DNA from: Actinomarinicola tropica
GTDB lineage: Bacteria > Actinomycetota > Acidimicrobiia > Acidimicrobiales > SKKL01
DNA: 64,000 nucleotides
Direction of reading: 5' to 3'
NCBI RefSeq assembly: GCF_009650215.1
Contig: NZ_CP045851.1
Span: 2,011,001-2,075,000 of the forward strand
This document shows, piece by piece, positions 1-64,000 of the stretch. Each line of letters opens with the position of its first letter. Position 1 is the first letter of the stretch. A model generated the notes under the pieces. It searched no databases, was not told the DNA's origin, and saw only the letters and a list, made by a program, of their open reading frames with translations. The position numbers were made by a program, and so were the translations under genes.

Positions 1-1
1 G

Positions 2-1747
2 CGCCGCCTCCGGCTGCGCACCCTGCTCGCCCCGCACGCGCTGGCGCTGGTCGGCGCGTTCGGCCTCGTCCTGCTCGAGACGCTCGCCCTCCAGGCCGGC
101 CCGGTGCTCACCCAGATCGGCATCGACCACGGCATCCGCGCCGGCGACAAGGGCGTCCTCGTCGTCGTCGCCGCGATCTACCTCGTCAGCATCGTGGCCA
201 ACGTGTACGCCGCCCGTGCCCGGGTCGCCTGGTCCGGGCGGGTGGGCGAACGACTGATGTACGCCCTGCGGGTGCGGGTCTTCTCCCACCTCCAGCGCCT
301 CGACGTGGGCTACTTCACCGGCGAGAAGGCCGGACGGCTGATGAGCCGGATGACGAGCGACATCGAGAGCCTCACCCAGCTGTTCCACGAGGGCCTCATC
401 CAGATGGTCGTCCAGGCGCTCACGCTGATCGTGGTGGTGGTCGCCCTGTTCACCTACGACGTGCAGCTGGCGATGGTGACGCTGTTCGTCATCGTGCCGT
501 TCATGCTCGTCATGACGGTGTGGTTCCGGTCCGCCTCCGACCGGGGCTACGTGGTCGTCCGCGACCGGATCGCCGACGTGCTGGCCCACCTCCAGGAGAG
601 CCTCTCCGGGGTGCGGATCGTCGCGGCCCACAACCGCCAGCGCCAGAACGTGGCCGAGCACCGCAACGAGGCCGGCAGCTACCGGGAGGCCAACGACTAC
701 ACGGCCAAGGTCGGCGCGGCCTACAGCGCCGGCACCGAGGTGGTGGGTATCGCGGGCCAGGCCATCATCCTGCTCGTCGGCGGGCGGATGGTCCTCGACG
801 GCGAGCTGACGGTGGGTCAGCTGACCGCCTTCGTGCTCTTCCTCTCGACCTTCTTCGCACCGATCCAGCAGCTGGTGAACCTCTACAACACGTACCAGAA
901 GGGCCAGGCGTCGATGAGCAAGCTCGCCGACCTGTTGGCCACCGAGCCGCTCACCGCGGAGCGCGACGGCGCCGTCGAGCTCCCGCCGGTCGACGGCGAG
1001 ATCTCCTTCGAGGACGTCGAGTTCGCCTACGTGCCGGGCACGCCGGTCCTCACCGACCTCGACCTCACGATCCGGGCCGGGGAGGTGTTCGCCCTCGTCG
1101 GCGCCACCGGTGCCGGCAAGTCGACGATCGCCAACCTCGTCACCCGGTTCTACGACCCGACCCGCGGCACGGTCCGCATCGACGGCCACGACCTGCGCGA
1201 CGTCACGCTGTCGTCGCTCCGGCGCCAGCTCGGCATCGTCCCCCAGGAGCCGTTCCTCTTCGGCGGGTCGATCCGCGACAACATCGCCTTCGCCCGTCCT
1301 GACGCCACCGACGAGGAGGTGGCCGAGGCGTGCGCTGCCGTCGGCATCGACGACCTGGTCGCCCGGCTGCCCCAAGGGGTCGACACGCCGTGCCACGAGC
1401 GCGGCGTGTCGCTCTCCTCCGGTGAGCGCCAGCTGCTCGCCCTCGCCCGGGCCTTCCTCGCCCGGCCTCGCGTGCTCGTCCTCGACGAGGCCACCTCGAA
1501 CCTCGACCTGCGCTCCGAGGCCAAGATCGAGCGGGCCCTCGACACGTTGCTCGAGGGCCGCACGGCGATCATCATCGCCCACCGGTTGGCCACGGCCATG
1601 CGGGCCGATCGGATCGCCGTCGTCGACGGCGGCCGGATCGTCGAGCTCGGCAGCCACGACGAGCTGGTGGCGCTCGGGGGCGAGTACGCCGACATGTACG
1701 CGACCTGGGAGCGCCACGCCGCCGGCGAGCGCACGGCCGAGGTGTAG
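2..1747 (+). CDS. ABC exporter, fused permease/ATPase (5' end outside window)
   Basis: The reading frame is open from base 2, so the true start lies upstream. The visible part holds most of a type I exporter transmembrane domain (roughly residues 1-320) followed by one ATPase domain. Walker A is GATGAGKST near residue 367, the signature is a degenerate LSSGE near 470, Walker B is VLVLDEATSNLD near 490, and the H-loop is IIIAHRL. These features fit the multidrug/lipid-flippase-like exporter family, which acts as a homo- or heterodimer in the cytoplasmic membrane. Half-transporters of this kind are often encoded in pairs, so a partner gene may lie just upstream. The substrate cannot be inferred. 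A strong hairpin follows the stop codon. Confidence 0.93.
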   Translation, partial: RRLRLRTLLAPHALALVGAFGLVLLETLALQAGPVLTQIGIDHGIRAGDKGVLVVVAAIYLVSIVANVYAARARVAWSGRVGERLMYALRVRVFSHLQRLDVGYFTGEKAGRLMSRMTSDIESLTQLFHEGLIQMVVQALTLIVVVVALFTYDVQLAMVTLFVIVPFMLVMTVWFRSASDRGYVVVRDRIADVLAHLQESLSGVRIVAAHNRQRQNVAEHRNEAGSYREANDYTAKVGAAYSAGTEVVGIAGQAIILLVGGRMVLDGELTVGQLTAFVLFLSTFFAPIQQLVNLYNTYQKGQASMSKLADLLATEPLTAERDGAVELPPVDGEISFEDVEFAYVPGTPVLTDLDLTIRAGEVFALVGATGAGKSTIANLVTRFYDPTRGTVRIDGHDLRDVTLSSLRRQLGIVPQEPFLFGGSIRDNIAFARPDATDEEVAEACAAVGIDDLVARLPQGVDTPCHERGVSLSSGERQLLALARAFLARPRVLVLDEATSNLDLRSEAKIERALDTLLEGRTAIIIAHRLATAMRADRIAVVDGGRIVELGSHDELVALGGEYADMYATWERHAAGERTAEV

Positions 1748-1753
1748 GCAACG

Positions 1754-1795
1754 CCGGGCCGGTGGCGGGAACTGGGGGTCCCGCCACCGGCCCGG
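1754..1795. terminator. Bidirectional hairpin terminator
   Basis: A perfect 17-bp inverted repeat (left arm CCGGGCCGGTGGCGGGA at 1754-1770, right arm 1779-1795) with an 8-base loop sits between two convergent genes, 6 bases after one stop codon and 9 bases before the other. It has no T-tract, which is common in high-GC actinobacteria. It probably ends transcription from both sides. Confidence 0.8.
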
Positions 1796-1804
1796 ACACC
1801 GTGG

Positions 1805-3502
1805 CTAGGAGGCGTCCTCCCGGCCCGTGCGGGGCGGGTACTGCGGCGACCGGTCGCCCTCCGGCCGCTCGGTGAACCAGACGATCGAGCCGTCCTCCTC
1901 GAACAGGGGCCCGATGTCGCCGAGCTCGCCCGGCAGGTACCGCCGACAGCCGTCGATGCACCGGTAGACGCCGAGGACCTCCTCGTTCTCCTCCCGAGGG
2001 TCGGCCGTGTCGGGGTCGTACCAGATGATCTTCACGTCGTCGGCGGACGTGTAGTCCTCCCACTCCCACAGCTCGGTCCCGTAGGACACGCCGTAGCGCG
2101 TGGCGTGGCCCGACACGGGCTCGAAGGAGAAGAGCCCGTCCCGGAAGGTCTCAGGCGTCAGCTCGGGTCCGGCCAGGTGGATGCCCCGGAAGAGGAGGTC
2201 CCAGGAGGTGATCTCCGGGTAGGTGCTCAGCTCCTCGCCGAGGTGCCAGCTCACCACGTTCCCCTCCTGCTGCTCGAGGCGGGGGTCCATGATCGGCAGC
2301 GTGAACGAGATGCCGAAGGCGTGACGCCACTGCTCCTGGTCGTAGGAGCGGGCGAGCGCCGACACGTCGGTGCCGGTGGATCCGGTGAGGATCCACTCCG
2401 GCCAGTAGTCCTGCGCCGTCGCCTGGTTCGTGAGCGACGTGGGCATGAACGGGTCCCCGGCGAAGATCACCGACGTGACGCCGGCCTCCTTCATCTGGGC
2501 GATGATCGACTGGGCGTCCTCGTCGAGGTTGGCTCCCGTGCCGTACTCGTAGCGGATGTCCAGCTCGAGCTCGACGCCCTCGGCGGCGAGCAGCTCCTCG
2601 AAGTAGGCGACGCCGTCGGCGTAGGCGTTGTCCGGGGTGTCGTACCAGACGAGGCCGAACGTGCGCTCCTGGGTGTGGAAGGCCTCGTCGCCGGCGAACT
2701 CCGCCGGCTCGCCCGCCAGCTGGCTGAGGATGAAGTCGGCCCGGTGCACGTAGCCCTGGGTGGAGGACATCAGCCCGCCCCACACGTGCGGCGCCCACTC
2801 GAGGTAGCGCTCGATGGGGAGGGACGCGGTGCAGAGGCACAGGACGCCGCGGTTGGCGAGCTCCTCGGCGAAGACCGGCGTGTTGGCCGGTCCACCCACG
2901 ACCGCGAACGCCCCCATCTCGTCGGCGGCCCGGATGGCGTTCGCTCGTGCCGCGACCTCGTCGTTCCCGGCGGCGTCGGTCTCGAGCACCTCGACGTGCA
3001 CCGTCCGCCCGTAGGTCTCGAACAGGGCGTTGTAGGTGTCGACCACCTTCTGGCGGTTCTCCGCGTGCTCCTCGTCCGACGGCGGATCGAGACCCAGCGC
3101 CGAGCGTGCCTGCAGCGCGTTCTCGTCCGGTTCGCCGCCGTAGACGACGACCACGATCTCGTCGGCCGTCACCCCGGCGTGGGTGGCACCGCCGTTGTCG
3201 GCGGCGTCGTCCCACAGCGGGACGCAGTTCGGCGCGTAGACGCTCGGGATCATGATGCGCCCCGTCTCGGGGTCGCAGTCCGGCGCGTCCTCGGCCGACG
3301 CACCCTCGCCCTCGTCCTCTCCCTCGCCCTCTCCCTCGTCGGTGTCGGGCGCGGTCGTGTCGGCCGCCACCTCGCCACCGTCGTCGCCGTCGTCACCGCC
3401 GCGCAGCGCGCCGACGAGCACCACCGCCGCCACGACCACGCCCACGACGAGCACCGGCCAGTACCGCCCCAGCACAGACCTCTGCTGCGGTCGCTCTTCC
3501 AT
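1805..3502 (-). CDS. Membrane-anchored ABC substrate-binding protein, branched-chain amino acid type
   Basis: 565 residues. The start is the ATG at 3502, chosen because GGGGGGA lies just upstream; an in-frame upstream ATG at 3520 has no such site. One N-terminal membrane helix (about residues 12-32) anchors the protein and there is no lipobox cysteine. A 35-residue acidic Gly/Glu/Asp linker with GEGEGEDEGEG repeats follows, then a large periplasmic-binding-protein type I fold (about 90-540), as in Leu/Ile/Val-binding proteins and amide- or urea-binding relatives. It is transcribed divergently from the lipoprotein, permease and ATPase genes, and is therefore the likely extracytoplasmic receptor of that transporter. 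The ligand is unknown. Confidence 0.85.
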   Translation of the reverse strand: MEERPQQRSVLGRYWPVLVVGVVVAAVVLVGALRGGDDGDDGGEVAADTTAPDTDEGEGEGEDEGEGASAEDAPDCDPETGRIMIPSVYAPNCVPLWDDAADNGGATHAGVTADEIVVVVYGGEPDENALQARSALGLDPPSDEEHAENRQKVVDTYNALFETYGRTVHVEVLETDAAGNDEVAARANAIRAADEMGAFAVVGGPANTPVFAEELANRGVLCLCTASLPIERYLEWAPHVWGGLMSSTQGYVHRADFILSQLAGEPAEFAGDEAFHTQERTFGLVWYDTPDNAYADGVAYFEELLAAEGVELELDIRYEYGTGANLDEDAQSIIAQMKEAGVTSVIFAGDPFMPTSLTNQATAQDYWPEWILTGSTGTDVSALARSYDQEQWRHAFGISFTLPIMDPRLEQQEGNVVSWHLGEELSTYPEITSWDLLFRGIHLAGPELTPETFRDGLFSFEPVSGHATRYGVSYGTELWEWEDYTSADDVKIIWYDPDTADPREENEEVLGVYRCIDGCRRYLPGELGDIGPLFEEDGSIVWFTERPEGDRSPQYPPRTGREDAS

Positions 3503-3632
3503 CGTTCCCCCCGGAGACATCGATTCCGCCGTGCCGCATGCCCGACTCGGCGCAGACTACCGTGTGGCGCACGTCACGTCCGCTGGTCCAACAGGACGCA
3601 CGGCGAGCAGCACGGACAACCCAGGGGGGAAC

Positions 3633-4220
3633 ATGAGCGGGACTCGTACGAGTCGTGCGGCGGCGCGGCAGCGCGCGCCGCGGCGGGGCGTGGGCGCGGT
3701 GGTGCTCGCGGCATCGGTGGTGGTGGCCCTCACGGGCTGCGGGGCGTTCAGCGAGGCCGACGAGGACGCCACCCTCGCGGACGTCGAGCGGGCCAACCGC
3801 GAGGAGGGCGACGTCGAGGGGCAGGTCGGTGACACCGTCGAGGTCTACGACCTGCGGGCGACGGTCACCGAGGTGCGACGGGTCGCCGAGTACGGCGAGA
3901 TCGACAACCGCGGCTACGTCGAGGTCACCATCTCCATGGAGAACCCGACGTCGTCGGCCGTCGACTACGACCGGTCGGACTGGCGCATCGAGAAGCCCGA
4001 CGGGACGATCTCGAACACCGCGAACGTCTCCACCGAGGAGCAGCTGCTCGACGACGTGATCCCCGCCGGCGGCACGGTCGAAGGGCGGGTGATCTTCAGC
4101 GTCGGACAGGAGGAGGGCCAGTTCGCGATCCTCTTCTCCCCCGCCTCCCTGCGCCCCGACGACCCGCTCGGGGTCGAGCGTGGGGTCTGGGTGTTCGAGA
4201 GCGCGCCCGAGGAGGGCTGA
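3633..4220 (+). CDS. Lipoprotein, DUF4352-like
   Basis: 195 residues. The ATG at 3633 is preceded by AGGGGGGA. A signal sequence ends in a lipobox LTGC with the acceptor cysteine at residue 36, so the protein should be lipidated and tethered outside the membrane. The mature part starts with an acidic stretch and continues as a beta-rich domain with the look of DUF4352/telomeric-repeat-binding-like Ig folds (an ENPTSSAVDYDRSDW segment followed by an FSVGQEEGQFAILFSP segment). Its stop overlaps the permease start by one base (TGATG), so it is cotranscribed with the Liv-type transporter. A role as an accessory solute-capture or assembly factor is inference. Confidence 0.8.
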   Translation: MSGTRTSRAAARQRAPRRGVGAVVLAASVVVALTGCGAFSEADEDATLADVERANREEGDVEGQVGDTVEVYDLRATVTEVRRVAEYGEIDNRGYVEVTISMENPTSSAVDYDRSDWRIEKPDGTISNTANVSTEEQLLDDVIPAGGTVEGRVIFSVGQEEGQFAILFSPASLRPDDPLGVERGVWVFESAPEEG

Positions 4221-6409
4221 TGACGTCGGCGCGCACGGCGGATGCGAGTCGACGGGCCACCGACCGCCAGCGCGAGGAGCGGCTGCGGCGCACCGCGACG
4301 ATCGTCGCGACGGGCATCGGCCTGTACCTCCTGCAGCTCGTCGCCTTCCCGACGCCGACCGGCCAGCTCCTGAAGGGCGTCATCATCGGCGGCCTCACGG
4401 CGCTGATCGCCATCGGCATCGCCCTCGTCTACCGGGCGAACCGCATCATCAACTTCGCCCAGGCGGACCTGGGCTCGGTGCCGGCGACCTTCACGATCAT
4501 GCTCGTCACGGGCGCGGGCCTCCCGCTCGTCGTCGCGCTGCCGGTCGGCGTCGTCCTGGCGATCGTCCTCGGCGCGCTGCTCGAGTTCGTGATCATCCGC
4601 CGCTTCGCCCACGCGCCTCGGCTCATCCTCACCGTCGCCACGATCGGCATGGCCCAGGCGCTCGTCGGGCTCGGCCTCGTCGTCCCGCAGCTCCTCGAGC
4701 GGTACTGGCCCGGCGTGTTCGACGCCGCGGACCTCACGCGGCCGCTCGCCCAACCCTTCGACGTGCAGGTGCAGGTCGGCACGACGGTGTTCCGCGCCTA
4801 CGACATCATCGCCGCCGTCGCCATCGTGGCCATCGTCGCGGCGCTCGCCGCCTTCCTCCGCTACAGCCGGATCGGCATCGCGGTGCGCGCCAGCGCCGAG
4901 AGCGCCGACCGGGCCATGCTCCTCGGGATCCCCGTCAAGCGCATCCAGACGGTGGTGTGGGCCATCGCCAGCCTCCTCGGCTTCGCCGCGCTGCTGCTGC
5001 GCGCCGGGGTGCTCGGCGCCACGATCGGCTCGGTGCTCGGCCCGACGATCCTCATCCGGGCCCTCGCCGCCTGCGTCATGGGCCGGATGGAGAACCTGAC
5101 GGTCATCTTCTTCGGCGCGGTGGGGCTCGGCGTGCTCGAGCAGGCCATCTTCTGGGAGACCCTCGATCGCGTCCTCGTCGCCCCGATCGTGTTCGTCGTC
5201 ATCCTCGGCGTCCTGCTCGTCCAGCGGCGGGGGAAGCTGGCTCGCACCGACGAGCAGTCGGCCTGGCAGGCCACCACCGACGTGCGCCCGGTGCCACCCG
5301 AGCTGGCGCGCCTGCCCGAGGTCGACCTCGTGCTGCGGGGCCTCCCCGTGCTCGGGCTGCTCGTCGCCCTCGGCCTCCCGCTCGTGTTGAGCGTCAGCCG
5401 CGTGAACCTGGCGGCCAGCATCCTCGTCTACGCCATGGTGGCGGTCTCGCTCGTCGTCCTGACCGGTTGGGCGGGGCAGGTGAGCCTCGGCCAGGTGGCG
5501 TTCATGGGCTTCGGCGCGGCCGTCGGCGGATCGGTCACGACGCGGCTCGGGTGGGACATCTCGGTGGCTCTGCTCCTCGCCGGCCTCGTCGGCGCCCTGC
5601 TGGCCGTCGTCATCGGGCTGCCGGCCCTGCGCCTGAAGGGGCTGTTCCTCGCCGTCACCACCCTGGCGTTCGCCCAGGCGACGTCGTCGTACTTCCTCCA
5701 CCAGGGGCGCTTCGACTGGTGGCTGCCCCAGGGGCGCATCCCCCGCAACGACCTGTTCGGCGCCATCCCGATCGCAACCGAGGCCCAGTACTACTACTTC
5801 ACGCTGGCCGTGCTGCTCCTCGTCATGGGCATGGCCCGCCAGGTCCGGCGCTCCCGCACCGGGCGGGTCCTGATCGGCGTGCGGGAGAACGAGCGGGGTG
5901 CGCAGTCCTACGGCGTGAACCTCGTACGGGCCAAACTCACGGCGTTCGCCCTCTCCGGATTCATCGCTGCGGTCGCGGGCGCCGTGTTCGTGCACCACCA
6001 GAGCTCGCTCGGCACCCAGCCCTACGCCACGACCGAGAGCCTCGCGGTCTTCACCATGGTGGTGATCGGCGGGCTCGGATCGGTGCCGGGTGCCATCGCC
6101 GGCGCCGTCTACGTGAAGGGCAGCGCTGCGTTCCTGCCGTCGGAGCTCACGTTCTTCGCGAGCGGCCTCGGCCTCCTCGCCGTGCTCATCGCCCTGCCCG
6201 GCGGACTGGCCTCGCTCATCTACCGGGCCCGCGACGGCTACCTGAGGTGGGTCGCCGAGCGCCGCGGGATCATGGTGCCGAGCCTCTTCGCCGACGCCCG
6301 GGACCTCGACTCGATCACCACCGGCAGCGAGAAGGGCATGGAGTTCGTCCGGCAGATGGCGGACCTGATGGAGGCGCAGCGAGCCGGCGCCGCAGGAGGT
6401 CGACGATGA
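4220..6409 (+). CDS. Fused LivH-LivM-type branched-chain amino acid ABC permease
   Basis: 729 residues, about twice the length of one Liv permease. The first half (about 30-330) resembles LivH, with the IALVYRANRIINFAQADLG segment. The second half (about 370-690) resembles LivM, with the VVLTGWAGQVSLGQVAFMG segment. Each half contributes a bundle of membrane helices, so one chain would form the complete transmembrane heterodimer. The start overlaps the lipoprotein stop by one base, and the stop overlaps the next start by four bases (ATGA). Coupled translation with the MFS-ATPase fusion is therefore likely. Fused LivHM proteins are known in actinobacteria; the substrate may be an amino acid, amide or related small molecule. 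Confidence 0.92.
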   Translation: MTSARTADASRRATDRQREERLRRTATIVATGIGLYLLQLVAFPTPTGQLLKGVIIGGLTALIAIGIALVYRANRIINFAQADLGSVPATFTIMLVTGAGLPLVVALPVGVVLAIVLGALLEFVIIRRFAHAPRLILTVATIGMAQALVGLGLVVPQLLERYWPGVFDAADLTRPLAQPFDVQVQVGTTVFRAYDIIAAVAIVAIVAALAAFLRYSRIGIAVRASAESADRAMLLGIPVKRIQTVVWAIASLLGFAALLLRAGVLGATIGSVLGPTILIRALAACVMGRMENLTVIFFGAVGLGVLEQAIFWETLDRVLVAPIVFVVILGVLLVQRRGKLARTDEQSAWQATTDVRPVPPELARLPEVDLVLRGLPVLGLLVALGLPLVLSVSRVNLAASILVYAMVAVSLVVLTGWAGQVSLGQVAFMGFGAAVGGSVTTRLGWDISVALLLAGLVGALLAVVIGLPALRLKGLFLAVTTLAFAQATSSYFLHQGRFDWWLPQGRIPRNDLFGAIPIATEAQYYYFTLAVLLLVMGMARQVRRSRTGRVLIGVRENERGAQSYGVNLVRAKLTAFALSGFIAAVAGAVFVHHQSSLGTQPYATTESLAVFTMVVIGGLGSVPGAIAGAVYVKGSAAFLPSELTFFASGLGLLAVLIALPGGLASLIYRARDGYLRWVAERRGIMVPSLFADARDLDSITTGSEKGMEFVRQMADLMEAQRAGAAGGRR

Positions 6410-9400
6410 CCGCGACCGAGCAGCCGCCCCCGACCGACGAGCCCGTCGCCGCGCCGCGCCGGCCGCTGCGCGCTCGCCTGTCCGACTGGCGCCCCTCCAA
6501 CGTCACCCAGGGCGGGCCGGTGTACCCGCTCGTCGTGCTCTTCGGCCTCAACCTGGTCGACGAGCTCGACCGGGAGGCGTTCAACGTCCTCGTGCCCGAC
6601 ATCAAGGACGCCTTCGCCCTCGACATCCAGGGCGTGCTCACCCTCACGTCCCTCGTCGGCTTCTTCGTCCTCTTCCTCGAGATCCCCCTGGCCCACCTCG
6701 CCGACCGCCGCAGCAGGGTGAAGATCGCGACCGGGGGCGCGGCGACGTGGGGGATCGCCTCGTTCCTCACCGCCGTCGCCGGCTTCGTCGGCAACATCTG
6801 GATGCTCGGCGCGGTCCGCGGCGCGGCCAACCTCGGGCGGGCCGTCAACGGGGCGACGCACCGCCCCCTGATCGCCGACTACTACCCGGTCGACGTCCGC
6901 CCGAGCGTCTTCGCGGTGCACAGCGCCGGGAACTCGATCGGCCAGTTCGCGGCGCCGCTCATCGCCGGGTCGCTCGCGTTCTACTTCTCCTGGGAGACGC
7001 CGTTCATCGTCTTCGCCGTGCCGACCCTCGTGTTCGTCGTCCTGGCGCTCCGCCTGAAGGAGCCGGTGCGCGGCTACCACGAGAAGGTCGTGCACGGCGC
7101 GGACGAGGCCACGGCGCGCACCGAGGAGGCGCCGGCGTCGCTCGCCGAGGCGTGGCGGATCGCCTGGCAGGTCCGCACCCTGCGCCGGATCTGGATCGCC
7201 ACGCCGTTCCTCACGATCCCCCTCTTCGCCCTCTCCCCGCTCCTCCAGCTGTTCTACGAGGAGGAGATGGGGCTGAACTCCGCGCAGAGGGGCCTGCTCG
7301 CCGCCGCGACCGAGCCCTTCCAGCTGCTCGGCCTCGCCGTCGGCATCCCGATCGCCACACGCCTGATGCGCCGCAACCCCGCGCACCTCCTCAGCTTCCT
7401 CGGGGCCGCGGCCGCGCTGCAGGTCGTGTCGCTCTTCCTGCTCGTCTTCACCCGGAACCTGCCCCTCGTCGTGGCGATGCGGGCGGTGCTCGCGGCGGCC
7501 ACGGCGGCGACGGCGCCGGCCCTCGCCGCCACGATCTCGCTGATCGTGCCGCCCCGCATCCGCTCGATGGGCTTCACGATCGGCAACCTCTTCGTCATCC
7601 CCACCCTGCTCGTCGGCCCGATCATCGGCGGCCTCGCCGACGAGTGGGGGCTCGAGCTGGCGATCGTGCTGCTCTGCCCGCTGATCCTGCTCGGCGTGCT
7701 CATGATCACCTCGGCCGGCGGGTTCATCACCGCCGACATCCACAAGGTGCGCACCTCCACGGTGGCCATGGCCGAGGTGCGGGCGGCGCGCGACCGCGGC
7801 GAGGCCAAGTTGCTGCTCGTCCGCGACCTCGACGTCCACTACGACTCGGTCCAGGTCCTGTTCGGCGTCGACATGGAGGTGGCGGAGGGCGAGATCATCG
7901 CCCTCCTCGGCACCAACGGCGCCGGCAAGTCGACGCTGCTCAAGGCGATCTCGGGGTTGGTCGAGCCCTCGGCCGGCGCGGTGATCTTCGACGGCACCAC
8001 CATCACGCACGCGCCGCCGAACGAGATCGTCGGCCACGGCATCGTGCAGGTCCCGGGCGGCAAGGGCATCTTCCCCTCGCTCACGGTCGGCGAGAACATC
8101 CGCCTCGCCGGTTGGCCCTACGCCGACGACCACGACTACCTCGACGCCGCGACCGCCGAGGTCATCGGGCACTTCCCCATCCTCCGGGAGCGATGGGACG
8201 ACGCCGCCGGCAACCTGTCGGGCGGAGAGCAGCAGATGCTCACGCTGGCGATGGCCTTCATCGCCCGGCCACGCCTGCTGATGATCGACGAGCTCTCGCT
8301 CGGGCTCGCCCCGGTCATCGTCGAGCGGCTCCTCGACGTCGTCGCCGCCATCCGCGACCGGGGCACGACGATCATCCTCGTCGAGCAGTCCGTCAACGTC
8401 GCGCTCACCGTCGCCGAGACCGCCTACTTCATGGAGAAGGGCGAGATCCGCTTCCGCGGGCCGACCGCCGAGCTGCTCGACCGTCCCGACGTGCTCCGCA
8501 GCGTGTTCCTCGAGGGTGCAGGCGCGCTCGACGGCGCCGCTGCGGGACCGGCCGGGGCGCGCCCCGCCGTGCACCGCACCGACAGGGTCGTGCTGCGCGC
8601 CGAGGGGCTCACGCGCAGCTACGCCGGGGTCCTCGCGGTCGACGACATCACCTTCGACCTCCACGCCGGCGAGATCCTCGGCATCATCGGTCCGAACGGC
8701 GCAGGGAAGACCACCCTGTTCGACCTGATCTCCGGCTACCTGCCGGTCGACCGTGGGCGGCTGCTGCTCGACGGCACCGACATCACCGAGCTCTCGCCGG
8801 ACGCACGGGCGTGGCTCGGCCTCGGCCGGTCCTTCCAGGACGCCCGCCTGTTCCCCGGCCTCACCGTGAAGGAGACGGTCCAGGTGGCGCTCGAACGACG
8901 GGTCGAGGTGCGCGACCCGATCGCCACCGCCCTCGGGCTGCCTGCGGTGCGCGACTCCGAACGCAAGGTGGCGGCTCGCGCCGACGAGCTGATCGACCTG
9001 CTCGGCCTGGGCGCCTACGCCACCAAGTTCGTGCGGGAGCTCTCGACCGGCTCGCGCCGCATCGTCGACATCGCCTGCATCCTCGCCCACGAACCCGCGG
9101 TGATCCTCTTCGACGAGCCCTCGTCGGGCATCGCACAGCGCGAGACCGAGGCGCTCGGGCCGCTGCTCCTCCGCATCCGCGAGAGCACCGGCGCCAGCCT
9201 CCTCGTCATCGAGCACGACATGCCGCTCATCCGCTCGATCTCGGACTCGATCCTGGCGCTGGAGCTGGGATCGGTCGTCACCTGCGGCCGACCCGACGAC
9301 GTCCTCCACGATCCTCGGGTCGTCGCGTCGTACCTGGGGACGAACGCCGCGGCGATCGAGCGGTCCGCCGACGGCGGCGGTGCTCGTGACCCCGACGGTG

Positions 9401-9414
9401 GCGCCGACGCCTGA
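6406..9414 (+). CDS. MFS transporter fused to LivF-like and LivG-like ABC ATPases
   Basis: 1002 residues starting at the ATG at 6406, behind a perfect AGGAGGT. Residues about 30-445 are a major-facilitator fold with helices, a DRRSR loop after TM2, and alternating hydrophobic segments. Residues about 465-720 are a LivF-type ATPase (GTNGAGKST near 502, [18 protein letters not shown]). Residues about 730-990 are a LivG-type ATPase (GPNGAGKTT near 761, a degenerate LSTGSRR signature, [10 protein letters not shown]). The two ATPases match the two halves of the upstream LivHM permease, so the pair should make a full importer; the MFS part is extra. The frame is continuous with no sign of a merge error. 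Whether the MFS module transports, anchors or regulates is unknown. Confidence 0.9.
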
Positions 9415-9420
9415 TCGCAC

Positions 9421-9426
9421 TAGCGT
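9421..9426 (+). promoter_or_regulatory. Putative -10 box of a leaderless transcript (TAGCGT)
   Basis: TAGCGT matches TAnnnT and is followed after 7 bases by a GTG at 9434. That spacing places the transcript start at or next to the GTG. It would serve the short upstream frame at 9434-9529 and the c-di-GMP gene. Confidence 0.35.
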
Positions 9427-9433
9427 GCCGCCC

Positions 9434-9529
9434 GTGGACCTCGGGCGAGGATGGGTCGACATCTACAGAAGCGGCGGCGGCGGCCGATGGGTGCGGATGA
9501 CGCGCGCAGCCACGAGGTCGGTGGGGTGA
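9434..9529 (+). CDS. Possible 31-codon leader peptide upstream of the PAS-GGDEF-EAL gene
   Basis: A GTG lies 7 bases after a TAGCGT box, as expected for a leaderless mRNA. The frame runs 31 codons (VDLGRGWVDIY, then a Gly run) to a TGA at 9527-9529. That TGA overlaps an in-frame GTG at 9526 of the long downstream gene in a GTGA junction, the same overlap used between true genes elsewhere in this window. The frame could be a translated leader that couples to the downstream start. It could equally be chance; the peptide has no recognisable domain. Confidence 0.3.
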   Translation: MDLGRGWVDIYRSGGGGRWVRMTRAATRSVG

Positions 9530-11571
9530 GCCCCACGCGCGCGCGTCCGGTGGCGGGCGCGGAGCGCGCGCTCGGGTGGTGGCAGGCGGTCGTCGACCGC
9601 TCCACCGACCTCCTCCTCGCCTTCGACCACGAAGGACGGATCACCTACGTCAGCCCGTCGGTGACCCCCATGCTCGGCTACGCCCCGGAGGACCTCGTCG
9701 GCACCGACGGCCTCCACGTCGTCATCGACGAGGACCGCCCCCGGGTCGCGGCGGCGCTGGCCGCCATCGTCGGGCCGGACGGCGCATCCCAGCAGGTCTT
9801 CCGGGTCCGTCGACAGGACGGCACGATCCGGCACCTCGAGGCCCGCGGCACGAGCCACCTCGACGACCCCGAGGTCGGCGCGGTGCTCATCAGCATGCGC
9901 GACGTCACCGACCGGCTCACCGCCGAGCGATCGCTCGCCGAGCGCGACGCCCTCTACCGCACGATCGTCGAGGCCACGTCGGACGCGGTCGTCATCCACG
10001 CCGAGGGCACGATCTTCTACGCCAACCCCGCGGCGGCGCAGCTCCTCGGCGTCGACGACCCGCTGCGCGTCGCCGGGCGGCAGATGGAGGAGCTCTTCCG
10101 CCCGGAGGCCGGCTCCCCGGCCGACGAGTGGGCGCCCGGCAACCACCACCGGGTCGTGCGGCTCGACGGCCGCAGCCTCGACGCCGAGCTGACCGCGATC
10201 CCGACCGTCTGGGGTGGCCAGACCGCGGTCCAGGTGGTCATCCGCGACATCACCGAGCGGCAGCTGCACGACCTCGCGCTCCTGCACCAGGCGACCCACG
10301 ACCCCCTCACCGGCCTCCCGAACCGCTCGTTGCTCGCCGACCGCCTCGAGCACGCCGCCTCCCGAGCGGCGCGCACGCGGCGCCCGTTCGCGGTCCTCTT
10401 CGTCGACCTCGACCGCTTCAAGGTCGTCAACGACACCCTCGGGCACGAGGTCGGCGACGAGCTGCTCCGCCAGATCGCCGTGCGCCTGGGCGACGCCGTG
10501 CGTCCCGGCGACACCGTCGCCCGCCTGGGCGGGGACGAGTTCGTCGTGGTCGTCGAGGACCTGCTCGTCACCGACACGGTCGACCTCGTCGTCGAGCGCA
10601 TCCAGGAGGGGTTCGCCGCGCCGTTCGCGATCGAGGACCGCGACTTCCTCATCAACGCCAGCATCGGGGTGCTCGTCACCACCGACGGGCGGGACCCCAA
10701 GTCGCTCCTGCGCGACGCCGACGCCGCGATGTACACGGCCAAGACCCAGGGCCGGGGGCGCGCCGTGCGCTTCGACGGCGCGCTCCGCGAGCGGGCGTCG
10801 CGCCACGAGGAGATGCGCCTGCGGCTCCGGGCCGCGCTCGACGAGGACCAGCTGTGGATCGCCCTCCAGCCCGTCGTGCGCCTGGCCGACCGCCGGGTCG
10901 TGGCGGTCGAGGCGCTCATGCGCTGGGAGCACCCCGACCTCGGCACGATGCTGCCGGAGGGCTTCCTCGACGTCGCGGACGACGCCGGCCTGCTGCCCGA
11001 GCTCGGCGCGCTGGTGCTCGATGCCGCGTGCGGCCGGTTGGCCCGGTGGCGCCGCGACGCCGGTGCCGGCTCGGCGGCGGCGGGAGCGTGGGTCGGCGTG
11101 AACGTCGCCCAGACCGAGCTGCTCCACCCAGGCTTCGACGCCACGGTCCGCGGCGTGCTCGAGCGCCACGACCTGCCCGGATCGGCCCTGTGCCTCGAGG
11201 TCACCGAGCGGGCGCTGCTGGATGACCCCACCCGGGTGGGTGAGGTCCTCCGCCCGCTGCGCGACCTCGGCGTCCAACTGTCCATCGACGACTTCGGCAC
11301 CGGCTACACGTCGCTCGCCGTCCTCCGGCGCTTCTCCCCCGACCACGTCAAGATCGATCGCGCGTTCGTCGGCGGCATGGCCGACTCGCCCTCCGACGCC
11401 GCCACGGTCCGCGCCCTCATCCAGATGGGGCACGCGCTCGGCGTGTCGGTGGTCGCCGAGGGCGTCGAGCTCGTCGAGCAGCAGCACCTGCTCGCCGTGC
11501 TCGGCTGCGACCTGGCCCAGGGATTCCTTCTCGGCCGGCCGGCCCGGGACCTCGACCTGCCGCCTGCCTAG
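9451..11571 (+). CDS. PAS-PAS-GGDEF-EAL bifunctional c-di-GMP enzyme
   Basis: 706 residues from the ATG at 9451; the ATG at 9487 and the GTG at 9526 are in-frame alternatives, and the first PAS begins just after the latter. Order: PAS (about 45-150), PAS (about 165-270), GGDEF cyclase domain (about 285-440), EAL phosphodiesterase domain (about 455-700). The cyclase site GGDEF is intact and is preceded by an RPGD inhibitory I-site exactly five residues upstream. The EAL domain keeps EALMRW, GVNVA, LEVTE, DDFGTGY, KIDRAF and VAEGVE, so both activities look possible. No signal peptide or membrane helix is seen, so it is a cytoplasmic sensor of an unknown PAS ligand. Confidence 0.93.
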   Translation: MGRHLQKRRRRPMGADDARSHEVGGVSPTRARPVAGAERALGWWQAVVDRSTDLLLAFDHEGRITYVSPSVTPMLGYAPEDLVGTDGLHVVIDEDRPRVAAALAAIVGPDGASQQVFRVRRQDGTIRHLEARGTSHLDDPEVGAVLISMRDVTDRLTAERSLAERDALYRTIVEATSDAVVIHAEGTIFYANPAAAQLLGVDDPLRVAGRQMEELFRPEAGSPADEWAPGNHHRVVRLDGRSLDAELTAIPTVWGGQTAVQVVIRDITERQLHDLALLHQATHDPLTGLPNRSLLADRLEHAASRAARTRRPFAVLFVDLDRFKVVNDTLGHEVGDELLRQIAVRLGDAVRPGDTVARLGGDEFVVVVEDLLVTDTVDLVVERIQEGFAAPFAIEDRDFLINASIGVLVTTDGRDPKSLLRDADAAMYTAKTQGRGRAVRFDGALRERASRHEEMRLRLRAALDEDQLWIALQPVVRLADRRVVAVEALMRWEHPDLGTMLPEGFLDVADDAGLLPELGALVLDAACGRLARWRRDAGAGSAAAGAWVGVNVAQTELLHPGFDATVRGVLERHDLPGSALCLEVTERALLDDPTRVGEVLRPLRDLGVQLSIDDFGTGYTSLAVLRRFSPDHVKIDRAFVGGMADSPSDAATVRALIQMGHALGVSVVAEGVELVEQQHLLAVLGCDLAQGFLLGRPARDLDLPPA

Positions 11572-11743
11572 GCACCCGCGGATGCGTGGGATGGCGGCCT
11601 CGACGGCCTAGGATGGTCCCCTTCCGTGACGGACGTGTGGGCCGCGACGGCACCTGACGCTGTCGAGCAGCGCGCCTCCGGGTGCCGCGCGTCACCTCGC
11701 CCGCTGTCCGCCACGGCCACGACCGCGATCAAAGGACGATCCC

Positions 11744-12034
11744 ATGGGAGCGAACCGCACCACGTTCGAGAAGCTGCAGCGCGACCGGGCGAAGAAGGCG
11801 AAGGCGGCCGCGAAGCGCGAGCGCCGCATGGGGCTGCAGAACGAGCCGGCGACGGCCACCGAGGAGCCGGCCACCTCGGAGTGGACCGTCGGCGAGAGCG
11901 AGGAGCCGTTGAGCGCCGCCCAGCTCCTCGAGGCGGTCGAGCAGCTGCACCGCCAGTACGAGTCGAAGACCATCAGCTTCGACGAGTTCGAGGAGCGCAA
12001 GACCGACCTCCTCGCCCGCATCACCGTCGACTGA
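11744..12034 (+). CDS. Small basic protein with SHOCT-like C-terminus
   Basis: 96 residues, ATG at 11744, with AAAGGA upstream. The first 30 residues are very basic (KLQRDRAKKAKAAAKRERR), suggesting nucleic-acid or membrane contact. A Glu/Thr/Ala linker follows, then about 33 C-terminal residues (QLHRQYESKTISFDEFEERK) that fit the SHOCT pattern, a short oligomerisation or binding helix pair common in bacterial proteins of many kinds. It ends 10 bases before the uracil-DNA glycosylase gene and is probably cotranscribed with it. No function can be assigned. Confidence 0.75.
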   Translation: MGANRTTFEKLQRDRAKKAKAAAKRERRMGLQNEPATATEEPATSEWTVGESEEPLSAAQLLEAVEQLHRQYESKTISFDEFEERKTDLLARITVD

Positions 12035-12044
12035 CGTCCCGCCG

Positions 12045-12716
12045 GTGGCCGCCACGGACTGGAACCCGCTGCTGCGGGACCAGCTCGCCGAGCCGTACTG
12101 GACCGAGCTGCAGAGCTTCGTGGCCGCCGAGCGGGCACGCCACCGGGTCTTCCCCGCCCACGACGAGGTCTTCGCCGCGCTGCACCTGACGCCCTACGCG
12201 TCGGTGCGGGCGGTGATCCTCGGCCAGGACCCGTACCACGGACCGGGGCAGGCCCACGGCCTCAGCTTCTCGGTCCGCCCCGGCGTGGCCGTTCCACCTT
12301 CGTTGCGCAACATCTACGCGGAGCGCGAGTCCGACCTGGGCCTGCCACCACCGGAGCACGGGTGCCTCGACGCCTGGGCGCGCGGCGGCGTCCTGCTGCT
12401 CAACACGACCCTGACCGTGCGCGCGGGTCAGGCCGCCTCGCACCAGGGCAAGGGCTGGGAGCGGTTCACCGACGAGGTCATCCGCGTGGTGTCCGCCAAG
12501 CCCGAGCGGGTCGTGTTCATCCTCTGGGGGGCGGCGGCCCGGCGCAAGAAGGCGCTGGTCGACACGTCGCGCCACGTCGTGGTCGAGAGCGCCCACCCCT
12601 CCCCGCTCTCGGCCTCCAACGGGTTCTTCGGCAGCCGCCCCTTCTCGCGCACGAACGCCGCTCTGGAGGACGCCGGGCGCCCACCGATCGACTGGCGCGT
12701 CGACGGCGAGGTCTGA
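12045..12716 (+). CDS. ung: Uracil-DNA glycosylase, family 1
   Basis: 223 residues, GTG start at 12045, normal length for the family. It carries the catalytic water-activating motif GQDPYHGPGQAHGLSFSV, the LLLNTTLTV segment, and the DNA-intercalation loop HPSPLS near the C-terminus. The enzyme removes uracil from DNA and starts base-excision repair in the cytoplasm, which matters in a genome with so many cytosines prone to deamination. There is no strong ribosome-binding site before the GTG; translation may be coupled to the small gene 10 bases upstream. Confidence 0.95.
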   Translation: MAATDWNPLLRDQLAEPYWTELQSFVAAERARHRVFPAHDEVFAALHLTPYASVRAVILGQDPYHGPGQAHGLSFSVRPGVAVPPSLRNIYAERESDLGLPPPEHGCLDAWARGGVLLLNTTLTVRAGQAASHQGKGWERFTDEVIRVVSAKPERVVFILWGAAARRKKALVDTSRHVVVESAHPSPLSASNGFFGSRPFSRTNAALEDAGRPPIDWRVDGEV

Positions 12717-12719
12717 CCG

Positions 12720-13046
12720 TCAGCCCGGGCCGGCGGTGGGTCCGGTGTCGACGAAGCCGTCGAGCGGATCGTCGCCCCGCAGGAGGTGGCGGCGGCCGTC
12801 GGTGAAGCGCAGCACCGCGGCGCCACGCAGGACGGTGCCGTCCGCGGCCTGCATCACGAGCTCGTGGCGACCGGCGACGAGGTCGCGGGCGTGCACGGTG
12901 CGGATGGTGACCTCCCAGTCGCTCGGCCCCGGGTCTCGGGCGCCCTCTCGCACGACGACGAACACGTCGGCGTAGGAGATCTCCTCGGCGTCGATCGCAT
13001 CGGCGCCCACGGCCAGCCGATCGAGCGCCAGCCGGGTGCTGCGCAA
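12720..13046 (-). CDS. Hypothetical protein next to CsoR-like repressor
   Basis: 108 residues if the TTG at 13046 is used. GAGGCGG lies directly before it, and it starts only 5 bases after the CsoR-like gene stops, so the two form an operon. An internal GTG 12 codons in is an alternative start. The sequence is mixed alpha/beta with no membrane segment and no cysteine or histidine cluster, so it does not look like a copper chaperone. I do not recognise a family. Its 3' end is 3 bases from the convergent ung stop. Confidence 0.6.
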   Translation of the reverse strand: MRSTRLALDRLAVGADAIDAEEISYADVFVVVREGARDPGPSDWEVTIRTVHARDLVAGRHELVMQAADGTVLRGAAVLRFTDGRRHLLRGDDPLDGFVDTGPTAGPG

Positions 13047-13051
13047 CCGCC

Positions 13052-13333
13052 TCAGCTCTTCACGAGTCGGGCGATGGCCGCCGTGGCTTCGTCCAGCTTG
13101 GCGTCGGCGTCGGGCCCGCCCTCGACCATCGCCTCGGCGACGCAGTGCCCGAGGTGCTCGTGCACCAGTCCGAGCGCCACCTGCTGGAGGGCACGGGTGA
13201 CCGCCGTGACCTGGTCGAGGACGTCGATGCAGTACCGGTCCTCGTCGACCATCTTGGCGATGCCACGGACCTGGCCCTCGATGCGCGCCAGGCGCTTGGC
13301 GATCTGTTCCTTCTCCATCGAGTAGCCGGCCAT
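13052..13333 (-). CDS. CsoR-family metal-sensing repressor (DUF156)
   Basis: 93 residues from the ATG at 13333; an in-frame ATG at 13318 is the alternative. The all-helical DUF156 fold is evident from QIAKRLARIEGQVRGIAKMV at the N-terminus. The Cu(I) ligand pattern is present: Cys in RYCIDVL, and His-x3-Cys in HLGHC on the second helix, as in copper sensors of this family. A CACAAT box sits 6 bases before the ATG, which is compatible with leaderless initiation. No copper ATPase or chaperone gene is adjacent. Its regulon may be the downstream hypothetical gene, itself, or distant genes; other family members sense nickel, formaldehyde or sulfide. Confidence 0.85.
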   Translation of the reverse strand: MAGYSMEKEQIAKRLARIEGQVRGIAKMVDEDRYCIDVLDQVTAVTRALQQVALGLVHEHLGHCVAEAMVEGGPDADAKLDEATAAIARLVKS

Positions 13334-13374
13334 CGGCCCATTGTGCCGCAACCCGTCCCCGGACGGACCGGGCG

Positions 13375-14136
13375 TCAGCGGGTCGAGGCGGAGAACCGCC
13401 GGATCGAGAGCGTGGCGAAGACCACGGTGATGCCCGCGGCCCACGCCAGGGCCAGCCAGAGGTCCGATCCGGGATCGCGGTCGTTGTAGAGCGCCCGGCC
13501 GGCGTTGGTGAGCACGGTGAACGGGTTGGCGTCGGCCACCGGCGTGAGCCAGTCCGGCATGTTCTCGGGATCGACGTAGGCGGACGACACGAACGTGAGC
13601 GGGAACATCCAGATGAAGCCGGCGGAGTTGGCGGCCTCGACCGAGCGGACCCAGAGGCCCATGTACGCCTGCACCCAGCTGAACGCGTAGGCGAACGTGA
13701 AGAGCAGCAGCGTGGCGAGCAGCGACTCGCCGACCGACCCCCCGAACCGGAACCCGACGGCGACGGCCACGGCGATCATCACCACGAACGTCACGATGTT
13801 GCGCACGAAGTCCGAGATCGTCCGGCCGACGAGCACCGAGGCCGGGTGGATGGGCAGGGACCGGAGGCGGTCGATGAGGCCCTTCGTCATGTCCTCGGCG
13901 ACGCCGACGCCCGTGAACGCCGACCCCCAGAGCGCGGTCTGGGCGAAGACGCCCGGGATCAGGTACTGCTCGTAGCGCTCGTAGCCGGGCACGACGAGCG
14001 AGCCCCCGAACACGTAGACGAACAGCAGCACGAACATGATGGGCTGCAGGAACGTGAAGAGCACCAGGTCGGGGCTCCGCGGGATGGCGATCAGGTGGCG
14101 CCAGGCCTCGGTCCAGCTGTCCTGGAGGAGCCTCAC
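13375..14136 (-). CDS. ABC-2 type permease, DrrB-like
   Basis: 253 residues, GTG start at 14136 overlapping the ATPase stop by four bases (GTGA). It has six predicted membrane helices and the ABC-2 pattern FLQPIMFVLLFVYVFGGS, with a conserved amphipathic LRSLPIHPASVLVGRT segment. Members such as daunorubicin-resistance DrrB export drugs, polyketides or lipids with a separate ATPase. Here the partner is encoded directly upstream. The substrate is unknown; no biosynthetic cluster is adjacent. Confidence 0.9.
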   Translation of the reverse strand: MRLLQDSWTEAWRHLIAIPRSPDLVLFTFLQPIMFVLLFVYVFGGSLVVPGYERYEQYLIPGVFAQTALWGSAFTGVGVAEDMTKGLIDRLRSLPIHPASVLVGRTISDFVRNIVTFVVMIAVAVAVGFRFGGSVGESLLATLLLFTFAYAFSWVQAYMGLWVRSVEAANSAGFIWMFPLTFVSSAYVDPENMPDWLTPVADANPFTVLTNAGRALYNDRDPGSDLWLALAWAAGITVVFATLSIRRFSASTR

Positions 14137-15101
14137 GATCGGCCTTCCTCGTCGTCGGCGTCGTCGGGCGCCGCCGGGTGGCCGGTGAGGGCGAAGAACA
14201 CGTCGTCGAGCGTGGCGCGCCGGGCGCGCACGTCGACGATGGGGACCCCGGCGCGATCGAGGGCGCGGACGGTCGCCGGCAGCGCCCCGTCGAGCGCGGC
14301 GACGGGCACCGAGAGGGCGGCGCCTCCGTCGACGGGCTCGATGCGGCCGGTGGCCAGGGGCACCAGGGCCTCCGCCGCGCGACGGGCCGCGCCCCGCTCC
14401 GGTACGACCACGACGCGGTCGCCGCCCACGCGGCGGGTCAGCTCCTCGGTCGTCCCGTGGGCGATCACCGCGCCGTGGTCGATGACGACGACGTCGTCGG
14501 CGAGGCGCTCCGCTTCGTCGAGGTACTGCGTGGTGAGCACGATCGTCGTGCCGGCCGCCCTGAGCTCGCCCACGAGCTCCCACACCGCGAGGCGAGAGCG
14601 GGGGTCGAGCCCGGTGGTCGGTTCGTCGAGGAACAGCACCGCGGGGTCGCCGATCAGGCTCATCGCGATGTCGAGGCGCCGACGCATGCCGCCGCTGAAC
14701 CCGCCGACCGGCCGACGGGCCGCGTCGACGAGGTCGAAGCGCTCGAGGAGGATGCCGGTGCGCCGGCTCGCCTCGTCCCGCCCGAGGTGGTGCAGGCGGC
14801 CGACGTGGATCAGGTTCTCCCGCGCCGTCAACCGGTCGTCGACCGCGCTGAACTGGCCGGTCAGACCGATCCGGGCCCGCGCGCCGATGGGATCGGCGGC
14901 GACGTCGACGCCGTCGATGCGCGCGTGGCCGGCATCGGCCCGCAGCAACGTGGTGAGGATCCGCACCGTCGTCGTCTTCCCGGCCCCGTTCGGTCCGAGC
15001 AGGCCGAGCACCGATCCCTCGGGCACCTCCAAGGACACGCCACGCAGCGCCGTCGTCCGACCGAAGCTCTTCCGCAGGCCCTCGGCCTCCACCATCGCCA
15101 C
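14133..15101 (-). CDS. ABC ATPase, DrrA-like
   Basis: About 322 residues from the GTG at 15101 (an ATG two codons later is possible). It has Walker [10 protein letters not shown], a Q-loop with LTGQFSAVDDRLTARENL as in DrrA proteins, signature FSGGMRRRLDIAMSLI, Walker B AVLFLDEPTTGLD, and a C-terminal regulatory extension ending in an acidic tail. It powers the DrrB-like permease encoded next to it. The GTG lies 8 bases after a TAGGTT box, so the operon probably starts as a leaderless transcript. The upstream secreted nuclease gene is divergent. Confidence 0.93.
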   Translation of the reverse strand: MAMVEAEGLRKSFGRTTALRGVSLEVPEGSVLGLLGPNGAGKTTTVRILTTLLRADAGHARIDGVDVAADPIGARARIGLTGQFSAVDDRLTARENLIHVGRLHHLGRDEASRRTGILLERFDLVDAARRPVGGFSGGMRRRLDIAMSLIGDPAVLFLDEPTTGLDPRSRLAVWELVGELRAAGTTIVLTTQYLDEAERLADDVVVIDHGAVIAHGTTEELTRRVGGDRVVVVPERGAARRAAEALVPLATGRIEPVDGGAALSVPVAALDGALPATVRALDRAGVPIVDVRARRATLDDVFFALTGHPAAPDDADDEEGRS

Positions 15102-15109
15102 GGGGAGGG

Positions 15110-15115
15110 AACCTA
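15110..15115 (-). promoter_or_regulatory. Putative leaderless -10 box of drrAB-like operon (TAGGTT)
   Basis: TAGGTT on the minus strand fits TAnnnT and ends 8 bases before the GTG at 15101. No ribosome-binding site fits better, so initiation on a leaderless mRNA is likely. Confidence 0.45.
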
Positions 15116-15187
15116 GGGCACTCGACACCGGAGCGCGCGCCGGAGCTACGGTCCCCGCCGCGGGCCGGCGAACCCAGGAGGGTGCAC

Positions 15188-18004
15188 GTGGGGACCAGCG
15201 CGCAGCGGCAGGTGGCGGACGCGTACGGACGGCGCAGGGCGCACGGGCTGAGGGGCCGCGTCGCGCTCGTCGCCGCGCTCCTCGGCATGCTCGGGCTCGC
15301 CGCCGCACCACCGACGAGCGCCGACGCCACCGGCGCGCTCGTCATCAGCGGGGTCATCGACGGCCCGCTCACGGGAGGCCTCCCCAAGGCGGTGGAGCTC
15401 ACCGTCGTCGAGGACATCGACGACCTGAGCGCCTACGGGCTGGAGTCCGCGAGCAACGGCCAACCCTCGGTCGGACCGGAGATGACGCTGCCCGCCGGGC
15501 CGGCCAGTGCCGGCGACCGCATCCACGTCGCCACCGAGTCGCCCGGGTTCGAGGCGTTCTTCGGGTTCCCGCCCGACGCCACCCACGGCAACGCCGTCAA
15601 CATCAACGGCGACGACGCCATCGTCCTCTGGCACGACGGCGCTCGCGTCGACGTGTTCGGCGAGATCGGGGTGGACGGCACGGGCACGCCGTGGGAGCAC
15701 ACCGACGGGTGGGCCTACCGCCGCGACGGCACGGGCCAGGACGGCGCCGCCTTCCAGCTCGGCAGCTGGTCGTTCTCCGGCGTCGACGCCCTCGACGGGG
15801 CGGCGACCAACGACACGGCCGACGTGCCCTTCCCGATCGGCACGTACTCCCCCGTCGGCGACCCGGGTGGGCCGGGCGAGCCCGACGTGGTCGACGTCCA
15901 CGACGTGCAGGGGGCGGGGGCCGCCTCGCCCCTGCTCGGCACCACCGTCACGGTCGACGCGGTCGTCGTCGGCGACTTCCAGGCGGGCCGCCCGGACGAG
16001 TCGGGCGACCTCGGCGGGTTCTTCGTGCAGGAGCCCGACGTCGACGCTGACGACGACCCCACCACCTCGGAGGGGCTGTTCGTGTTCCACGACGCCACCG
16101 ACGTGGCCGTCGGCGACCTGGTGACCGTCACCGGCACGGTGAGCGAGTTCGCCACCGTGACCCAGCTCACGGGGGCGTCCGTGACCGTCGACGCCAGCGG
16201 TGTCGACCTCCCGAGCGCCGCCGCCGTCGTCCTGCCCACCTCCCTCGAGGACCCTGCCGTCGACTGGGAGCGCCACGAAGGGATGCGCACCCAGCTCGAC
16301 CAGGCACTGGCCGTCACCGAGCAGTTCACCCACGGTCGCTACGGCGAGGTCGTGCTGAGCGCCATCGGCGCCCAGGACCACCCGAACCAGGTCGCGGACC
16401 CCGCGAGCCCCGACGCCGACGCCGTGGCCACGCTCAACCAGCTCGCCCGCATCCAGCTCGACGACGGGCGCACCACCGAGAACCCCGACCCGACCCCGTA
16501 CCTCCAGACGGACGGCACGCTGCGCGACGGCGATCTGGTCAGCGACCTCGTCGGCGTCGTCCACTTCTCGTTCGGCGACTACGAGATCCACCCCGTCGTC
16601 GAGCCGACGTTCCAGCGGGCGAACGACCGGCCGCCGGTGCCCGACGTCGGCGGCTCCCTGCGGTTCGCCAGCTTCAACGTGCTCAACTACTTCACGACGC
16701 TGGGTTCCCGGGGTGCGGACACCGCCGAGGAGCTCGAGGACCAGGCGGGGAAGATCGTCGCCGCCCTCGTCGAGCTCGACGCCGACGTCGTCGGCCTCAT
16801 CGAGATCGAGAACAACGCCCCCGTCGCGGTGGACGACCTCGTCGCGCGCCTCAACGCCGCCGGGACCCGCACCTACGCGGCCGTCCCCACCGGCCCGATC
16901 GGCACCGACGAGATCGCGGTGGCGTTCATCTACGACACGGCGACCGTCGAGCTCGTCGGCGAGCCGCACGTCCTCGACGCCGCCGTCAGCCCGGCCTACC
17001 TGGACGACCTGAACCGGCCCGCGCTGGCCCAGACGTTCCGGGACGTCGCGACAGGGGGCGAGGTCACGGCGGCCATCAACCACCTCAAGTCCAAGGGGTC
17101 GGCGTGCACCACCACCGCCAACCCCGGCGACCCGGCCTACGGGGTCGAGCCCTACACCGCCGACCCCGAGGTCCCCTCCGACCGGCAGGGCAACTGCAAC
17201 CTGACCCGCACGGCGGCGGCGCAGGTGCTCGGGCAGTGGCTCGCGGAGATCGACCCGACCGGCCGCACGCTGATCCTCGGCGACCTGAACTCCTACGCCA
17301 ACGAGGATCCGATCCGCGCCCTGGAGGCACTGGGCTACCGGGACCTCGTCGAGGCGACCGTCGGCGGCAACAGCTGGGACGTCGGCGGCCACACGTACGT
17401 CTTCGACGGCGAGCACGGCTCCCTCGACTACGCCATGGCCGGCCCGGGGCTCCTCGAGGACGTCACCGGCGCCGCACCGTGGCACGTCAACGCCGACGAG
17501 CCGCCGGCGCTCGACTACAACGACTGGAACCCGGACGGCAACATCCGGCCGGATCCGTTCCGCTCGAGCGACCACGACCCGGTCCTCGTCGGCCTCGCCC
17601 TCCCCGCCCCGGCGCCGACGTTCAGCTGCAACGGCCTCGCGCTCGACGAGGCGGGGTGGCGGGCCTGGGCGTCCGACAACGGGTACCGGCTCCTCCTCGG
17701 CAGCGCGGGCCCCGACCTGCTCGTGGCCTTCCCACCGGGGCGGCCCGTCCTCGCGCTCGGCGGGGACGGCGACGACCTCGTCGTCGGCTCGGCACGCGAC
17801 GACGTCGTCTGCGCCGGGCCCGGCCACGACCTGGTGGTCGCCGGCGCAGGCGACGACCACGTGGAGGGCGGCCCGGGGAACGACCTGCTCCTCGGCGGGC
17901 CGGGCCGCGACGTGCTCCGTGGGGGTCCGGGCGACGACGTCCTGCTCGGCGGGCCCGGGCGGGACGACCTGGACGGCGGATCCGGCCGTAACCTCCTCAT
18001 GTGA
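15188..18004 (+). CDS. Secreted ExeM/NucH-type endonuclease with RTX repeats
   Basis: About 938 residues. The GTG at 15188 is preferred over the GTG at 15182 because AGGAGG lies 6 bases before it. A Sec-type signal peptide (helix VALVAALLGMLGLAAA) leads to a lamin-tail-like domain (about 45-215), an OB-fold segment (about 230-450), then an endonuclease/exonuclease/phosphatase domain (about 485-795) with FASFNVLNYF, IEIENN, GDLNSYANED and SSDHDPVLVGL. The C-terminus is a block of nine glycine/aspartate nonapeptides that should bind calcium. The protein is predicted to be an extracellular DNase for phosphate or nucleotide acquisition or biofilm DNA turnover. Its stop overlaps the next start (GTGA). 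Confidence 0.92.
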   Translation: MGTSAQRQVADAYGRRRAHGLRGRVALVAALLGMLGLAAAPPTSADATGALVISGVIDGPLTGGLPKAVELTVVEDIDDLSAYGLESASNGQPSVGPEMTLPAGPASAGDRIHVATESPGFEAFFGFPPDATHGNAVNINGDDAIVLWHDGARVDVFGEIGVDGTGTPWEHTDGWAYRRDGTGQDGAAFQLGSWSFSGVDALDGAATNDTADVPFPIGTYSPVGDPGGPGEPDVVDVHDVQGAGAASPLLGTTVTVDAVVVGDFQAGRPDESGDLGGFFVQEPDVDADDDPTTSEGLFVFHDATDVAVGDLVTVTGTVSEFATVTQLTGASVTVDASGVDLPSAAAVVLPTSLEDPAVDWERHEGMRTQLDQALAVTEQFTHGRYGEVVLSAIGAQDHPNQVADPASPDADAVATLNQLARIQLDDGRTTENPDPTPYLQTDGTLRDGDLVSDLVGVVHFSFGDYEIHPVVEPTFQRANDRPPVPDVGGSLRFASFNVLNYFTTLGSRGADTAEELEDQAGKIVAALVELDADVVGLIEIENNAPVAVDDLVARLNAAGTRTYAAVPTGPIGTDEIAVAFIYDTATVELVGEPHVLDAAVSPAYLDDLNRPALAQTFRDVATGGEVTAAINHLKSKGSACTTTANPGDPAYGVEPYTADPEVPSDRQGNCNLTRTAAAQVLGQWLAEIDPTGRTLILGDLNSYANEDPIRALEALGYRDLVEATVGGNSWDVGGHTYVFDGEHGSLDYAMAGPGLLEDVTGAAPWHVNADEPPALDYNDWNPDGNIRPDPFRSSDHDPVLVGLALPAPAPTFSCNGLALDEAGWRAWASDNGYRLLLGSAGPDLLVAFPPGRPVLALGGDGDDLVVGSARDDVVCAGPGHDLVVAGAGDDHVEGGPGNDLLLGGPGRDVLRGGPGDDVLLGGPGRDDLDGGSGRNLLM
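17759..18001 (+). repeat. Nine tandem RTX nonapeptide repeats
   Basis: Nine back-to-back 27-base units encode GGxGxDxLx-type repeats: three degenerate, two intermediate, then four near-identical GGPGxDxLx copies at the end. They fill the last 81 residues of the secreted nuclease right up to the stop codon. Such repeats form calcium-binding parallel beta-rolls that fold after export. Confidence 0.9.
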
Positions 18005-19167
18005 TCGACGACGAACGCACCGACAAGATCCGACGGACCCTCGAGGGCCTGCTCGGATCGCCCGCCAGCGACGGCAACCGCCTCGAGGTCCTCCGCAACG
18101 GCGACCAGATCTTCCCCGCCATGCTCGACGCGATCGCGGCGTCGACGCGCACGATCGACTTCCTCACCTTCATCTACTGGACCGGTGACATCGGCCGCCG
18201 CTTCGCGGAGGCCTTCGCCGAGCGCGCACGCCACGGCGTCCGGGTGCGGGTGCTGCTCGACGCCGTCGGCTCACGCCTGATCGACGAGGAGCTCGTCGGG
18301 ATGATGGAGGACGGCGGCTGCGACGTGCAGTGGTTCCGTCCGGTCGAGGCCGGCGCGCTCGGGGAGGTCAACCACCGCACCCACCGCAAGGTCCTCGTGT
18401 GCGACGAGACGACCGCGTTCACCGGCGGTGTGGGGATCGCCGACGAGTGGACCGGCGACGCCCGGTCCGAGGACGAGTGGCGCGACACGCACTTCCTCGT
18501 CGAGGGACCAGCCGTCCTCGGCCTGCGGGGAGCGTTCGTCGACAACTGGGCCGAGACCGGGGCGAAGCTCTTCGACCCGGAGGTCGACCGCTTCCCCGAG
18601 CTGCAGCCCTCGGGCGACCGCACCATCCAGGTGGTCAAGGGTGCCGCGGAGACCGGCTGGAGCGACATCGCGACGATGTTCCGCTCCCTCGTGCTCCTCG
18701 CCGAGGAGAACCTGCGGATCACGACGGCCTACTTCAACCCCGACGACCTCCTGCGGGAGCTCATCTGCGACACGTCGCGGCGCGGCGTGCGGGTCCAGGT
18801 GCTCATCCCCGGGCCGCACGCCGACAAGCGCTTCGTCCAGCTCGCGAGCGAGTCGGCCTACGCCGAGCTGCTCGACGCCGGCGTGGAGATCCACAACTTC
18901 CAGACGAGCATGCTGCACGCCAAGGTGCTGACGATCGACGGCCTCGTCGCCAGCGTGGGGTCGGCGAACGTCAACAACCGCTCGACGCTGTTCGACGAGG
19001 AGGTGAACCTCATCGTCTACGACCGCGAGATCACCGCGATCCTCGACGAGCACTTCGAGCAGGACCTGAGGTCGAGCGTCGAGATCGACATGTCCCGGTG
19101 GGAGGAGCGCAGCGCCTTCCAGAAGGCGGCCGAGACGGTCATCCAGACGGCGAAGGACCTCATCTGA
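18001..19167 (+). CDS. Phospholipase D family protein, cardiolipin synthase-like
   Basis: 388 residues, GTG start in a GTGA overlap with the nuclease stop. Two HKD motifs are present: HRKVLVCDE (in HRTHRKVLVCDETTAFTGG) and HAKVLTIDGLVASVGSANVNNRS. They define phosphatidyl transferase/phospholipase D enzymes such as cardiolipin synthase ClsA/ClsB. No N-terminal membrane helices are seen, closer to ClsB than ClsA. The overlap with a lipid-kinase-like gene downstream supports a role in phospholipid remodelling. Hydrolytic PLD activity cannot be excluded. Confidence 0.88.
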   Translation: MIDDERTDKIRRTLEGLLGSPASDGNRLEVLRNGDQIFPAMLDAIAASTRTIDFLTFIYWTGDIGRRFAEAFAERARHGVRVRVLLDAVGSRLIDEELVGMMEDGGCDVQWFRPVEAGALGEVNHRTHRKVLVCDETTAFTGGVGIADEWTGDARSEDEWRDTHFLVEGPAVLGLRGAFVDNWAETGAKLFDPEVDRFPELQPSGDRTIQVVKGAAETGWSDIATMFRSLVLLAEENLRITTAYFNPDDLLRELICDTSRRGVRVQVLIPGPHADKRFVQLASESAYAELLDAGVEIHNFQTSMLHAKVLTIDGLVASVGSANVNNRSTLFDEEVNLIVYDREITAILDEHFEQDLRSSVEIDMSRWEERSAFQKAAETVIQTAKDLI

Positions 19168-20069
19168 TGGCCGACGACCGACGCCCCGCGGGCTACGTCG
19201 TCGCTGCGAACGCCGCCGCCGGCTCGAGCGAGCGTGCCGCCATCCGCAGCGTCGCCGGTCGCCTCGCCGAGGTCGCGCCCACCGAGCTGGCGTGGACCGA
19301 GGGCGACGAGGAGTTCGACGCCGTGGTGGCCGGACGCGACGACCGCCTCCTCGTGCTCGCCGGCGGCGACGGGACCTTCCACTTCGCCCTCAACCGCCTC
19401 GCGGCGACCGACCAGCTCGAGGCCCCGGTCGGCATCGTCCCGGCCGGCACGGGGAACGACTTCGCTCGCGGCATCGGCGTGGGCGCCGACATCGACGAGG
19501 CGGTCGAGATCGTGCTCACCGGTCGACCGCGCTGGTACGCGGCGATCGAGACGTCCACCGGCGAGCTGGCCCACAACAACGCCCACTTCGGCCTCGGCCT
19601 CGTCGCCGCAGAGCGCGGCACGGCCTGGAAGCCCCGCCTCGGCCGCTTCGCCTACCCGGTCGGCACCGCCGTCGAGGGCCTGCGGTACGGCGGCGAGCCC
19701 CTCGGCGTGGCGGTCGACGGCGAGCCGGTCCACGACGGCCCGGCGCTCGCGGCGCTGGTGCTGCTCGGCCCGAGCATGGGCGGCGGCATCGAGCTGACCG
19801 ACGACATCGACGTGCGGGACCCGCTCCTCGACGTCGTCGTGGTCGAGCCGCCCCGGACGCGCGCCGACCGCCTGGCGATGGCCGCCGATGCGATACGTGG
19901 CGTGCTCCTCGACCGCGAGGACGTCGGCCGGTGGAGCGGCCGGGCCGTGGAGATCACCTCCTCCGACGGCGTGCGGGGCGACATCGACGGCGAGATCTCC
20001 GACTGGGGCCCCCGCCTCGAGCTGCGCGTCCGCCCGCGCACGTGGCAGGTCGTCTCGCCGCCCCGCTAG
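19167..20069 (+). CDS. Diacylglycerol kinase-like lipid kinase
   Basis: 300 residues, ATG start sharing one base with the preceding stop (TGATG). It has the DAGK catalytic signatures AGGDGTFHFALN (near residue 71) and PAGTGNDFAR (near residue 93). The N-terminal NPxSG motif of the family is replaced by ANAAAGSS, a mild divergence. The C-terminal domain includes the DIDGE segment typical of the YegS/DgkB fold. It probably phosphorylates diacylglycerol or a related lipid alcohol to feed phosphatidic acid into the phospholipid pool, in line with the coupled cardiolipin synthase-like gene. It is convergent with arfB. Confidence 0.9.
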   Translation: MADDRRPAGYVVAANAAAGSSERAAIRSVAGRLAEVAPTELAWTEGDEEFDAVVAGRDDRLLVLAGGDGTFHFALNRLAATDQLEAPVGIVPAGTGNDFARGIGVGADIDEAVEIVLTGRPRWYAAIETSTGELAHNNAHFGLGLVAAERGTAWKPRLGRFAYPVGTAVEGLRYGGEPLGVAVDGEPVHDGPALAALVLLGPSMGGGIELTDDIDVRDPLLDVVVVEPPRTRADRLAMAADAIRGVLLDREDVGRWSGRAVEITSSDGVRGDIDGEISDWGPRLELRVRPRTWQVVSPPR

Positions 20070-20082
20070 CGCCCGACACCCG

Positions 20083-20502
20083 TCAGTCCCAGCCCTCCCC
20101 GCGCCGGGATCGCTTGCGCTCGGCCCGTCGCCGCTTCTCGCCCAGGCGACGCTCGACCGCACCCCGACCCGGTCGCGTGGGAACACGTCGAGGCGACACC
20201 CGCAGGGCCTCGCGCACGACCTGGCCCATCCGCCGCGCCGCGGCCGCCCGGTTGCGCGACTGGGACCGCTCGCCGGCCTCCACCACGCGGACCTCGGCAC
20301 CGAGCCGCGCGAGCAACCGGCGCCGCTGGCCGTCGTCGAGGGCCTCGGAGGCCGCGACGTCCCATCGCAGGTCGACCTTGGTGTTCGACGTGTTGGCGTG
20401 CTGCCCGCCCGGCCCGCCCGACCCGGTGAAGCGCCACCGCAGCTCCCGAGCGGGGATCGTCAGCCGCCGGGTGACGACGATGCCGTCGTCCTCGACACCC
20501 AC
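20083..20502 (-). CDS. arfB: Alternative ribosome-rescue factor ArfB (peptidyl-tRNA hydrolase)
   Basis: 139 residues. The GTG at 20502 is chosen because AGGAGG lies exactly 6 bases upstream. The release-factor-like domain carries the catalytic GGQ at residues 32-34 in the GSGGPGGQHANTSNTKVD context, and the C-terminal tail is strongly basic (GEKRRRAERKRSRR), as needed to enter the empty mRNA channel. ArfB hydrolyses peptidyl-tRNA on stalled ribosomes without a stop codon. The codon-recognition domain of true release factors is absent, and the length matches ArfB. It is convergent with the lipid kinase gene and divergent from the phosphoesterase gene. Confidence 0.93.
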   Translation of the reverse strand: MGVEDDGIVVTRRLTIPARELRWRFTGSGGPGGQHANTSNTKVDLRWDVAASEALDDGQRRRLLARLGAEVRVVEAGERSQSRNRAAAARRMGQVVREALRVSPRRVPTRPGRGAVERRLGEKRRRAERKRSRRGEGWD

Positions 20503-20606
20503 CGTCCACCTCCTGTCGTCGCGGTCGTCACCGTCACCTCGACATCGGGCCACCCGGATGGGGCAGTCTGAGGCGGCGCGGGCACCTCACGAGTCGGAGG
20601 TCCACC

Positions 20607-22388
20607 ATGCAGCATCCCTCGTCGGGGCGCCGGTCACGGCGCATGCTCGTCGCGATCCTCGCGGCGCTCCTCGTCAGCGCCGGGGCGGTGTCGCCGGTCG
20701 ACGCCGGCGGCCGTGGCGGCGGAGGTCACGGACCGGGCCACGGACCGGGTCACGGTCGCCCGGACCGCCCGGACTTCGTCCTCACCGTCCTCCACAACAA
20801 CGACGGCGAGTCCGACCTCTTCGGCCCGGCCGACGACCCCGAGGCCGGCACGATCTCCCGCTTCGGCCACCTGGTGCAGCGCCTGCGGTGGCAGGCCACC
20901 GGCGGTCCCTTCGGCGGGTGGGGCTGGTTCGGCACCAAGCGGGGCGTCGTCACGATCAGCGCCGGGGACAACTTCCTCGCCGGCGCCGAGTGGCAGGCGA
21001 GCCTCGACCGCGGCGTCCCCTACTACGACGCCGTCGCGCTCGACCACCTCGACTCCGACGCCTTCGTCATCGGCAACCACGAGTTCGACTTCGGTCCCGA
21101 GGTGCTCGCCAACTTCATCCAGAGCTTCCGCGGCCGCGACGACGTCTTCCTCTCCGCCAACCTCGACTTCTCCCAGGAGCCGTCCCTCCAGACGCTCGTC
21201 GACCAGGGGCGCATCCGGCCGAGCGTCGTCGTGCGCGAGCGCGGCGAGCGCATCGGCATCATCGGCGTCACCACGCCGGAGCTCGACGAGGTGAGCAGCC
21301 CGGGCGACACGATCATCGACGACGACCTCGTCGGGATCATCCAGGGTGAGGTCGATCGCATGCGCCGCGCCGGGATCGACAAGATCCTCGTCGCCAGCCA
21401 CCTCCAGGACATCACCAACGAGCTCGAGCTCGTCACCCAGCTGAACCACGTCGACGCCGTGATCGGCGGCGGCGGCGGCGAGGACATCTCGGCGAGCTAC
21501 CCGCTCGTCGCCAACGACGTCGACGGCACGCCCGTCCCCGTCGTGACGGTCCCCGGGGACTACGACGACGTCGGCCGGCTCGTGCTCGAGTTCGACCGAC
21601 GCGGCAACGTCACCGGGTTCAGCGGCGGGCTCGTGCCCGTGACGGCCGACCTGCCGCAGAACTGGTTCATCCGGCGCCACGTCGAGCAGCCGGTGGAGCA
21701 GTACCTCCAGGAGCTCGCCACCACCGTCGTCGCCACCAGCGAGGTCGGCCTCAACGGCGTGCGAGACGACGTCCGGAGCCGGGAGACGAACCTCGGCAGC
21801 ATCATGGCCGACGCCCACCTGTCGGCCGCCCGGAGCCGGGCCGCGGAGTTCGGCGTGCCCGAACCCCAGGTGGCCCTGCAGAACGGCGGAGGCATCCGCA
21901 ACAACTCGGTGATCCCCGCGGGTGACGTCACCGCGCTCGACACCTACGCCATCGCGGCGTTCAGCAACGCGATCAGCATCATCCCCGACGTGGCGCGGGC
22001 GGACCTCCGCGCCGCGGCCGAGCACGGCCTCGCCGGGCTCCCCGCGCCGGCGGGCAGCTTCGCCCACTGGGCGGGGGTGCGGATCGAGTACCGGGTCGAC
22101 AACCCGATGGGCAGCAGGGTGGTGAACATGGTGCTCGCCGACGGCACCGAGATCGTGAGCGACGGCGTGGTCGTCGACGGCCCCGGCGTCACGGTGGCGA
22201 CGATCGACTTCCTCGCCCAGGGCCAGGACGGCTACGACATGTTCGAGCCGTACGACTTCACCACCATCGGCGTCGCCTACCAGCAGTCGCTGGCGTCCTA
22301 CCTGGCGTCGCTGGGCACGGTCACCGCCGAGCAGTACGCGGACCCGGCCGCCCCGGCCGATCGGGAGCGGATCGTCCCCCTCCCGTGA
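20607..22388 (+). CDS. Secreted 5'-nucleotidase family phosphoesterase
   Basis: 593 residues, ATG at 20607 with GGAGG 6 bases upstream. A Sec signal peptide ends near residue 33 (SPVDA). It is followed by a Gly/His linker containing HGPGHGPGHG that could bind metals. The metallophosphoesterase domain (about 55-330) has SAGDNFLAG and VIGNHEFDFG; the C-terminal 5_nucleotid_C domain (about 370-570) has ETNLGSIMADA and LQNGGGIRNN. The usual NDxHG metal motif reads NNDGES, so the histidine ligand is replaced by Glu. The enzyme should dephosphorylate nucleotides or sugar nucleotides outside the cell. A strong hairpin follows. Confidence 0.9.
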   Translation: MQHPSSGRRSRRMLVAILAALLVSAGAVSPVDAGGRGGGGHGPGHGPGHGRPDRPDFVLTVLHNNDGESDLFGPADDPEAGTISRFGHLVQRLRWQATGGPFGGWGWFGTKRGVVTISAGDNFLAGAEWQASLDRGVPYYDAVALDHLDSDAFVIGNHEFDFGPEVLANFIQSFRGRDDVFLSANLDFSQEPSLQTLVDQGRIRPSVVVRERGERIGIIGVTTPELDEVSSPGDTIIDDDLVGIIQGEVDRMRRAGIDKILVASHLQDITNELELVTQLNHVDAVIGGGGGEDISASYPLVANDVDGTPVPVVTVPGDYDDVGRLVLEFDRRGNVTGFSGGLVPVTADLPQNWFIRRHVEQPVEQYLQELATTVVATSEVGLNGVRDDVRSRETNLGSIMADAHLSAARSRAAEFGVPEPQVALQNGGGIRNNSVIPAGDVTALDTYAIAAFSNAISIIPDVARADLRAAAEHGLAGLPAPAGSFAHWAGVRIEYRVDNPMGSRVVNMVLADGTEIVSDGVVVDGPGVTVATIDFLAQGQDGYDMFEPYDFTTIGVAYQQSLASYLASLGTVTAEQYADPAAPADRERIVPLP

Positions 22389-22394
22389 TCTGAG

Positions 22395-22434
22395 CCGGTC
22401 GCGGGGCCCTCAGCAGGCGGGGCCCCGCGACCGG
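22395..22434. terminator. Hairpin terminator overlapping a convergent gene end
   Basis: A perfect 15-bp inverted repeat (CCGGTCGCGGGGCCC at 22395-22409, complement at 22420-22434) with a 10-base loop begins 7 bases after the phosphoesterase stop. Its right arm also encodes the last residues of the convergent minus-strand gene. No T-tract. It probably terminates the plus-strand transcript and blocks read-through into the antisense of the neighbour. Confidence 0.7.
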
Positions 22435-22874
22435 ATCTCGGCCAGCTTCGTGGCCGCCTCCCGCAGCTCGTCGAGCCACGCCGACTCGTTGGCGCCGACC
22501 AGGCGGACGCACCAGGCGAGCGCCTCGGAGCGGCTGCGGGCGATGCCGCCCTCGATGAGCAGGTCGAGGACGTGGCGCTCCTCGACCCGCAGGCGCGTCA
22601 TGACCGGCACCGACAGGTGGGAGAACCGCACCAGCTGGTCGTCGACGCGCACGGCCCACGAGACGGCGCGGTCGTAGCGCACCTCGGCGGGACGGGCGAT
22701 GGCGACGCGCGCGTCACGGGTGGCCTCCCGGAAGCGCTTGGGCGAGGTGCCCGCCGCGAGCCGGCCGACGACGAGCAGCTCCTCGCGGTCGGCGATCACC
22801 TCGAGTGGGCCCTCGAACCACCCGTCGGGCACGTGCTCGGTGAACCACTCCACGGCATCGGCGACGACGTCCAT
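22410..22874 (-). CDS. Hypothetical protein with ribbon-helix-helix-like C-terminus
   Basis: 154 residues from the ATG at 22874, which has GGAGGG upstream; the frame extends further up but without a better start. The N-terminal hundred residues are beta-rich (WFEGPLEVIADREELLVVGR, FSHLSVPVMTRLRVEERHVL). The C-terminal part, LIEGGIARSRSEALAWCVRLV, resembles a ribbon-helix-helix recognition segment of the kind seen in small DNA-binding proteins. I do not recognise the family. It is divergent from lon and shares its intergenic promoter region, so a link to lon regulation is possible but unproven. Confidence 0.7.
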   Translation of the reverse strand: MDVVADAVEWFTEHVPDGWFEGPLEVIADREELLVVGRLAAGTSPKRFREATRDARVAIARPAEVRYDRAVSWAVRVDDQLVRFSHLSVPVMTRLRVEERHVLDLLIEGGIARSRSEALAWCVRLVGANESAWLDELREAATKLAEIRSRGPAC

Positions 22875-22914
22875 GTGCCCTCCAGGTGACGGGAATGCCT
22901 CGCCGCGCGAGGCG

Positions 22915-22943
22915 TTGACGGTGAGTGACCGTAATCTTGTAAT
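22915..22943 (+). promoter_or_regulatory. Sigma-70-like promoter of lon with GTAATC direct repeat
   Basis: TTGACG (22915-22920), a 17-base spacer and TGTAAT (22938-22943) form the best housekeeping-type promoter in the window, about 57 bases before the lon start. A GTAATC-TT-GTAATC direct repeat (22931-22944) overlaps the -10 box and could bind a regulator. This is a rare AT-rich patch in the region. Confidence 0.6.
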
Positions 22944-22999
22944 CACCATCACGCCAGTGCATGCCGCGTGCGTGCCCTCTCCGAACTGCGAGGCGCCGA

Positions 23000-25318
<2,319 letters not shown>

Positions 25319-25348
25319 CGTGCGCCGGAGGACGACGAGGGGGAGCCG

Positions 25349-26077
25349 ATGATCGAACGTCGCATCGAGGTCGAGACCGACGACGGGACGATGACGACGT
25401 TCGTCGTCCACCCCGAGGAGGGCGGCCCCTTCCCCGTCGTTCTCTACCTCATGGACGCACCGAGCATCCGCCCGGCGCTGATGGACATGGCGTCGCGGCT
25501 CGCCAGCACGGGCTACTACGTCATGCTCCCGTTCCTCTTCTACCGGGGCAGCGAGTACCGCGAGTTCGGCCAGTCCGACGAGGACATGCACCTGCGGCGC
25601 GACCTCATGGGCACCGTCTCCCGCTCCGGCATCCTCACCGACGCCCGGGTGCTCCTGCAGGTGGCCGACGGCGATCCCGCCGCAAGCGACGGCCCGATCG
25701 GAGCGGTCGGCTTCTGCATGAGCGGTCGGCTGGTGCTGGCCCTCGCACAGCACATGCCCGAGCGGGTGGCCGCCGTGGCGTCCATCCACGGCGGCGGCCT
25801 CGTCGTCGACCGCGACGACTCGCCCCACCGACAGCTCGACCGCATCCGCGGCGAGGTCTACCTCGGCTGGCCCGACGAGGACCCGAGCGCACCGAAGGAC
25901 ACGATCCCGGCGATGGAGGAGGCGCTCACCGCCGCCGGGGTGCGCCACCGCATCGACTTCATGGAGGGTGCCCTCCACGGCTACGCCCCGCCCGGGGGCG
26001 CGCGCTACGACCGGGCCGCCTCCGAGACCCACTGGGAGCGCGTCCACGACCTCCTTCGCCGCAACCTCCACGGGTAG
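25349..26077 (+). CDS. Dienelactone hydrolase family protein
   Basis: 242 residues, ATG at 25349, with GAGGGGGAG upstream. An alpha/beta-hydrolase with the dienelactone-hydrolase nucleophile elbow GFCMSGR (Cys near residue 122), a likely acid in LGWPDED, and the catalytic His in GALHGYAPP. Such enzymes open lactones or cleave small esters, for example in aromatic-compound degradation. No aromatic catabolic genes are adjacent, so the substrate is open. It lies 30 bases after lon. Confidence 0.88.
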   Translation: MIERRIEVETDDGTMTTFVVHPEEGGPFPVVLYLMDAPSIRPALMDMASRLASTGYYVMLPFLFYRGSEYREFGQSDEDMHLRRDLMGTVSRSGILTDARVLLQVADGDPAASDGPIGAVGFCMSGRLVLALAQHMPERVAAVASIHGGGLVVDRDDSPHRQLDRIRGEVYLGWPDEDPSAPKDTIPAMEEALTAAGVRHRIDFMEGALHGYAPPGGARYDRAASETHWERVHDLLRRNLHG

Positions 26078-26080
26078 CCT
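26075..26080 (+). promoter_or_regulatory. Putative leaderless -10 box (TAGCCT) of the hemolysin III gene
   Basis: TAGCCT includes the TAG stop codon of the preceding gene and ends 6 bases before the ATG at 26087. There is no ribosome-binding site in between, so the gene is probably expressed from its own leaderless transcript. Confidence 0.45.
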
Positions 26081-26086
26081 GGCGTC

Positions 26087-26746
26087 ATGTCACTCGAGGT
26101 CGTGTCGCCGGCCCTCGTCGAGGAGCGGCCGCGCTGGCGGGGACGCACCCACACGTGGGCCTTCGTCGCCGCCGTCCCCGCCGGGCTCGCGCTGATCGTC
26201 GCCGCCAGCGGCACGCTCGCCACCGTCGCGGCGTCGATCTACGTCGGCGGGCTGCTCGCGGTGTTCGGCACGTCGTCCGCCTACCACCGGCTCGCCCGGT
26301 CGGTCCGGGCGCGGGTCGTCATGCAGCGGCTCGACCACTCGATGATCTACGTGCTCATCGCCGCGTCCTACGTCCCGATCTGCCTCGTGGCCCTGCCGCC
26401 GCGGTGGGGCATCCCGATGCTCAGCGTGGTCGCCACCCTCGGAGCGATCGGGATCGTGCTCAAGCTCACCGGTGCCCGACGGCTCGGCTGGGTGGGCTAC
26501 GCCCTCTACCCGGTCATGGGCTGGGCCGCGGTCGTCGCTGCGCCGGCGCTCGCGACGCACCTCACCGGTCTCCAGCTCGGGCTCATCGTCGCGGGCGGTC
26601 TGGCCTACACGATCGGCTTCCCCGTGCTGCTCACGCGCTGGCCCGACCCCTGGCCCCGCACGTTCGGCTACCACGAGGTGTGGCACGTCTTCACCATCGT
26701 CGCCGCCGTGCTGCACTTCGGGGCGATCGCCACCGTCGTCGCCTGA
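26087..26746 (+). CDS. Hemolysin III family (PAQR-type) membrane protein
   Basis: 219 residues with seven membrane helices. The PAQR/hemolysin III metal-site motifs are all present: SSAYHR after TM2, RLDHSMIY at TM3, and GYHEVWHVF near the last helix. The family includes bacterial YqfA/Hly-III proteins and eukaryotic adiponectin receptors; a membrane-embedded hydrolase activity with a zinc site is the leading model. The hemolysin label is historical. In bacteria a role in membrane lipid homeostasis is likely. Confidence 0.9.
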   Translation: MSLEVVSPALVEERPRWRGRTHTWAFVAAVPAGLALIVAASGTLATVAASIYVGGLLAVFGTSSAYHRLARSVRARVVMQRLDHSMIYVLIAASYVPICLVALPPRWGIPMLSVVATLGAIGIVLKLTGARRLGWVGYALYPVMGWAAVVAAPALATHLTGLQLGLIVAGGLAYTIGFPVLLTRWPDPWPRTFGYHEVWHVFTIVAAVLHFGAIATVVA

Positions 26747-26854
26747 CGCCGCTCGGCGTGCGGCTCGCCGCGATCAGGAGGTGTGAGCACCGCCCGCAGC
26801 GGCCAGACTCAAGGGAGGGCCGCACGGCCACGCCCACCGACAGGAGGAACCCGG

Positions 26855-27256
26855 ATGACCGGCTGGATCGGCGACATCGAGGATGCGACGACGAGCAACA
26901 CGACGTTCCGCACGGTGCTCTTCACCGGTGACCACCTCCAGCTGACGGTGATGAGCATCCCCGCGGGCAGCGAGATCGGGCTCGAGGCCCACGGTCACCT
27001 CGACCAGTTCATCCGCGTGGAGGAGGGCGAGGGCCGCCTCGACATGGGTCCGGCCGAGGACCAGATCGACGAGCACCACGCGCTGTCGGACGACTGGGCG
27101 GCGATCATCCCCGCCGGCACGTGGCACAACGTGGTCAACACCGGCGCAGGGGACCTGAAGCTGTACTCGATCTACACGCCGCCCGAGCACCCGGACGGCA
27201 CCGTGCACCAGACCAAGGCGGAGGCCGACGCCGCCGAGCACGACCACGATCACTAG
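26855..27256 (+). CDS. Cupin-domain protein with His-rich tail
   Basis: 133 residues, ATG at 26855 behind AGGAGG. One small beta-barrel cupin. Metal ligands are suggested by HGHLDQFIRVEEGEG (motif 1) and PAGTWHNVVNTG (motif 2). The C-terminus ends in EHDHDH, an extra metal-binding tail. Similar single-domain cupins are annotated as sugar isomerases or storage proteins, but the function here is not clear. The following MATE gene begins at or before its stop codon, so the two are probably cotranscribed. Confidence 0.88.
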   Translation: MTGWIGDIEDATTSNTTFRTVLFTGDHLQLTVMSIPAGSEIGLEAHGHLDQFIRVEEGEGRLDMGPAEDQIDEHHALSDDWAAIIPAGTWHNVVNTGAGDLKLYSIYTPPEHPDGTVHQTKAEADAAEHDHDH

Positions 27257-27302
27257 GCGACTCGTCCGCCAGCCGCTCGATCGCGAGATCCTGCGGCTGG
27301 CG

Positions 27303-28568
27303 GTGCCGGCCCTCGGCGCGCTCATCGCCGAACCGCTCTACATCCTCGCCGACACCGCGGTCGTCGGCCGCCTCGGCACCGACAGGCTCGCGGGTCTCGC
27401 CCTCGCCTCGACGGTGCTGCTCGTCGGCTACTCGATCTTCATCTTCCTCGCCTACGGGACGACCGCGGCGGTCAGCCGCCGGCTGGGGGCGGGTGACGAG
27501 TCGGGCGCCGCACACCAGGCCGTGCAGAGCCTCTGGCTCGCCGGGCTCATCGGGATCGCCATCGCCGGCGCCGTCGCGGTCGGCGCCGTGCCGCTCCTCC
27601 GCGCCCTCGGAGGCGAGGGCGAGGTCCTGGGCCACGCCACGACCTACCTGCGGATCAGCCTCCTCGGCATGCCGGCCATGCTCCTCGTGCTGGCGGGCAC
27701 CGGCTACCTCCGCGGCTTGCAGGACACACGCACGCCGCTGCTCATCGCCGTGGCGTCGGCGGCGACGAACCTCGTCGTCGAGCTGGTGCTCGTGTTCGGC
27801 CTGGGGTTCGACATCGGCGCGTCGGCGGCCGCCACCGTCGTCGCCCAGGTCGGCAGCGCCGCGTGCTACCTCCTCATCATCCAGCGAGCGGTCCGCGTCC
27901 ACGCCACCCGACTGCGCCCGCACTGGCCGACCATCGCCCGCCTCGGCGTGGTCGGCCGCGACCTGTTCGTGCGGACGGTCGCCCTACGTGGCGCCATCGT
28001 CGCCACCACCGCGGCGGCCGCCCGTTCGGGCACCTCGGCCCTGGCCGCGCACCAGATCACCTTCGAGGTCTGGAACCTGATGGCCCTGACGCTCGACGCG
28101 GTGGCCATCGCCGGCCAGGCGATGGTCGGCCGCCACCTCGGCGCCGGCGACAGCGCGTCCGCCCGTGCGGTCGGTGACCGGATCATCCGCTGGGGGCTGG
28201 GGACCGGCGTGGTCCTCGGTGCGGTCCTGCTCGCCGGCCACCGCGCCCTGCCCTCGCTCTTCACCGACGACGGCACCGTCGTGGCGATCGGTGGGAGCCT
28301 CCTCGTCGTCGCTGCGGTCGCCCAGCCGCTCAACGGCGTGGTCTTCGCTCTGGACGGCCTCCTCATCGGCGCCGGCGACATGACCTGGCTCGCGGTGGCG
28401 ATGGCGCTGGCGACCGGCGGCTACCTTCCCCTCGTCGGTGCCGTCGTCGCCCTCGACCTCGGCGTCGCCGCCCTGTGGTGGAGCTTCACGGCGTTCATGG
28501 CGATGCGCCTGGCCACGCTCCTCGGACGCTGGCGCGGTGGACGATGGGCCGTCGTCGGCGTCGCCTGA
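27303..28568 (+). CDS. MATE family efflux transporter (start uncertain)
   Basis: At least 421 residues, about twelve membrane helices, with the MATE pattern LADTAVVGRLGT and the repeat half starting AAHQITFEVWN. DinF-type members export drugs or metabolites by sodium or proton exchange. The start is a problem: family N-termini include a segment like LDREILRLAVPALG, which is encoded here from about 27258 on. The only standard start in that frame after an in-frame TGA at 27156 is the GTG at 27303, which cuts into the first helix. A CTG at 27291 or a rare ATC at 27249 overlapping the cupin stop would restore it. Confidence 0.88.
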   Translation: MPALGALIAEPLYILADTAVVGRLGTDRLAGLALASTVLLVGYSIFIFLAYGTTAAVSRRLGAGDESGAAHQAVQSLWLAGLIGIAIAGAVAVGAVPLLRALGGEGEVLGHATTYLRISLLGMPAMLLVLAGTGYLRGLQDTRTPLLIAVASAATNLVVELVLVFGLGFDIGASAAATVVAQVGSAACYLLIIQRAVRVHATRLRPHWPTIARLGVVGRDLFVRTVALRGAIVATTAAAARSGTSALAAHQITFEVWNLMALTLDAVAIAGQAMVGRHLGAGDSASARAVGDRIIRWGLGTGVVLGAVLLAGHRALPSLFTDDGTVVAIGGSLLVVAAVAQPLNGVVFALDGLLIGAGDMTWLAVAMALATGGYLPLVGAVVALDLGVAALWWSFTAFMAMRLATLLGRWRGGRWAVVGVA

Positions 28569-28576
28569 GCGTCCCG

Positions 28577-28582
28577 TACGAT
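28577..28582 (+). promoter_or_regulatory. Putative leaderless -10 box (TACGAT)
   Basis: TACGAT ends 7 bases before the ATG at 28590, with no ribosome-binding site between. It lies in the 21-base gap after the MATE gene and would start transcription at the AUG of the AAA protein. Confidence 0.5.
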
Positions 28583-28589
28583 CCCCCAC

Positions 28590-29198
28590 ATGGACCACGA
28601 TGCGGGTCCGCTGCGCATCGCCCTCACCGGCGGTCCCGGAGCGGGGAAGACGACGGCCGCCGACCTGTTCCGGCGGGAGATCGGCGACGAGGTCCTCCTC
28701 GTCCCCGAGTCGGCGACGATCCTCTTCCGAGGCGGGTTCCCCCGCGTCGACGACGCCGACGGCCAACGCTCGGCGCAGCGTGCGATCTTCTCGGTCCAGC
28801 GGAGCCTGGAGGACATCCAGGCCGCCGCCCACCCCGACCGCATCCTCCTCTGCGACCGGGGCACCGTCGACGGGGCCGCCTACTGGCCGGAGGGGGTCGA
28901 CGGCTTCTTCGCGTCGATGGGTTCCACGCACGACGACGAGCTGCGGCGCTACGACATCGTGCTCTTCTTCGAGACCGCGGCGATCGGCGGCGACGCCTGG
29001 GAGGGCGGCAACCGCTACCGCACGGAGTCGAACGAGGAGGCGGTCGAGCTCGATCGCCGCCTCCGTGACCTCTGGTCCCCCCACCCCGCGTTCCACCTCG
29101 TTCCCCACAACCCGTCGTTCCTCCGCAAGATCACGGTGGCCCTGTCGATCCTCGAGAGCGTGGCCGCGGACCACCGGCGGACCCGGCCGGCACGGTGA
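28590..29198 (+). CDS. AAA-28-type ATP-binding protein (kinase-like)
   Basis: 202 residues. The P-loop GGPGAGKTT is at about residue 14, followed by a lid-like ESATILFRGGFPR and a conserved LLCDRGTVDGAAYW segment, the pattern of the AAA_28/NadR-like kinase family related to thymidylate kinase. Its substrate is unknown. The stop overlaps the GTG of the downstream beta-CASP gene by four bases, so both are made from one transcript. A role near RNA metabolism is suggested only by that pairing. Confidence 0.82.
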   Translation: MDHDAGPLRIALTGGPGAGKTTAADLFRREIGDEVLLVPESATILFRGGFPRVDDADGQRSAQRAIFSVQRSLEDIQAAAHPDRILLCDRGTVDGAAYWPEGVDGFFASMGSTHDDELRRYDIVLFFETAAIGGDAWEGGNRYRTESNEEAVELDRRLRDLWSPHPAFHLVPHNPSFLRKITVALSILESVAADHRRTRPAR

Positions 29199-30586
29199 GC
29201 ACCGCGGCGCAGCTCCACTTCCTCGGCGGGGCGGGGACCGTGACGGGCAGCCGGTTCCTCGTCGAGTCCGACGGCGCCCGCGTCCTCGTCGACTGCGGTC
29301 TTTTCCAGGGGTTGAAGGTCCACCGCCTGCGGAACTGGGAGCCCTTCCCCGTCGACCCTGCAGGGATCGACGCGGTCGTGCTCACCCACGCCCACGTCGA
29401 CCACAGCGGCTACCTCCCGGCACTCGTCCGCGACGGCTTCCGCGGCCGCGTCCACGCCACCCCGGGCACGGTCGAGCTGGCGCGCATCGTCCTGCCCGAC
29501 TCCGGCCACCTCCAGGAGGAGGAGGCCCGCTACGCCAACCGCAAGGGCTTCTCGAAGCACCGGCCGGCGCTCCCCCTCTACACCGAAGCCGACGCCCGGG
29601 CCGCGCTCGAGCACCTCAGCCCCCTGGCCTTCGAGGACACCGTCGAGGTGGCGGAGGGCGTCCGGCTGCGCCTGTCCCCTGCCGGCCACATCCTCGGCTC
29701 CGCGGTCGCCCGCCTCGACCTCGGACCGGAGGATCGGCGGGTCACCTTCAGCGGCGACCTCGGGCGCCCGGCGCATCCGCTGCTGCGCTCCCCCGCACCG
29801 GTCGGACGCACCGACGTCCTCGTCATGGAGTCCACCTACGGCAACCGCCACCACGACGACAGCTCCGCCGTCGACGTGCTCGCCGACGCGATCAACCGCA
29901 CCGCAGCGCGCGGCGGCACCGTCGTCATCCCCGCCTTCGCCGTCGACCGCACCGAGGTCGTGCTCTTCCACCTCCGGGCCCTCGTCGAGGCCGGGACGAT
30001 CCCCCGGCTCCCGGTCTACATGGACTCCCCCATGGCGCTCGCCGCCCTCGGGGTCTACCGACGGGCGATCGCGTCGGACGGGGCCGACCTCGAGCCGGGG
30101 CTGGCCGACCACGGCGACCCGTTCGACACCGGTGACATCACCGAGGTCCACGACGTCGAGGAGTCGAAGGCCCTCGCCGGCGTCCACGGCCCGTGCATCA
30201 TCATCTCGGCGTCGGGCATGGCCACGGGCGGGCGGGTCGTCCACCACCTGGCCCGCCTCCTGCCGTCCCACCGCAACACCGTGCTGCTCGTCGGCTTCCA
30301 GGCGCCCGGCACCCGGGGGCGCAGCCTGGCCGACGGGGCCCGGACGGTCCGCATGCTCGGGCAGGACGTCCCGGTGCGTGCGGAGGTCGTGGAGGTGCCG
30401 GCCCTGTCCGTCCACGCCGACCAGGGCGAGCTGTGCGACTGGGCCGCCACCGCCGACCCGCCGCCGGAGGTGATCCACCTCGTGCACGGCGAACCGCCCG
30501 CCGCGGCCGAGCTGGCCCGCGCGATCGGACGTCACGTCGCCACCCGGGTCGAGGTCGCCGAGCTCGGCGCCCGCGTGCCCCTCTGA
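29195..30586 (+). CDS. Metallo-beta-lactamase fold RNA nuclease, beta-CASP type
   Basis: 463 residues, GTG start in a GTGA overlap. Zinc motifs are LTHAHVDHSG and later SGDLG and ESTYGNR; the beta-CASP/RMMBL part has SASGMATGGR and HVHGEP-like IHLVHGEPP. This architecture matches CPSF73/ysh1-like RNA endonucleases (YSH1 class) rather than RNase J. Bacterial members are probably RNA-processing enzymes with an unclear target. The gene is followed after 73 bases by a DEAD-box helicase, another RNA-acting protein. Confidence 0.9.
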   Translation: MSTAAQLHFLGGAGTVTGSRFLVESDGARVLVDCGLFQGLKVHRLRNWEPFPVDPAGIDAVVLTHAHVDHSGYLPALVRDGFRGRVHATPGTVELARIVLPDSGHLQEEEARYANRKGFSKHRPALPLYTEADARAALEHLSPLAFEDTVEVAEGVRLRLSPAGHILGSAVARLDLGPEDRRVTFSGDLGRPAHPLLRSPAPVGRTDVLVMESTYGNRHHDDSSAVDVLADAINRTAARGGTVVIPAFAVDRTEVVLFHLRALVEAGTIPRLPVYMDSPMALAALGVYRRAIASDGADLEPGLADHGDPFDTGDITEVHDVEESKALAGVHGPCIIISASGMATGGRVVHHLARLLPSHRNTVLLVGFQAPGTRGRSLADGARTVRMLGQDVPVRAEVVEVPALSVHADQGELCDWAATADPPPEVIHLVHGEPPAAAELARAIGRHVATRVEVAELGARVPL

Positions 30587-30659
30587 GCGCGCCCTCCTCC
30601 GAGGTGCAGGCCGCCGGCGCACGGCGTATCGTGCGCAGCCCCCCTGCTGCTGGAGCGAC

Positions 30660-32339
30660 GTGACCGATCCCCACCCCTCGACCGACGTGACCTTCGCCGA
30701 CCTCGGCCTGCGCACGACGCTGCTCGACGCCCTCGCCGAGCTCGGCTACGAGGAGCCGACCCCGATCCAGACCGAGGCCATCCCGGTCCTCCTCCAGGGC
30801 CGCGACCTGCTCGGCGGCGCCGCCACCGGCACCGGCAAGACCGCCGCGTTCGCGCTGCCGCTCCTCGAGCGGCTGCCCTCCGCCGGCGGCCCGATCCGCA
30901 CCGTCGCCCTCGTCCTCGTCCCCACCCGCGAGCTGGCGATCCAGGTCGCGGAGGCCGTCTACCGGTACGGGCGCCACCTCGGCGCCCAGGTCCTCCCGGT
31001 CTACGGCGGCCAGCCGATCGGCCGCCAGCTCGCGGCGCTCAACCGGGGCATGCACGTCGTCGTCGCCACCCCCGGCCGCGCCCTCGACCACCTCGAGCGC
31101 GGCTCCCTCCCGCTCGACGACGTCGAGGTCGTCGTCCTCGACGAGGCCGACGAGATGCTCGACATGGGCTTCGCCGACGAGATCGAGGCGATCCTCGCGG
31201 CGACGCCGAGCGACCGCCAGACCGTGCTGTTCTCCGCGACCCTTCCCCCACGCATCGCGTCGATCGCCGACCGCCACCTCCGTGACCCGGTCCGCATCCA
31301 GATCGACGCCACCCCGGGCGACGGCGACGGCGACGCGCTGGTCGAGGAGCGGGCCTACGTCGTGCACCGGGCGCACAAGGCCGCCGCGCTCGGTCGGGTG
31401 CTCGACGTCGAGGCGCCCACGGCGGCGATCGTCTTCTGCCGCACCCGCACCGAGGTCGACGAGCTGACCGAGACGCTGAACGCGCGCGGCTACCGCGCCG
31501 AGGCGCTCCACGGCGGCATGGACCAGGTGCAGCGCGACCGTGTGATGGGCCGCCTCCGCGCCGGCACCGTCGAGCTCGTGGTCGCCACCGACGTCGCAGC
31601 ACGAGGGCTCGACATCGACCAGCTCACCCACGTCGTCAACTACGACGTGCCGTCCTCCCCGGAGTCCTACGTGCACCGGATCGGACGTGTGGGTCGCGCC
31701 GGGCGCGACGGCATCGCCCTCACGCTCGCCGAGCCGCGCGAGCTCCGCATGCTCGAGAACATCGAGCGTCGGACGCGGCGGCGGATCGCCCGGGCCAAGG
31801 TGCCGACCGTCGCCGACCTGCGGGCCCGCCAGATCGACGCCACGGTCGCCGCCGTCCAGGTGCGGCTGGAGGACGACGACGAGCTCGAGCGCTTCCGCAG
31901 CGTGCTCGATCGGCTGGCGGAGGAGCACGACCTCGACGCGGTGGCACTCGCTGCGGTCGCGCTCGTCCACGAGGCCAGCGGCGCCACCGACGACGACGTC
32001 GAGATCCCCGAGGTCGCCGAGCGACCCCGACGAGCCGACCGGGGCGAGCGGCGGGACCGCCCCACCGGGCTGCGGCGGGCCCCTGCGGACGGCGGAACGA
32101 TGGCCAGCCTCTACGTCGGCGTGGGTCGGGGCGCCGGCGTCCGTCCCGGCGACCTCGTCGGTGCGATCGCCGGCGAGACCCGGCTCTCTGGTCGCGACAT
32201 CGGCGCGATCAGGATCACCGAGCGCTTCTCGCTCGTCGAGGTGCCGGCCGATGCCGCCGACGAGGTGATCGCCGCCCTCGGGCGCACCACGATCCGGGGC
32301 CGGAAGGCCTCGGTGCGCCGCGACCGCGACCGCAGCTGA
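30660..32339 (+). CDS. deaD: DEAD-box RNA helicase, DeaD/DbpA type
   Basis: 559 residues, GTG at 30660 with GGAG just upstream. All helicase motifs are visible: Q-motif TPIQTEAIP, ATGTGKTAAF, PTRELAIQ, DEADEMLDMGF, SAT, VARGLDIDQ and HRIGRVGRAGRDG. The C-terminal 75 residues (ASLYVGVGRGAGVRPGDLVG and on) form a DbpA-type RNA-binding domain that targets structured RNA. It probably remodels rRNA or mRNA, often under cold stress. The stop is only 3 bases from the convergent diguanylate cyclase gene. Confidence 0.93.
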   Translation: MTDPHPSTDVTFADLGLRTTLLDALAELGYEEPTPIQTEAIPVLLQGRDLLGGAATGTGKTAAFALPLLERLPSAGGPIRTVALVLVPTRELAIQVAEAVYRYGRHLGAQVLPVYGGQPIGRQLAALNRGMHVVVATPGRALDHLERGSLPLDDVEVVVLDEADEMLDMGFADEIEAILAATPSDRQTVLFSATLPPRIASIADRHLRDPVRIQIDATPGDGDGDALVEERAYVVHRAHKAAALGRVLDVEAPTAAIVFCRTRTEVDELTETLNARGYRAEALHGGMDQVQRDRVMGRLRAGTVELVVATDVAARGLDIDQLTHVVNYDVPSSPESYVHRIGRVGRAGRDGIALTLAEPRELRMLENIERRTRRRIARAKVPTVADLRARQIDATVAAVQVRLEDDDELERFRSVLDRLAEEHDLDAVALAAVALVHEASGATDDDVEIPEVAERPRRADRGERRDRPTGLRRAPADGGTMASLYVGVGRGAGVRPGDLVGAIAGETRLSGRDIGAIRITERFSLVEVPADAADEVIAALGRTTIRGRKASVRRDRDRS

Positions 32340-32342
32340 CGG

Positions 32343-33677
32343 TCATCCCCCGTCGACACCGTCCAGGTGGAGGCGGTTGCCGCCTCGGCGCTTCGCCTCG
32401 TAGGACGCAGCGTCGGCGGCCCGGATCAGCGCGTCGGCGCCGGTGCGGGTGCCGGGCGACGAGATCGAGCCGCCGATCGAGACGCTGAGCTCGACCGACG
32501 CACCGGGCACCTCGACCGGGGCATCGAGCGCCTGCAGGATTCGTTCGGCCACGGCACGCGCCGACGCCTCGTCGCCTCGCAGGAGGACGGTGAACTCGTC
32601 ACCGCCCATGCGGGCCAGCATGTCGCCGGGGCGGAGGGCGGCGTGGAAGCGGCGGGCGACCTCGACGAGCACGTCGTCACCGACGGCGTGGCCGTAGGTG
32701 TCGTTCACCCGCTTGAAGCCGTCGAGGTCGCAGAAGAGCACCACGGCCGGCGCCGGCCCCTCGACCGCCTCGGCGAGACGGCGTGAGAACACCCGGCGCG
32801 TCACCGCGCCGGTGAGCTCGTCGTGGCTGGCCATCCGGGCGAGCTGCTGGTGCTCGGCGTGCCGCACGAGGGCCAGCTCCACGTAGCGGAGCGAGCGGGT
32901 GACGACGAAGTCGTGGGCGGTGACCGGCTCGGCATCGACCGGTCGCCACACGCTGACCACCGCCCGACGGGCGACCGAGTCCCCGCCCACGGGGATGACC
33001 CACACGCCGGCGATGCCCTCGGCCCGACCGGCGGCGGCCGCGGCGTCCGGGAAGGCGTCGAGGCCGAGGTAGCGGGGCTCGCCGTCCTGGGCGACGTCGA
33101 GCCACGGCGGGTCGTCCACGTCGAGGAGGGCCTGGGGCACCCCCGCGGCGCTGCACCTCGGCTGCTCGGTGTCGAGACCGTGGTGGACGGCGGCGCCGAC
33201 GGCCTCGAGGCCCGTCGAGATGCTGCGCGCCAGGTGCTCGAGGACGGTCGGGAGGGGTTCGTCCGCGAGCAGCGCAGCCATGAACTCGTCGAGGTGGTGG
33301 TGGGTGTCCCACGGGAGGAAGTAGAAGGTGAAGCCCTCGACGTCGGGGTCGTCGAGCATCGGCACGGCACCGATCGCCTGCCACGTGAGCGATCCGTCGA
33401 ACCGGTAGATCGCGTAGGGGACGGGGACGCCGATGCCGATCTCGTCGGCCCGGTTCAGGTCGGCGATCGACTGCACGGCCGCCTCGACCTGGTCGGGTGG
33501 GATGAACTCGACGACGTTGCGACCCGTCACCCCGAGCCTGTCGGCGCCGAACTCGGCGTCCGACGACCCGCCCGCCCAGCGGATCGTCCCGTCCGGACCG
33601 ACGAGCATCACCGGGATCGAGAGCGTCTCGAACATCCGACGCAGCGTGCGGTCCGAAGGACGGGGGAGGTCGGTCAC
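32343..33677 (-). CDS. PAS-GGDEF diguanylate cyclase
   Basis: 444 residues, GTG start overlapping the DUF1385 stop (GTGA). A PAS domain (about 12-120, LSIPVMLVGPDGTIRWAGG) is followed by a GAF-like region (about 140-270) and a GGDEF domain (about 285-440). The active site GGDEF is intact, and RPGD five residues upstream is the product-inhibition I-site. No EAL domain is fused, so it should only make c-di-GMP. With the PAS-GGDEF-EAL gene near 9.5 kb, the window encodes two c-di-GMP enzymes. No membrane helix is present. Confidence 0.93.
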   Translation of the reverse strand: MTDLPRPSDRTLRRMFETLSIPVMLVGPDGTIRWAGGSSDAEFGADRLGVTGRNVVEFIPPDQVEAAVQSIADLNRADEIGIGVPVPYAIYRFDGSLTWQAIGAVPMLDDPDVEGFTFYFLPWDTHHHLDEFMAALLADEPLPTVLEHLARSISTGLEAVGAAVHHGLDTEQPRCSAAGVPQALLDVDDPPWLDVAQDGEPRYLGLDAFPDAAAAAGRAEGIAGVWVIPVGGDSVARRAVVSVWRPVDAEPVTAHDFVVTRSLRYVELALVRHAEHQQLARMASHDELTGAVTRRVFSRRLAEAVEGPAPAVVLFCDLDGFKRVNDTYGHAVGDDVLVEVARRFHAALRPGDMLARMGGDEFTVLLRGDEASARAVAERILQALDAPVEVPGASVELSVSIGGSISSPGTRTGADALIRAADAASYEAKRRGGNRLHLDGVDGG

Positions 33678-34618
33678 CCGGCTGGATCTGCGGTCACGGG
33701 TGCGGCGGGCAGCGCGGCGCGCAGCGCGACGAGCGCCACCTCGAGCTGGCCGTCGTCGGGCTCAGCGGTGGTGAGCGCCTGGAGCCACATGCCCGGACGG
33801 GTGAGCAGCCGACCCCACCGGCGGTCGGTGTGGCGGCCGGCCACGCGGATCACCTCGTAGGCGACGCCCGCGACGACCGGGATGGCGAGGAGGCGGGCCG
33901 CGAGCATGGCCGGGCCCTCGGGCCACACGACGTTGGTCACCGTGTGCATCGCCGCCGACAGCACCGCGACGTCGAGCATGAACGTGGTGCCGCACCGCTC
34001 GTGCCGGGTGGTGAAGCGGGACGCGGTCCGGACGTCGAGCGGGCCGTCGCCCTCGTAGGCGGACACCGCCTTGTGCTCCGCACCGTGGTAGCCGAACGTC
34101 CGCAGCACCATCGGATGGCGGCGCACGCTCGCGATGTAGGCCACCAGGAGGACGACGCCGAGGAGGCCCTCCACGACGGTGCGTCCGACGGGCCCGACCG
34201 CGGGCACCGTCCACGACGCCACGACGGCAGGCAGCGCCGTGAAGACCGCGAAGGCGGCCACGACGGCGAGCAGCGCGCCGACGAGCGACCCCGCGGTGGC
34301 GCGGGGCGTCCGGCGCTCCGGATCGGCGATCGTCGCCGACCACTGGAGGGCCCGCATGCCGACGTGGACCGACTCGACCAGGGCGACGACGCCGCGCACG
34401 AGCGGCACCCCGCCGACCCTGACCGACCACGCCGGGACGTGCTCGATGCGCAGCGCGATCGACCCGTCGGGCTGGCGCGCCGCCATCGCCACGCGGTCCG
34501 GCCCGCGCATCAGCACGCCCTCGACGAGGGCCTGACCACCCACGGCGAGGCCGCGAGCGACCTCACCGTCGACGACCGACGGCGTGGCGGTGGTGGAGGG
34601 CACGTGCGTGGAGCTCAT
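33674..34618 (-). CDS. DUF1385 membrane protein (YqhQ-like)
   Basis: 314 residues. The start of the DUF1385 domain is plain: GGQALVEGVLMRGPDRVAMA, then VPLVRGVVALVES. The domain has four to five hydrophobic helices, the conserved TFGYHGAEHKAVSAYE and HERCGTTFMLDVAV. Related proteins are widely conserved in Gram-positive bacteria, next to the prmC/prfA region, without a firm function. Here it is encoded directly upstream of a diguanylate cyclase with overlapping codons. Conserved His, Cys and Glu suggest metal binding or enzyme activity in the membrane. Confidence 0.88.
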   Translation of the reverse strand: MSSTHVPSTTATPSVVDGEVARGLAVGGQALVEGVLMRGPDRVAMAARQPDGSIALRIEHVPAWSVRVGGVPLVRGVVALVESVHVGMRALQWSATIADPERRTPRATAGSLVGALLAVVAAFAVFTALPAVVASWTVPAVGPVGRTVVEGLLGVVLLVAYIASVRRHPMVLRTFGYHGAEHKAVSAYEGDGPLDVRTASRFTTRHERCGTTFMLDVAVLSAAMHTVTNVVWPEGPAMLAARLLAIPVVAGVAYEVIRVAGRHTDRRWGRLLTRPGMWLQALTTAEPDDGQLEVALVALRAALPAAPVTADPAG

Positions 34619-34667
34619 CGGTACTTGGATCGGCCGCGACGGGGGCGCGCTTGATGGCTCGGCGGAA

Positions 34668-34862
34668 CTAGTCCTCGACCGTGATCGCGAACTCCGGACA
34701 GTTGTCCGCGGCGAGGCGGGCCTGCTCCTCCATCCCGGCGGGCACCTCCCCGTCGACCTTGAGCACGGCGTAGCCCTCGTCGTCGCTGTCGAACAGGTCG
34801 GGGGCGAGGGTGTAGCAGCGGCCGTGGCCCTGGCAGGCCTCGGAGTCGAGCGTGATGCGCAT
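34668..34862 (-). CDS. 3Fe-4S-type ferredoxin, P450 partner
   Basis: 64 residues, too short for many gene finders. The ATG at 34862 shares one base with the P450 stop (TGATG). Pattern: ACQGHGRC (Cys-x5-Cys) near the N-terminus and NCP near the C-terminus, as in the small 3Fe-4S ferredoxins that pair with actinobacterial P450 enzymes (HGxC variant). The fold is completed by APDLFDSDDEGYA. It should deliver electrons from a ferredoxin reductase to the P450 encoded immediately upstream. Confidence 0.93.
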   Translation of the reverse strand: MRITLDSEACQGHGRCYTLAPDLFDSDDEGYAVLKVDGEVPAGMEEQARLAADNCPEFAITVED

Positions 34863-36118
34863 CAGCGGACCTCGGTGGTGGAGTGGGGCACGGTGGCCAG
34901 GATACGGACGGGGAGCTCGCGGGGCCCGCGCACCTGACCGGCGGACCAGCGGACCTGCTCGGGATCGTCCACGGCCAGCTCGAAGTCGGGGATGCGCCGC
35001 AGCCACTCCTCGAGACCCACGCGCAGCTCCATCCGGGCCAGGTTCGACCCGATGCAGCGGTGGATGCCGACCCCGAAGGCGAGGTGGCGGTTCCGCTGGC
35101 GGTCGATGACGACCTCGTGCGGGTCCTCGAAGACCTCGGGATCGAGGTTGGCGGCGGGGAACGGCAGCAGCACCCAGTCACGGGCGTTCACCGGGCAGCC
35201 GCCGATCTCGGTGTCCTCGGCGACGATGCGCGCCATCGTCACCGGTGCGTAGGCCCGGAGGAGCTCCTCGATCGCGAACACCATGACGTCGGGGTCCTCG
35301 ACGAGGCGCCGCCGGTCGTCGGGGTGCTGGGCGAGGTGCCACAGGCTGGCACCGATCGCCGACCACGTGGTGTCGATGCCGGCGATGATGAGGAGGCCGA
35401 TCGTGCCGGTGATGTGGTCGTCGCTCAGCGGCTGGCCGTCGAGGTCGGCGGCGAGCAGGTGGTCCACGAGGTCCTGGGGCTCCTCGCGCGGCGCGGCGCG
35501 GCGGGCCTCCACCACCTGGGTCAGGTAGTGGTCGAGGGTGTCCTCGTAGGCGATCTGCTCCTGCTCGGCCGACCCCGGCGCCTCGATGATCCGGTGGATG
35601 AACGTCCGGAACTTGTCGCCGTCCTCCCGGGGGACGCCGAGCATGTCGGCGATGACCCTGACCGGGATGTGCTGGGTGTACTCCACGGCGGCATCGACCA
35701 CGTCGCGCCCGTCGGCGAGCAACTCGTCGAGCAGCTCGCGGCAGGTGGCCCGCGCCGTCTCCTCCCAGCGGTCGATCTCCTTGGGCGCGAACGCCGGGAG
35801 GAGGAGCCGTCGCGCCGCCTGGTGGAAGGGCGGGTCGGAGGTGATCGGCGGTGCGTAGCCGATCGGTGCCAGGTCGACGGGCTTGTAGTCGTTGACGATG
35901 ACGCCCTCGGAGCTGAAGTGCTCGGTGTCGCGGGCGACGGCCACGACGTCCTCGTGGCGGACGGGCAGCCAGGTGCCCCCGAACCGCTCGGAGTGGGCGA
36001 CGGGGCAGCGCGAGCGCAGATCGGCCCAGATCTCCGGCGCGTTCTGCGCGTACTCGGAGGTGGTGTGGTCGAAGTCGGTCGCCCAGTCGTCGACGGGCGG
36101 TCGGGCTGTGTCGGTCAT
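34862..36118 (-). CDS. Cytochrome P450 monooxygenase
   Basis: 418 residues, ATG at 36118 with GAGGGGA upstream. The I-helix oxygen motif is AGIDTT, the ExxR is EELLR, and the heme loop is FGVGIHRCIGSNLAR with the axial Cys near residue 355. It is a soluble class I bacterial P450, probably in the CYP107/CYP125-like region of actinobacterial families, but the subfamily cannot be judged by eye. It forms a two-gene operon with the ferredoxin. Substrate unknown. A palindrome overlapping its likely -10 box suggests a TetR-type repressor. Confidence 0.94.
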   Translation of the reverse strand: MTDTARPPVDDWATDFDHTTSEYAQNAPEIWADLRSRCPVAHSERFGGTWLPVRHEDVVAVARDTEHFSSEGVIVNDYKPVDLAPIGYAPPITSDPPFHQAARRLLLPAFAPKEIDRWEETARATCRELLDELLADGRDVVDAAVEYTQHIPVRVIADMLGVPREDGDKFRTFIHRIIEAPGSAEQEQIAYEDTLDHYLTQVVEARRAAPREEPQDLVDHLLAADLDGQPLSDDHITGTIGLLIIAGIDTTWSAIGASLWHLAQHPDDRRRLVEDPDVMVFAIEELLRAYAPVTMARIVAEDTEIGGCPVNARDWVLLPFPAANLDPEVFEDPHEVVIDRQRNRHLAFGVGIHRCIGSNLARMELRVGLEEWLRRIPDFELAVDDPEQVRWSAGQVRGPRELPVRILATVPHSTTEVR

Positions 36119-36161
36119 CGTCGTCCCCTCGTGGATGTGCCGGGCTGGCGGCCCGCCCGGG

Positions 36162-36174
36162 ACTCTACGCCGTA
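36162..36174 (-). promoter_or_regulatory. Putative P450 promoter with overlapping operator
   Basis: TAGAGT on the minus strand (36162-36167) would be a -10 box about 45 bases before the P450 start. The short palindrome TACGCCGTA (36166-36174) overlaps its upstream edge, a placement typical of a repressor operator. The same 114-base gap carries the divergent RNB gene promoter. Confidence 0.3.
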
Positions 36175-36232
36175 CACCAGAGGTGGTGGACGCGCATCTC
36201 GACCGACCGGCGGCGCCGGGTAGAACGGAGCG

Positions 36233-37654
36233 ATGGTCATCCACCGCCTCCGGGCCCCTGCCGTCCCGGCACCGGTCGACTTCGACGCGCTGCGCGCCGA
36301 GCTCGACGTGCCCGGCCCGTTCCCGCCCGAGGTGCTGGAGGAGGCAGCCCGTGCGGCGGCCTCGCCGCTCGGCGGCGCCCGGCGCGACGCCCGGTCGCTC
36401 GAGCTCGTCACCGTCGATCCGCCCGGCGCCCGCGACCTCGACCAGGCCGTCGCCGTCACGGCCCGGCCGGGCGGGTGGCGCGTCTCCTACGCCATCGCCG
36501 ACGTCGCTGCCGTCGTCGTGCCCGGAGGTCCGGTCGACCGTGAGGCGTGGCGCCGCACCCAGACCCACTACGCCCCGGACCGCACGACGCCCCTCCACCC
36601 GCCGGTGCTCAGCGAGGGGTCGGCCTCGCTCCTGCCCGATCAGGACCGCGCTGCGGTGCTCTGGACGATCGACGTCGACGACGACGGCCGCACCCGCTCG
36701 GTCGAGGTCGAGCGGGCCACCGTGCGGAGCAGGGCCCAGCTCACCTACGCCGAGGTCCAGCAGGCCCTCGATCGCGGCGAGGCACCGGGCGTGCTGCGCG
36801 CGCTGCCCGAGCTCGGCGCCGCGCTGCTCGCCGACGCCCGCCGTCGCGACGCCATCGACCTCGGGCTCCCCGAGCAGGAGGTCGTCCCCGACCGCGGCGA
36901 CCACTGGACGATCCGGCTGCGCGCCGACCTGCCAGTCGAGATCTGGAACGCCCAGATCTCGCTCCTCACCGGCCGCGCCGCGGCGCAGATCATGCTGGAC
37001 GGCGGGGCCGGCGTCCTGCGCACGCTGCCCTCCCCCGACCCGCAGCGGTTCCCGCGCTTCGTCGAGGCCGCCCGGGGCCTCGGGATCCCGTGGGCCGACG
37101 CGGAGCACCCCGGCGACGTCCTCGCTCGTCTCGACACGTCGCGTCCGCGCCACGCCGCGCTCGCCGAGCTCGCCGCAGAGCTCCTCCGCGGTGCGGGCTA
37201 CACGGCAGTCGACGGGAGCCCGCTCGACGATCCCGGTCACGCCGGCGTCGGCGCGCCCTACGCCCACGTCACCGCGCCCCTGCGTCGCCTCGTCGACCGC
37301 ATCGCCACCGAGGCCTGTCTGGCGCACGTCGCCGGGACCGTGCTGCCCGAGTGGGTGCTGGCGGCCATCGGCGAGCTGCCGGCCACGATGACGGCGGGCG
37401 ACCAACGGGCGCGGGCGCTCGACCGGGCGTGCATCGACGTGGTCGAGGCGTTCGTCCTCGCCGACCGCGTCGGCGAGACGTTCCCCGCTGCGGTGCTCGA
37501 GAGTTGGGACGACGGCGGCAACATCGCGATCGACGACCCGGCGATCCGCGCCCGCTGCGACGGGGCCGACCTGCCCCTCGGTGGTGAGGTCGTGGCCCGG
37601 TGCACGCGCGCCGACGTCGCCGAGCGCGTCGTGCGGTTCGAGCGGGTCAGCTGA
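36233..37654 (+). CDS. RNB-domain ribonuclease (RNase II/R-like)
   Basis: 473 residues, shorter than RNase II or R. It lacks clear N-terminal cold-shock domains and a C-terminal S1 domain but keeps the RNB core. The catalytic cluster is VDPPGARDLDQAVAV, where the fourth Asp of the usual DxxxxxDxDD motif is Gln, a form often seen in actinobacterial members; the key aspartates remain. Later RNB motifs SLLPDQDRAA and YAHVTAPLRR are present. Expected to be a 3'-5' exoribonuclease. Its last 8 bases overlap the convergent HIT gene. Confidence 0.88.
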   Translation: MVIHRLRAPAVPAPVDFDALRAELDVPGPFPPEVLEEAARAAASPLGGARRDARSLELVTVDPPGARDLDQAVAVTARPGGWRVSYAIADVAAVVVPGGPVDREAWRRTQTHYAPDRTTPLHPPVLSEGSASLLPDQDRAAVLWTIDVDDDGRTRSVEVERATVRSRAQLTYAEVQQALDRGEAPGVLRALPELGAALLADARRRDAIDLGLPEQEVVPDRGDHWTIRLRADLPVEIWNAQISLLTGRAAAQIMLDGGAGVLRTLPSPDPQRFPRFVEAARGLGIPWADAEHPGDVLARLDTSRPRHAALAELAAELLRGAGYTAVDGSPLDDPGHAGVGAPYAHVTAPLRRLVDRIATEACLAHVAGTVLPEWVLAAIGELPATMTAGDQRARALDRACIDVVEAFVLADRVGETFPAAVLESWDDGGNIAIDDPAIRARCDGADLPLGGEVVARCTRADVAERVVRFERVS

Positions 37655-38084
37655 GGTCGGCGGCGAGGGCCTCCCGGATGCCCGCCGCCACCCCCGCCGC
37701 GTGCTCCGCACCCTCGTAGGGGTGGCGGGGGCCGAGCCAGAACCGCAGACCGTCCCGCCGGCGTCGGGGGATGACGTGCTGGTGCAGGTGGGGGACGCTC
37801 TGGCTCACGACGTTGTTGACGATGAGGAGCGAGCCGTCCGCCCCCGTCGCACGCTCGACGGCCCGCTGCACCTGCTGGGTCGTGACGGCCAGCTCGGCCG
37901 CGTACGGGGCCGGCAGCTCGTCGAAGGTGACGACGTGCGTGGTCGGCACGACGAGCACGTGGCCGTGGAACAGCGGCTTCACGTCGAGGAACGCGACGAA
38001 CCGCTCGGTGCGCAGGACCTCGTGCGCCGGTGCCTCGCCGGCGACGATGGCGCAGAACGCGCACGGCTGGTCGCGCCCGGTCAT
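37647..38084 (-). CDS. HIT family nucleotide hydrolase
   Basis: 145 residues, ATG at 38084 in an ATGA overlap with the upstream serine-hydrolase stop. The histidine triad is PHLHQHVIPR. N-terminal CAFCAIV resembles the zinc-type CxxC of HINT/Fhit-like proteins. HIT enzymes cleave nucleotide phosphoramidates, dinucleoside polyphosphates or adenylylated lysine. No firm physiological partner is seen. Third gene of an operon after the glycoside hydrolase remnant and the serine hydrolase. Confidence 0.93.
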   Translation of the reverse strand: MTGRDQPCAFCAIVAGEAPAHEVLRTERFVAFLDVKPLFHGHVLVVPTTHVVTFDELPAPYAAELAVTTQQVQRAVERATGADGSLLIVNNVVSQSVPHLHQHVIPRRRRDGLRFWLGPRHPYEGAEHAAGVAAGIREALAADLS

Positions 38085-39193
38085 CGGCCGCGCCCGACGG
38101 CGGCGACCAGCGTGCGGCACAGCGCCTCCTGCTTCGCGTCCCGCGCCAGGTCGCTCGCGTCCCCGCCCCCGCTGTGGATCACGACGACCGCCCCGTGGTC
38201 GAGGTCGACCCACAGCACCTGGCCGTGGATCCCCCACCCGGAGAGGATCCGTCCGGGCGGGCCCGGGATCCACCACTGGTCGCGGTAGGTGTAGCCCTCG
38301 AGCTTCGCGTAGCGCGAGCGGCGGAAGGCGTCCGGGTCGCCGCCGATCGCGATCCGATCGAGGACCGGTCCCGGCAGTAGGCGTCCGGCGGCGAGCGCGA
38401 GCCCCACCCGCGCCAGGTCGCGCGTCGTGGCGGCGAGGCCACCGCCGCCGGTCGGCACGCCCTCCGGATCGATCTGGACGGCGGCCGCGTCCCGCGCGCC
38501 GCTCGGCTCCCACACCCAGTCGCGCAGCAAGTCGATCCAGCCCCGGCCGACCGACGTCTCGAGGATCCACACGAGGAGCTCGGCGATCGGTGTGGCGTAC
38601 TGGAACACATGCCCGTGCGGGCCCTCCCCCTGCGCCAGCGCACCGACGAAGGCGCGCACCGACCGAGGGGCCGTCGGGTCGACCGCGACCCCGGGGGGAG
38701 CGAATCCCAGCGCCACCACGTAGTCGCCGAAGTCCCGGAAGGAGCGCTCGGCCTCACCCGCTCCGGCCGTGGCCTCGTAGTCCTCGTCGTAGGCGATCGA
38801 GACGGTCATGTCCGCCACGTCGCCGACGGTCGCGGAGCCGACACCTGTCCCGTCGAGCGCGGGGATCACCGCGCTCACCTGCCGGGTGCGGTCGAGGAGC
38901 CCCTCGTCGACGGCACGCGCCGCGAGCACCCCGGTCAGCGACTTGGTGAGCGAGAAGCACCTCTGGGGTCGCGCCGGATCGATGCCTGGTGCCCGCCACT
39001 CCCTCGCCGCGCCGTCGAGGGAGGCGACGACGAGCGACCGGCCGCCCCAGCGGCGCAGGACGTCACCCGCCGTCGCACCGGTGCCGGGGACGGTCAGGCC
39101 GTCGACGTCGAGGTCCGACGGCCGGCAGAGCGCGTCGTCGGCCCCGGGCGCCCGGGGGATGCGGATCTCGGGGGCGCGGGGTGGTCCGGGCAC
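38081..39193 (-). CDS. Serine hydrolase, beta-lactamase class C / 6-aminohexanoate hydrolase type
   Basis: 370 residues, GTG at 39193, 9 bases after the stop of the truncated glycoside hydrolase. The nucleophile motif SxxK is SLTKSLTG, followed later by FQYATPIAELL in the position of the YxN-type motif, and HSGGG near the C-terminus in place of KTG. There is no signal peptide, so it is probably a cytoplasmic esterase or amidase (NylB-like) rather than a secreted beta-lactamase. Substrate unknown. Confidence 0.85.
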   Translation of the reverse strand: MPGPPRAPEIRIPRAPGADDALCRPSDLDVDGLTVPGTGATAGDVLRRWGGRSLVVASLDGAAREWRAPGIDPARPQRCFSLTKSLTGVLAARAVDEGLLDRTRQVSAVIPALDGTGVGSATVGDVADMTVSIAYDEDYEATAGAGEAERSFRDFGDYVVALGFAPPGVAVDPTAPRSVRAFVGALAQGEGPHGHVFQYATPIAELLVWILETSVGRGWIDLLRDWVWEPSGARDAAAVQIDPEGVPTGGGGLAATTRDLARVGLALAAGRLLPGPVLDRIAIGGDPDAFRRSRYAKLEGYTYRDQWWIPGPPGRILSGWGIHGQVLWVDLDHGAVVVIHSGGGDASDLARDAKQEALCRTLVAAVGRGR

Positions 39194-39202
39194 GGGGTCA
39201 CG

Positions 39203-40165
39203 CTAGCCAGGGTCGTCGTCGAGGCCGGGCAGGTCGTCGAGGGGCGGCCGTGGCGCGCGCACGACCTCGCAGCGACCGGCACCGGTGACCTCCACGTGCC
39301 GCGGGTCGACGGCGACGCGCAGCTGCCCGCCGCAGGCGTCGATGCCGTCGACGGACAGCTCCTCGATCCACGGCGGCAGGATCGGGTCGACGTAGACGGC
39401 GTCGCGCCCCGACCAGGGGTCGAACCGGAGGAGGGCCCGCAGCCACAGGAGGGGCGACGCCGACGCCCAGGCCTGCGGCGAGCACGAGGTCGGGTACGCC
39501 GCGGGTCGGCCCCGGTCGAAGCCGGCGAACAGCTCCGGCAGGCGCCCGTCGGTCGCCGCAGCCGCGGCGAGCTGGCCCTCGAGGATGCGGTGGGCCTCCT
39601 CGACGAACCCGTACCGCACGAGGCCCGAGATGCACAGGGCGTTGTCGTGGGGCCAGACCGAGCCGTTGTGGTAGCTCACCGGGTTGAAGGCGGTCATCGA
39701 TCGACCGAGGGTGCGGACGCCCCACCCCGAGAAGAGGTCGTCGGACACGAGGGCCTGCGCGACGCGGGCCGCCTTGTCGGCGTCGACGATGCCGGTCCAG
39801 AGGCAGTGGCCCATGTTCGAGGCGAGTGACCGGATCGGCCGCTTGTCCCCGTCGAGCCCGAGGGCGAACCAGCCCTCGTCGTCGAGCCACATCTCCTCGT
39901 TGAACCGTCGTCGCAGCTGCCGGGCGCGCTCGCGCCAGGTCCGCGCCGCCGCATCGTCGCCGGCATCGTGGGCCAGGTGGGCCCGCGCGAGGAACGCGGC
40001 GTAGGCGTACCCCTGGACCTCGCAGAGCGCGATGGGACCTTGCGCCAGCTCGCCGTCGGGGTGGCGGACGGCGTCCCACGAGTCCTTCCACCCCTGGTTG
40101 ACGAGGCTGTGGGGTGTGCTCCGCTCGTACTCGACGAACCCGTCGCCGTCGACGTCGCCGTGGTG
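39203..40165 (-). pseudogene. Glycogen-debranching-like glycoside hydrolase, 5' half missing
   Basis: About 320 C-terminal residues of an amylo-alpha-1,6-glucosidase-type (six-hairpin) glycoside hydrolase. It begins abruptly at a GDVDGDGFVEYERST segment that is normally mid-protein, then NQGWKDSWDAVRHPDG, EVQGYAYAAFL, SNMGHCLWTGI, YHNGSVWPHDNALC and a normal C-terminus. Intact relatives are roughly twice this length. Upstream of about 40165 the frame is no longer like the family; it runs antisense to a glycosyltransferase remnant. A GTG at 40189 could start a short product. This is a true deletion remnant or an assembly join. Confidence 0.78.
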
Positions 40166-40735
40166 CAGGATCCCGGCGATGGCGGCCACCTCCTGTTCCT
40201 CGGGAGGATGAGCCCGGACAAGGGCGTCGACACCGCCATCGAGGTGGCGCGCCGCGCCGGACGACCGCTCCTCATCGCCGCCAAGATGTGGGAGCCCGAC
40301 GAGGTGCGGTTCCACGACGAGGTGGTCCGACCGCTGCTCGGCGACGGCGTGACCTACGTCGGGCCCGTGGCCGGTCCGGCGAAGGACGCGCTCCTCGAGG
40401 GGGCGGTCGCCCTCCTCGACCCGCTGCGGTGGCCCGAGCCGTTCGGGCTGGTGATGGTCGAGGCCATGGCCCGCGGCACCCCCGTCCTGGCGTTCCCGCA
40501 GGGTGCGGCGGCCGAGATCGTCGACCCGGGCATCACCGGCTTCCACTGCCGGGATGGTGCGCACATGGCGGCGCTCGTCGACCGCGCCGCGGCGCTCGAC
40601 CGCCGGGCATGCCGTCGCCGCGCCGAGGATCGCTTCGGCGCCCGCCGCATGGTGGCGGCGCACGTCGCCCTGTACCGCCGGTTGCTCGACACCGGCACAC
40701 CCGGGTCCGCGCCTGTGTCGGCCGGTGCCGTCTGA
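40166..40735 (+). pseudogene. GT4 glycosyltransferase, 5' half missing
   Basis: About 190 C-terminal residues of a GT-B family 4 glycosyltransferase: LLFLGRMSPDKGVDTAIEVA, then EGAVALLDPLRWPEPFGLVMVEAMARGTPVLAF with the EPFGLVxxEA donor-site motif, and a normal C-terminal helix. The entire N-terminal acceptor domain is absent. The breakpoint is around 40160-40180, where the divergent glycoside hydrolase also loses its 5' half. An in-frame ATG at 40208 with GGGAGG nearby might allow a fragment to be made, but it would lack half the fold. The stop TGA abuts the convergent stop of the gamma-synthase gene. Confidence 0.78.
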
Positions 40736-41898
40736 TCAGGCGTCGAGCGCCTGGTCCAGATCGGCGAGCAGGTCGTCGACGGCCTCGATCCCGACCGACA
40801 GCCGCACCAGGTCGGCCGGCACCTCGAGCGCGGAGCCGGCGACCGAGGCGTGGGTCATGCTCGCCGGGTGCTCGATGAGGCTCTCGACGCCGCCGAGCGA
40901 CTCGGCGAGCGTGAAGATCCGCGTCCGCTCGCACGTGCGCCGGGCCGCGGCCTCCCCGCCCCGCAGCCGGATGCTCACCATGCCGCCGAAGCGCCGCATC
41001 TGGCGCTGCGCGACCTCGTGGCCGAGGTGCGTCGCGAGGCCGGGGTAGAGCACGGCCGTCACCTCTGGGTGGTCGACGAGCGCGGCGACCAGGGCCTCCG
41101 CGTTGTCGCAGTGGCGCTCCATGCGGACCGCCAGTGTCTTCGCGCCACGGAGCGTCAGCCAGCTGTCGAACGGCCCGGCCACCGCGCCCATGGCGTTCTG
41201 GTGGAACCGGAGATCCTCGGCCAACTCCTCGTCCACTGTGACGACCGCGCCCCCGACCACGTCGGAGTGCCCACCGAGGTACTTCGTCGTCGAGTGCACC
41301 ACGACGTCGGCGCCCCACCGCAGCGGTTGCTGGAGGTACGGGGAGGCGAAGGTGTTGTCGACGACGAGGCGGGCGCCGCCGTCGTGGGCGACCGCCGCCA
41401 GCGCCGCGAGGTCCGCGACGCCGAGCAGCGGGTTCGTCGGCGTCTCGCACCAGACGATCCGGGTCCGTTCGGTCATGGCCGCAGCGACGGCGTCGGGATC
41501 GGCGAGCGAGGCCGTGCTGTGCTCGACCCCCCACCGGCTCAGCACCCTGGCCACCAGGCGGAAGGTGCCGCCGTAGGCGTCGTCGGGCAGCACGACGTGG
41601 TCCCCCGGCTGGCACAGCGCACGCAGCACCGTGTCCTCCGCGGCCATGCCCGACGCGAACGCCAGCCCGTGGCCCTCCCCCTCGGCACCGGTCTCCAGTG
41701 CCGCGAGGCACGACTCGAGGGCGGTGCGAGTGGGGTTGGCCGAGCGGGAGTACTCGTAGCCGGCCCGCAGGCCACCGACGCCGTCCTGGGCGAACGTCGA
41801 CACCTGGTGGATCGGCACCACCACGGCGCCGGTCGTCGGGTCCGGTGGCTGGCCGGCGTGGATCGCGAGCGTCTCGAAGGCAGCTGGGCGTGGGTCGG

Positions 41899-41902
<4 letters not shown>
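40736..41902 (-). CDS. Cystathionine gamma-synthase/gamma-lyase (PLP)
   Basis: 388 residues, ATG at 41902 in an ATGA overlap with the CBS stop. Cys/Met-metabolism PLP enzyme: YEYSRSANPTR, ASGMAAE, VVDNTFASPYLQQPL and the Schiff-base lysine in HSTTKYLGGHSDVVGG. Its sequence cannot separate synthase from lyase, but coupling to cystathionine beta-synthase points to gamma-lyase activity: cystathionine to cysteine, 2-oxobutyrate and ammonia. It is the second step of reverse transsulfuration. Confidence 0.9.
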
Positions 41903-43278
<1,376 letters not shown>

Positions 43279-43429
43279 CCTGCCCTCCTTCCTCGCCCGC
43301 CTCGGACACTAACGGGGCGGGCCGCCGGTGCCGGGACCTTCGGCCCTGGCGAGCCGCCGTGGTGCGGCGTCCCATGGATGGCGCGCCCGGCGCGCACCAG
43401 GCGCGGGCCAGAGCAGAGAGGGGGACGTC

Positions 43430-43885
43430 ATGGCACTCGTCCACCGCACCCGCAACGAGCTCGACTGGCCGGAGTGGCCGTTCCGCGGCCGCCTGTTCGA
43501 GCTGCCCGATCGCTGGACCGAGCTGCTCGAGGGCGGCGAGCTGAAGGTCGAGGAGTTCGAGGAGGGCGACTCGATGGTCGTCCGTGTCGAGGCACCGGGC
43601 ATCGATCCGGCGCAGGACGTCGAGCTCACCATCAGCGACCACACGCTGCACATCCGCGTGGAGCGCCGCCAGGAACGCACCGCCGAGGACGCCAAGGGCT
43701 ATCGCTCCGAGTTCCGGTACGGGTCGTTCACCCGGATGATCGACCTCCCGGTCGGCACGACCGCCGACGACGTCACCGCCGAGTACGCGGACGGCGTGCT
43801 CGAGGTCCGACTGCCGCGCGAGCCCGCGGCGGTCGAGGCCCGCAGGATCCCGGTGACCCGACGCACGTCGGACGACCAGGCGTAG
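43430..43885 (+). CDS. Small heat shock protein, Hsp20/alpha-crystallin
   Basis: 151 residues from the ATG at 43430, with GAGAGGGGGA upstream. An alpha-crystallin domain (about 38-125) includes VRVEAPGID, SEFRYGSFTRMIDLP and the closing EYADGVLEVRLPR. A C-terminal RRIPVTR supplies the I-x-V-type anchoring motif for oligomers. It should hold unfolding proteins as an ATP-independent chaperone. No HspR or HrcA operator was recognised in its 150-base upstream region. Confidence 0.93.
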   Translation: MALVHRTRNELDWPEWPFRGRLFELPDRWTELLEGGELKVEEFEEGDSMVVRVEAPGIDPAQDVELTISDHTLHIRVERRQERTAEDAKGYRSEFRYGSFTRMIDLPVGTTADDVTAEYADGVLEVRLPREPAAVEARRIPVTRRTSDDQA

Positions 43886-43901
43886 CGACCGAGGACGACC
43901 G

Positions 43902-44768
43902 TCAGAGGTAGCGGCGGACGGCGCCGTCGGTCGCGGCCGCGTAGCCGCCGCCGAACTTGATCGCGTGGACCGCGAGGGGTGCGATCTGGTGGAGGGCGAC
44001 GCGCTCGTCCCAGCCCTCCGCGAGGGGGTGCGCGTCGTCGTACGCCTCGAACGCCGCCGCGCCGAACCCACCGAACAACCTCATCATCGCCAGGTCGAAC
44101 TCGCGGTGGCCCCCGTGGCACGCGGGGTCGATCAGCCAACTGCGACCCTCGACGTCGACGAGGCGGTTCCCGCCCCACAGGTCGCCGTGGAGGCGCGCCG
44201 GCGGTTCCGCCGCCGACCGACCGGCGACCTCGACCAGACGTGCGGCCACCCGCCGCATGCCCTCGATCGTGCCGCCGGCAAGAGCGCCCGACGCCTCGGC
44301 CATCGACGCCAGCGGGAGCAGGCGGCGCTCGGCGTAGAACTCCGCCCAGGTGTCGCAGGGGTCGTTCGGGAGCGACCGGGAACCCGTGGGTCGGCGGTCG
44401 ACACGACCGAACGTCGGGGCACCCGACCTGTGCATCGACGCCAGCAGCCGGCCGAACGTCGCCTCCCCGTCGGCGGTCGACCGTCGGGACTCGTCGATCC
44501 AGGGCAGCACGAGGAACGCAGGGTCGTCGGACACCGCGAGGACCTGCGGGACAGGGACCGCGTCGGCGGCGCGCAGCCACTCGAGCCCCGAGGCCTCGGT
44601 GGTGAAGAACCCTGGCGGCGCGGCGTCATGCGTCTTGGCGAAGACCACCTCGCCGCCGTCGAGCTCGACCCTGTAGGCGGTCGCGACGTCGCCCCCTCGC
44701 ACCGGGTCCGCCCTCCGCACCGATGCGCCGAGCGCCGCCGAGAGGGCGTCACGCAGCCGGTCGTCCAC
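43902..44768 (-). CDS. Fructosamine kinase family protein
   Basis: 288 residues, GTG start at 44768. A protein-kinase-like fold with HGDLWGGNRLV (catalytic loop) and IDPACHGGHREFDLAM (DFG-equivalent), diagnostic of the fructosamine-3-kinase family. Such enzymes phosphorylate sugar adducts on amines so that they fall off, repairing glycated proteins. The adjacent divergent trehalose operon makes a compatible context of sugar stress. A TACCGT box 7 bases before the GTG indicates leaderless expression. 3' end is 16 bases from the convergent Hsp20 stop. Confidence 0.92.
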   Translation of the reverse strand: MDDRLRDALSAALGASVRRADPVRGGDVATAYRVELDGGEVVFAKTHDAAPPGFFTTEASGLEWLRAADAVPVPQVLAVSDDPAFLVLPWIDESRRSTADGEATFGRLLASMHRSGAPTFGRVDRRPTGSRSLPNDPCDTWAEFYAERRLLPLASMAEASGALAGGTIEGMRRVAARLVEVAGRSAAEPPARLHGDLWGGNRLVDVEGRSWLIDPACHGGHREFDLAMMRLFGGFGAAAFEAYDDAHPLAEGWDERVALHQIAPLAVHAIKFGGGYAAATDGAVRRYL

Positions 44769-44775
44769 GAGGTCG

Positions 44776-44808
44776 ACGGTACCCCCGTCCCGCAGGCGCT
44801 CCTAGGAT
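44776..44808. promoter_or_regulatory. Divergent pair of leaderless -10 boxes
   Basis: TACCGT on the minus strand (44776-44781) ends 7 bases before the fructosamine kinase GTG. TAGGAT on the plus strand (44803-44808) ends 9 bases before the otsB GTG. The two starts are only 49 bases apart, with no ribosome-binding site for either, so both genes are likely expressed from leaderless mRNAs. Confidence 0.5.
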
Positions 44809-44817
44809 CGACCCATC

Positions 44818-45639
44818 GTGACGCCTGCGACCCCCCGGCCGATCGGTGACGTGCCCCACGCGCTCGCCGCGTGGCCCACGATCGCCGCCGAGCTCGAGCA
44901 CCGTGCGATCGCCGTGTTCCTCGACTTCGACGGCACGCTGTCGCCGATCGTCGCCGATCCGGCGGCGGCGGCGCTCCTGCCCGGGGTGCAGCCGGTCGTC
45001 GCACGACTCGCCCGGCAGGTCCCCGTCGCGGTCGTCAGCGGCCGGGGCGCGGCGGACGTGGCCGAGCGCGTCGGGGTCCCCGGCATCCACGTCGCCGGGA
45101 GCCACGGCTTCGAGATCATCGCCCCCGACGGCTCGTCGCACGACCAGCCCGACGCCGCTGCGAGCCTGGCCGCCCTCGAGGCGGCCCTCGACGAGCTGGA
45201 GACCGCTGTCGGCGACGTCCCGGGCGTCGTCCTCGAGCCGAAGCGGTTCGGCCTCACCGTGCACGACCGCATGGTCGCCGACGCCGACGCCGAGGCGGTG
45301 CGTGCCGCCGCCACCACGACCGGCGAGCGCCTCGGGCTCCGGGTCACCCACGGCAAGCGGGTCACCGAGCTGCGGCCCGACGTCGACTGGGACAAGGGAC
45401 GTGCCGTGCGCTGGTTGCTCGACCGGCTGGGCGACGCCGACGTGGTCGCCGTCTACGTCGGCGACGACCGCACCGACGAGGACGCCTTCGCGGCGCTCGG
45501 TCCCGATGCGCTGACGGTGATGGTCGCGGCCCCCGACGACGAGCGGATGACGCGAGCGCGCTTCACCGTCGCCGATCCCGGGCAGGTGCGGGACCTGCTC
45601 GCACGCCTCGCCGACCACCTCGACACCACGGAGAGCTGA
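44818..45639 (+). CDS. otsB: Trehalose-6-phosphate phosphatase
   Basis: 273 residues, GTG start at 44818. HAD-superfamily motif I is LDFDGTLSPIVADP, motif II VVSGR, and the late motif YVGDDRTDEDAF; the THGKRVTELRP segment is specific for trehalose phosphatases. It dephosphorylates trehalose 6-phosphate to trehalose. It comes first in the operon, 9 bases before otsA. The product serves as osmolyte, desiccation protectant or, in actinobacteria, mycolate-type carrier sugar. Confidence 0.95.
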   Translation: MTPATPRPIGDVPHALAAWPTIAAELEHRAIAVFLDFDGTLSPIVADPAAAALLPGVQPVVARLARQVPVAVVSGRGAADVAERVGVPGIHVAGSHGFEIIAPDGSSHDQPDAAASLAALEAALDELETAVGDVPGVVLEPKRFGLTVHDRMVADADAEAVRAAATTTGERLGLRVTHGKRVTELRPDVDWDKGRAVRWLLDRLGDADVVAVYVGDDRTDEDAFAALGPDALTVMVAAPDDERMTRARFTVADPGQVRDLLARLADHLDTTES

Positions 45640-45648
45640 CGCCACGCC

Positions 45649-47091
<1,443 letters not shown>

Positions 47092-47157
47092 CGGGGGTGC
47101 TCACGCCGACTCGGTGATGCCGGGCGACGGTCCCGGCACGGACACGAGGAGGATCCC

Positions 47158-47784
47158 ATGACGCTGCTCGACCCCCACCCCCCGACCCGCCCCGCCCGAT
47201 CGACCGACCGCGACGTCGCTGTCCGGATCCTGTCGGAGGCGTTCGCCCACGACCCCGTCATCTCCTGGATGGTCCCCGACGCCGCGGATCGCCGGCAGAT
47301 GCTCCCCTCGGTGTTCGAGCTGTTCGTCGACGCCTTCGCCCGCCACGACGAGACGCACGTCGTGCCGACCGCGGACGTGGTGGCCGGGGTCGCGCTCTGG
47401 GCGCCGCCCGGCACCGAGCCGATCCACCCCGACGACGAGACCGCGTTCGCGGCCGGACTCGTCGACGCGGTCGGGCCGCACATGGGGCGGGTCGGCACCG
47501 TCATGGAGCTCCTCGCGGGCAGCCACCCCGACGAGCCCGCCTGGTACCTCCAGTTCCTAGCCGTCGACCCCGTCGTGCAGGGGCTGGGGTTGGGATCCCG
47601 GGCGCTGCGCGGCGTGCTCGAGCGCGGGGACGCCGCCGGCGAGGCCGCGTACCTGGAGGCCACCTCCGAGCGGAACCGGGCGCTGTACCGGCGCCACGGC
47701 TTCCGCGACGTCGGTCAGGTCGCGCTGCCCGACGGCCCGACCCTGCACGCCATGTGGCGGGATCCCGCCCCCGTGCGCTCCTGA
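47158..47784 (+). CDS. GNAT family N-acetyltransferase
   Basis: 208 residues, ATG at 47158 with AGGAGG upstream. The acetyl-CoA loop is [19 protein letters not shown] (V/I-x-x-x-x-QGxG pattern) and is followed by [17 protein letters not shown], the family's final strand and helix. The N-terminal region resembles the group of single-domain actinobacterial GNAT enzymes. Acceptor unknown; it could be a small amine, antibiotic or protein. Confidence 0.9.
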
Positions 47785-47920
47785 TCAGGGACGCACGATC
47801 GAGCGTGCCTATCGGACCGATCAGTACGTTCGATCGGCATCGTCGATCGTTGGTGGGACATCACATATAGGATGCCTATCAGCACCAGTCCCCCGACAGA
47901 GACCTGGAGGTCCTGCACAC
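47785..47920 (+). promoter_or_regulatory. ahpC upstream region with stacked CGATCG-type palindromes
   Basis: This 136-base gap is less GC-rich than its surroundings. It holds TGCCTATC twice (47806-47813 and 47873-47880, 67 bases apart). ATCGG-A-CCGAT lies in between, and there is a GATCG-N7-CGATC palindrome downstream. ATAGG-ATG-CCTAT (47867-47879) overlaps a likely -10 box TAGGAT at 47868-47873. The LysR-type OxyR gene downstream makes these sites plausible OxyR operators. GGAGG is 10 bases before the ahpC ATG. Confidence 0.5.
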
Positions 47921-48481
47921 ATGCTCGTCAACAGCGAGATCCAGCCGTTCACCGCCACCGCCTTCAAGGGCGGCGAGTTCGTCGAGGTGAGCGACGCCGA
48001 CCTCAAGGGCAAGTGGAGCGTCGTCTTCTTCTACCCGGCCGACTTCACCTTCGTCTGCCCGACCGAGCTCGGTGACCTCGCGGACAACTACGCGGAGTTC
48101 CAGCGCCTCGGCGTCGAGATCTTCTCGGTCTCGACCGACACCCACTTCACCCACAAGGCCTGGCACGAGACCTCCGACACCATCGGCAAGGTCCAGTACG
48201 CCATGATCGGCGACCCGACCGGCGAGATCACCCGGAACTTCGGCGTGATGCGCGAGGGCCAGGGCCTCGCCGACCGCGGCACCTTCCTCATCGACCCCGA
48301 CGGCGTCGTCCAGTTCATGGAGGTCACCGCCGAGGGCATCGGCCGCAACGCCGTGGAGCTCCTCCGCAAGGTGAAGGCCGCCCAGTACGTCCGGGAGCAC
48401 CCGGGCGAGGTCTGCCCCGCCAAGTGGGAGGAGGGTGACGACACCCTCGCCCCGTCGCTGGACCTCGTCGGCAAGATCTGA
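47921..48481 (+). CDS. ahpC: Alkyl hydroperoxide reductase subunit C (peroxiredoxin)
   Basis: 186 residues. AhpC/Prx1-type: peroxidatic cysteine in [12 protein letters not shown] (near residue 47) and resolving cysteine in EVCPAKW near the C-terminus. It reduces hydrogen peroxide and organic peroxides and is recycled by AhpF. Downstream lie a hairpin, ahpF and oxyR, making a complete peroxide-response unit. Confidence 0.97.
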
Positions 48482-48509
48482 TCCACACGGATCCGATCCG
48501 ACGCTGACC

Positions 48510-48557
48510 GACTCGGGGCGCCCCCCCGGACCGCCGCCGGCGCGGGCGCCCCGAGTC
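48510..48557 (+). terminator. Intercistronic hairpin between ahpC and ahpF
   Basis: A perfect 14-bp inverted repeat (GACTCGGGGCGCCC at 48510-48523, complement at 48544-48557) with a 20-base GC-rich loop sits in the 116-base ahpC-ahpF gap. It may be a partial terminator or a stabiliser of the upstream mRNA 3' end, giving more AhpC than AhpF. Reduced downstream expression is an inference. Confidence 0.7.
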
Positions 48558-48597
48558 CCTGTCCCCCCGCCCTCCCCCCCCCGACACGGAGTCCCCC

Positions 48598-50193
48598 ATG
48601 CTCGACGACGCCATCGCCTCTCAGCTCGCCGCCCACCTCGAGAAGATCCGCGAACCCATCGAGCTCGTCGCCTCCCTCGACGACTCCCCCAAGTCCGTCG
48701 AGCTCGAGCAGCTGCTCAGCCAGATCGCCGGGATGTCCGACCACATCACCTACGTGCGCCGTGACGACGACGACCGCCGACCGAGCTTCGCCATCGTCCG
48801 GGTGAGCGACCCCGCGGCGTCCGTGCGCTTCGCCGGCATCCCCCTCGGCCACGAGTTCACCTCGCTCGTCCTCGCGCTCCTGCAGGTCGGCGGACACCCC
48901 TCGACGGCGTCGGAGGAGACGCTCGACCAGGTGCGGGGCCTCGAGGGCGAGCTCCGCTTCGAGACCTACTTCTCCCTGTCCTGCCAGAACTGCCCCGACG
49001 TGGTCCAGGCGCTCAACCTCATGAGCGTCCTCAACCCGAACATCACCCACGTCGCCATCGACGGCGCCCTCTTCCAGGACGAGGTCGACGAGCGCAAGGT
49101 CATGGCCGTCCCGACGGTGTTCCTGAACGGCGAGATGTTCGAGTCCGGCCGAATGTCGCTCGAGCAGATCGTCGCCAAGCTCGACACCGGCGCCGCCGAG
49201 CGCACCGCGGCCGAGATCGCCGAGAAGGACACCTTCGACGTCCTCGTGGTCGGCGGCGGCCCCGCCGGAGCGGCGAGCGCGATCTACGCCGCCCGCAAGG
49301 GCATCAGCACCGGCGTCGTCGCCGAGCGCTTCGGCGGTCAGGTCCTCGACACGATGGCCATCGAGAACTTCATCTCCGTGCGCCACACCGAGGGGCCCCA
49401 GCTCGCCACCGCGCTCGAGCAGCACGTCAAGGACTACGCCGTCGACGTCATGGACCTGCAAGTGGCCACCAAGCTGGTCCCGGCCGACGAGCCGGGTGGG
49501 CTGGCCACCGTCGAGCTCGCGAGCGGCGCCACCGTCTCGGCCCGCACCGTCGTCCTCTCCACCGGCGCCCGCTGGCGCCAGATGGGCGTCCCCGGCGAAG
49601 AGGAGTACCGCAACAAGGGCGTCACCTACTGCCCCCACTGCGACGGCCCGCTGTTCAAGGGCAAGCGCGTCGCTGTCATCGGTGGCGGCAACTCCGGCAT
49701 CGAGGCCGCGATCGACCTCGCCGGCGTCGTGGCCCACGTCACCGTCATCGAGTTCGACGACAAGCTCCGGGCCGACGAGGTCCTGCAGCGCAAGCTGCGC
49801 AGCCTCGACAACGTCGACGTGATCCTCAGCGCCCTCACCACGGAGGTGAAGGGCAACGGCGACCAGGTCACCGGCCTCGTGTACACGGACCGCACCACCG
49901 ACGAGAGCCACGAGGTCGCCCTCGACGGCATCTTCGTGCAGATCGGCCTGCTGCCGAACACGGAGTGGCTCGACGGCACGGTCGAGCTGTCGTCTCGAGG
50001 CGAGATCGTGATCGACGACCGTGGCGCCACCTCCGCGCCCGGCGTGTTCGCGGCCGGCGACTGCACCACGGTCCCGTACAAGCAGATCGTCATCGCCATG
50101 GGCGCCGGTGCCACCGCGGCGCTCAGCGCCTTCGATCACCTCATCCGCACGCCGGTCGGCGCGACCCCGGCGGCCACCGCGGCCGTCGCGTAG
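48598..50193 (+). CDS. ahpF: Alkyl hydroperoxide reductase subunit F (FAD, disulfide)
   Basis: 531 residues. The N-terminal double-thioredoxin domain (about 1-200) has the redox CxxC SCQNCPD; the C-terminal thioredoxin-reductase-like domain has [27 protein letters not shown] and CxxC YCPHCDG. Electrons pass from NAD(P)H through the two disulfides to AhpC. Both CxxC pairs are intact, so it is a full AhpF rather than a bare reductase. It is followed 26 bases later by oxyR. Confidence 0.96.
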
Positions 50194-50218
50194 CCTCCAC
50201 CCCCGGGAGGGGGATGCC

Positions 50219-51151
50219 ATGAACCTGCGCGATCTCCAGTACCTGGTGGCCGTCGCCGACCATCGGCACTTCGGCCACGCGGCGGAGGCGTCGTTCGTCA
50301 GCCAGCCGACGCTGTCGACCCAGATCAAGAAGCTCGAGGCGGAGCTGGGCGTGGAGCTCGTCGAGCGCAGCCCACGGCAGGTGATGCTCACCGCTGCGGG
50401 CGAGCGGGTCGTCGAGCGGGCACGGGTCATCCTCCAGGAGGCGAACAGCATCCGGGGCATCGCCCAGCAGGCCGCCGATCCGGAGTCCGGGAGCCTGCGG
50501 ATCGGGCTCTTCCCGACGCTCGCCCCCTACCTGCTCCCCCACGTCGTGCCCAGGGTCCACGCCCGCTTCCCTCGGCTCGAGCTGCTCCTCGTCGAGGAGA
50601 AGACCGAGGTCGTCCTCCAGCAGCTCCGCACCGGCGAGCTCGACGTCGGCATCCTCGCCCTGCCGGTCGCCGAGGCCGGGCTCCACGTGGAGCCGCTCTT
50701 CGAGGAGGACTTCGTCCTCGCCGTCCCCACCGACCACCCGCTCGCGGCCTCCGAGGAGCTGGTCGACACCTCGGTGCTCGGTGGCGAGGACCTGCTCCTC
50801 CTCGAAGAGGGGCACTGCCTCCGGGACCAGGCGCTCGAGGTGTGCCACCTTTCGGGCGGCACCGAGCGGTCCGGGTTCCGGGCGACCAGCCTGGAGACGT
50901 TGCGGCAGATGGTCGCCGCCGGCGTGGGCACCACCCTCCTGCCCGAGCTCGCGGTGCAACCGCCGGTCCCGGCCAGCTCCGACATCCACCTGCGCCGGTT
51001 CCGGCCGCCGGCTCCCCGCCGCCGCATCGCCATGCTCTGGCGGCCCACTAGCGTCTACGCCGACCTGCTGCCCCAGCTGGCCGACGTCGTGCGGGACCTC
51101 CCGCCCGGTCTGGTCAGCCAGGCCGAGCCGCCGCCCCTCGCCGTGGGCTGA
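50219..51151 (+). CDS. oxyR: LysR-type peroxide sensor OxyR
   Basis: 310 residues from the ATG at 50219, chosen for GGGAGGGGGA upstream and the normal LysR N-terminus MNLRDLQYLVAVADHRHFG. The helix-turn-helix is at about 15-60. The peroxide-sensing cysteine pair is exactly as in OxyR proteins: EEGHCLRDQALEVC, with eight residues between cysteines. On oxidation it should form a disulfide and activate transcription. It is transcribed in the same direction as ahpCF, unlike many divergent OxyR loci. Confidence 0.94.
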   Translation: MNLRDLQYLVAVADHRHFGHAAEASFVSQPTLSTQIKKLEAELGVELVERSPRQVMLTAAGERVVERARVILQEANSIRGIAQQAADPESGSLRIGLFPTLAPYLLPHVVPRVHARFPRLELLLVEEKTEVVLQQLRTGELDVGILALPVAEAGLHVEPLFEEDFVLAVPTDHPLAASEELVDTSVLGGEDLLLLEEGHCLRDQALEVCHLSGGTERSGFRATSLETLRQMVAAGVGTTLLPELAVQPPVPASSDIHLRRFRPPAPRRRIAMLWRPTSVYADLLPQLADVVRDLPPGLVSQAEPPPLAVG

Positions 51152-51164
51152 GCCGCCCTCTGCC

Positions 51165-52655
51165 CTACCCGAGACCGAGCTGGGCGGCGAGGCGGACCCG
51201 CTGGACCTTGCCGGTCGGGCCGAGCGGCAGCGCCTCGACCGGCACCACCGTCGACGGGACCTTCGCCCGGCTGAGGCGCTCGGCGGCGAAGCGACGCAGG
51301 TCCGAGGTCGAGACGTCCTGTCGGAGCACCACCGCGGCGGCGACGCACTCGCCGCGCAGGTCGTCGGGGGCGGCGAACGCCGCGACGTCGACGACCGCCG
51401 GGTGGTCGAGGAGCACGGCCTCGACCTCGAACGGCGAGACCTTCTCCCCCGCCACGTTGATGATCTCCTTGAGCCGTCCGACCAGCGTGAGGTAGCGGTC
51501 GGCGTCGAGGCGACCGACGTCGCCGGTCCGGAACCACCCGTCCACCCAGGCGTCGTCGTTCGCGCCGGGCGGCGCCAGGTACCCGGCCATGACCCCTGGT
51601 CCGCGGATGACCACCTCGCCCTCGGCCTCGGCGTCCTCCTGCACACGACCGTCGACGAGCACCGCCACCTGGGCGCCCGCCCCCGGCCCGACCGTCCCGA
51701 CCTTCCGCGCCGCGGGCGGCAGCGGGTTGCTCGTCATCTGGTGCGATGCCTCGGTCATGCCGTAGGCGTTGAGCACCGGGCACCCCAGCTGCTCCTCGAG
51801 CGTGCTCCAGACCGTGGCCGGGAGCGGAGCCGAGCTCGAGCGCACGAACCGCAGGCGGCCCGTCGGCGGCTCGGCGGATGCGCCGCTCCGCAGGAGCATC
51901 GCCTGGTACATGGTCGGCACCGCCGTCGACCACGTGATCGCAGAGTCGGCCAGCCGGCGCCGGTGGGCGAAGGCATCGAAGCCCGGGGTGCACTCGACGC
52001 TGCCCCCGCCCGCCACCGTGGACAGGAGCGCGCCGACGAGGCCGTGGATGTGGAACAGCGGCATCACGTTCAGGCACCGGTCGTCGGGCGTCAGCCGGAG
52101 CGTGGCGGCGATCGACCGAGCCGACGCCGCCAGGTTGGCGGAGGGTTGACCGATGAGCTTCGGCGCCGCCGTCGTCCCCGAGCTGTGGAGGAGGAGCGCG
52201 AGGTCGTCGCGCTCGCCGTCGCCACGCCGCGCCCGGTCGGGGGCCTCGGCGAGGTGCAGCTGGTCATCGGCGTCGATCTCGACGATGCCGAGACCGAGTG
52301 ACCGCGCGACCGCAGCGGCCCGACCGGGCGCGGAGGCGTCGTCGCCGGCGACGACGACGAGCACGTCGGCGTCGAGGCGCACCAGCGCGTCGCGCAGCTC
52401 GCCCTCCCTCGCGCGCGGATCGAGCGGTGCGCAGGTCGCGCCGGCCATCGCCGCCAGGCAGACGATCGCCAGCTGAGGGCCGTTGGGCAGCGCCACCGCC
52501 ACTCGTGGCCTCGGCCCGCGGTCCGCGGCGCGGAGCACGTCGTGGAGCCGGTCGACCATCCGGAGCACGTCGTCGGCGCCGCGCACGGTCTCGCCGTCGG
52601 TGACGAGCGGGGCTGCCCCCGGGCGCGCCGCCAGCAGGTCGATCACCGCGCTCAC
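51165..52655 (-). CDS. AMP-dependent acyl-CoA synthetase/ligase
   Basis: 496 residues, GTG start at 52655 in a GTGA overlap with the glycosyltransferase-LpxD fusion gene. An adenylate-forming enzyme with phosphate loop LLHSSGTTAAPKLIG, YGMTEASHQM, WFRTGDVGRLDADRY and the catalytic lysine in LPLGPTGKVQR. It resembles the oxalate-CoA/long-chain acyl ligase group, but the acyl specificity cannot be read. Its tight coupling with an acyltransferase fusion suggests it activates the acyl chain or an intermediate used by that protein. Confidence 0.88.
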   Translation of the reverse strand: MSAVIDLLAARPGAAPLVTDGETVRGADDVLRMVDRLHDVLRAADRGPRPRVAVALPNGPQLAIVCLAAMAGATCAPLDPRAREGELRDALVRLDADVLVVVAGDDASAPGRAAAVARSLGLGIVEIDADDQLHLAEAPDRARRGDGERDDLALLLHSSGTTAAPKLIGQPSANLAASARSIAATLRLTPDDRCLNVMPLFHIHGLVGALLSTVAGGGSVECTPGFDAFAHRRRLADSAITWSTAVPTMYQAMLLRSGASAEPPTGRLRFVRSSSAPLPATVWSTLEEQLGCPVLNAYGMTEASHQMTSNPLPPAARKVGTVGPGAGAQVAVLVDGRVQEDAEAEGEVVIRGPGVMAGYLAPPGANDDAWVDGWFRTGDVGRLDADRYLTLVGRLKEIINVAGEKVSPFEVEAVLLDHPAVVDVAAFAAPDDLRGECVAAAVVLRQDVSTSDLRRFAAERLSRAKVPSTVVPVEALPLGPTGKVQRVRLAAQLGLG

Positions 52656-54991
52656 CGCCGCACCTTGCGCATGGACGCCACGGCCCGTAGCGCCGCCGCG
52701 TGGCCCATCGCAGGGAGCCCGGTGACGTGGCCGCCGTCGGGGACCTCGCTGATCACGGTGGCGCCGAGGGACACGCGTGCCCCGTCCCCGATCCGGAGGT
52801 TGTTGGACACCGTGGCCCCCGGACCGAGCCAGGTGTCGCTGCCGACCTCCACGTTGCCGTTGACGACAGCGCCGTGACCGATGGTGGTGCGCTCGCCGAC
52901 GCGGCAGTCGTGGGAGACGAACGCGCCGTTGCCGATCCGGCCGTCCGCACCGATCGTCGTGTCGGTGCCGAACAGGCCGCGAGCGACGATGGCCCCGGGG
53001 AACACGACCGTCCGGGCGCCGACCGCGACGCCACCCGCGTGGGGCATCTCGACGCGGCGGCCGCCGTCGGTGATCGTCTGGAAGCCGGCCGAGCCGAGCA
53101 CCGCACCGGCCATCACCCGCACGTCGGCCTCGAGGCGGACCGGCCCCGAGAGCGTCACGTGCGGCCCGATCACGACGCCAGGACCGATCTCCACGTCGAT
53201 CTCGTCGATCACGGCGGAGGGGTGCACGTCGGCCGACGGATCGATCGTGCTCGGTTGGTGGTGCCGGTAGAGGTCCGTCCGCGTCGCCAGCGCCTCGTGC
53301 AGGCGGGCGAAGGTGCCGCGCGGCGTCTCCGAGGTGATGACGCCGATCGGCGCGGGGACCTGGTCGACCAGGGCCGGCGGGACGACCACCGCGGCCGCGG
53401 CACCCGATGCGAGCGCCCGGTCGAGGAAGACGGGGCTCTCCGCGAAGGTCAACATCCCCGCTGTGGGCGCGGTGGCGAAGCGCAACGTGGTGAAGACCGC
53501 GTCACGGACGACGTCGACCGGTTCGAGCAGGGCGAGGCGGGACAACGTCCACGTGGCGTCGCCCTCTCTCGGCGACTCGACGACGAGATCGAGGTCCGGT
53601 CCGTGTCGACCCGTGAGGTCCCGCAACCACGTCCGTCCCTCCTGCACCAGGTCGAGCGCCACCGTGCAGCGGCCGGGCTCGCCCGGGGCCTGCACGCGCA
53701 CGCGGAGGATGCGCTCGGCGCCTGGCGGCAACGGCGTCTCGAACCGGGTGCGCTCGCCTTCGATCCCCATCGGCCTGCCGTCGGCGTCGAGCAGGTGGTA
53801 CGAGGCGAACAACGGCGCGTCACCGAGGGAGTGCAGCGTCTCGGACGACCCGTTGCGGACCGCGAGCAGCACCGACGTCGTGGCGCCTGCCTCGACGAAC
53901 CCCGGTGTGGTGAGCGGACGGAGGGCGACCTGGTGGGCCGCGCCCGGCGACAGCGCCGAGCCGAGGAGGACCGCCCCGCTCCGTGCCACCGCTTCGAGCG
54001 CACCGGCCCGGGCGACCTGCTCGTCCAGGAGCCCGACCCAGGTGGTGCGGTGGCCGTCCGGGACGCCCTCGAGGCGAACCTCCTCGTAGAGCGCCTCGTA
54101 CGCGTCGAGGGCCCGCTCGAGGTCGGCGACCTGGCGGATCCACGCAGACGCACGGGCCGCGTCGCGCGGGTCGTAGCGGTCGATCTCCTCGCCGACGGTC
54201 GACGCGGTGACCGGGCGTTGGAGGCAGCGGGCGCCGAAGTTCCAGTCGCGGAGGTCCGCCACGTCGTCCGCGGTGACGATGGACGCCAGCCCCCCGGCGT
54301 CGGCCACGACGACGGCGCAGCCGACGGCGAGCGCCTCGAGCACGCAGCGCCCCTTCCCGACGACCAGGTCGTAGCGGCCGAGGATCTCCTCGGGACGGTC
54401 CACGGCGGTGCCGACGCCCGCGCCGATCACCTCGACGTCGAGGCCACGCGCCGCGCAGGCCGCCCGCACCTCCTCCACGTAGCCGCCGCGCACCGCGTAG
54501 TTCGAGAAGACGGCGACCCGGCGGGGACGACGTGGGAGCCGGTCGCGCGGGACGAAGCGACGCATGTCGACGGCGTTGTGGATCAGGCGCGTGAGCTCGG
54601 CGGGGATGCCGGCCTCGAGCCGGATGCGCTCGTCGCAGTTGCGGTCGACGCTGACGTAGCGCCGCACCGCCGGCGAGCGCAGCGGGGCGTCGTCTGGGTG
54701 GAGCCGGTCGTGGCAGACGTAGAGCGCGGGCGTGGTCGGGAACGCGGCGAGGGCCGTGGCGGTCTCGACCGTCTGGTGCCCGTGGATCACATCGGGCGTC
54801 CACGGCGTCGAGGCCACGTCGTCGACGACGATGGCACCGTCGGCGCGCATCTCCTCGGCCAGCGCACCGGGTCGCGGCGTGTAGACGCACACGTCGTGCC
54901 CCCTCCGCCGCAGTCCGGCGTCGAGGTCGCGGACGACGACCTCGGTGCCGGTCCGCTCGTCCAGCTGGAGGTTCGTGATGAGGATCTTCAT
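52652..54991 (-). CDS. GT4 glycosyltransferase - Ig-like domain - LpxD-like acyltransferase fusion
   Basis: 779 residues. Residues about 1-320: GT-B glycosyltransferase (LDERTGTEVVVRDL, VIHGHQTVETA, VGKGRCVLEALAVGCAVVVADAGGL). About 355-470: Ig-like domain with a conserved pattern seen after methyl/glycosyltransferases of surface polysaccharides (SYHLLDADGRPM, GERTRFETPLPPG, DLVQEGRTWL). About 480-779: LpxD-like protein, with a non-repeat N-lobe then a hexapeptide beta-helix. It includes GSAGFQTI and the catalytic-type His in GAFVSHDCRVG, which lines up with the IAHN histidine of LpxD. Proposed role: glycosylation and N- or O-acylation of one envelope molecule. There is no signal peptide, so it acts in the cytoplasm or at the membrane face. 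Confidence 0.85.
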   Translation of the reverse strand: MKILITNLQLDERTGTEVVVRDLDAGLRRRGHDVCVYTPRPGALAEEMRADGAIVVDDVASTPWTPDVIHGHQTVETATALAAFPTTPALYVCHDRLHPDDAPLRSPAVRRYVSVDRNCDERIRLEAGIPAELTRLIHNAVDMRRFVPRDRLPRRPRRVAVFSNYAVRGGYVEEVRAACAARGLDVEVIGAGVGTAVDRPEEILGRYDLVVGKGRCVLEALAVGCAVVVADAGGLASIVTADDVADLRDWNFGARCLQRPVTASTVGEEIDRYDPRDAARASAWIRQVADLERALDAYEALYEEVRLEGVPDGHRTTWVGLLDEQVARAGALEAVARSGAVLLGSALSPGAAHQVALRPLTTPGFVEAGATTSVLLAVRNGSSETLHSLGDAPLFASYHLLDADGRPMGIEGERTRFETPLPPGAERILRVRVQAPGEPGRCTVALDLVQEGRTWLRDLTGRHGPDLDLVVESPREGDATWTLSRLALLEPVDVVRDAVFTTLRFATAPTAGMLTFAESPVFLDRALASGAAAAVVVPPALVDQVPAPIGVITSETPRGTFARLHEALATRTDLYRHHQPSTIDPSADVHPSAVIDEIDVEIGPGVVIGPHVTLSGPVRLEADVRVMAGAVLGSAGFQTITDGGRRVEMPHAGGVAVGARTVVFPGAIVARGLFGTDTTIGADGRIGNGAFVSHDCRVGERTTIGHGAVVNGNVEVGSDTWLGPGATVSNNLRIGDGARVSLGATVISEVPDGGHVTGLPAMGHAAALRAVASMRKVRR

Positions 54992-55010
54992 CCGCGCTCG
55001 TCGACGAGGG

Positions 55011-55047
55011 CCGGGGGCCGACCCCCCGGTGGGCGGCGGTCATCGTA
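55011..55047 (-). promoter_or_regulatory. Putative promoter and leader hairpin of the fusion gene
   Basis: On the minus strand TACGAT (55042-55047) could be a -10 box, giving a leader of about 45 bases. The leader folds into a 7-bp CCGGGGG/CCCCCGG hairpin (arms 55023-55029 and 55011-55017, 5-base loop) about 20 bases before the ATG. The hairpin could also stop read-through from the thioesterase gene. No convincing ribosome-binding site precedes the ATG. Confidence 0.4.
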
Positions 55048-55077
55048 GGCCGCGGCCCCCGCGTCCGCGGACTGCCG

Positions 55078-55887
55078 TCAGCCCGTGGGCAGGCGCAGGG
55101 CGCAGATCTGTGTGGCCTGGACCACGAGGCGGTCCTCGCTGTCCCACACCTCGCAGATCTCGTCGGCGAAGCCGTCGTGGATGATCGTGGTGCGGAACCG
55201 GATGCGCAGCGGGCCGGGAGCGGGCACGGCGCGGACGTAGGTGGTGAGGTCGAGCGTCGGGACCCAGCCGGTCTGCACCACGGAGAACGTCGCAGGCGGC
55301 ATGGCGTCGCTGACGAAGAGCAGCTCGACCGGGGTGACGGCGCGGTCGCCGTCGAGCCGGAACCAGGCGCGCAGCTCGCCCGAGCCGTTGCCGCTCGGCC
55401 CGTCGGGGCCGATCTGCAGAGCGTGGTCCGGGTCGAACAGGAGCTGGGTGCCGTTGGCCGGCCGGTTGGCCATGCCGAAGCCGATGCACTCGTCGATCGG
55501 TGCCAGCGGCGGCGGCGGGTTCTCTCCCCAGAACGGCGCGCTGCCCTCGGTCAGGGCGCCGAGCGTGAAGCGGGCGCTCACCGCGACGCGGCCGGCCTGG
55601 GCGAGCCGGGCGGTGACCTGGCTGGCGGTGCGCCCGACCCGCTGGACGTCGGTCTCGATCTCGGCCGGCCCGAGGTCCGGGGACCAGAGGTACGAGGCAC
55701 CGGTGGAGATCGGGTGGGGGTGCTCGGCGCCCTGCTCGGCGGCGGCGGCGACGGCCGCCTTCCCGAGGCAGGCGAGCATGAACCCGCCGTTCGGCTTGCC
55801 GCCACCGATGGAGAACTCCTCGGGCAGCTCGACGCCGAAGCGTCCCTCGCCGAGGGGGGTCAGGGGCGTCGCCTGGGCCAGATCCAT
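55078..55887 (-). CDS. TesB-like acyl-CoA thioesterase
   Basis: 269 residues from the ATG at 55887. Double hot-dog fold; the segments GGKPNGGFMLACLGKA and VGRTASQVTARLAQAGR are typical of the actinobacterial TesB-like/thioesterase superfamily proteins, and SPFWGENPPPPL is a usual linker. It hydrolyses acyl-CoA to free acid. A TATCCT box 6 bases before the ATG indicates a leaderless start. It sits on the same strand upstream of the GT-LpxD fusion and the acyl ligase, so the three may act on one acyl pool. Confidence 0.85.
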   Translation of the reverse strand: MDLAQATPLTPLGEGRFGVELPEEFSIGGGKPNGGFMLACLGKAAVAAAAEQGAEHPHPISTGASYLWSPDLGPAEIETDVQRVGRTASQVTARLAQAGRVAVSARFTLGALTEGSAPFWGENPPPPLAPIDECIGFGMANRPANGTQLLFDPDHALQIGPDGPSGNGSGELRAWFRLDGDRAVTPVELLFVSDAMPPATFSVVQTGWVPTLDLTTYVRAVPAPGPLRIRFRTTIIHDGFADEICEVWDSEDRLVVQATQICALRLPTG

Positions 55888-55893
55888 CCGGGC

Positions 55894-55899
55894 AGGATA
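55894..55899 (-). promoter_or_regulatory. Putative leaderless -10 box (TATCCT)
   Basis: TATCCT on the minus strand ends 6 bases before the thioesterase ATG. It separates this gene from the sigma-factor operon, whose last stop lies 32 bases upstream. Confidence 0.5.
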
Positions 55900-55930
55900 C
55901 GAGGTGGCCGGTTCGTCCCTGGACGAGATG

Positions 55931-57553
55931 TCAGTCGAGCGGCACGTGCCAGGTCTCCACTCCATCGGCGTGGCCGAACCGGACCTCGACCGCACCGAGT
56001 TCGTCCAGGCTGGTCCCCTCCACGAGGAGCAGGAAGAGGTTGGGCTCCGCTCCGGTCATCGCGGTCCCCGACGTCGGGATGACGGAGCCGTCGTGGCGGA
56101 CCAGCTCGGCGCCGTTGAACCCCGGCGGGACCGCCCCGTACACCGCGAGGTACCGCCCGTCGGTCACGACGCCCCACTCCGGACCGCCGAGGGACGAGAG
56201 CGGGATCGAGCTCGCTGCGCCACGAGCAGCACCCTGGATCTCTCCTTCGAGCTCCAGCCCTTCAGGGCCGCGGCGGCGGACGACGACCCGTGCGGCGACG
56301 TCGGAGAGGACGATCGAGGTGCCACCGACGAGGTCCGGGTCGAGCTGCGCCTCCTCCGCCCACCGGTCGGTGAGCTCCTGGTCACCCACCGGCCCGCTCG
56401 GATCTCCGATCTCCTCCGCGCGTTCGTCGGCCTGCCCGCCAGGATGCGTCGCCACCAGCTCCTCCCACTCCGCCTCGCCCACCTCGACCAGCTGCTCGAT
56501 CCGCTGGAGCACGGCCTCGAGGCCAGCGTCGTCGACGACGCGTGCTCCCACCCGGACGAGGGTGTCCCCGCCCTCCATCCACGACACCTCGACGAGGCCC
56601 CCGTCGTACCGGGCGATCACCGCGTCGACGCCACGGACGGCCGAGGACTCGACGTCGGTCGCGTAGGCATGGGCCGCTCGCCAGCGCTCCGGGCCGCCCG
56701 GCGCGGTCGTGACGGAGATGGCGTCGCCGGTCGGGCTCGCCACGCCGTCCCCCTCGCCGTGGAGGTAGGCGATCGTCGTCGTGTCCGACGGGAGGTCGTC
56801 CGCCATCAGGCCGAGGGTCGGCACGACGTCGCCCAGCCCGCCGTCGAAGAGCACGTCGTGGCCGGGAAGGGGGTCGTCGGCTCCGGCCTCCTGCGCGACG
56901 GCCGTCCGGACGAGCTGCACGAGGTCGTCGGCGTCGCCCCAGGACAGCAGCTGGCGCTCGGTGCCCCCCTCTCGCCAGATCACCGACGCGCCGCCGGCGG
57001 ACTCCTCCGTGAGCACCGCCTCCGGCCCGCCGACGTCGATCGGCGAGCCGCCGTCCAGGTCGGACTGCTCGGGCAGGTCCGGATCGGTGCCCGCGGGGAT
57101 CGCCACGTCGCTGACGACCTCCACCAGAACGTCCGGCCACGGGGCGCTCGCCCCGGCGGGCACGTGGACCCGCACCGCCAGCGACGGCAGGACCGGAGCC
57201 GGGCCCTGGTCGGGGGCCTCGACGCCTCCGTCGACGGCCACGACGCGGTCGTAGGTCTCGGCCACCTCCGGCGGCAGGACGAGGTGGCGGTGGCCGCCGG
57301 TCGTGGCGACCGGTGTCTCCTGGCCGCCGTCGTCGGCCACCAGCACCGCAGCGACCAGGGCCAGGGCGAGGACGACCGCAGCGGCCGCGACCCACCCGGC
57401 GGCTCCTCGACCCCGGCCGCGCGGCGCGGAGGCCACGGGTTCCCGCTGCAGCGACACCGGCAGCGGCGGCACCTCCACGGCGTCCACCCGCCGGTCGAGC
57501 TCGGCCACAGCCGACGCGAACCGGCGGTCGAGCTCCAGCGTCGACTCGCTCAT
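55931..57553 (-). CDS. Single-span membrane partner of ECF sigma factor (putative anti-sigma)
   Basis: 540 residues, ATG at 57553 in an ATGA overlap with the sigma stop. About 50 cytoplasmic residues (a helical DRRFASAVAELDRRVDAV segment) precede one membrane helix at about 53-73. A large extracytoplasmic region of about 460 acidic residues follows, with repeated mixed beta domains and no lipobox. The position and topology match anti-sigma factors that hold the sigma factor until an outside signal arrives. The N-terminus lacks a zinc-binding HxxxCxxC motif. The big outer part resembles no family I can name. Confidence 0.8.
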   Translation of the reverse strand: MSESTLELDRRFASAVAELDRRVDAVEVPPLPVSLQREPVASAPRGRGRGAAGWVAAAAVVLALALVAAVLVADDGGQETPVATTGGHRHLVLPPEVAETYDRVVAVDGGVEAPDQGPAPVLPSLAVRVHVPAGASAPWPDVLVEVVSDVAIPAGTDPDLPEQSDLDGGSPIDVGGPEAVLTEESAGGASVIWREGGTERQLLSWGDADDLVQLVRTAVAQEAGADDPLPGHDVLFDGGLGDVVPTLGLMADDLPSDTTTIAYLHGEGDGVASPTGDAISVTTAPGGPERWRAAHAYATDVESSAVRGVDAVIARYDGGLVEVSWMEGGDTLVRVGARVVDDAGLEAVLQRIEQLVEVGEAEWEELVATHPGGQADERAEEIGDPSGPVGDQELTDRWAEEAQLDPDLVGGTSIVLSDVAARVVVRRRGPEGLELEGEIQGAARGAASSIPLSSLGGPEWGVVTDGRYLAVYGAVPPGFNGAELVRHDGSVIPTSGTAMTGAEPNLFLLLVEGTSLDELGAVEVRFGHADGVETWHVPLD

Positions 57554-58098
57554 CGCTCCTCCTCCCTCGACCCGAGCCGGGCCGCCAGCGCCTGGCGACC
57601 CCTGTGGAGGTGGACCTTCGTGGTCGCCACCGTGATCCCGAGCACGTCGGCGATCTCCGCGACCGGTCGATCCTCCAGGTAGTGCAGCGCGACCGCCTGG
57701 CACTGCCGCTCCGGCAGATCCCGGACCGCCGCCCACAGCTCGTCGTCGGGCGGACGCGGGTCCGTCACCGTGCCCGGGCGCGCCACGCGGTCCATGGCCT
57801 TCACCTCGACGGCCCGGCGGCGGGCGAAGGATCGGCAGGCGTTGAGGAGCACCCGTCGGGCGTAGGCACCGGGCGCGTCGTAGCCGCCGACGTCGTGCCA
57901 GCGGCCGTGGACGGCGAGCATCGTCTCCTGCACGAGCTCCTCGCCCAGGTCACGACGACCCGTCAGGCTCCACGCCAACCGGAGAAGCGGCCGGTACTCG
58001 TCGAGGTAGAACCGCTCGAAGTCAACCGGCCCCGTGGTCAGCGCCGCCCTGGCCGCCGGCTCGTCGCCGTGGTCCGCCGTCCGTCGTCCCGCTCTCAC
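57550..58098 (-). CDS. ECF-type RNA polymerase sigma factor (SigE-like)
   Basis: 182 residues, GTG start at 58098. Region 2 (about 25-90) has FYLDEYRPLLRLAWSLTG and GEELVQETML; region 4 (about 118-175) has LPERQCQAVALHYLEDRPVAEIADVLGITVATTKVHLHRGR. Region 3 is absent, as in ECF factors. The pattern corresponds to the SigE/ECF41-unrelated actinobacterial group often paired with a membrane anti-sigma. A 14-bp palindrome lies 10 bases upstream of the start. Confidence 0.93.
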   Translation of the reverse strand: MRAGRRTADHGDEPAARAALTTGPVDFERFYLDEYRPLLRLAWSLTGRRDLGEELVQETMLAVHGRWHDVGGYDAPGAYARRVLLNACRSFARRRAVEVKAMDRVARPGTVTDPRPPDDELWAAVRDLPERQCQAVALHYLEDRPVAEIADVLGITVATTKVHLHRGRQALAARLGSREEER

Positions 58099-58107
58099 AC
58101 CACCTCA

Positions 58108-58121
58108 CACGCTCGAGCGTG
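58108..58121. promoter_or_regulatory. 14-bp perfect palindrome CACGCTCGAGCGTG
   Basis: The palindrome starts 10 bases before the sigma-factor GTG and lies in the 153-base gap between that gene and the divergent cation ATPase. It has no loop and no T-tract, so an operator is more likely than a terminator. The bound regulator is unknown. Confidence 0.4.
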
Positions 58122-58251
58122 CAGGAAGGTTTACCCGACCTCGGCCGGGAAACCGCCGATCGGACCCATCGGACGGGGTCGGAGGCCCCTGGGCCCCCAG
58201 CGCCACGTCCGGTCTGCTGGGAGGTGGACCGCCGACGAGAGGACGAGACCG

Positions 58252-60918
<2,667 letters not shown>

Positions 60919-60954
60919 GGACGGCCATCCCCGGGATGCGAGGATGGTCGGGTC

Positions 60955-62433
60955 ATGGCCGACCTGAACACGCTCATCACGGTCGCCTCGCTCCTCGCCC
61001 TGGTCGGCGTGACGGCGAGCAAGCTGTCGGCCCGGCTGGGCGTCCCCGTGCTGCTGCTCTTCCTGGGCGTCGGGATGCTCGCCGGCTCCGACGGGGTGGG
61101 GGGCATCGAGTTCGCGAGCTACGACCTCACCCAGAGCCTCGGCGTCGTCGCGCTCGCGTACATCCTCTTCTCCGGCGGCCTCGACACCTCCTGGGGCGAG
61201 GTGCGCCCGGTGCTGCTGCGCGGCGGCGCGCTGGCCATGGTGGGCACGCTGATCACCGGCGTCATCACCGGCCTGGTCGCCTCGGTGGCCCTCGACCTGC
61301 CGCTCGAGGTCGGCCTCCTGCTCGGCGCGATCGTGTGCTCCACCGATGCCGCGGCCGTGTTCGCCGTGCTCCGCTCCCGAGCGGTGAGCCTGAAGGGTTC
61401 GCTCCGCCCGCTGCTCGAGCTGGAGTCGGGCTCGAACGACCCGATGGCCGTGTTCCTCACGATCGGGATGATCGAGATCGTCAACGAGTCGGTGAGCAGC
61501 CCGCTGGCGCTGCTGCCGCTGTTCGCCACCCAGATGGCCATCGGCGGTCTGGCGGGCATCGTCGCCGGCCACGTCGGCGCCCGGGCGATCAACGCCATCA
61601 AGCTCGACTTCGAAGGCCTCTACCCGGTCTTCTCCATCGCGCTGGTCGGCCTCACCTACGGCGTCACCGCCCTGCTCGGCGGCAGCGGGTTCCTCGCGGT
61701 CTACATCGCCGGGCTCCTCGGCTCCCGCTCCGCCTTCGTCCACAAGAACAGCATCATCCGCTTCCACGACGGCATCGCCTGGGTGGCCCAGGTCGCCCTG
61801 TTCGTCGTGCTCGGCCTCCTCGTGTTCCCCAGGGAGCTCCCCGACGTGGCGCTCGACGGACTCGTCGTCGCCGCCGCACTGATCTTCCTCGCCCGGCCGA
61901 TCGCCGTGTTCATCACCCTCCTGCCCTTCCGGAGCCCCCTGCGGGAGACGGCGTTCGTGTCGTGGGTGGGCCTGCGGGGTGCCGCGCCGATCATCCTCGC
62001 CACCTTCCCCCTGATCGAGGGGGTCGAGGACGCGCACATCCTCTTCGACATCGTGTTCTTCATCGTCTTGACCTCGGTGCTCGTCCAGGGCACGACGATC
62101 CCCTTCGTGGCCCGGCTGCTCGGGGTGGCGAAGCCGATGGAGACCCGCACGCCCTGGCCTCTCGTGGCCGCCGAGGTCAACGATCCCGGGGCAGCGCTGC
62201 AGGAGCTCGAGGTCCCCGAGTCCTCGCTCGCCACCGGCCGGTCCATCGTGGAGCTCGGGCTCCCCACTGGCACGATGATCGTGCTCATCGAGCACGACCA
62301 GGCCTTCGCCGTCCCCACGGGTGCCACGCGGCTGCGCGAGGGCGATCGGCTGCTCGTCATCGGCTCGGACGAGGGCGTCCAGGTCCTCCGCTCGCTGCTC
62401 GAGCCGCTCGACGACCTGGCGGGTGGGTCGTGA
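60955..62433 (+). CDS. Potassium/proton antiporter, CPA1 NhaP2-like
   Basis: 492 residues, ATG at 60955. Twelve to thirteen membrane helices with the cation site LESGSNDPMAVFLT and CSTDAAAVFAVLRS, both typical of NhaP2/CvrA-type K+/H+ antiporters. The C-terminus (about 405-492) is a TrkA_C-like regulatory domain (SIVELGLPTGTMIVLIEHD). It helps control cytoplasmic potassium and pH. It lies 36 bases after the cation ATPase, and its stop overlaps the next gene (GTGA). Confidence 0.93.
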   Translation: MADLNTLITVASLLALVGVTASKLSARLGVPVLLLFLGVGMLAGSDGVGGIEFASYDLTQSLGVVALAYILFSGGLDTSWGEVRPVLLRGGALAMVGTLITGVITGLVASVALDLPLEVGLLLGAIVCSTDAAAVFAVLRSRAVSLKGSLRPLLELESGSNDPMAVFLTIGMIEIVNESVSSPLALLPLFATQMAIGGLAGIVAGHVGARAINAIKLDFEGLYPVFSIALVGLTYGVTALLGGSGFLAVYIAGLLGSRSAFVHKNSIIRFHDGIAWVAQVALFVVLGLLVFPRELPDVALDGLVVAAALIFLARPIAVFITLLPFRSPLRETAFVSWVGLRGAAPIILATFPLIEGVEDAHILFDIVFFIVLTSVLVQGTTIPFVARLLGVAKPMETRTPWPLVAAEVNDPGAALQELEVPESSLATGRSIVELGLPTGTMIVLIEHDQAFAVPTGATRLREGDRLLVIGSDEGVQVLRSLLEPLDDLAGGS

Positions 62434-63899
62434 AGGTCGCCGTCCTCGGTGCGACCGGCTACGTCGGCGGGCGGCTCGTCCCCGAGCTGCTCGCGGCGGG
62501 GCACGAGGTCCGTTGCCTGGCTCGTCGTCCCGAGCGGCTCGTCGGCGTGCCGTGGCACGGCGAGGTCGAGGTGGTCACCGCCGACGTCCTCGACCGCGAC
62601 TCCCTCGACGACGCCTTCGCCGGCATCGACGTCGTCGTCTACCTCATCCACGCCATGGGGTCGACGGGCGACTTCGCCGACGCGGACCGCCAGGGTGCTC
62701 GCCACACCGCCGAGGCCGCGGCGGCAGCCGGCGTGTCCCGCATCGTCTACCTGGGCGGACTCGGCGAGGACGAGGCCGAGGGCCGGCTGTCCCGACACCT
62801 CGCCAGCCGGCACGAGGTCGGCGACGTCCTGGCCGCCGGCTCCGTGCCGGTCACCGAGCTGCGGGCCGCGATCATCATCGGGTCCGGATCGGCATCGTTC
62901 GAGATGCTGCGCAACCTCGTCGAGGTGCTCCCCGTCATGGTGGTGCCCCGCTGGGTGAGCCGGACCCGGTGCCAGCCGATCGCGATCGCCGACGTGCTCC
63001 ACCACCTCGTCGCGGCGGTCGAGGGGATCGAGGAGGGGTCGCACGTCTACGAGATCGGCGGCCCGGACGTGCTCACGTACCGGGAGATGATGGACCGCTA
63101 CGCGGCGATCGCCGGCCTGCGCCACCGGACGGTCCTCACGGTGCCGTTGCTCACGCCCCGGCTCTCGTCCCACTGGGTCAACCTGGTCACGCCCCTGCCG
63201 TACGGCCTCGCCCGGCCCCTCGTCGACTCCCTCGTGAACGACGTCGTCGTCAGCCCCGAGCGGGACATCCGCAGGGTGGTCGACCACGTGCCGTTCACCC
63301 TCGACGAAGCGATCGAGCGGGCCCTGGCCCGGGTGCAGGACCTCGCGATCACCACCAGCTGGATGGACAGCGCGCCGGGCGGCGCCGCGAGCCCCATGCC
63401 GCAGGACCCGGACTGGGCCGGCGGCACCGTGTACGAGGACCGGCGCGAGGTCGTCACCGACGCCGGCGCCGGGGACGTCTTCGCCGTCGTGTCGGGGATC
63501 GGCGGGCGTCGCGGCTGGTACGTCGCCGGGCCCCTCTGGTCGATCCGCGGCGCCCTCGACAAGCTCGTCGGGGGCGTCGGCATGCGGCGCGGCCGACGAC
63601 ACCCCGACGAGCTGCGCGTCGGCGATGCCCTCGACTTCTTCCGCGTCGAGGCCATCGAGCAGCCGTCGCTCCTCCGCCTGCGCGCCGAGATGAAGGTGCC
63701 CGGGGACGCCTGGCTCGAGTGGCGGATCGACGCGGACGACGAGGGACGCACGCGCCTGTGCCAGCTGGCGCGCTTCCACCCGCGCGGGGTCGCCGGTCGT
63801 GCCTACTGGTGGGGCCTGCTCCCCATCCACGCCGTCATCTGGCAGCGGCTCGCCGAGCGACTCGTCCGCGCCGCCGAGGAGCGCGCCGCCCACCGCTGA
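62430..63899 (+). CDS. NAD(P)-binding oxidoreductase with DUF2867 domain
   Basis: 489 residues, GTG start in a GTGA overlap. An extended SDR-like Rossmann domain (about 1-290) begins VAVLGATGYVGGRLVPELL, followed by the DVVVYLIHAMGS segment. The C-terminal part (about 330-489) is a DUF2867 domain (DAGAGDVFAVVSGIGGRRGWYVAG, LWSIRGALDKLVGG). Proteins of this composition are widespread, annotated as SDR family/DUF2867. The reaction is unknown. It is cotranscribed with the antiporter. Confidence 0.9.
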   Translation: MKVAVLGATGYVGGRLVPELLAAGHEVRCLARRPERLVGVPWHGEVEVVTADVLDRDSLDDAFAGIDVVVYLIHAMGSTGDFADADRQGARHTAEAAAAAGVSRIVYLGGLGEDEAEGRLSRHLASRHEVGDVLAAGSVPVTELRAAIIIGSGSASFEMLRNLVEVLPVMVVPRWVSRTRCQPIAIADVLHHLVAAVEGIEEGSHVYEIGGPDVLTYREMMDRYAAIAGLRHRTVLTVPLLTPRLSSHWVNLVTPLPYGLARPLVDSLVNDVVVSPERDIRRVVDHVPFTLDEAIERALARVQDLAITTSWMDSAPGGAASPMPQDPDWAGGTVYEDRREVVTDAGAGDVFAVVSGIGGRRGWYVAGPLWSIRGALDKLVGGVGMRRGRRHPDELRVGDALDFFRVEAIEQPSLLRLRAEMKVPGDAWLEWRIDADDEGRTRLCQLARFHPRGVAGRAYWWGLLPIHAVIWQRLAERLVRAAEERAAHR

Positions 63900-63905
63900 G
63901 CCGGC

Positions 63906-64000
63906 TCACCCCTTCCGGGGCCCACGGGGCAGCAGGTCCCGCAGGGTCGCGGACTCCTCGTCGCCCTCGGGTGTGGCGGCGGTGACCTCGAGGTCCGGTC
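63906..64000 (-). CDS. C-terminal end of a minus-strand gene (partial)
   Basis: The 31 visible codons end PDLEVTAATPEGDEESATLRDLLPRGPRKG with a TGA, 7 bases from the convergent DUF2867 gene stop. The frame is open to the window edge. The fragment is too short to identify. Confidence 0.5.
   Translation of the reverse strand, partial: PDLEVTAATPEGDEESATLRDLLPRGPRKG

Follow-up and report, generated by a model that had tools for sequence, protein, structure and literature searches.

We propose that two overlapping genes on the reverse strand of the window (the whole stretch of 64,000 nucleotides that was analysed) form a two-gene unit that makes an N-acylated amino sugar and places it in the cell envelope, a reading to which we assign a probability of about one half. 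One gene encodes a glycosyltransferase fused to an LpxD-like acyltransferase and the other an AMP-forming ligase. The sequences themselves show the domain order of the fusion, its conserved histidine, the way in which the two genes are paired and overlap and, in one relative, coupling to a dehydrogenase-like gene; the identity of the acyl group, the sugar, the acceptor and the order of the two reactions are inferred. The ligase would convert a carboxylic acid to its CoA thioester; a small polar acid (one that resembles oxalate, or a different dicarboxylic or hydroxy acid) is likelier here than a fatty acid with a long chain. Using His694, the LpxD-type half would attach this acyl group to a UDP-linked amino sugar at its free amine, the sugar being bound by the LpxD-like N-terminal domain. 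This would most likely be a 3-amino sugar, the product of an NDP-sugar 3-dehydrogenase acting with a DegT aminotransferase. The fused GT4 half would pass the N-acylated sugar on to an acceptor, either lipid-linked or polymeric, in whose binding the Ig-like domain may assist. Among the points that count against the two-gene model, one of the fusions found has no adjacent ligase, and conservation of the uracil pocket is partial. A preliminary description of this region had suggested that an acyl chain is attached to a sugar which the same protein transfers, giving an envelope glycolipid or an acylated capsule, with a thioesterase as a further participant. Of this picture, the fusion, the histidine, the ligase pairing, LpxD as the nearest solved family and the lack of LpxC in the carriers are supported; the thioesterase and the lipid or glycolipid part are not.

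The fusion gene (52652..54991, reverse strand, as are all features given below) is a single open reading frame of 779 amino acids, and the earlier assignment of GT4, Ig-like and LpxD-like domains to one protein of this length is borne out by Pfam and NCBIfam matches and by three homologous fusions. It begins with a GT4-type glycosyltransferase domain (residues 1 to about 335; 53987..54991; Pfam PF13439), followed by an Ig-like beta-sandwich region (residues about 336-485; 53537..53986) recognized from strands in the structure model and a homologous stretch in loci L012 and L013, the N-terminal, uridine-pocket domain of LpxD (residues about 495-575; 53267..53509; PF04613 at 510-566) and a left-handed beta-helix acyltransferase domain (residues about 580-761; 52709..53254) with Hexapep repeats, for which LpxD was best in PDB comparisons. 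Pfam cut-offs were passed by Glyco_transf_4 (41.9 bits), the LpxD N-terminal domain (32.4 bits against a cut-off of 30.8) and Hexapep (57.6 bits), and the top NCBIfam matches were LpxD models at 115-126 bits, under the model cut-offs. The end of the fusion gene, including its stop codon, shares four bases (GTGA, 52652..52655) with the start of an AAE3-like acyl-CoA ligase of 496 amino acids (51165..52655; PF00501 and PF13193), the overlapping acyl-activating enzyme that had been noted previously.

Three more fusions with the same domain order and 43-46% identity were found in other genomes; the fusion is thus genuine and is neither a chance arrangement nor a frame accident. Two of them, at L062 and L063, span both halves and came from a scan of named genomes; their source genomes are titled Actinomycetes and Actinomycetota MAGs, and the L062 copy is truncated N-terminally by the contig end. 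The fourth fusion, in genome G796, came from a search around the genome of L063. A single-protein search of about 850 genomes of the order, class and phylum of the window recovered no further fusion, so it appears to be rare, and our search of the open-access literature returned no description of a glycosyltransferase-LpxD fusion. A homologue of the glycosyltransferase is directly followed by a hexapeptide protein at L056:7127-9160, possibly an unfused form of the same pairing.

Directly downstream of the L062 and L063 fusions lie ligases with 54% and 50% identity to that of the window, with the same kind of stop/start overlap (ATGA). The same AMP-forming ligase therefore stands behind the fusion with a four-base overlap in three of the four carriers, a sign that translation of the two genes may be coupled, and the association with an acyl-activating enzyme that the preliminary description had reported is conserved to that extent. 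In a tree the three fusion-linked ligases grouped together (91/95, just short of the starred level of support), with those of the window and L062 paired and that of L063 outside. For the LpxD half, the window and L062 copies are likewise closest by identity and by path length, on a tree in which the forks within the fusion clade lack resolution. The agreement between the ligase and fusion branching orders fits a co-inherited pair. No ligase gene was found near the G796 fusion within its 18 kb piece. A ligase match elsewhere in G796 was considered as an orthologue and rejected, as it is 85% identical to the ligase of genome G789 and falls in that clade; the ligase-like genes of G796 and G789 each adjoin a ketopantoate-reductase-like gene.

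LpxD provided the nearest solved chains to the acyl half in a PDB sequence comparison, and a profile built from three of the fusions matched Acinetobacter baumannii LpxD at 1e-22, with the N-terminal domain included in the alignment. His694 (codon at 52910..52912), the SHDC histidine to which the preliminary description had drawn attention, aligns with the catalytic histidine column of the Escherichia coli (IAHN), A. baumannii and Chlamydia trachomatis enzymes, and both it and a GFQT motif are invariant in all four fusions. One possibility is that the beta-helix is a non-catalytic trimerization scaffold for the glycosyltransferase, since purely structural left-handed beta-helix domains exist; no result of this analysis points to it. 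We consider this extremely unlikely: the histidine-bearing block IGNGAFVSH is unchanged in three copies and almost unchanged in the remaining one at an overall identity of about 45%, and the fusion is coupled to a gene for acyl activation. The domain itself probably folds as a left-handed beta-helix and forms trimers.

By fold the LpxD half belongs to the LpxD family, but it lies outside the lipid A equivalog, as the fusion misses the equivalog and subfamily cut-offs of LpxD (115.1 against 242.5 bits and 125.6 against 207 bits). The structure models are of low confidence (mean pLDDT 58.6 and 52.9) and were used as support only. Structural comparison of such a model placed LpxD first (Z 16.0 over 220 residues, rmsd 12.1 A) and the acetyltransferase domain of PglB next (4m99, Z 12.0), and the active-site histidine is present; a PglD-like or storage-type fold lacking it, which had been named earlier as the competing outcome, was not what was found. 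At E below 0.001, Foldseek with a low-confidence model returned no LpxD. In a tree the four LpxD halves formed one clade (96/99) apart from both Gram-negative LpxD and NeuD/PglD-like proteins. LpxC was searched for in the four fusion genomes, three of them MAGs or of unknown completeness, and was absent, while control genomes were positive. This matches the earlier remark that no other lipid A gene is visible, and it makes a role of the fusion in lipid A synthesis very unlikely.

Another explanation is that the LpxD half acts as a PglD/PglB-like N-acetyltransferase using acetyl-CoA, the ligase serving some other purpose. NeuD/PglD-like NCBIfam models do match this half, the PglB domain is its second structural neighbour, PglB is itself a fusion of a glycosyltransferase and an acetyltransferase, and the G796 copy stands without a linked ligase. 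However, the ligase is coupled to and co-inherited with the fusion in the other three cases, the N-terminal domain of LpxD is present and a WbpD-like acetyltransferase is already encoded by the host, so that we regard simple acetylation as unlikely and favour transfer of the acyl group that the ligase activates.

The preliminary description had included the two-domain TesB-like thioesterase upstream of the fusion (55078-55887, identified by family matches) as a pathway member. The gene is present as described, but it is excluded from the unit by synteny with a congener, G001, in which the order is sigma factor, the counterpart of the gene at 55931, TesB (72% identity), an HD-GYP-like gene, OxyR, AhpF, AhpC and OtsA. 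The window keeps this order with the fusion and ligase in place of the HD-GYP-like gene. TesB thus occupies the syntenic position in a congener whose locus lacks both the fusion and the ligase, which makes it shared background, and it does not adjoin the other fusions. Either the fusion and ligase pair was gained separately from TesB, or it was replaced by the HD-GYP-like gene in the congener. That gene, at L129:10075-11490, lies between TesB and OxyR at the site held by the fusion and ligase in the window.

The ligase is a full AMP-binding enzyme including the C-terminal domain. Its nearest solved relatives are oxalate-CoA ligases (8e-90 for 5ie0, then 3e-85 and 4e-80), followed by FadD13 at 9e-51. 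As the ligase is nearer to oxalate-CoA than to fatty acyl ligases, its acyl group is more probably small and polar than fatty. In AAE3, Ser289 and His319 presumably bind oxalate, although a literature search found no paper on the oxalate-site residues of this enzyme. Their equivalents, S275 and H305, are kept in all three fusion-linked ligases and both are absent from an ordinary ligase of the window genome. The pair is, however, common to the whole AAE3-like clade, including paralogues in catabolic-looking clusters, the linked ligases have Y250 and N296 where the plant enzymes have His and Glu, and they fall outside the plant and yeast oxalate-CoA ligases in the tree. A small polar acid is therefore a fair inference for the substrate, to be preferred over a long-chain fatty acid, and oxalate itself a guess.

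It has also to be considered that the ligase activates a long-chain fatty acyl group which the LpxD half puts on a sugar, giving an envelope glycolipid or an acylated capsule. LpxD, to which this half is related, transfers 3-hydroxy fatty acyl groups, and among NCBIfam models the ligase matches FadD7 'fatty acid-CoA ligase' best, though its 361.6 bits fall far short of the cut-off of 650. Against this, the solved relatives place the ligase among oxalate-CoA ligases and the thioesterase lies outside the unit, and a fatty acyl product is in our view improbable; the grouping of the ligase gives no support to the glycolipid suggested previously. Two ligase relatives are of separate note: the gene at L062:1732-3336 encodes a run of 11 serines before the AMP-binding motif (LLLHTSGTT), and a frame of 1841 residues at L120:3908-9433 has an AAE3-like adenylating domain at its start.

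Clues to the sugar come from amino-sugar genes. At L063 three successive genes, for a Gfo/Idh dehydrogenase, the fusion and the ligase, each overlap the next (TGATG, ATGA), with a DegT aminotransferase gene adjoining. The best models for this dehydrogenase were inositol 2-dehydrogenase and UDP-GlcNAc 3-dehydrogenase, both below cut-off, and the best model for the Gfo/Idh protein of the window genome was UDP-GlcNAc 3-dehydrogenase. Genes of these kinds also adjoin standalone LpxD-like proteins at L054 and L055. All four fusion genomes have a DegT orthologue (E below 1e-100), as do 5 of 75 others; when split by relatedness this co-occurrence had a chance of about 0.035 and 0.023 and is partly confounded by kinship. 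A WbpD-like acetyltransferase gene lies beside DegT in all five DegT genomes without the fusion and in one of the four with it (p about 0.05), the co-occurrence tests resting on small counts and on comparisons chosen after the data had been seen. In the window genome the DegT, Gfo/Idh and WbpD-like genes lie about 0.63 Mb from the fusion. The host's own WbpD-like gene weakens the idea that the LpxD half is its only 3-N-acyltransferase, and given this remote set of genes the LpxD half may use another amine in the window genome.

Two further loci bear on LpxD-like proteins more generally. At L091:7544-9161, and also at L057, a PIG-L deacetylase is immediately followed by a standalone LpxD of near-canonical type (245.7 bits against PRK00892, cut-off 207), and the two may be a lipid-A-free pair that deacetylates and then reacylates. 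The surrounding cluster is exopolysaccharide-like and includes DegT, WbpD-like and UDP-sugar dehydrogenase-like genes. At L055:2037-6086 the Gfo/Idh, LpxD-like and DegT genes adjoin a flagellin gene, possibly indicating a route of flagellin glycosylation.

The glycosyltransferase half is 38-48% identical to standalone glycosyltransferases, and a fold search returned GT-B folds such as PimA, MshA and PglA. The second glutamate of the GT4 EX7E motif (E219) is kept and the first is absent, as in the standalone homologues. The region between the halves is a beta-sandwich of about 110 residues in a low-confidence model, and its sequence recurs C-terminal to two methyltransferases (L012 and L013) that we take, on sequence inspection, to be FkbM-like. 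Glycan enzymes of these bacteria may therefore use it as a general accessory domain, and a role in binding the acceptor is possible. The acyl group could alternatively be added after transfer, as O- or N-acylation of a polymer held by the Ig-like region, instead of to the nucleotide sugar. Of the positions equivalent to F43, N46 and Y49, which we take to form the uracil-binding pocket of LpxD, the first is aromatic in all four fusions and the other two are N/S/T and F/V, and this partial conservation would suit such an order of events. We nevertheless judge acylation after transfer to be very improbable, as the fold and N-terminal domain are those of an enzyme acting on UDP-sugars and, at L063, the unit is coupled to a nucleotide-sugar dehydrogenase-like gene. 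Acylation of the nucleotide sugar before transfer remains our preferred order.

If the proposal is right, LpxD chemistry has been reused outside lipid A, in genomes that lack LpxC, probably with a short polar acyl group and with acyltransferase and glycosyltransferase in one polypeptide; the fusion and ligase would then offer a pair of genes with which synthesis of an undescribed envelope sugar could be tested. A more specific version, that oxalate or some comparable dicarboxylic acid is activated and that an LpxD recruited from lipid A synthesis and fused to a glycosyltransferase attaches it to the amine of a 3-amino UDP-sugar, giving an acidic N-oxalyl-type envelope sugar by an actinobacterial route, is speculative and we hold it to be rather doubtful. 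Literature on GnnA with LpxD and on N-oxalyl polysaccharides yielded nothing direct.

The closest known systems each share part of this arrangement. LpxD (UDP-3-O-acylglucosamine N-acyltransferase) has the same N-terminal domain, left-handed beta-helix and catalytic histidine, whereas the fusion carries GT4 and Ig-like domains in front, scores below the LpxD equivalog cut-off and is coupled to an acyl-CoA ligase gene, not to lipid A genes, in a genome without LpxC. Neisseria PglB, a phosphoglycosyltransferase fused to a PglD-like acetyltransferase, likewise combines a sugar transferase and an N-acyltransferase in one chain, but the fusion has a GT4/GT-B transferase half, an LpxD-like acyl half and its own acyl-activating enzyme. 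The oxalate-CoA ligases (Arabidopsis AAE3, Lathyrus OCS and yeast Pcs60) share 38-43% identity and the Ser289/His319 equivalents with the window ligase, which differs in having Y250/N296 for the plant His/Glu and in sitting in a glycan unit. Finally, the WbpB/WbpE/WbpD route leads to 2,3-diamino sugars, and GnnA and GnnB serve lipid A with GlcN3N; comparable 3-dehydrogenase-like and aminotransferase genes are linked to the fusion at L063 and lie elsewhere in the window genome, but at L063 the place of the acetyltransferase is taken by a glycosyltransferase-fused LpxD domain and a ligase.
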